A DNA stretch of 23,540 bases, from IMG/VR virus record IMGVR_UViG_3300042336_000048, positions 1 to 23,540 of that record; one strand, given 5' to 3'. The position numbers and the translations under genes are program-made. Every line of letters starts with the position of its first letter. The first letter of the stretch is position 1. This stretch comes from a virus. Below are positions 1 to 23,540 of the stretch, piece by piece. The notes beneath the pieces are model-generated. The model was not told where the DNA came from. It was given only the letters and a program-made list of their open reading frames with translations, and ran no database searches.

Positions 1-1
1 A

Positions 2-1075
2 CTACGTATCCGTTTACCGGATCGTACGTTAGTAACTGACGGCGCTGCTTTGCAAGTTCAAGCAGACAACGAGCAGTTCACAACTTTGTCAGTTGCTTCA
101 CAAAAGCACATTGGCGTGAACTTCACATCTGCTGAAATGACAATGCAGTTAGACGACTTTGCAGAGCGTGTTTTGAAACCACGTATCTCACAGTTGGCTT
201 CTTCTATCGACGCTGACGTAGCGAATGCTTACAAAGCAATCTCTAACTCAGTCGGTACTCCTGGCACAACTCCTTCAACATCTTTGGTGCTTTTACAAGC
301 CCAACAGAAGTTGAACGAAAACGCTGCTGTTATGTCACCACGCTACGCTACTGTTAACCCAGCAGCTAACGCTGGCTTAGTTGAAGGCATGAAAGGTTTG
401 TTTAATCCAACAGACACAATCAGCCGTCAATTCAAGAATGGCATGATGGGCATGGGCGTACTAGGCTTCGACGAAGTTAATATGTCACAATCTATCAAGC
501 AGCACACCACTGGTACACGTTCTACAAGCGACACAATCCTTGTAAACGGCACTGTTACAACTGAAGGTCAAGCGACTATCAGTATTGACGGCGGTACTGG
601 TTCTGCGACTGTTACTGTTGGTGACGTGTTCACTATTGCTAACGTATTTGCTGTTAACCCACAAACACGTGAGTCAACAGGTAGCTTGCAACAGTTCACT
701 GTAACTGCTGCTAGCACTGCTGCTGGCGGCGCTTGGACTAACATCGCTATTTCACCTGCTATGTTTACTTCTAGTAACGCTTTGGCAACTATCAATGCGT
801 TCCCGCAAGATGGCGCAGCAGTAACATTCCTTGGTGCAGCTTCTAGCCAATACGCTCAGAACTTGGTATACCACAAAGATGCAATCACTTTCGCGACTGC
901 TGACTTGTTGATGCCTCAGGGTGTAGACATGGCGTCACGTCAAGTACATAACGGTATCTCAATGCGTATTGTTCGCCAATACGACATTAACAATGACCGT
1001 TTGCCTTGCCGTATTGACGTTCTATATGGCTTTAGCACAATCCGTCCACAGATGGCCTGCCGTATTTGGGGCTAA
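2..1075 (+). CDS. Major capsid (coat) protein, P22 gp5-like, 5' truncated
   Basis: The frame is open to the left edge of the window, so the true start lies upstream and about 357 C-terminal residues are present. P22 coat protein is about 430 residues, so perhaps 60-80 are missing. The protein resembles the P22 coat family: an N-terminal helical portion, a central Thr/Val/Ala-rich beta stretch (roughly residues 190-290 of the visible part) where the inserted domain sits in P22, and a C-terminal segment with MASRQVHNGISMRIVRQYD followed by a Pro/Met/Ala/Arg ending typical of the family. It would form the icosahedral shell. The next genes include gp4-, gp10- and gp7-like proteins, which supports the call. 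A strong terminator follows eight bases after the stop, suggesting that the coat message is partly separated from downstream genes. Confidence 0.85.
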   Translation, partial: LRIRLPDRTLVTDGAALQVQADNEQFTTLSVASQKHIGVNFTSAEMTMQLDDFAERVLKPRISQLASSIDADVANAYKAISNSVGTPGTTPSTSLVLLQAQQKLNENAAVMSPRYATVNPAANAGLVEGMKGLFNPTDTISRQFKNGMMGMGVLGFDEVNMSQSIKQHTTGTRSTSDTILVNGTVTTEGQATISIDGGTGSATVTVGDVFTIANVFAVNPQTRESTGSLQQFTVTAASTAAGGAWTNIAISPAMFTSSNALATINAFPQDGAAVTFLGAASSQYAQNLVYHKDAITFATADLLMPQGVDMASRQVHNGISMRIVRQYDINNDRLPCRIDVLYGFSTIRPQMACRIWG

Positions 1076-1082
1076 TCAAATC

Positions 1083-1107
1083 GCTCCCGCGCAAGCGGGG
1101 GCTTTTT
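1083..1107 (+). terminator. Intrinsic terminator after coat gene
   Basis: An 8-bp GC-rich stem (GCTCCCGC / GCGGGGGC, with one G-U pair) closed by a GCAA loop is followed by TTTTT. It lies between the coat stop codon and the next start. It probably lowers, rather than abolishes, transcription into the downstream structural genes, giving the coat gene a higher message level. Confidence 0.85.
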
Positions 1108-1133
1108 AAACACATTTTTTAAGGAAACATATC

Positions 1134-1544
1134 ATGGCTCAAGCTCCATTACCAAACGGTACAGGCGGTTATCAATTTAATGACGGTAGCGTTGGCGAAG
1201 CATTGTTGTTCGTACAAGGCGCTCCAACTGCTGTAGCTGCTGCTGCAACAATGACGGCTGATCAATTAGCAAACGGTTTGTTTGTATTCAACGGTGCGGC
1301 TGGCAATCTTACATTGCCAACTGTTGCTGATCTAGAAGAAGGCATCCCTAGCGCAACTAAAGTCAACGCTGCATTTGACTTTTTTATCGTCAACATTGAT
1401 GCTGCTGGTTCCGATACAGTCACTTTGGCTACCGGCACTGGTTGGACAATCGTCGGCGTTGCTGCAGTAACTGTTAACACTTCAGGTCACTTCCGCGCTC
1501 GTAAAACAGCCGAAGGTTCTTGGACTGCATACCGCATTAGCTAA
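1134..1544 (+). CDS. Small putative virion protein (unknown, beta-rich)
   Basis: A 136-residue protein that I do not recognise by family. It starts with MAQAPLPNGTGGYQFNDGS, is rich in Ala, Thr, Val and Gly, has almost no charged stretches and ends in an aromatic beta segment (GSWTAYRIS). This composition suits a beta-sandwich head decoration or minor capsid protein. The start is supported by AAGGA about 10 bases upstream. It sits alone between two strong terminators, directly after the coat gene, the usual place for a capsid cement or decoration protein; that role is inferred only from position and composition. Confidence 0.7.
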   Translation: MAQAPLPNGTGGYQFNDGSVGEALLFVQGAPTAVAAAATMTADQLANGLFVFNGAAGNLTLPTVADLEEGIPSATKVNAAFDFFIVNIDAAGSDTVTLATGTGWTIVGVAAVTVNTSGHFRARKTAEGSWTAYRIS

Positions 1545-1552
1545 TGTAATAC

Positions 1553-1583
1553 CCCGCCCTTCGGGGCGGGTTTAACTTTTTTT
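1553..1583 (+). terminator. Intrinsic terminator with UUCG tetraloop
   Basis: A perfect 7-bp stem CCCGCCC / GGGCGGG closed by the very stable TTCG loop is followed by TTTAACTTTTTTT. It lies eight bases after the stop codon of the 136-residue gene. Together with the terminator at 1083-1107 it brackets that gene, giving a stepwise drop in transcription after the coat gene. Confidence 0.88.
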
Positions 1584-1606
1584 GGAATTAATAAAGGAGT
1601 TTTAAC

Positions 1607-2203
1607 ATGGCAAATAATAAGCCTATTGGTGTCGCATATTCCGACCCACAATTAGATTCATACCAAGTTGGTACCGCAGGTGAGCCGATTGCTATTTCAT
1701 CAGCAGGCGTACTAAACGGTGCTTACGCAACAACAACAGCCGCTTCAGGCGACACACGTCTTAACTATAGCCGTTTAACCTTTACCTCTACAGGTTCAGG
1801 AGAAACTGTTCGCATTTTGACTCGTGTAACTGGTGCTAATGGCGCTACTGCAGGTACTATTAACGGCGAACACGTAAGTTTGGCCATTAATGGTGCAGGC
1901 ACAATTAGCGGCGCAGGTAACGCATTGCGCGCAACTATTGGTGGCTCGTCTACTAACCCAGGCGGTACGCTTGCTGCATTGCAACTTGATTCCGATATTG
2001 CGTCTGGCGGTACTTGGACTAACGCTTCTTTCTTGCGTGTAACCAACTCTGGCACTGGCACACTTGGTAACTTTGCAGCTTTCCCCGCAGCAGCTACAAC
2101 AGGTGTGTTCCGTGCAGCCGTTGGTACTCCAGCAGCTACACACACTATCCCTGTAACTAGCGGTGGTGTAACGTATTACATTATGGTTTCTACCATTGCG
2201 TAA
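1607..2203 (+). CDS. Putative virion protein, unknown, beta-rich
   Basis: A 198-residue protein with an excellent ribosome binding site (AAAGGAG, 7 bases before ATG). It is dominated by Gly, Thr, Ala, Ser and Asn with short hydrophobic beta strands and lacks charged helices. The C-terminal segment, with THTIPVTSGGVTYYIMVSTIA-like spacing of Tyr/Ile/Met strands, resembles the end of many phage surface or fibre proteins. It lies in the structural block between coat and gp4-like genes, so it is probably a virion or head-surface component. Its stop codon overlaps the next start (TAATG), implying translational coupling. No specific function can be assigned. Confidence 0.72.
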   Translation: MANNKPIGVAYSDPQLDSYQVGTAGEPIAISSAGVLNGAYATTTAASGDTRLNYSRLTFTSTGSGETVRILTRVTGANGATAGTINGEHVSLAINGAGTISGAGNALRATIGGSSTNPGGTLAALQLDSDIASGGTWTNASFLRVTNSGTGTLGNFAAFPAAATTGVFRAAVGTPAATHTIPVTSGGVTYYIMVSTIA

Positions 2204-2361
2204 TGCAGATTAATAAAGAGTTTTTGCAAGCTGAAATCTCTGCCCTAGAGCAAGAATCACAGAAGGCTAACACCTTCTTGATTCAAGCTCAGGCCACCAT
2301 ATCAGCGTATAGAATGTTAATTAATAAGCTAGACGAACCTGAAAACAGAGAAGAAAGCTAA
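2203..2361 (+). CDS. Small helical/coiled-coil phage protein (52 aa)
   Basis: A short gene that fills the gap exactly: its ATG overlaps the previous stop (TAATG) and its own stop overlaps the next ATG (TAATG). The 52-residue product begins MQINKEFLQAEISALEQES and is almost wholly helical, with Leu/Ile/Ala at heptad-like spacing and an acidic tail ending ENREES. Small proteins of this style, with an N-terminal helix followed by a second helix containing Tyr and Leu-Ile, are frequent next to phage connector genes, but I know of no defined function. The double overlap is the main evidence that it is real. Confidence 0.72.
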   Translation: MQINKEFLQAEISALEQESQKANTFLIQAQATISAYRMLINKLDEPENREES

Positions 2362-2567
2362 TGCCAATTATTTATTTAAGCCACCCAGATCACGGTACTA
2401 AAGTTGCCAACATGGAACAAGAAGCCGAAAATGATGAACAAAACGGCTGGACACGCTATACTATTGACACGCCAACTCCCGTAGTTGAAGTGGTCGAAGA
2501 ACAGCCTGAGTCTGTCGTCGAAGTAGTTAATACCTTGAAACCAAAGACACGACGCAAATCAGCATAA
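2361..2567 (+). CDS. Small acidic phage protein with basic tail (68 aa)
   Basis: This 68-residue product starts MPIIYLSHPDHGTKVANMEQ and contains an NGWTRY motif, followed by a Val/Glu/Pro-rich acidic linker and a basic end (KPKTRRKSA). The N-terminal Tyr-Leu-x-His-Pro-x-His-Gly pattern with a later Gly-Trp-x-x-Tyr recurs in small uncharacterised phage proteins located near head-completion genes. It starts on the overlapping TAATG of the preceding gene and ends 10 bases before the gp4-like gene. Its function is unknown; it may help in head assembly or act as a small connector-associated protein. Confidence 0.7.
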   Translation: MPIIYLSHPDHGTKVANMEQEAENDEQNGWTRYTIDTPTPVVEVVEEQPESVVEVVNTLKPKTRRKSA

Positions 2568-2577
2568 GGAGTAGGCC

Positions 2578-3288
2578 ATGACCACGGCAAATGACCAAAT
2601 TAACGGCGCGTTGCGCTTACTAGGTGTGTTAGCCGAGGGTGAAACGCCTTCCGCAGCAACGTCACAAGACGCTTTGACTGCGCTCAATCAAATGATTGAC
2701 TCATGGAATACTGAGCGTTTGTCTGTTTATGCAACTCAAGACCAAGTAAAAAGCTGGCTTCCTAATCAAATATCCAACACGCTAGGCCCTACAGGGTCGT
2801 TTGTTGGACAACGCCCTATTTTGGTAGACGACGCAACGTACTTCCGTGATCCAGCGAACAACATCTCGTTTGGTATCAAGCTCATCAATCAACAACAATA
2901 CAACGGTATCGCTGTTAAAACAGTGACATCTACATATCCACAGGTAATGTGGGTCAATATGACCTACCCTGACATTGAGATTTACGTGTACCCAGTGCCA
3001 ACTAAAATATTGGAGTTCCACTTCATATCGGTTGAGCCAATCGTTAATGTACCTAGCTTGTCCACTGACATCACCATGCCACCTGGCTACTTGAGAGCGT
3101 TTAAGTACAACTTAGCGCTTGAGATTGCAGCCGAGTTCGGTATTCAGCCAAATCCACAGGTGTCACGCATTGCAATGACATCTAAACGTAACTTGAAACG
3201 CATTAACAACCCTGACGACATCATGGCGTTACCTTACGCTATTGTGGCAACTCGTCAGCGCTTTAACATCTTTAGCGGTAACTTCTAG
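2578..3288 (+). CDS. P22 gp4-like head-tail adaptor (tail accessory factor)
   Basis: A 236-residue protein of the P22 gp4 tail accessory family. In P22, gp4 binds the bottom of the portal ring, closes the packaged head and provides the platform for gp10 and the needle. The family signature is the N-terminal helical segment with INGALRLLGVLAEGETPSA, then ALTALNQMIDSWNTERLSVY, followed by a beta-rich middle and a C-terminal helix containing Leu-Ala-Leu-Glu-Ile-Ala-Ala-Glu-Phe. It is longer than P22 gp4 (about 166 residues). A strong AAGGAG lies 7 bases before ATG. The position before the gp10-like gene matches P22. Confidence 0.85.
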   Translation: MTTANDQINGALRLLGVLAEGETPSAATSQDALTALNQMIDSWNTERLSVYATQDQVKSWLPNQISNTLGPTGSFVGQRPILVDDATYFRDPANNISFGIKLINQQQYNGIAVKTVTSTYPQVMWVNMTYPDIEIYVYPVPTKILEFHFISVEPIVNVPSLSTDITMPPGYLRAFKYNLALEIAAEFGIQPNPQVSRIAMTSKRNLKRINNPDDIMALPYAIVATRQRFNIFSGNF

Positions 3289-3296
3289 GATTAAAT

Positions 3297-4154
3297 ATGG
3301 CAAACGTAACCATACCCCAACTCCCCGTCGCGTCATCATCTGCAGGTACAGACTTATTGCCAGTAGAACAAGGCGGCGTTACTAAACAAATGACCAAAAC
3401 GGTCTTTTTAACTAATGCTACGTTAATTACGCCTATTCTTGGAACACCTCAATCAGGTACTTTAACTAATTGTACGGGGTTACCAGTATCTACGGGGGTT
3501 AGCGGTCTTGGCGCAGGCGTTGCAACTTTCTTAGCTACACCATCAAGTGATAATTTACGCATTGCGGTGACAAACGAAACAGGTACAGGTGCTTTAGTGT
3601 TTGCTAACACTCCTACGCTAGTAACGCCTGTTTTAGGTGTTGCAACAGCAACTAGCGTTAATAAAATGGCCATCACAGCGCCTGCCACTAGCTCTACTTT
3701 AGCAGTAGCGGATGGTAAAACGTTTACTGTTAATCATAGCCTTACATTAGCTGGTACTGACACCACTACTATGACGTTTCCAGCTACAAGCGCTACGATT
3801 GCCCGTACAGACGCAGCGCAGACGTTTACAGGTAATCAAACATTTAGCAACGCTATTATTGGCGCCGTGCAAGCTTTATCAGGCGCAGGCGCGGTAAATT
3901 TAACTACTTTAACTACTGCGTTTACATCTACGGCAACAGGTAATGCGTTAACTTTAGCTGACGGTGTTGCAGGGCAATTAAAAATGATTGTTTATGTGGC
4001 TGAAGCTGCAGGCGGTGACACAGGTATATTGACGCCAACTAATCTAGGTGCCGGATCAACTATCACATTTAACGCGGTTGGTAACAGTTGTCTTTTACAG
4101 TTTATCGGTACAGACTGGTGGGTTGTTTCTCTAAACGGCGCTGTGTTAGCGTAA
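3297..4154 (+). CDS. Tail fibre/adhesin-like structural protein with repeats
   Basis: A 285-residue Thr/Ala/Gly/Val-rich protein. It contains the modular sequence common in tail fibres of environmental phages: a first block around residues 42-56 with TPILGTPQSGTLTN, a block with GLGAGVATFLATPSS, and a second copy of the first theme around 103-115 (TPTLVTPVLG). The middle (about 130-190) holds short Thr/Ser strands like a beta-solenoid. The C-terminus, with TFNAVGNSCLLQFIGTDWWV, resembles the terminal cap of fibres. It probably forms a trimeric fibre or its adaptor and is expected on the virion surface. The insertion of this gene between gp4- and gp10-like genes is not P22's order. The host receptor cannot be inferred. 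Confidence 0.7.
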   Translation: MANVTIPQLPVASSSAGTDLLPVEQGGVTKQMTKTVFLTNATLITPILGTPQSGTLTNCTGLPVSTGVSGLGAGVATFLATPSSDNLRIAVTNETGTGALVFANTPTLVTPVLGVATATSVNKMAITAPATSSTLAVADGKTFTVNHSLTLAGTDTTTMTFPATSATIARTDAAQTFTGNQTFSNAIIGAVQALSGAGAVNLTTLTTAFTSTATGNALTLADGVAGQLKMIVYVAEAAGGDTGILTPTNLGAGSTITFNAVGNSCLLQFIGTDWWVVSLNGAVLA

Positions 4155-4157
4155 GTC

Positions 4158-5696
4158 ATGCAAACACCTATTCTAGGACAATCATACCAACTTCGCAGCC
4201 CTAATGCGGCGGATAACCGCATGGTTAACTTGTACCCCGAAGCTATCCCTAACGAGGGGCAGACTGCAGGGTGGCTACAACGTGCCCCAGGATTACGTTT
4301 GTTAGCGACTATCGGTACAGGCCCTATCCGCGGTTTATGGGATTTTCAGCCTGACTCAAACACAGCGTTTGTAGTGTCAGGTAATGAACTATACAAAATA
4401 AATTCTAGCTACGTGCCAACGTTGCTGGGTACGGTAGCAGGCACAGGCCCTGTTAGCATAGCTGACAATGGTACGCAGTTGTTTATTGCTGCTAATGGCC
4501 CTAGCTACATTTACAACAACACGACTAACGCATTCCAACAAATTACCGACCCTGACTTTCCAGGTGCAGTAACTGTAGCGTATTTGGATGGGTACTTTGT
4601 GTTTAACGAACCAAACAGCCAAAAAATATGGGTGACTGCGCTGCTAGATGGTCTGTCTATTGATCCGCTTGACTTTGCTAGTGCTGAAGGTACCCCGGAT
4701 CAATTATCTAGCCTTATTGTTACCAACCGTGAGGTGTGGTTGTTTGGTACTAACTCAATTGAAGTGTGGTACGACGCAGGTACGCCTGACTTTCCATTGG
4801 CTCGTATTCAAGGCGCATCTAACGAGCTTGGTTGTGCAGCGCCCTACTCAGTAGCCAAGTTAGACAACAGCGTGTTTTGGTTAGGCGCAGACGCGCGCGG
4901 TAGCGGTGTGGTCTATAGATCAAATGGCTACACTGGTGTTAGAGCGTCCAATCACGCTTTAGAGTGGCAAATACAAAGCTACGGCGACATTACAAATGCT
5001 ATTGCGTTTACATACCAACAAGATGGCCATTTTTTCTATGTATTGACTTTCCCAAGCGCAGGCAAGACTTGGGTGTATGACGTTACTACTCAGTCATGGC
5101 ATGAACGAGCAGGCTTTTCTAATGGTTTGTTTGTACGCCATAGAGCTAACTGCCAAATGAATTTTAATACTGAAATTGTTGTAGGTGATTTTGAAAACGG
5201 CAACATTTACGCTTTTGATAAAGAATACTATTCTGACAACGGCGCCCCACAGAAATGGTTGCGGTCATGGAGAGCTTTACCATCAGGCACGAACAACCTT
5301 AAACGTACGGCACAACATAGCCTACAACTTAACTGCGAATCTGGCGTAGGTTTGAACGGTATTGATCCCACAGATAATGTGCAATGGTTTTTTTACACAT
5401 CTAGCGGAGATCAGCTAGTAACTTCTAGCGGCGATTTTTTACTATTTTCGCCACCTACAGTAGAGGGTGCAAACCCAGAAGTCATGCTACGTTGGTCAGA
5501 TGACGGTGGTCACACCTATTCAAACGAACATTGGTCTACTATGGGGCGAATCGGTGAATACGGGTTTAGAGTATTTTGGCGTCGTCTTGGCATGACTTTG
5601 AAGTTGCGTGATCGTGTGTATGAGGTGTCAGGTACTGATCCAGTCAAGATTGCTATTATGGGTGCTGAACTAATCGTTGATGGAACCAATGCGTAA
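4158..5696 (+). CDS. P22 gp10-like packaged DNA stabilisation protein (tail hub)
   Basis: A 512-residue protein matching the phage stabilisation family (P22 gp10, about 472 residues). In P22, gp10 assembles under gp4 as a hexameric hub and holds the DNA in the capsid. The start is MQTPILGQSYQLRSPNAADN, with the family's N-terminal Arg-x-Val-Asn-Leu-Tyr-Pro-Glu motif at about residues 22-29. The rest is a beta-rich, propeller-like series of short strands, including LFGTNSIEVWYDAG and a C-terminal GEYGFRVFWRRLG segment typical of the family. Its stop overlaps the following start (TAATG). The neighbours on both sides are tail components. Confidence 0.85.
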   Translation: MQTPILGQSYQLRSPNAADNRMVNLYPEAIPNEGQTAGWLQRAPGLRLLATIGTGPIRGLWDFQPDSNTAFVVSGNELYKINSSYVPTLLGTVAGTGPVSIADNGTQLFIAANGPSYIYNNTTNAFQQITDPDFPGAVTVAYLDGYFVFNEPNSQKIWVTALLDGLSIDPLDFASAEGTPDQLSSLIVTNREVWLFGTNSIEVWYDAGTPDFPLARIQGASNELGCAAPYSVAKLDNSVFWLGADARGSGVVYRSNGYTGVRASNHALEWQIQSYGDITNAIAFTYQQDGHFFYVLTFPSAGKTWVYDVTTQSWHERAGFSNGLFVRHRANCQMNFNTEIVVGDFENGNIYAFDKEYYSDNGAPQKWLRSWRALPSGTNNLKRTAQHSLQLNCESGVGLNGIDPTDNVQWFFYTSSGDQLVTSSGDFLLFSPPTVEGANPEVMLRWSDDGGHTYSNEHWSTMGRIGEYGFRVFWRRLGMTLKLRDRVYEVSGTDPVKIAIMGAELIVDGTNA

Positions 5697-6472
5697 TGGC
5701 TAGTCCACTAAACGTCACCAAAATACCTGCCCCACGCGTACCGTTAATTGACGAGCGCACAGGATACATTTCGCGTGAATGGTATCGTTTTTTTCTTAAT
5801 TTGTTTGATTTAACAGGCGCAGGCTCTAATCCAACAACATTAGAAGATTTACAGATTGGACCGCCAAACAACGACCAGTTTGTGTTAAATTTGCAAAACG
5901 CCACGGATGCGCAGACTAACGACTCACCTTTGTTGTCACAAATTGCTGAACTTCAAAAGCAAGTGCAAGCCTTGGAAGTTGCTCCGCCTACAACACCGCA
6001 ACTAAAACGTGCTAGGTACGGGTCGTTTTATGACACCACCACGCAGACTGGTACGGTAATTAACACGGCTAAAGCCATTACTTTTAACACCACCGATTTA
6101 AGTAGCGGTGTGTACCTTGGTACGCCGACCTCACGCGTTTACGTTGATACGCCTGGTATCTATAACTTTGACACTTCGTTTCAGCTAGATAAGACTAGCG
6201 GCGGCGTAGGCGACTTTTATATTTGGTTTAGGCTTAACGGCGTGGACGTAGCCAACAGCGCTAGTTACATACAGATTCAAGGTAATAACCATGAAATTTT
6301 TTCCTCGTTAAATTACTTTTTTGACTTAAAATCAGGTGATTACGTAGAGATAATGTTTTCGGTATCCACTCTTAGCGTTGAAATTGCGGCGTTTGCTGCT
6401 GCTGCACCTGTCCCTGCTATACCATCTATCATTCTTACTGTTGCAAATAATATCGAAGGAGCATCAATATGA
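5696..6472 (+). CDS. Putative tail needle/knob protein (gp26 position)
   Basis: A 258-residue protein starting on the overlapping TAATG. Residues about 14-37 (RVPLIDERTGYISREWYRFF and the following Leu-Asn-Leu-Phe) form a conserved virion-attachment-like module seen at the N-terminus of many phage tail proteins. Residues 78-94 form a short heptad segment (LLSQIAELQKQVQALEV). Residues about 105-255 look like a TNF/C1q-type jelly roll, with GIYNF, YIWFRLNGV and a final Ser-Gly-Asp-Tyr-Val-Glu strand. The gene sits where P22 has gene 26, and some P22-like needles carry a TNF-like knob. The coiled coil is much shorter than in true needles, so a compact spike or fibre is an alternative. Confidence 0.62.
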   Translation: MASPLNVTKIPAPRVPLIDERTGYISREWYRFFLNLFDLTGAGSNPTTLEDLQIGPPNNDQFVLNLQNATDAQTNDSPLLSQIAELQKQVQALEVAPPTTPQLKRARYGSFYDTTTQTGTVINTAKAITFNTTDLSSGVYLGTPTSRVYVDTPGIYNFDTSFQLDKTSGGVGDFYIWFRLNGVDVANSASYIQIQGNNHEIFSSLNYFFDLKSGDYVEIMFSVSTLSVEIAAFAAAAPVPAIPSIILTVANNIEGASI

Positions 6473-6807
6473 CCGTAACTGTACGGGTTTTAATCCCAGC
6501 GAAAATCGCTGAAAATTCACAAACAACTCAATACACCGCAAATGGCGTAACAACCATTATCGACAAGTTCACTGCGACCAATTACGGCGCAGCAGCTGCA
6601 ACCATCAGCGTGAACTTGGTCACAGCCGCAGGATCAGCAGGCGACGCTAACTTAATCGTTAAGACCAAAACGCTACAACCTACAGAAACCTACACGTTTC
6701 CAGAGCTAGTAGGCGCAGCGTTGGTGGCAGGCGGGTTTATCTCAACGCTTGCAGGTACAGCCACATCCATCAACATTCGTGCTAACGGACGTGAGATTAC
6801 AAGCTAA
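6469..6807 (+). CDS. Small putative virion protein (unknown)
   Basis: A 112-residue Ala/Thr/Val-rich protein with an excellent AAGGAG and a 4-base ATGA overlap with the preceding gene. It begins MTVTVRVLIPAKIAE and has alternating hydrophobic strands that suggest a single immunoglobulin-like or beta-sandwich domain (TVRVLIP, TTIIDKFTATNYG, TISVNLV, ETYTFPELVG, TSINIRANG). Small beta-sandwich proteins of this type occur in virions as decoration or tail-associated domains. I do not recognise a named family, and a structural role rests on position between the needle-like gene and the ejection genes. Confidence 0.65.
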   Translation: MTVTVRVLIPAKIAENSQTTQYTANGVTTIIDKFTATNYGAAAATISVNLVTAAGSAGDANLIVKTKTLQPTETYTFPELVGAALVAGGFISTLAGTATSINIRANGREITS

Positions 6808-6829
6808 TTGATTGTTAATATGAAATAAC

Positions 6830-7228
6830 ATGGATACAATAGCTGAAAAGCCCGAACAAGTAATTCCAGATGATGTTTGGAAGATAATTTGTGATACCGT
6901 ATACAAATACGACTATTTGCAAATGGATGAACGGGCTAAACGGTTGGTTGAAAAGAATACGCAAATTACGCCTTTTGACGGCGGCGCTTTTATAGCGGTA
7001 GGCAACAGATTTGATGTGTATGTAGTTCCTGAAAGACAAGGAAAGTGGAATATTAGGGGTGAAGTGAACAAATACCTTGCTAATATGGCACAAACGTACG
7101 ATGTTGCAGTTGTAAAGATTAACAAACGTAATGACCGTTCTTTGCGCCTAGCCAAGTTTTTTGGGTTTGAAGAAGTTGGTAGAGAGAAGCACAGAATAGT
7201 ATTGGAGAAAAAGCTATGGGTGATATAG
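6830..7228 (+). CDS. GNAT-fold-like small protein (gp14 position)
   Basis: A 132-residue protein whose C-terminus (residues about 103-126, with RSLRLAKFFGFEEVGRE) resembles the last strand-helix-strand of GNAT acetyltransferases, where Ser/Asn-x-x-Ala-x-x-x-Phe-x-Phe is followed by Glu-x-Gly-Arg. Small GNAT-like proteins of unproven enzymatic activity occur among internal virion and assembly proteins of short-tailed phages. The acetyl-CoA binding loop (Arg/Gln-x-x-Gly-x-Gly/Ala) is not seen; NIRGEVNKYLANMA is the nearest candidate. It occupies the place of P22 gene 14, a head assembly protein of about 172 residues. There is no good ribosome binding site before this ATG. It overlaps the next gene by 13 bases. 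Confidence 0.6.
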   Translation: MDTIAEKPEQVIPDDVWKIICDTVYKYDYLQMDERAKRLVEKNTQITPFDGGAFIAVGNRFDVYVVPERQGKWNIRGEVNKYLANMAQTYDVAVVKINKRNDRSLRLAKFFGFEEVGREKHRIVLEKKLWVI

Positions 7229-7956
7229 TCAGTTCAGTTGCAGACGTCTTTGGTTTCGGCCCTGCTAGTAAGCAAGCCGAAGCCGTTGAAAGCGCTGCTG
7301 GTACGTCCGCTGCGGCACAACGCTATGCAGCCGACCTGCAAAAGCAGATGTTTGATAAGCAGATTGAGCTTCAAGCACCGTTTAGAGAAGCTGGCTTATC
7401 AGGACAAAACCGACTGTTAGAACTATTAGGCATAGGCGGCGCGCAAGGCGCGCAAGGTTACGGAAAGTACGCGTCGGCTGAGTTTACCCCCGCTAACTTT
7501 TTAGCTAATCAAGACCCAGGTTACGCATTCAGAATGGCTGAAGGCATGAAAGGCCTTGAGCGTTCTGCTGCTGCAAGAGGTGGTTTGTTGTCAGGTGCTG
7601 CGTTAAAAGGCATTCAGCAATACGGCCAAGGTCTAGCATCACAAGAATACCAAAACGCGTTCAATCGCTACCAAACATCTCGCGCAAATACGCTTAATCC
7701 TTACGCTAGTTTGGCGGGCGTAGCGCAAACATCATCAAACGCACTAGCTAATGCGGCAGGCCAATATGGTGCCAACGCAGGTAATCTAGCTATGGCGGGC
7801 GGAGCTAACCAAGCTGGTGCTCAACTAGCAATGGGTAACATCCGCGCCCAACAGTTTGGCAATTACGCTAATGCGTTAGGCCAAGGGTATGATTTCTATA
7901 AGTCTGGTGGGTTTGACAATTTGTTTGGTTCAGAGCCTGAATTATTAAATCGATAA
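7216..7956 (+). CDS. P22 gp7-like DNA transfer (ejection) protein
   Basis: A 246-residue protein close in length to P22 gp7 (about 229). It has an N-terminal helix rich in Ala, then a Gln-Ala-Pro-Phe-Arg-Glu-Ala-Gly motif (residues about 53-60), and a characteristic middle with DPGYAFRMAEGMKGLERSAA then GGLLSGAALKGIQQYGQGLA and EYQNAFNRYQ, found in many gp7-type ejection proteins. A long Ala/Gly/Asn/Gln helical segment follows, with a short Phe/Gly-rich end. P22 gp7 leaves the virion with the DNA and helps form the conduit through the cell envelope. The next two genes fill the gp20 and gp16 positions. Confidence 0.82.
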   Translation: MGDIVSSVADVFGFGPASKQAEAVESAAGTSAAAQRYAADLQKQMFDKQIELQAPFREAGLSGQNRLLELLGIGGAQGAQGYGKYASAEFTPANFLANQDPGYAFRMAEGMKGLERSAAARGGLLSGAALKGIQQYGQGLASQEYQNAFNRYQTSRANTLNPYASLAGVAQTSSNALANAAGQYGANAGNLAMAGGANQAGAQLAMGNIRAQQFGNYANALGQGYDFYKSGGFDNLFGSEPELLNR

Positions 7957-7965
7957 GGAATAGTC

Positions 7966-9267
7966 ATGGCAAACGGATTAGTTAATTTTGGTATCATCAA
8001 CCCTGAGTTATCAGACTACGCAGGTCAGCAACAAAAGCGTATGCAATCTCAAGCGAGTAAGTTTGAGCTAGAGCGTCTGACCAACGAACGTAAGATTATG
8101 TTGGACTTTCAAAAACAGTTAGCTGACAAGGGTCAAAACCCTGACTTAGATTTTGTGTTTGACACAATGATCAAGACAGGCAATCCTGACTACGTATCTA
8201 AAGGTCTTGAAGGTAAAGCTAAATTACAAGAGCAAAAACAGTTTGCGCAGATTATGGGCTACGACATGGCCCCACCATCTGCAGGCAGAGCGCCCGCAAT
8301 GACAGCCCCTGCAGGGAGCGCACCTGTAGCCACACCTGTAAATGCTTTGACCGCAAATGCACCTGTTGCGCCAGCTAATGCTTTAGTAGACCAAGGTATG
8401 TCTGATGAAGCAGAAAAGTTAAAAACACAAATTAACGGTTTAATTAGATTAGGTAGCCCTCAAGCTTTAAAAACAGCGGATATGTTGCAAAAACAACTTA
8501 CTAGCTTAGAACCTACATCTGCAATTAGAGAATATAAATATAGCCAAAAAGATCCTGGGTTTGCTGAATTTCAGCTTAAACAAAGACGTGCTGGAGCAAC
8601 GCAAGTTGTGTTGCCAAGCCAAGAAAAAGCAGAGCAAACTGAGCGCGGTAAGTTTCTTGTTGAAGACTATAAAGGCGTATCTAACGCCGCTAAAGTGGCT
8701 GCAAGAACATTGCCTGCTATTGAAACCAATATAAATCTTTTAGATAAAGGGTTTGATACTGGATTTAGTACAGAAGTGCAAAAAGGCGCAGCTAGTGTTC
8801 TTGGTGCTCTGGGTGTTAAAGATGCGGAAAATTTTGCTACTGACGCTCAAATATTTAAAGCTAAAGCTAACGAAACTGTTTTACAACGTCAGTTAGAACA
8901 AAAAGGCCCTCAAACAGAAGCTGACGCCCAGCGTATTACACAAACTGGCGCGCAACTTGGTAACACCAAAGCAGCTAACAGATTTATTCTTGATGTGGCT
9001 AAAGCACAACTTAAACGTGATGTTGAGCAACGTAATTTCTACGATAGTTGGTGGAAGAAAAACAAAACGTATGACGGCGCTGAAGATGCGTGGTATTCAG
9101 GTGATGGCGGTAAGTCTTTATTTGACCGCCCTGAGTTAAAGAAATATGGTGTGGCTCCAGCAACGCCTGCAGGTAAAGAAGTTGCTCGACAAGGCAAGGT
9201 TACAAGTGGCCCTAACCGAGGTAAAACAATTATTGAATATACGGACGGCACTAGGGAGTACAAATAA
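7966..9267 (+). CDS. Putative ejection protein (gp20 position)
   Basis: A 433-residue protein with AAGGA before the start. The N-terminus (to about residue 100) is helical with Gln/Lys/Glu-rich segments. Residues 102-140 form an Ala/Pro linker. The remainder is again helical, with GPQTEADAQRITQTGAQLG and a following WWKKNKTY segment; comparable blocks occur in internal virion proteins of environmental phages. The last 23 residues form a small basic/aromatic end with SGPNRGKTIIEYTDGT. Its length and its place after the gp7-like gene match P22 gp20 (about 471), which is ejected with the DNA. The call is from synteny and composition, not from recognised homology. Confidence 0.62.
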   Translation: MANGLVNFGIINPELSDYAGQQQKRMQSQASKFELERLTNERKIMLDFQKQLADKGQNPDLDFVFDTMIKTGNPDYVSKGLEGKAKLQEQKQFAQIMGYDMAPPSAGRAPAMTAPAGSAPVATPVNALTANAPVAPANALVDQGMSDEAEKLKTQINGLIRLGSPQALKTADMLQKQLTSLEPTSAIREYKYSQKDPGFAEFQLKQRRAGATQVVLPSQEKAEQTERGKFLVEDYKGVSNAAKVAARTLPAIETNINLLDKGFDTGFSTEVQKGAASVLGALGVKDAENFATDAQIFKAKANETVLQRQLEQKGPQTEADAQRITQTGAQLGNTKAANRFILDVAKAQLKRDVEQRNFYDSWWKKNKTYDGAEDAWYSGDGGKSLFDRPELKKYGVAPATPAGKEVARQGKVTSGPNRGKTIIEYTDGTREYK

Positions 9268-10994
9268 TGGCCACAGAACAGATTGCTTGGGACACCCCTG
9301 CACCAGCTAAAGCGCCTGCAAAACAAGCATCACCTGTCGCTGAAGAAACTATTTCTTGGGACGCGCCCGTTGGTAGGCAAAACGTTGCTGCTGAACCATC
9401 ACGCGCTCAAATTTCACACCCGCATGACTACCTTTTAAAGACGTTAAAAAACGTTCCTAGAAGCGCAGGACAGTTTGCTACTAATCTTTATGAAGCGGTT
9501 ACAAGTCCAGTTCAAACAGTTAAAGCTTTAGGCCAAACCGTTGGTGGCGGTGCTTTAGCGATGCTTCCTGAAGATGCGCAAAACTACGTAATTGGTATCG
9601 CCAACGACCCAGAGAAAGTTAAGCAATCTATTACTTTAGCTAAACGTGTGGGCGGTATGTACGCTGATAGATACGGTAGTTTAGACGCCATCAAGCGCAC
9701 ATTTTCAGAAGATCCAGTAGGCACTGCGGCTGACCTATCAACACTGCTATCTGGCGGTGCGTTAGCTACGGCTAAAGTGGCGCCTACTGCGTCTGGTGTT
9801 TTAACTAAAGCTGCTACAGCAACCAATCCTTTAGCTGTTGTTACTCAGCCTATTCAAGCAGTTACACAAAAAAGCTTGGCAAAACAATCTGTTGATAAAC
9901 AACTGAACGCTGTTCGTGATGCTAACGTAGCATCCGCACAATCTGCGGGGTATGTAATAACACCAGGTAGCTTAACACCTACAGGTAAAAACATTCTTGC
10001 GGAGCGTATCGCAGGTAAGAGTCATTTAGAACAATTAGCGTCCATAAAAAACCAATCTGTTACAGATAAACTAGCTAGAAAAGCCGTCGGTATTGACGAA
10101 ACAGCGCCGTTAACATCTGACACAATGGCAACAATTCGTAAAGCTGAATACGCTAAAGGTTACGAGCCTCTTAAAAAAGTAGGCGAAATTGCTGCTGATG
10201 CTCAATATGTTGATGACTTATCAAAAATTGAAAGTATTTACACAGGGCCGTCTAAATCGTTCCCTGGCGCAGTGCCTGATGAAGTAGGCAAAACAATCAA
10301 TAAGTATTTGGTTGATAAGTTTGACGCAGGCGACGCTGTAAACGTCACACGTACTCTACGTGACCAAGCAAGCGCAAACTTTAACAAAGGTGAAAATGCC
10401 TTGGCTAAAGCGCAACTTGACATTGCTAACGCGTTAGAAAATCAAATTGAACGTTCGTTAGTAGCTGCAAAACGCCCTGACGCACACACTTTACTTGAGC
10501 AATTTAAGTTATCACGTCAACGTATGGCTATTAGCCACACTCTTGAAGATGCTATTCGTGAAGGCGCGGGTAGCGTCAACGCTAAAACATTGGCACGTGA
10601 CCTACAAAGCGGTAAATACATGACGGGCGAACTTAAAACGATTGCCGAGTTTGCTAACGTGTTTCCTAGAGTTAGCCAAGCACCTAGTTCAATTGGTACG
10701 CCAGGCGCAGGTACTATGCTAGGGCGTAGTTTTAGCGGCGTATTAGGTGCAGGTATAGGCGGTATGACAGGCGGTGGTTTAGGTGCTATGGTTGGTTCAG
10801 TTGCGCCTGAAATAACGTCTGCTGCCATGAGAAACTATATGCTATCTCAAGCAGGTCAACGCCGCATCGCACCGAGGTATGACCGCTTTAGTGGGTTGGC
10901 TCAAGGGCTATCTGATGATGCTATTCGTAATATGTTATTAACGGAGCAAGCAGGTGAACTTAGTAGAACAAACAAAAATGCATTGGCAAAATAA
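9267..10994 (+). CDS. Putative large ejection protein (gp16 position)
   Basis: A 575-residue protein starting on the overlapping TAATG. Its N-terminus has two copies of an Ile-Ala/Ser-Trp-Asp-Thr/Ala-Pro motif (residues about 5-10 and 29-34) separated by an Ala/Pro/Lys linker, a pattern found at the N-terminus of many phage injection proteins. The body is mostly helical and Ala-rich. Near the C-terminus (about residues 485-520) a Gly-rich hydrophobic segment (SGVLGAGIGGMTGGGLGAM) could insert in a membrane. The length and third position after the gp7-like gene match P22 gp16 (about 609), which enters the envelope with the DNA. I see no lysozyme or transglycosylase catalytic motif. Confidence 0.65.
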   Translation: MATEQIAWDTPAPAKAPAKQASPVAEETISWDAPVGRQNVAAEPSRAQISHPHDYLLKTLKNVPRSAGQFATNLYEAVTSPVQTVKALGQTVGGGALAMLPEDAQNYVIGIANDPEKVKQSITLAKRVGGMYADRYGSLDAIKRTFSEDPVGTAADLSTLLSGGALATAKVAPTASGVLTKAATATNPLAVVTQPIQAVTQKSLAKQSVDKQLNAVRDANVASAQSAGYVITPGSLTPTGKNILAERIAGKSHLEQLASIKNQSVTDKLARKAVGIDETAPLTSDTMATIRKAEYAKGYEPLKKVGEIAADAQYVDDLSKIESIYTGPSKSFPGAVPDEVGKTINKYLVDKFDAGDAVNVTRTLRDQASANFNKGENALAKAQLDIANALENQIERSLVAAKRPDAHTLLEQFKLSRQRMAISHTLEDAIREGAGSVNAKTLARDLQSGKYMTGELKTIAEFANVFPRVSQAPSSIGTPGAGTMLGRSFSGVLGAGIGGMTGGGLGAMVGSVAPEITSAAMRNYMLSQAGQRRIAPRYDRFSGLAQGLSDDAIRNMLLTEQAGELSRTNKNALAK

Positions 10995-11257
10995 TGGATC
11001 AATCTCTTATAAACTGGGTGTTTGCCGGTGCTGGCGCAGCTTTTGGGTGGGTTCTTAAAGTGGTTTGGGATGCTATCCAAGACCTAAAGAAAGACATTCG
11101 TCAGATTGAGCGTGATCTGCCAGAAGTCTATGTGCGCCGTGACGACTTTAAAGATGCGGTTAAAGAAATTAAAGAGGACATGAAGGCAGGTTTTGCTAAC
11201 GTGGATAAAACCCTTGGTCTTATTTTTAAAAAATTGGACGACAAAGAGAATAAATGA
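10994..11257 (+). CDS. Small membrane-anchored coiled-coil protein, lysis cassette
   Basis: An 87-residue protein beginning on TAATG. Residues about 6-26 (INWVFAGAGAAFGWVLKVVW) form one membrane segment. The rest is a charged helical/coiled-coil segment with YVRRDDFKDAVKEIKEDM and a Lys-rich end. One membrane span followed by an amphipathic coil is the layout of small holin-associated proteins such as the XhlA type, and the gene starts the lysis block. It could instead be a small virion-associated protein, since similar short proteins occur beside ejection genes. Its stop overlaps the next start by ATGA. Confidence 0.65.
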   Translation: MDQSLINWVFAGAGAAFGWVLKVVWDAIQDLKKDIRQIERDLPEVYVRRDDFKDAVKEIKEDMKAGFANVDKTLGLIFKKLDDKENK

Positions 11258-11835
11258 AAGACCTGCTACCGCAGATACTAGCCTATGTCAGCAGTCCGTT
11301 TAGGCTGTTTGCGGTGGTATTGATGGCGGTTCTGACGTTTGCAGGTTACTTTGTTTGGCAAAATCAAGGTTTGATGCTTGATGCTTACACCAAGTCCAAA
11401 CAACTACCAACCATGAACTCTGCTCGGTATGACGATGCTGCCAAGGTCATATTCAAGGGTACAAACGCTGACCTAGTTGTTATCTTTTCAGTCAATCCGT
11501 TGTTAGGTCGTCGTATTGTAGAGCGAGCCTACCAACCTGATAAGCGATATAAAGAGTTTGATGGGTACGATGTCGGTCTTTTTACTGCCAATCTATCTAA
11601 CAATAACGACATCATTAAGTTAATGGCTAATGAGATACCCTGCGGCGAATACAAAAAAGCTCAATCTGAAATAGGACTATGGTACAAAGCCATAGGTATT
11701 AACTACACTTGCCGAGTATCTGTACCCCCTGACACTAACAAGTTTATAGGTCAAATTACAGTAGGGTGGAAAGAGCAACCAGAAACCCCAGAAACTATGT
11801 TAATAATCGCATCATCAATGTTAATGAGGAAATAA
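11254..11835 (+). CDS. Unknown single-span membrane protein in lysis cassette
   Basis: A 193-residue protein with one N-terminal membrane segment (residues about 17-36, LFAVVLMAVLTFAGYFVW) and a soluble domain of about 150 residues that would face the periplasm. The soluble part begins with a short helix (LDAYTKSKQLP), then DLVVIFSVNPLLGRRIVERA, a segment with two cysteines 22 residues apart (C130 and C153), and a C-terminal strand-helix (GQITVGWKEQPETPETML). The strand-helix order loosely recalls a GAF/PAS-like sensor fold. It lies between the small coiled-coil gene and the holin with ATGA coupling, so a role in lysis control is possible. I do not recognise the family. Confidence 0.65.
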   Translation: MKDLLPQILAYVSSPFRLFAVVLMAVLTFAGYFVWQNQGLMLDAYTKSKQLPTMNSARYDDAAKVIFKGTNADLVVIFSVNPLLGRRIVERAYQPDKRYKEFDGYDVGLFTANLSNNNDIIKLMANEIPCGEYKKAQSEIGLWYKAIGINYTCRVSVPPDTNKFIGQITVGWKEQPETPETMLIIASSMLMRK

Positions 11836-11836
11836 T

Positions 11837-12241
11837 ATGCTACCTATTGCAGCCCTACTCGATGTCGGCATGAAAGTGCTAGATAAGTTCATTCCTGATC
11901 CCGAAGCTAAAGCCAAAGCTCAAAAAGAGCTATTGCAGATGCAACAAGAAGGTCGTTTGGCTGAACTTAACGCTGATAACATTGAGAACCAAGAACTGAC
12001 CAAACGCCATGAGGCTGATATGGCTAGCGATAGCTGGCTATCTAAAAACATCAGACCTGGAACGCTTATCTTTATTTTGATTGTATATACAATTTTTGGT
12101 ATTGGTAGTGCGTTTGAACTAAATGTGCATCAACCTTATGTTGAGCTACTAGGTCAATGGGGTATGCTAATAATGAGTTTTTATTTTGGTGGTCGCACGC
12201 TAGAGAAAATTATGGATATGAAGGCTAAGAAAAATGATTGA
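11837..12241 (+). CDS. Holin, GTA/phage three-TM holin-like
   Basis: A 134-residue protein with a charged N-terminal amphipathic region (LDVGMKVLDKFIPDPEAKAK, then a Gln/Glu-rich helix), the family-typical Ala-Ser-Asp-Ser-Trp-Leu-Ser-Lys-Asn-Ile-Arg-Pro segment at about residues 62-73, two clear membrane helices (about 75-93 and 102-119), and a short basic tail. This matches holins of the GTA_holin_3TM kind, which permeabilise the inner membrane so that the endolysin can reach its substrate. The endolysin gene follows directly and overlaps its end by 8 bases, which confirms the lysis role. Confidence 0.82.
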   Translation: MLPIAALLDVGMKVLDKFIPDPEAKAKAQKELLQMQQEGRLAELNADNIENQELTKRHEADMASDSWLSKNIRPGTLIFILIVYTIFGIGSAFELNVHQPYVELLGQWGMLIMSFYFGGRTLEKIMDMKAKKND

Positions 12242-12767
12242 GAACCTAGACCGTGCTTTGGCGCATACGCTTAAAGAAGAAGGTGGCTACGTCAATCACC
12301 CCGCTGATCCAGGCGGTATGACTAATTTGGGCGTGACCAAGCGTGTTTGGGAAGAATGGGTGGGTCATTCTGTGGATGAAAAGCAAATGAAAGCCCTCGT
12401 CGCAGCCGACGTGACCCCACTATATCAGCGAAAGTATTGGAACGCTACTCGTTGTTCTGACTTGCCTGCTGGCTTGGACTTGTGCGTGTTTGATACCGCA
12501 GTCAACTCTGGCCCAAGGCGAGCCATCAAGCTATTGCAGACATACGTAGGCGTGGCAGCAGATGGCGCTATTGGCGACAAAACCTTGGCTGCAATCAATC
12601 AGTTTAAAAACCAAGCCTTGATTGACTTGATCAACGGGTACTGTGACAGCCGCCAAGCCTTCTTAGCTGGCTTGCCTACGTTTGCTACCTTTGGTAAAGG
12701 TTGGACTGCTCGCGTTGAGCGATTAAGGTCTGAAGCCGTAGAGTTGGCAGGGCAATCTCTGCCTTGA
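12234..12767 (+). CDS. Endolysin, GH108 N-acetylmuramidase
   Basis: A 177-residue protein of the glycosyl hydrolase 108 family with a C-terminal PG_binding_3-type domain. The catalytic Glu is E16 in the Lys-Glu-Glu-Gly-Gly-Tyr motif, followed by the family-typical NHPADPGGMTNLGVT (residues 21-35). A second family block is the LCVFDTAVNSGP segment at about 83-94. It hydrolyses peptidoglycan after the holin opens the membrane. No signal peptide is visible, so it depends on the holin. It overlaps the holin gene by 8 bases. Its last 169 bases are shared, on the opposite strand, with a small gene. Confidence 0.93.
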   Translation: MIENLDRALAHTLKEEGGYVNHPADPGGMTNLGVTKRVWEEWVGHSVDEKQMKALVAADVTPLYQRKYWNATRCSDLPAGLDLCVFDTAVNSGPRRAIKLLQTYVGVAADGAIGDKTLAAINQFKNQALIDLINGYCDSRQAFLAGLPTFATFGKGWTARVERLRSEAVELAGQSLP

Positions 12768-12802
12768 CGACAGTCACCATGACAAGGTGGGCAAGTTTTC
12801 AT
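12599..12802 (-). CDS. Small Cys-rich phage protein (C-x-GDC-x-QGR-x-CP motif)
   Basis: The ATG overlaps the stop of the upstream gene (ATGA), giving a 67-residue protein starting MKTCPPCHGDCRQGRDCPAN. Cysteines 4, 7, 11 and 17 form a compact metal-binding-like cluster. Comparable Cys-x-x-x-Cys-x-Gln-Gly-Arg-x-Cys motifs occur in very small phage and prophage proteins of Gram-negative bacteria, function unknown. The remaining 49 residues are basic and are read antisense to the 3' end of the endolysin gene. The motif and coupling favour a real gene, but the long C-terminal part may be incidental. Confidence 0.5.
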   Translation of the reverse strand: MKTCPPCHGDCRQGRDCPANSTASDLNRSTRAVQPLPKVANVGKPAKKAWRLSQYPLIKSIKAWFLN

Positions 12803-12963
12803 TTTGACTCCATTTTGCAAGTAAATTGGCTTTTGGCTATATCTAGGGCGGACTCGTAAGTTATTTGTGAGTTACGACCTTGGTAATAACCTTTGCCGTA
12901 CACAAACACAACGCTAACAATAAAGACTACTGCGTACAAGGTAATGATGGCGGTCTTGCTCAT
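12799..12963 (-). CDS. Small single-span membrane protein (54 aa)
   Basis: A 54-residue protein that fills a gap in the leftward cluster. ATGA overlaps join it to both neighbours. Residues about 5-22 (AIITLYAVVFIVSVVFVY) are a membrane helix with a short cytosolic N-terminus, followed by a hydrophilic tail with Gly-Tyr-Tyr-Gln-Gly-Arg-Asn-Ser. This is the layout of small inner-membrane phage proteins. It lies beside the lysis genes but on the opposite strand, and it is too short for an i-spanin. Function unknown. Confidence 0.65.
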   Translation of the reverse strand: MSKTAIITLYAVVFIVSVVFVYGKGYYQGRNSQITYESALDIAKSQFTCKMESK

Positions 12964-13181
12964 TTTTTCTTTAGCACCTTAGATTGATGGCTTTTAAGAA
13001 TATCTAATGGCACGTCTAACCGTTTTACCTTGTTGTCTGGGTGGCAACACCATTTACTACCCATCGTATTAACAATGTCCTTAGCGTCAGCGTCAATCAT
13101 GGTAGGCATAAAATCAAACACGGCGCTAAATCTACCTGCCTTAATCATTTGTTTCATTAAATCTCTGTCGTTGTTCTTCAC
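12960..13181 (-). CDS. Small unknown protein, GTG start
   Basis: A 73-residue protein starting at GTG, supported by AAGGAG 5 bases upstream. An ATG at residue 9 is a weaker alternative. The sequence is mixed, with a hydrophobic middle (AVFDFMPTMI), one Cys-Cys pair (KWCCHPDN) and a basic end (SKVLKKK). It shares 41 bases with the double-CxxC gene in a different frame and ATGA with the next gene. I do not recognise a family. Confidence 0.55.
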   Translation of the reverse strand: MKNNDRDLMKQMIKAGRFSAVFDFMPTMIDADAKDIVNTMGSKWCCHPDNKVKRLDVPLDILKSHQSKVLKKK

Positions 13182-13305
13182 GTTCTCTCCTTAGTTCTTT
13201 GCAATTAAAGCAAATCCACTTGTAAGTGAGGCCATCCAGGCTGGTAATGCGCCTGCCCGTTTGGTTGTAGCTGCTCAATCGGCAGTTGGTGCAAATTCTG
13301 TTCAT
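13141..13305 (-). CDS. Small zinc-ribbon-like protein with two CxxC pairs
   Basis: A 54-residue frame, MNRICTNCRLSSYNQTGRR onward, has Cys5-x2-Cys8 and Cys32-x2-Cys35. Between them lie Gly-Arg-Arg, Asp-Gly-Leu and Tyr-Lys-Trp, in the order typical of a phage zinc ribbon. A highly charged helix (about residues 37-50) follows. The motif is strong, but the gene lies in another frame over the 3' 101 bases of the 77-residue gene and the first 41 bases of the GTG-started gene. The ribosome binding site is weak (GAAAG). A DNA- or RNA-binding role is possible but unproven. Confidence 0.58.
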   Translation of the reverse strand: MNRICTNCRLSSYNQTGRRITSLDGLTYKWICFNCKELRREREEQRQRFNETND

Positions 13306-13438
13306 GCGTTTCTTTCAATAAAGTTCTATATGCGTCAATAGCGACACGTAAATCGTTGCGTAAAAACAACAGTTCTTGATTGCTATCGTTAGCGAACTTT
13401 ACCAAATTAGCGTGGCTCCAGGTACTAAAGTCGGTCAT
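13205..13438 (-). CDS. Small helical phage protein (77 aa)
   Basis: The first about 47 residues (starting MTDFSTWSHANLVKFANDSN, then a Leu-rich helix with LLFLRNDLRVAIDAYRTLL) look like a genuine helical phage protein. The last 30 residues (Gln/Pro/His-rich) have low-complexity character and coincide with the zinc-ribbon-like frame at 13141-13305. It starts on a TAATG overlap with the upstream gene. The C-terminal extension may be a by-product of the overlap. Function unknown. Confidence 0.55.
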   Translation of the reverse strand: MTDFSTWSHANLVKFANDSNQELLFLRNDLRVAIDAYRTLLKETHEQNLHQLPIEQLQPNGQAHYQPGWPHLQVDLL

Positions 13439-13665
13439 TATTTGGCTCTCTTTAGCATTTCAATCTTAGCTTGCAATTCCAACGGCTTCTTGAGTATCTC
13501 AGCACGTTCACGAATAGCCCTTAGAATCGTATAACGTTGATGTAGGCGTGACAATACGGAAATACGTTGCTCACCCTCACGTTCTTCGGTTAACAACTCT
13601 AAGACTTCTTTTTCGGTCAGTTTGGTCAGCTTCTCATTCAGGGCGCGCCACGATAAATTTGTCAT
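13438..13665 (-). CDS. Small coiled-coil protein (75 aa)
   Basis: A 75-residue, highly charged helical protein with heptad-like Leu spacing through most of its length (for example LNEKLTKLTEKEVLELLTEE and LRAIRERAEILKKPLELQAK). AGGAAATTAA places a good ribosome binding site before ATG, inside the 3' end of the upstream 52-residue gene. Its stop overlaps the next start (TAATG). It belongs to the leftward operon of nuclease and helicase and could be a small accessory protein; no family recognised. Confidence 0.62.
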   Translation of the reverse strand: MTNLSWRALNEKLTKLTEKEVLELLTEEREGEQRISVLSRLHQRYTILRAIRERAEILKKPLELQAKIEMLKRAK

Positions 13666-13792
13666 TTAATTTCCTTTCTAATATTTCAATTTCTAAAACC
13701 AAGTCACGGATCATGTGTGCGATGTTCGTGTCTGGTGCGTATTCGTCAATGTCATCAGCCATTTGCTTGGCTCTTTCAATTAAGTCGCTCAT
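13634..13792 (-). CDS. Small acidic helical protein (52 aa)
   Basis: A 52-residue gene joined to the helicase gene by ATGA. It encodes MSDLIERAKQMADDIDEYAP, a His/Met/Ile middle and a Leu/Ile/Glu-rich helix (IRDLVLEIEILERKL). It overlaps the next gene by 32 bases in another frame. Small acidic helical proteins of this type are common in phage replication operons. Its function is unknown. Confidence 0.62.
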   Translation of the reverse strand: MSDLIERAKQMADDIDEYAPDTNIAHMIRDLVLEIEILERKLNDKFIVARPE

Positions 13793-15123
13793 TTCAATTC
13801 CTCTAGTGCTATGTCAGATATGGCCCTTTTGTCCTTCAGGGCGCCCCAAATGCGTTCATCTATGGTTTTATTTGTTATCAATAGATAAACCCAAACGTCG
13901 TGCGTCTGCCCTGATCGGTGCAAACGTCCAACGGTTTGTTCGTACAGTTCCAAGCTCCAAGGCAAGGAAACAAAAACCATCTTGCAACCGCCATGCTGTA
14001 AGTTCAAGCCATGACCGGCTGACTTAGGATGAATAAGCAGTAGCTCAATCTTGCCATCATTCCAACGCTCAATGGCCTTGGTGTCGTTGATCGTCTGGGC
14101 GTGTGGGTAACGGCGCTTGAGTTCAGCCAGTTCCTCTACGTAGTTGTAAACGATGATGGTGTTGGCGTGTTGGTTTTCCTCAAGCAACTCGTCTAACAAT
14201 TCAAACTTATGATGGCTAAACCACACAGGCGTATTGGATACGTTGAACTTGCCTAGCGTGTCCGATGCAGTTGTTTCGGTGTTGTAAACGAAGCCTGACG
14301 ACATCTGCTGTAACTTGCCTGTTACCACGCCTGCGTTGACTGCCGTAATCTGCTCAGAACCAAACTCTACAACAAAGTCCTTCTTCATCTTTTCGTAGGG
14401 TGCTCGGTCATTTAAATCACATTTCATCTCAACCACGTGGCATGGTGGCAGCTTGTCCTTGTATTCGCCTGCGTCTAGCAGGAATGTTGCTGGTTTAATC
14501 TCTTTCATAACCGCCTCTAGTGAGCCTACACGTGGCGCCCATTCGCCAAAATCCTTGTTAACAAGAACAAAATACTGCTGCATGAACGCGCCCTTAGCAC
14601 GACCTAGCAGGCTCTGATCCACGATCTTACATTGACCAAACACATCCTCAAGGCCATTGCTGGTAAACGAGCCAGTCAAGCCCCAACGCACCTTAATCTT
14701 GTCAATCACCTTAGACAGGGCTTTGAAGCGCAGTCCAGATGAGTTCTTAAGTCTAGTCAACTCGTCAAACACGATGCCATCAAAGTTCAGGTCTTGCGTG
14801 GCTAACCATTGTATGTTGTCGTAGTTGGTCACAACCACAGGCATATCAGACATCAAAGCGTGTAGGCGCTGCGCTGGCGTACCAACTGCAACGGCTAATG
14901 GCATCTCAGACGTCCACTTAGGTTGCTCTACAGGCCACACATCTGTGCAGACACGCTTAGGGGCTAACACTAGCCAACGCTTGACAAGACCGCAACGCAA
15001 CATATCGGACATAGCTGTAAGGGTAATAGCCGTCTTGCCTGCGCCAACAGGCGCTAAGATCATAGCGCGGTCATGCTCATACAAGAAGTCGGCAGCCTTT
15101 TCTTGGTAATCACGTAATTTCAT
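13789..15123 (-). CDS. SNF2/DEAD-like superfamily 2 helicase
   Basis: I choose the ATG at 15123 because it overlaps the upstream nuclease stop (ATGA) and gives the typical N-terminus MKLRDYQEKAADFLY, where the Q motif-like Leu-Arg-Asp-Tyr-Gln sits; an ATG at 15138 adds five residues. The 444-residue protein has Walker A APVGAGKT (24-31), motif II DELT (120-123), motif III as LTGSFTSNG (149-157; the usual form is LTGTP), and motif VI QTVGRLHRSGQ (396-406). These are the ATP-binding and coupling motifs of phage SNF2-type helicases. It may remodel recombination or replication intermediates. It travels with the VRR-NUC gene, a frequent pairing in phages. Confidence 0.88.
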   Translation of the reverse strand: MKLRDYQEKAADFLYEHDRAMILAPVGAGKTAITLTAMSDMLRCGLVKRWLVLAPKRVCTDVWPVEQPKWTSEMPLAVAVGTPAQRLHALMSDMPVVVTNYDNIQWLATQDLNFDGIVFDELTRLKNSSGLRFKALSKVIDKIKVRWGLTGSFTSNGLEDVFGQCKIVDQSLLGRAKGAFMQQYFVLVNKDFGEWAPRVGSLEAVMKEIKPATFLLDAGEYKDKLPPCHVVEMKCDLNDRAPYEKMKKDFVVEFGSEQITAVNAGVVTGKLQQMSSGFVYNTETTASDTLGKFNVSNTPVWFSHHKFELLDELLEENQHANTIIVYNYVEELAELKRRYPHAQTINDTKAIERWNDGKIELLLIHPKSAGHGLNLQHGGCKMVFVSLPWSLELYEQTVGRLHRSGQTHDVWVYLLITNKTIDERIWGALKDKRAISDIALEELK

Positions 15124-15392
15124 GCGTTTTTCATCCAAGTGTCAATGTGCTCTTTAGACCATAAACAAGCGTAGTTTTGATTCAAAGTTTTAAGATTGTG
15201 AGCATGAATTTGTTGCAGCGCACTCAACTTACCGCCTTCTGTTTTCAACTCCACGAACCATGTGCGGCCATTGGGTAAGCAAACTATACGGTCTGTCACG
15301 CCGCGCTGTGTAGGGCTGCGAAACTTGTACGTGATGCCGCCAAGGGTCTTAACCGCCCAGATAAAATATTTTTCTACTTCTTTTTCTAACAT
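15120..15392 (-). CDS. VRR-NUC domain nuclease
   Basis: The start at 15392 (MLEKEVEKYFIWAV) is chosen because AGGAG lies 9 bases upstream; longer versions would extend into the promoter. The 90-residue protein is a single VRR-NUC domain of the PD-(D/E)XK superfamily. Active-site residues are D34 (in Gly-Val-Thr-Asp), E48 and K50 (in Val-Glu-Leu-Lys), with the conserved Q60 in LSALQQ. Stand-alone VRR-NUC proteins of phages have structure-selective endonuclease activity in the family, possibly on Holliday-like junctions. It is the first gene of the leftward operon and couples to the helicase by ATGA. Confidence 0.88.
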   Translation of the reverse strand: MLEKEVEKYFIWAVKTLGGITYKFRSPTQRGVTDRIVCLPNGRTWFVELKTEGGKLSALQQIHAHNLKTLNQNYACLWSKEHIDTWMKNA

Positions 15393-15418
15393 AGTGTATT
15401 CTCCTGTTTGTGTAAAAG

Positions 15419-15448
15419 AATATAACACATTAAAAATAAATTGCACAA
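15419..15448 (-). promoter_or_regulatory. Leftward promoter for VRR-NUC/helicase operon
   Basis: On the minus strand a -35-like TTGTGC (15443-15448) is separated by 18 bases from TATATT (15419-15424), with an extended -10 TG one base upstream (TGTTATATT). The likely start point is in the short leader before the AGGAG of the nuclease gene. The -35 lies inside the palindrome. Confidence 0.6.
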
Positions 15449-15469
15449 CAATTATTTTTGTGCTACAGT
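15441..15469 (+). promoter_or_regulatory. Rightward promoter for replication module
   Basis: TTGCAC (15441-15446), a 17-base spacer and TACAGT (15464-15469) with an extended -10 TG (TGCTACAGT). The ATG of the DUF2800 gene is 33 bases downstream of the -10, after AAAGGA. No other promoter of similar quality is seen before the replication genes. Confidence 0.65.
15443..15463. promoter_or_regulatory. Near-perfect palindrome, probable operator
   Basis: Two 10-base arms flank one central base: left GCACAACAAT and right ATTTTTGTGC. Nine of ten positions pair; only the seventh differs. It covers the -35 region of both divergent promoters and runs to the extended -10 TG of the rightward one. This geometry suits binding of a dimeric repressor that shuts both operons. 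The protein that binds it is not in the window. Confidence 0.6.
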
Positions 15470-15501
15470 GGAATCTCAATCAATAAAGTAAAGGAAATTA
15501 A

Positions 15502-16638
15502 ATGACCATAGTTACAGCCCACAGCCGAGTTGTCGGCGGTTCAACAGCCAAGCGTGTGATTGCTTGCCCAGGCTCAGTTGCTCTATGCGACACAATGCCA
15601 CCAAAGCCAAGTAGCAAATACGCAGACGAAGGCACCTTATTACATAACATTATTTCCGAAGTGCTTGAAACAGACAAAGCGCCTATTGAGTTCTTAGGCA
15701 CTAAGTACAACGACGTGGTGTTTACCAAAGAATTACTAGAGGACAAGCTGTTTCCAGCCTTGGACTTGTTAGATGAAGTTGACCCTAAGAAGGAGATGGA
15801 ATATGCAACTGAAACTCGCGTTGGCTTTGGCAATTATCTTCCTGATGTGTTTGGTAGTACCGATCTCCTTGGTCGTCTTGGGTCAAGAGCTATCGTCTTG
15901 GATTGGAAGTTTGGTGACGGTGTAACCGTTACGGCTGAAGAAAACGAACAGTTGATGTTTTACGCAGCTGCAGCCATGCGCACCAAAGAGTCACAATGGG
16001 TGTTTGAGGGTGTGACTGAGATTGAGTGCATCATTATTCAACCACCTGAGATTCGTCGCTGGGTGACAACACCCGAGCGCATTAAAGCGTTTGAAAATCA
16101 ACTTAAGATGGCCGTGCAAATTGCACAAAAGCCTGACGCACCATTGAGTCATGGCGACCACTGCCGTTGGTGTGCTGCCAAGCCTGTCTGTCCTAACATG
16201 ACAGGTGCAGTAGACCGTGCCTTAGCCCTGGCTATTGGCGACATTGATGCCATGCAAATCAGTCACTATCTCAAGCAAGCGGATATGTTAGAGCAGTGGG
16301 TTACAGACTTACGCGCCCTAGCCCACACTATGTTAGAGGCTGGTGCAATTGTGCCAGAATGGAAATTGGTTGCTAAACGTGCCACACGTCAATGGGTAGA
16401 TGAAGAATTGGCAGCCAAAGCACTAGCTCAGGATATGAGCCAAGACGAGTTGTATACTAAGAAATTACTGTCGCCTGCTCAAGCAGAAAAGATACTTAAG
16501 AAGGCGAAAAAAGAATTACCCGCTAGTCATGTAGTTGCGATTAGCTCAGGTAGTACGTTGGCACCCGTGGATGATCCACGCCCAGCGGTGTTGCAAATCG
16601 GGCAGCAGTTGACCGCAGCCCTCTCTAAACTTCAATAA
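15502..16638 (+). CDS. DUF2800 family PD-(D/E)XK nuclease (Cas4/RecB-like)
   Basis: A 378-residue protein with a RecB/Cas4-type nuclease layout. The N-terminus has Cys22 (and Cys29) in ACPGSVALC and an early Gly-Thr-Leu-Leu-His at 44-48 (His48, the usual conserved His). The nuclease core has Gly-Ser-Thr-Asp121, Leu-Asp134-Trp-Lys136 (the D-x-K pair), and Gln150-Leu-Met-Phe-Tyr154. A C-terminal cluster, Cys221, Cys224, Cys230 in HCRWCAAKPVC, completes a four-cysteine set as in iron-sulphur nucleases. DUF2800 genes recur at the head of phage replication modules. It likely acts in phage recombination or DNA-end processing. AAAGGA precedes the ATG. Confidence 0.88.
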   Translation: MTIVTAHSRVVGGSTAKRVIACPGSVALCDTMPPKPSSKYADEGTLLHNIISEVLETDKAPIEFLGTKYNDVVFTKELLEDKLFPALDLLDEVDPKKEMEYATETRVGFGNYLPDVFGSTDLLGRLGSRAIVLDWKFGDGVTVTAEENEQLMFYAAAAMRTKESQWVFEGVTEIECIIIQPPEIRRWVTTPERIKAFENQLKMAVQIAQKPDAPLSHGDHCRWCAAKPVCPNMTGAVDRALALAIGDIDAMQISHYLKQADMLEQWVTDLRALAHTMLEAGAIVPEWKLVAKRATRQWVDEELAAKALAQDMSQDELYTKKLLSPAQAEKILKKAKKELPASHVVAISSGSTLAPVDDPRPAVLQIGQQLTAALSKLQ

Positions 16639-16649
16639 AGGAATCAATC

Positions 16650-17306
16650 ATGTCAAATTTAGTAACTTTCGGTTCAGGTAACTTACCTTCAGTAGCATCA
16701 TTAACAACAGCCTTGCGCTCCATTGAAACTGAAATCGGCCCTATGGGTGTCGTTATCATCAAGATGGATAAGACAGGTCACTGGGTGTTCGGTGCAGATC
16801 AAACAGAAATCGAGGACGACAGCCTTTGGGCGGTCAATCCATTCTCATTCGTGCATGGTTTTATTGCATGGGGTGATGGTGAAGTTCTTGGTGAAAAGAT
16901 GGTATCTGTATCACAACCTTTGCCTGAGCTAGACGCTGCGCCACCTAACGCTAAGAAAGGTTGGGAGTCACAGGTTGGTCTATCTTTGAAGTGCATCTCA
17001 GGTGAAGATAAGGGCATGGAAGCACGCTATACAACAACTTCGGTTGGCGGTAAGCGTTCTGTTCAAGCCCTGGCTGTGGCCATCGCTACGCAAGTAGAGA
17101 AGGATCAAACCAAGCCAGTACCAGTGGTGCTACTCAAGAAAGAGCATTACACGCACAAGTCCTATGGTCGCATTTTCACGCCAGTATTTGACATCCAAGA
17201 ATGGGTGACGATGGATGTGGAAGCCGCGCCTGCGGATGCGCCTAAGATTGAAGCACCGCAAGCTGAAGAAGCTGCGCCTGCATCAACACGTCGCCGTCGT
17301 AGTTAA
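16650..17306 (+). CDS. Putative ssDNA-binding protein (DUF2815-like)
   Basis: A 218-residue protein, AAGGA 10 bases upstream. Its place directly after the DUF2800 nuclease is where DUF2815-type proteins, predicted ssDNA-binding, usually sit. The N-terminal two-thirds are beta-rich with a KMDKTGHWVFGA strand, a Trp/Phe-rich WAVNPFSFVHGFIAWG segment and a conserved-looking KKGWESQVGLSLKC block. The C-terminal tail (from about residue 190) is Ala/Pro/Glu-rich and ends Thr-Arg-Arg-Arg-Arg-Ser. The basic end differs from the acidic tip of cellular SSB. An ssDNA-binding role in replication is likely, but sequence alone is not decisive. Confidence 0.72.
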   Translation: MSNLVTFGSGNLPSVASLTTALRSIETEIGPMGVVIIKMDKTGHWVFGADQTEIEDDSLWAVNPFSFVHGFIAWGDGEVLGEKMVSVSQPLPELDAAPPNAKKGWESQVGLSLKCISGEDKGMEARYTTTSVGGKRSVQALAVAIATQVEKDQTKPVPVVLLKKEHYTHKSYGRIFTPVFDIQEWVTMDVEAAPADAPKIEAPQAEEAAPASTRRRRS

Positions 17307-17310
17307 CCAA

Positions 17311-17383
17311 TAGGGGTGAAAGCGGATGGTGGCTGCAAACAGGCTACCGACTCTAGCGCCACTGCAGCGAGTAGCCCCGCCTA
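17311..17383 (+). ncRNA. Candidate structured RNA with pseudoknot (intergenic)
   Basis: The 97-base gap between the putative ssDNA-binding gene and the next gene can form two perfect 6-bp helices that interleave: GCTGCA (17332-17337) with TGCAGC (17363-17368), and GGCTAC (17342-17347) with GTAGCC (17371-17376). An outer GCGG (17322-17325) with CCGC (17377-17380) continues the second helix, and TAG/CTA (17311-17313 with 17381-17383) may close it. GTGGC/GCCAC (17329-17333 with 17358-17362) is an alternative. It could be a cis-regulatory RNA of the replication operon. Not matched to a known class. Confidence 0.45.
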
Positions 17384-17403
17384 CAGTAAAGTAAAGGACA
17401 ACA

Positions 17404-18039
17404 ATGAGTTTTTTAGTAGCTAACATACCACCGGTCAAATGCTTTGTACGTAAAGAGTTCTTGTATAACCACGAACAAGGTCACGGTGAGTTAGAGCCTT
17501 GCGTATGGATGACGGCCAAGGCTATCAAAGGTCAAGCGTTTCGTATTGAGTCTATGTTGACCAACTACGGCGCGCTGTACGACAAATTGCCTATTCACGC
17601 CTACGTATGGAAAGAAGTAACTGATCCGCTACCATTGGACCATTTGCAGATATGGGACTGCTTGTCTTACGACATGGCGGTGATTGAGAAGTCCAATTTG
17701 CGCGGTTTAAAGGTTAAGTATTTTGGTAAGGGTAAGCAGTTTCACTTTGGTAACTACTTGTTCACCATTGACTTTGCCAGCCCTGATGCTAACCGCATTG
17801 ACACCAGCTTTAGCGAAGGTGTCGAGGAGCACAAGTCATACAATTTTATTAAGCTAGACAATGGCCAATTTGCTTGTCAGCCTAACAACAGGTGTCTTTG
17901 GTACGATGTATCTCTTGTACCTGCCGTACTTAAAACCCCTGACTTCAAGATACCAACTGAAGTCTACAGTGTAGAAAACCACGCCAAGTGGACTGCCAAA
18001 GATGAATGGTTCTATAGCTTTGTTGAGATAAAAGAATGA
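17404..18039 (+). CDS. Conserved phage protein of unknown function (replication operon)
   Basis: A 211-residue protein, AAAGGA 6 bases before ATG. It begins MSFLVANIPPVKCFVRKEFL and contains characteristic blocks: RIESMLTNYGALYDKLPIHA (about 47-66), a Leu-Gln-Ile-Trp-Asp-Cys-Leu-Ser segment, GNYLFTIDFASPD (about 116-128) and a NGQFACQPNNRCLWYD block (about 152-167). Proteins with this arrangement are conserved next to polA-type genes in phages of proteobacteria; no function is established. It couples to the polymerase gene by ATGA, suggesting a replication-accessory role. No catalytic motif is seen. Confidence 0.75.
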   Translation: MSFLVANIPPVKCFVRKEFLYNHEQGHGELEPCVWMTAKAIKGQAFRIESMLTNYGALYDKLPIHAYVWKEVTDPLPLDHLQIWDCLSYDMAVIEKSNLRGLKVKYFGKGKQFHFGNYLFTIDFASPDANRIDTSFSEGVEEHKSYNFIKLDNGQFACQPNNRCLWYDVSLVPAVLKTPDFKIPTEVYSVENHAKWTAKDEWFYSFVEIKE

Positions 18040-19979
18040 TTCTTTGGTTAGACTTTGAAACCCGTAGCCGTTGCGACTTACCTAGTCGCGGCGTCTACAA
18101 CTACGCTCAAGACGGTAGCACCGATGTGCTCTGCATGAGCTATGCCTTTGACGATGAGGATGTCCAGACTTGGACACCTGATCAACCTTTTCCTGATGCA
18201 GTACGTAACCACAAGGGTCAAATCAGGGCGCACAACGCAGCCTTTGAGCGACTTATTTTCTGGTACGTGCTCCAAATCAATTACAACCTAGAGCAGTTCT
18301 ACTGCACCGCCACGCAAGCCCGTGCTAATTGCGCGCCTGGTTCGCTTGACGATGTGGGTCGTTTTGCTTCGGTGTCCATGAAGAAGGATCACCGTGGCTC
18401 ACAGTTGATACGCCTGCTATCCATCCCTAAGGCTGATGGCACGTTTAACACCGACCCTGACCTAATGGCTGAGATGGTCGCCTATTGCGAACAAGACGTT
18501 CGTGCCATGCGAGCCATCTCATTGGCCATGCGTGAGCTATCCAACGAGGAGTTGCTTGATTACCACGTCAGCGAGCGCATCAATGACCGCGGTGTATTGC
18601 TCGACAAACCCTTGGCTGAGGCAGCCGTGCGCTACGCAGGCGAGGAGTTGGCTGAGATTGAGAACCTCGTGGCTGAGATTACTGAGGGTGAAATCACTTC
18701 CGTACGCAGTCCTCGCATGAGAGAATGGGTGCTTGCCCGTGTGGGCGACCAAGCCAAGAAACTGATGGAGAGCTACAAAGATGGCGAGAAGAAATATTCA
18801 ATCGACAAAACAGTTCGAGCTAACCTACTTATTCTTGCTGATGAAAACCCCGATGAAATACCGGCGGAAGTTGCAGATGTTATCCAATGTGCGGACGACC
18901 TATGGGCGTCTAGTGTTGCAAAATTCAAGAGATTAGCGGAGTTAGCAGATGAAGAAGATTCAAGAGTTAGAGGAGCATTTGTCTTTGCTGGTGGAAGTGC
19001 CACTGGACGTGCTTCAAGCTATGGAGCGCAAGTACACAACTTCACACGAAAGTGTGCCAAAGATCCTGAAAGCGTTAGACACGCTATGGTTAGAAGTCAC
19101 GCAATCGTGCCGACCTACGGACGACGCGTTACGGACGTCCTCAAAGGAATGCTACGTCCCTCACTCATACCCGAACGGGGAAAATCATTAGTCGTTGCTG
19201 ACTGGGCTGCGATTGAGGCTAGGGTAAACCCTTGGTTATCCAACTGCGAAGCAGGAGAGCGTAAGCTAGAGTTGTTCCGCCAAGGCGAAGATGTCTACAA
19301 GGTCAACGCATCTGCCACGTTCCATGTGCCTGTTGAGGCTGTCAATGGCGACCAACGTCAGATTGGTAAGGTTCAAGAGCTTGCTTGCGGATTTGCAGGT
19401 GGTGTGGGCGCCTTTGCTGCGATGGGTCGAGCTTATGGCATCCTATTGCCTGAGGCTGAAGCCAAGCGCATGGTTAATGGCTGGCGCCTGGCTAACTCAT
19501 GGGCGGTTCCCTACTGGCAGAACCTTGAGAGCGCCTATACACGGGCGATGCGCAACAAAGGCCATGAGTTTGGCGCAGGTCGTGTGACCTATTTGTATGA
19601 TGGTTTACACCTATGGTACGCACTTCCGAGTGGTCGTGTGCTATGCTATCCATTCGCCAAATTAGACGCAGATGGAGTGACTTATGCCAAAGCCTCATGG
19701 AAGCCAGCAGCCGATGCTAAAGAGTGGCCAAGAGCTAGATTATGGAAAGGATTGGCTTGTGAGAACATCACTCAAGCCGTGGCTAACGATCTGTTACGTT
19801 ACAGTCTGCGCCATCTCGATGATGTGGTCTTACACGTCCACGACGAGATAGTTATTGAAACCAGCGACCCTGAATTTGCAACAAAAGAAATGGAGCGTGT
19901 CATGTGTTCAACGCCTGAGTGGGCTAATGGCATCCCAATGAACATTGAAGTACAGACCATGACACGGTACGGTAAGTAA
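18036..19979 (+). CDS. Family A DNA polymerase with 3'-5' exonuclease domain
   Basis: A 647-residue polymerase I-like enzyme. Exonuclease: exo I DFE (D6, E8), exo II as HNAAFE with N67 and E71 where E. coli Pol I has Asp, and exo III YCEQD (Y150, D154). Polymerase: a TGR-x-SS block at 323-328, motif A ADWAAIEAR (D389, E394, R396), motif B from R441 and K445 to Gly-Gly (455-456), motif C HDE (602-604). Counting from K445 (Pol I K758), position 762 is Leu449 and position 766 is Phe453. It replicates the phage genome with the primase/helicase. Arg and Gly codon use shifts (AGA, CGA, GGA) between about 18,780 and 19,200. Confidence 0.93.
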   Translation: MILWLDFETRSRCDLPSRGVYNYAQDGSTDVLCMSYAFDDEDVQTWTPDQPFPDAVRNHKGQIRAHNAAFERLIFWYVLQINYNLEQFYCTATQARANCAPGSLDDVGRFASVSMKKDHRGSQLIRLLSIPKADGTFNTDPDLMAEMVAYCEQDVRAMRAISLAMRELSNEELLDYHVSERINDRGVLLDKPLAEAAVRYAGEELAEIENLVAEITEGEITSVRSPRMREWVLARVGDQAKKLMESYKDGEKKYSIDKTVRANLLILADENPDEIPAEVADVIQCADDLWASSVAKFKRLAELADEEDSRVRGAFVFAGGSATGRASSYGAQVHNFTRKCAKDPESVRHAMVRSHAIVPTYGRRVTDVLKGMLRPSLIPERGKSLVVADWAAIEARVNPWLSNCEAGERKLELFRQGEDVYKVNASATFHVPVEAVNGDQRQIGKVQELACGFAGGVGAFAAMGRAYGILLPEAEAKRMVNGWRLANSWAVPYWQNLESAYTRAMRNKGHEFGAGRVTYLYDGLHLWYALPSGRVLCYPFAKLDADGVTYAKASWKPAADAKEWPRARLWKGLACENITQAVANDLLRYSLRHLDDVVLHVHDEIVIETSDPEFATKEMERVMCSTPEWANGIPMNIEVQTMTRYGK

Positions 19980-20008
19980 AAAAAAGCCCCTAGTGAGTGC
20001 TAGGGGCT
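19976..20008 (-). terminator. Hairpin with antisense-facing T-tract
   Basis: A perfect 9-bp stem (AGCCCCTAG / CTAGGGGCT, six-base loop) lies at 19985-20008 in the gap between polymerase and primase. An eight-or-more A run precedes it on the + strand, so in - strand transcripts the hairpin is followed by a U tract: an intrinsic terminator for antisense RNA. In the + direction no T tract follows, so it is not expected to stop the replication operon. Confidence 0.65.
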
Positions 20009-20030
20009 AATCAACAACAGAGGATAACAA

Positions 20031-22331
20031 ATGAATTTCATAGAATATATCACAAAACTAGCACCAGAGGGTGAAACTGCCCTTGTTGTACGTCAAAAGC
20101 CTGTCCTAAAGGATGGTGAGCTACAGTTCCATGCTGATGGCGCTATCAAGTGCACATGGCCTGCGTTCTTGCCAAGCACCAAGATTAAGAAAGGTGAGGC
20201 TTGGTACGTGAACACTGCCAGCTTTATCGTTGACCGCTTCCAAGATGGTAAGGTCAGCGCCTCTGCTGCCAACTGCGAGTACGTCTTGTTTATGATGTTA
20301 GACGACATCGGCACCAAGTCTAAGATTCCACCGCTTGAACCGACATGGATTCTCGAAACGTCTGAGGGCAACTTCCAATGGGGTTACGCATTCAGTGAGC
20401 AACCAAACAAGGGCGACTTCACGGCTGCAGTCAAGGCTATTGCTCAAGCAGGCTACACCGATGCAGGCGCTACCAACGCAGTGCGCAACGTGCGGCTGCC
20501 CGGCTCAGTCAATCTCAAGCCCGGACGTAACAACTTCGAGGCTCGCTTGGTTGAGTTCCATCCTACCCGTGAGTACACCCTAGACCAAATCTGTGAGGCT
20601 CTTGATGTGACACCTGCTGAGAGTGACACGGCTACTAGCCCTGTGATTCGTTTAGCCGACACTGGCAAGGACGCAGTGGTCACGTGGATGAACGACAACG
20701 GTATGGTGCTGTCTGCACCTAATGGTGAGGGCTGGATGGGGGTCGTTTGTCCTAACAACGCAGAGCATACCGATGGCAACCCTGAGGCACGCTACAAGCC
20801 ACTTGATCGTTCATTCTGTTGCTTGCACTCACACTGTGTTGATTTAGACTCTAACACGTTTTTGAAGTGGGTCGCTGAGAACGGTGGCCCTGAGGTTCAG
20901 CATGGCCTGCGTGATGAGTTGCTCGCCTCTGTGATGGAGCAGACGCTATCCAAGCTGACCCCAACCGATATGTTCTCAGATGATGCTAACGCTCGCATCG
21001 CTGAGGTAGAGCGCAAAGAACTAGGGCGTGTTGAGAAGGCTCAGTGGTATGAGCGTTTCGCTTATATCCAAGACGATGAGGCCTACTTTGACCTCGTGGA
21101 TAGACGTGAGATTAGTCGCAATACTTTTAACGCTTTGTTCCGTCACATCGAATGCAAGTCCATTCACAGTGGTCAGCGTATCCTGCCGTCTGTTTGCTTT
21201 GATGAGAATAGACAGGCCATGGGCGCCAAGGCTTTGGTTGGTATCACCTACGCCGCAGGTGACTCTATGCTTGTTGCTCGTGATGGTGACGTGTTTGGTA
21301 ATCGTTGGCGTGACGCTCGTCCTGACGTATCCGATGCCCCTGCTGGTGACGTGTCTATGTGGCTTGACCATTGCAAAACCTTAGTTCCTGACGAATCTGA
21401 GTTGAATCACCTGTTCAATATGATGGCCTTCAAGGTGCAACACCCTGAGATTAAGATTAACCATGCTGTTTTACACGCAGGTGACGAAGGCTCAGGCAAA
21501 GACACCTTTTGGGCGCCATTCATTTGGTCTGTCTGTGGCGACCACCTGAAAAACAGAGGTATCATGGATAACGACTCTGTTCATTCTCAGTGGGGCTACC
21601 AACTCGAGTCTGAAGTCCTGTTGATTAACGAATTAAAAGAACCTGATGCCAAAGAGCGCAGAGCGTTGGCGAACAAACTCAAGCCTATCATCGCTGCGCC
21701 CCCTGAGATGTTGCCTATTAACCGCAAGGGTCTGCACCCCTATCAGATGGTGAATCGCCTGTTTGTTTTGGCGTTTAGTAACGACCCTGTGCCTATTTCG
21801 TTGGCTACTCAGGATAGACGTTGGTTCTGCGTGTGGAGCACTGCACCTCGAATGGATGCGTCTGTCGCTCAGAAAATGTGGACTTGGTATAAGTCAGGCG
21901 GTTTCGCCTCGATTGCCAAGTGGTTCTATGCTCGTGACGTGTCTAAGTTCAACCCATCTGCACCGCCGATGTTTACCGAGTTTAAGGCTAACCTAGTCGA
22001 GCATGGTATGAGCATGGCAGAAAGTTACCTCGTTGAGATGCTCAAGAATCGTGTTGGCGAGTTCTCAAAGGGCGTGGTTGGCTCACCATTCCATAGCCTC
22101 TGTGACCGCTTGGCAGGCACAGCACCTAGTGGGGTCAAAGTGCCTCAACAGGCTCTGCTACACGCCCTCAAAGAGGCAGGTTGGATTGATTGCGGTAGGT
22201 TGGCATCGCATGATTACCCAAGCAAAAAGCACATATACGCCTGCCCTGAGATTTATGAAACCACCAAGAAGTCAGACATTAGGCGCATGGTTGAGGAACA
22301 ACCAAGCCCTAAACTGGTAGCTGTGAAGTAA
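20031..22331 (+). CDS. RepB-type primase / SF3-like helicase fusion
   Basis: A 766-residue protein with two parts. N-terminal archaeo-eukaryotic-primase-like (RepB_primase) domain: MLDDIGTK with D91/D92 as metal-binding residues, WILETSEGNFQWGYAF (106-121) and RNVRLPGSVNLKPG (152-165) are typical. A Cys/His cluster follows (C240, H246, C263, C264, H266, H268, C269). C-terminal helicase: Walker A GDEGSGKD (484-491), Walker B-like EVLLINEL (528-535), motif C-like FSND (582-585) and a DRRWF motif (595-599) acting as arginine finger. This resembles DUF5906/SF3 phage helicases. It would prime and unwind DNA for the polymerase upstream. AGAGGA precedes ATG. Confidence 0.85.
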   Translation: MNFIEYITKLAPEGETALVVRQKPVLKDGELQFHADGAIKCTWPAFLPSTKIKKGEAWYVNTASFIVDRFQDGKVSASAANCEYVLFMMLDDIGTKSKIPPLEPTWILETSEGNFQWGYAFSEQPNKGDFTAAVKAIAQAGYTDAGATNAVRNVRLPGSVNLKPGRNNFEARLVEFHPTREYTLDQICEALDVTPAESDTATSPVIRLADTGKDAVVTWMNDNGMVLSAPNGEGWMGVVCPNNAEHTDGNPEARYKPLDRSFCCLHSHCVDLDSNTFLKWVAENGGPEVQHGLRDELLASVMEQTLSKLTPTDMFSDDANARIAEVERKELGRVEKAQWYERFAYIQDDEAYFDLVDRREISRNTFNALFRHIECKSIHSGQRILPSVCFDENRQAMGAKALVGITYAAGDSMLVARDGDVFGNRWRDARPDVSDAPAGDVSMWLDHCKTLVPDESELNHLFNMMAFKVQHPEIKINHAVLHAGDEGSGKDTFWAPFIWSVCGDHLKNRGIMDNDSVHSQWGYQLESEVLLINELKEPDAKERRALANKLKPIIAAPPEMLPINRKGLHPYQMVNRLFVLAFSNDPVPISLATQDRRWFCVWSTAPRMDASVAQKMWTWYKSGGFASIAKWFYARDVSKFNPSAPPMFTEFKANLVEHGMSMAESYLVEMLKNRVGEFSKGVVGSPFHSLCDRLAGTAPSGVKVPQQALLHALKEAGWIDCGRLASHDYPSKKHIYACPEIYETTKKSDIRRMVEEQPSPKLVAVK

Positions 22332-22335
22332 AAAT

Positions 22336-22360
22336 AAAGCCCCTGAACAAGGGGCTTTTT
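22336..22360. terminator. Bidirectional terminator between convergent operons
   Basis: A 9-bp stem (AAAGCCCCT / AGGGGCTTT, loop GAACA) is followed by TTTTT overlapping its 3' arm. The preceding AAAATAAA gives a weaker U tract in the minus direction. It ends the rightward replication operon (stop at 22331) and the leftward small-gene operon (stop at 22363). Its AGCCCC/GGGGCT core is the same as that of the hairpin at 19985-20008. Confidence 0.85.
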
Positions 22361-22362
22361 AG

Positions 22363-22425
22363 TTAGAGGTCTAAGAGTATGATTAAGATTGAGGCGATGA
22401 GCAAAGCACCTATCAATACAATCAT
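22363..22425 (-). CDS. 20-residue membrane micro-protein
   Basis: The ATG overlaps the stop of the upstream gene (ATGA). The product is MIVLIGALLIASILIILLDL, one uninterrupted hydrophobic helix of membrane-spanning length with Asp near its end and no charged residue before it. It is the last gene before the terminator at 22336-22360. Coupling and composition support translation; its size makes chance hard to exclude. It could modulate a membrane protein or be a hydrophobic toxin-like micro-protein. Confidence 0.45.
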   Translation of the reverse strand: MIVLIGALLIASILIILLDL

Positions 22426-22667
22426 AGGGGTTCACTTTCAAACACATTCTTACCGCATTTAGGGCAGTCATCAGCAGTTGCACCTATCAACCCTGTTAGC
22501 GGTGCATCATTACCGCAATGAGGGCAGATGACTGTGTAATCGTCCTGCTCAACATAGGCAGGGTTGCCTGTTTGATGGCGGTAGAACAGCGCCTCTTTTA
22601 ACGCTTCGGCAGGGTTGGCGAACTCACCAATCAAGGTGTTATTGTGGTTATAAATTTTATACATCAT
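22422..22667 (-). CDS. Zinc-ribbon-like small protein (81 aa)
   Basis: An 81-residue protein with a mixed alpha/beta N-terminus (MMYKIYNHNNTLIGEFANPA, then EALKEALFYRHQTG) and a C-terminal zinc-ribbon-like pair: C48-x2-C51 in ICPHCG and C68-x2-C71 in CPKCG, 16 residues apart. The pattern is strong for a small zinc-binding domain. It starts on ATGATG overlapping the previous stop within the repeated GAGGTGACAG cassette. The function is unknown; a nucleic acid-binding or regulatory role is plausible. Confidence 0.7.
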   Translation of the reverse strand: MMYKIYNHNNTLIGEFANPAEALKEALFYRHQTGNPAYVEQDDYTVICPHCGNDAPLTGLIGATADDCPKCGKNVFESEPL

Positions 22668-22678
22668 TCTGTCACCTC
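22664..22678 (-). repeat. Coupling cassette copy 1 (gene junction)
   Basis: GAGGTGACAGAATGA on the minus strand. It contains Shine-Dalgarno-like GAGGTGA, the last codons (Glu-Val-Thr-Glu) and stop of one gene, and the ATG of the next. Confidence 0.6.
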
Positions 22679-22972
22679 TTCATCATCGTATGCCTCTTCT
22701 AGCTCAATCGTTTCGTATTCGTCCCCATCGTGAGGCACTGCACAAACGAAGTAGCCAAGCCTGTTTACGAACCGCCTACCTGCCACGATGTAGCCCCCAT
22801 CCTCTTCACCATAAGTCCATACATACTTAGGGTCGATTGATTTAACATACTCAAGCTCTGCCCCGTAGGTTTCAAACATAATGCCCTGCCCTGCCTCGTT
22901 CTGAAATGAGGCGTTAGCGTCTAAGTGGTTGTTGATTGGTTTGTAGTGTTCTGCCCATTGTTCAAAGTTCAT
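22664..22972 (-). CDS. Unknown acidic phage protein (102 aa)
   Basis: A 102-residue acidic protein starting MNFEQWAEHYKPINNHLDAN. It carries GIMFETYGAELEYVKSID, a VWTYGEEDGGYIVAGRRFVN stretch and LGYFVCAVPHD, blocks seen together in small early phage proteins of unknown function. The C-terminus is Glu/Asp-rich and ends Glu-Val-Thr-Glu within the repeated coupling cassette. AAAGGCGG is a possible ribosome binding site. No enzyme motif is visible; the strong negative charge might point to a DNA-mimic or host-interaction role, which is speculative. Confidence 0.68.
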   Translation of the reverse strand: MNFEQWAEHYKPINNHLDANASFQNEAGQGIMFETYGAELEYVKSIDPKYVWTYGEEDGGYIVAGRRFVNRLGYFVCAVPHDGDEYETIELEEAYDDEEVTE

Positions 22973-22974
22973 AA

Positions 22975-23160
22975 TTACACCGCCTTTCTGTTTAATGCGT
23001 TGAATGCCTCAACCGCTTTTAAATAAATGTGATTTTCTGAGGTGCTTTCCTCGTTATCTTGTAAGCATTCCTCATAGTGCGTCTGCTCGCATTCCATCAA
23101 ATACACGATACAGTCATACAAAGCGTCTAGCTCTGTCTGTGTGAATTGTTTGTTTATCAT
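22975..23160 (-). CDS. Small acidic helical protein (61 aa)
   Basis: A 61-residue protein rich in Glu with two cysteines (C17 and C24) and a third at C33. It begins MINKQFTQTELDALYDCIVY and is mostly helical. The ATG overlaps the previous stop in the repeated GAGGTGACAG cassette. I do not recognise a family. It is probably an early-expressed small phage protein. Confidence 0.65.
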   Translation of the reverse strand: MINKQFTQTELDALYDCIVYLMECEQTHYEECLQDNEESTSENHIYLKAVEAFNALNRKAV

Positions 23161-23171
23161 GCTGTCACCTC
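23157..23171 (-). repeat. Coupling cassette copy 2 (gene junction)
   Basis: GAGGTGACAGCATGA on the minus strand; one base different from copy 1. It encodes Glu-Val-Thr-Ala-stop of one gene and provides Shine-Dalgarno and overlapping ATG for the next. Confidence 0.6.
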
Positions 23172-23339
23172 GTCTAATTGTCTGATGTCATCAATATTAA
23201 AATCGCCGTAGCCGTCATCCTCTTTAAAATCGCCCCCGTCTAAGTTGTAGGCAATATCCTTAGCCTCGTCCATGGTTTCGGTTTCAATCTCAACGCTTAA
23301 ATAGGTTATATAACTAGCTTGAATCTTAAATTTAGGCAT
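23157..23339 (-). CDS. Small acidic beta-alpha-beta protein, paralogue A
   Basis: A 60-residue protein, MPKFKIQASYITYLSVEIET and on, with a first strand Phe-Lys-Ile-Gln-Ala-Ser, a second strand (SVEIET), a helix (MDEAKDIAYNL) and a final FNIDDIRQL. This order and the shared Ile-x-Ala-Ser and Phe-x-Ile-Asp-x-Ile motifs match the next upstream 60-residue gene, so the two look like ancient paralogues. GAGGGGG lies before its ATG. It ends Asp-Glu-Val-Thr-Ala in the repeated coupling cassette. Function unknown. Confidence 0.65.
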   Translation of the reverse strand: MPKFKIQASYITYLSVEIETETMDEAKDIAYNLDGGDFKEDDGYGDFNIDDIRQLDEVTA

Positions 23340-23341
23340 GG

Positions 23342-23524
23342 TTAAACCCCCTCTATTCTGTCAATTTGGAATGATTCGCTCTCGGTTGATTCAAACGCCC
23401 CTGCCTGTATCTCGGGCAGTGCGTAGAACGCTTCTACTGCATCGTCATACGTAGCGTCATCGGCTACCTCTACCTCATGGGCGTATAAAACAACCTCGCT
23501 TGCGTAAATTGTTACTTTTTTCAT
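23342..23524 (-). CDS. Small acidic beta-alpha-beta protein, paralogue B
   Basis: A 60-residue protein starting MKKVTIYASEVVLYAHEVEV, then a helix rich in Asp and Ala (ATYDDAVEAFYAL) and a final SFQIDRIEGV. It shares the same layout and the Ile-x-Ala-Ser / Phe-x-Ile-Asp-x-Ile motifs as the following gene. The start overlaps the stop of a further upstream gene that ends Lys-Val-Thr-Ala, with AAGGTGA as ribosome binding site. Function unknown. Confidence 0.65.
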   Translation of the reverse strand: MKKVTIYASEVVLYAHEVEVADDATYDDAVEAFYALPEIQAGAFESTESESFQIDRIEGV

Positions 23525-23535
23525 GCTGTCACCTT
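23521..23535 (-). repeat. Coupling cassette copy 3 (gene junction)
   Basis: AAGGTGACAGCATGA on the minus strand; differs from copy 2 only in the first base. It provides the same functions at the next junction to the right. Confidence 0.6.
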
Positions 23536-23540
23536 ATCCA
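23521..23540 (-). CDS. C-terminal end of another small gene (partial)
   Basis: Only six codons are visible: an incomplete codon, then Asp-Lys-Val-Thr-Ala and TGA at 23521-23523. The stop overlaps the following ATG (ATGA). The identical ending, Val-Thr-Ala or Val-Thr-Glu, is found at two other junctions of this cluster, which is why I treat these bases as the end of a real gene. Confidence 0.4.

Follow-up and report, generated by a model that had tools for sequence, protein, structure and literature searches.

The gap between the genes for a 218-amino-acid and a 211-amino-acid protein in the window, by which we mean the whole 23,540-nucleotide stretch of viral DNA analyzed here, is almost certainly one member of a family of structured elements that act at the RNA level. 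Each member is built on a stem rich in GC (P1), a core of two conserved strands and a hairpin (P2) that can be exchanged. Assignment to a structured RNA class is near certain, and the covariation in P1 and P2 is decisive. The family occurs in hundreds of aquatic phages, and the element belongs to the gene upstream of it. It probably tells the cell where the message of one gene ends and that of the next begins. We see about an even chance that it serves as intercistronic punctuation, marking the 3′ boundary of the upstream message.

The window element sits in a replication module of the DUF2800/DUF2815 kind (Table 1). The gene behind it belongs to phrog_3704, which is annotated as PurM or ferredoxin in cyanophage records, although by Pfam the 211-amino-acid protein matches neither. 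It looks like a mobile gene, turning up in many contexts that have nothing in common. Relatives of its protein lie mostly in other gene contexts, and relatives of the 218-amino-acid protein are mostly without the 211-amino-acid gene. Among the 80 closest relatives of the 211-amino-acid protein, one (at locus L057) has a DUF2815-position gene upstream, and most of the 80 are without the element. A riboswitch for the 211-amino-acid gene was rejected, since the relatives of that gene stand in other contexts and mostly lack the element. A glutamine riboswitch, considered on account of the cyanophage “PurM/ferredoxin” relationship, found no Rfam match. The sequence-only reading had offered a cis-regulatory or attenuation element as one possibility. 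As control of the downstream 211-amino-acid gene, this idea is not supported in the form given: the constant neighbor is the end of the upstream gene and the downstream genes are diverse. The tie drawn there to RNA motifs reported near DUF2800 and DUF2815 genes found no Rfam match.

Table 1. Genes around the gap and parts of the window copy of the element.
Feature	Positions	Strand	Observation
DUF2800/exonuclease gene	15502..16638
218-aa protein gene, DUF2815/SSB position	16650..17306	+	phrog_9528
TAA stop of 218-aa gene	17304..17306	+	conserved anchor of the element
Gap, 218-aa stop to 211-aa ATG (17404)	17307..17403
AU-rich leader ccaata, stop codon to P1	17307..17312	+	4-9 nt in 159/187 copies; A/T-rich at -2 to -5
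P1 5′ strand GGGGT	17313..17317	+	pairs with 17374-17378; double substitutions at all five P1 pairs in the family
5′ core, linker G plus AAAGCGGATG: GAAA of putative bulged-G/loop-E module, GC of 2-bp helix, purine-rich internal loop	17318..17328	+	exact in 88/106 copies found by the 3′ half alone; at most 2 changes in 101/106
P2 5′ strand GTGGC	17329..17333	+	pairs with 17358-17362; covaries
Variable interior with small hairpin GCTA (17343-17346)/TAGC (17354-17357)	17334..17357	+	near-identical interior in different flanks at L083, L164, L233
P2 3′ strand GCCAC	17358..17362	+	pairs with 17329-17333
U of the “U or AC” junction	17363..17363	+	131 copies: 61 T, 62 AC, 6 AT
3′ core GCAGCGAGTA: GC of 2-bp helix, GAGUA of putative bulged-G module	17364..17373	+
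P1 3′ strand GCCCC	17374..17378	+	pairs with 17313-17317
RCC tail	17379..17381	+	GCC in the window, ACC usual; RCC at P1 end in 189/208 copies
AAAGGA, probable Shine-Dalgarno of 211-aa gene (ATG 17404), from sequence	17393..17398	+
211-aa protein gene	17404..18039	+	phrog_3704
DNA polymerase A gene	18036..19979
Primase gene	20031..22331

The element was first sighted when the sequence 3′ of the 218-amino-acid gene and 5′ of the 211-amino-acid gene was read in 160 relatives, among which the pattern GGGG..AAAGCGGATG...GCAGCGAGTA.CCCC-ACC recurs. Its layout is P1 (GGGGU/GCCCC), a G, AAAGCGGAUG, the P2 hairpin with its variable interior, U or AC, GCAGCGAGUA, P1′ and RCC; in the window the conserved fold consists of P1 and a GUGGC/GCCAC P2. 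In an alignment of 28 sequences with the U-type junction (A2), P1, a 2-bp GC helix and P2 are all supported, with 93.7% of cells paired, double changes at 10 of the 13 pairs and a covariation value of 0.482, compared with 0.132 for shuffled and at most 0.096 for slid alignments. A CM-fitted set of 100 distinct sequences, whose alignment leans to the model, gives similar figures (92.7% paired, 11 of 13 pairs doubly changed, 0.475 versus 0.157). None of 500 shuffles reached the observed covariation values. As a control, copies were selected on the 3′ half only, which yielded 106 distinct places. The 5′ core is present with at most two changes in 101 of these, where 7 would be expected in shuffled sequence; at least 5 bp of P1 form in 98 of the 101 core-bearing places, and in 90 the core lies 10-15 nt after a stop codon.

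Across 197 distinct copies, P1 of at least 4 bp forms in 190 and P2 of at least 4 bp in 151, for comparison with 8 for P2 in shuffles. P1 ranges from 4 to 7 bp, and the smallest interior noted has 11 nt (L242). About 20 core nucleotides are nearly invariant. Among the variants that do occur, GGAUG becomes AGAUG, GAAUG, AAAUG or GGAUU, and GCA becomes GUA; tandem copies are found at L162, L227 and L246, and in the second copy at L162 the G-C pair of the 2-bp helix is replaced by A-U. The GAAA and GAGUA strands beside P1 resemble, in sequence, a putative bulged-G (loop E) module. Two readings of the core were rejected on these variants: a CsrA decoy presented by the core GGA, because AGA, GAA and AAA occur, and a short ORF starting from the core AUG (22 codons in the window), because AUU variants occur and interior lengths vary.

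The structure originally proposed for the gap was different. The words GCTGCA/TGCAGC, GGCTAC/GTAGCC and GCGG/CCGC are all present there, as had been reported, and the element is indeed GC-rich (0.63). It is very improbable, however, that an H-type pseudoknot of GCUGCA/UGCAGC with GGCUAC/GUAGCC is the functional structure; it could survive only as a private feature of this phage. The complementarity is perfect in the window, but among 197 distinct copies 2 can form both helices (6 bp, G-U pairs accepted), compared with 1.4 when shuffled, and half of each helix lies within sequence conserved for other reasons. GCTGCA itself is found in the interior of only 7 of the 197. The pseudoknot is broken even at L083 and L233, whose interiors are nearly identical to that of the window. 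These copies have GUAACCCC in place of the window’s GUAGCCCC, an A for G in GUAGCC that disrupts GGCUAC/GUAGCC yet keeps and improves P1 (U-G to U-A). The whole gap folds no better than its shuffles (z = +0.43). The covariation is strong but resides in P1 and P2. Loss of either helix in homologous gaps had been named with the sequence-only reading as grounds for refuting it, and the pseudoknot helices are indeed not kept in homologues. Its suggestion of a new RNA class is borne out by this covariation, by hundreds of copies and by the lack of any Rfam match.

A scan for the two core strands detected at least 120 virus contigs. The same scan of 257 Gb of bacterial and archaeal genomes gave 27 places, where we estimate that roughly 14 would be expected by chance, and those that convince come chiefly from genomes or MAGs of betaproteobacteria (Limnohabitans, Pelomonas, Comamonas odontotermitis). 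The copy on C. odontotermitis contig NZ_JACHKZ010000022.1 (L427) scores 45 bits and lies in the genome of a cultured isolate, a possible laboratory system. A model search of 301 genomes from the family of the C. odontotermitis genome returned only 3 matches, and the element is thus mainly one of phages and not a host repeat. Model matches are absent from four close GenBank phages (DSL-LC04, DSL-LC05, PCA1 and 023Pt_psg01). Searches with Rfam 15 at the gathering score gave no match in the window, nor over the element in any other locus scanned. At a loose limit, the gap and its edges produced chance-level scores only, the best over the element at E ≤ 5 being ssnA with 11.5 bits against 37.3. 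The family is described neither in Rfam nor in the literature searched, the coverage of which leaves out most subscription papers and preprints. A phage contig holding a family member (L225) also carries, at 2167-2231 on the minus strand, an int-alpA RNA (Rfam RF02996, 51 bits). As an identity for the element this RNA was rejected: the match is a true one elsewhere in L225, but the fold differs.

The position of the element is set by the gene before it. The upstream gene is co-oriented with the element, and P1 starts 4-9 nt after its stop codon in 159 of 187 cases, with a leader that is A/T-rich at -2 to -5 and has C at -1 in 134 of 197 copies. TAA, TGA and TAG are all used as stop codons and the distance shows no 3-nt periodicity, which led us to reject stop-codon readthrough or frameshifting. 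In two cases (L247 and L264) the element begins about 5 nt after a tRNA-Leu gene, and therefore the anchor is the gene end and not the stop codon as such. Three copies, at L170, L173 and L176, are not clearly behind a gene; each is followed by a hairpin with GGAAAGAC, and they are possibly part of a longer noncoding RNA.

Single-stranded DNA-binding proteins are enriched among the upstream genes without being exclusive. Upstream clusters of this kind include canonical SSB, the DUF669/phrog_6015 SSB, Enc34-type ssDNA-binding proteins, the phrog_7364/18154 SSBs and the DUF2815-position protein of the window; others comprise ribonucleotide reductase, endonuclease VII, Tad2-like and Cys-rich peptide genes. 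A C-terminal PF is found in 36 of 187 upstream proteins versus 42 of 1646 background ORFs of the same loci, and acidic tails in 60 of 187 versus 69 of 1646. An SSB-exclusive element was nevertheless rejected, since ribonucleotide reductase, endonuclease VII and Cys-rich peptide genes as well as tRNAs also precede it. At most of the five loci L166, L197, L209, L228 and L233, the upstream gene encodes a short secreted Cys-rich peptide, such as MRYLFALWLAITAPLVYATCTYNTYCDSGRCVTCTTCCYGNSCNTNCY.

The slot behind the same gene family is occupied by other structures in relatives: terminator-like hairpins with U-runs (L120, L122, L126, L157), plain hairpins (L086, L090) and further structured elements (L057, L092, L101, L108, L124). 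Simple hairpins also fill the slot in DSL-LC04 and 023Pt_psg01. Many relatives, for example L100, L111 and L145, have no gap at all, the downstream ATG overlapping the stop codon, and hence the element is dispensable. Directly after the 218-amino-acid gene homologue, L101 and L092 share a structured-looking sequence, TCGAGGATG...TTTTTTCTG...CCAAATCG, inside GGGGG/CCCCC. In DSL-LC05 (L309, about 3682-3760) a different structured element, GGGATCGG...CCGATCCC-ACC, lies between SSB and DNA polymerase genes, with flanks that closely resemble those of L165/L175.

P1 with GAA/AGUA, in combination with other core types included, occurs at 38 places across 935 kb of loci selected solely on their proteins, compared with 13-23 places in shuffled sequence at any stop distance. 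Of the 38, 24 are 1-9 nt away from a stop codon. A second large group (L358, L366, L399, L332, L384 and others) combines P1 and GAAA/AGUA with the core GCUGUGCAAAG...CUUGCRGACGAGCAGU, stands behind stop codons and is probably a sister RNA class. In a third type, GAAA-RCYG...CRGU-N-AGUA, an inner 4-bp helix is kept with covariation in 15 of 15 copies, although the selection pattern favors the helix. This type, GAAAGNNCACG...UACGGAGNNNAAGUA, is represented at L017, L026, L039, L056 and L063, with inner helices GCGC/GCGC, GUAC/GUAC and GUAC/GUAU. Interiors of the element are also exchanged: the same interior appears in unrelated flanks in 17 pairs, and different interiors appear in the same flanks in 9 pairs.

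Punctuation is favored by the P1/P2 covariation, the co-orientation with flanking genes, the fixed distance to the gene end, the SSB-rich upstream proteins, the RCC after P1, an excess of tRNA T-arms and the hairpins in the same slot of relatives. That terminator-like or plain hairpins hold this slot is our main reason for proposing a transcript-boundary role, separating an abundant protein from what follows. On the polycistronic replication transcript, the element would mark the 3′ end of the upstream cistron, which often encodes an abundant ssDNA-binding protein. That cistron might then yield its own stable mRNA and be expressed apart from the downstream polymerase and nuclease genes. Likely steps would be endonucleolytic processing at the junction of the AU-rich leader and P1, a block to 3′-5′ exonucleases by the compact fold, or both. 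Against punctuation, the element is dispensable in the many relatives that have no gap, and not every upstream gene is an SSB gene.

A hairpin near the galE end halts exonucleases and determines where the mRNA stops on its 3′ side (PMC11925234). Such hairpins and intrinsic terminators occupy the same slot in relatives and would be expected to affect operon expression in the same way. A plain exonuclease block of this type would suffice for that effect but would leave the nearly invariant core nucleotides unexplained. A terminator has no need of a conserved core. RCC, moreover, parts the stem of the element from any U-run; a GC-rich stem running directly into a U-run, as in an intrinsic terminator, is not the rule, and only 40 of 187 copies have TTTT within 11 nt.

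Host RNase P is an attractive candidate for the processing step on three counts: its RNA has a GGU that pairs with an RCC placed immediately after a stem, the enzyme cuts phage RNAs and small model hairpins with RCCA, and C5 contacts leader positions -4 to -8 (PMC12710915). We infer, tentatively and well short of an even chance, that P1 with its 3′ RCC imitates a tRNA acceptor end, so that RNase P would cut just 5′ of P1. At the fourth position of the tail, U is more usual than the A of such an end. A T-arm is present in 7 of 208 interiors, where 0.08 would be expected, and is missing from the window copy. Interiors of this tRNA-like kind were noted at L434 (6681-6748), L443 (7630-7697), L439, L456, L459 and L467; those of L434 and L443 also have a D-arm, with a triloop hairpin replacing the anticodon loop. 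Against the Rfam tRNA model these two score 27.7 and 25.9 bits (gathering 29), the core and P2 strands forming the acceptor stem. ARAGORN found no tRNA in L435, L354 or the window. The element thus resembles tRNA punctuation and other RNase P substrates (tmRNA, 4.5S and phage RNAs) in its stem with a 3′ RCC overhang, AU-rich 5′ leader and occasional interiors with D-arm and T-arm. It differs in that P1 is followed by the bulged-G-like core and not by a T-arm, and in that RCC usually lacks a following A. A strict tRNA-measuring rule fails because P1 length varies and most copies have no T-arm. A fuller version of the proposal is doubtful. It would make the family a new phage RNA class that punctuates operons, each RNA carrying an interchangeable domain, in part derived from tRNA, on an unchanging handle (stem, bulged-G-like module and RCC), with host RNase P or the RNA itself cutting at the gene end, as in mitochondrial tRNA punctuation.

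Cutting by the RNA itself would make the element a new self-cleaving ribozyme, a putative catalytic internal loop severing the transcript close to where the gene ends, in the way that HDV-like theta ribozymes act next to phage tRNAs. The small size (11-nt interior at L242), the nearly invariant core and the two copies just behind tRNA-Leu are compatible with this, and theta ribozymes provide a phage precedent (PMC10879173): they too lie directly behind a tRNA or gene end, where they plausibly help to process the 3′ trailer or the transcript. We nonetheless regard a ribozyme as improbable. The core strands match no known ribozyme in Rfam, and in a related set P1 and the GAAA/AGUA module persist around a different core, which would be odd for a catalytic core. 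The nested double pseudoknot that, with a catalytic C, marks the HDV-like fold is absent; a nested P1/P2 hairpin fits and covaries, and there is no Rfam HDV match. The element has no sequence match to theta ribozymes, stands mostly behind protein genes, and its self-cleavage is only putative. A regulatory RNA that binds a protein or ligand, such as a put-like antiterminator, an autogenous SSB target or a riboswitch, acting on the downstream genes or the upstream gene, is unlikely, though less so than a ribozyme. In its favor, the conserved internal loop with its bulged-G-like module is typical of binding sites and SSB genes lie upstream. The upstream SSBs, though, are of unrelated families and other gene types occur there too, which would require the binding partner to be a host factor common to them all; the downstream genes are diverse.

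Finally, the exchanged interiors in 17 and 9 pairs, the replacement element between matching flanks in DSL-LC05 and the tandem copies at three loci could reflect a recombination or mobile element acting at the DNA level (attC-like or REP-like) and lying at gene ends by chance. This is quite unlikely: the element points the same way as the gene before it, compensatory changes accompany sequence drift in P1 and P2, and the swaps are explained by ordinary recombination among phages. In the attC sites of integrons, a hairpin with conserved ends and a variable middle stands behind each gene, and exchange is mosaic. The element is alike in all these respects, but it has no attC sequence boxes, its stem sequences covary freely and no integrase was noticed. 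REP elements are likewise structured intergenic repeats near stop codons, and a subset within 15 nt of the stop codon reportedly influences how the preceding gene is translated (PMC12306157). REPs, however, are simple palindromes of bacterial chromosomes, whereas the core conserved across this phage family is asymmetric.

With this element, phage genomics gains an RNA family that is widespread and has very strong support. The swapping of interiors, and the partly tRNA-like domains among them, form an unusual evolutionary pattern for a cis-acting RNA. Breaks in P1 with compensation, together with mutants of the core and of RCC, offer a direct test of how phages draw abundant SSB but scarce polymerase from one operon. 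If cleavage by RNase P or self-cleavage proves true, the element would represent a novel route by which viruses cleave the transcripts of their operons.
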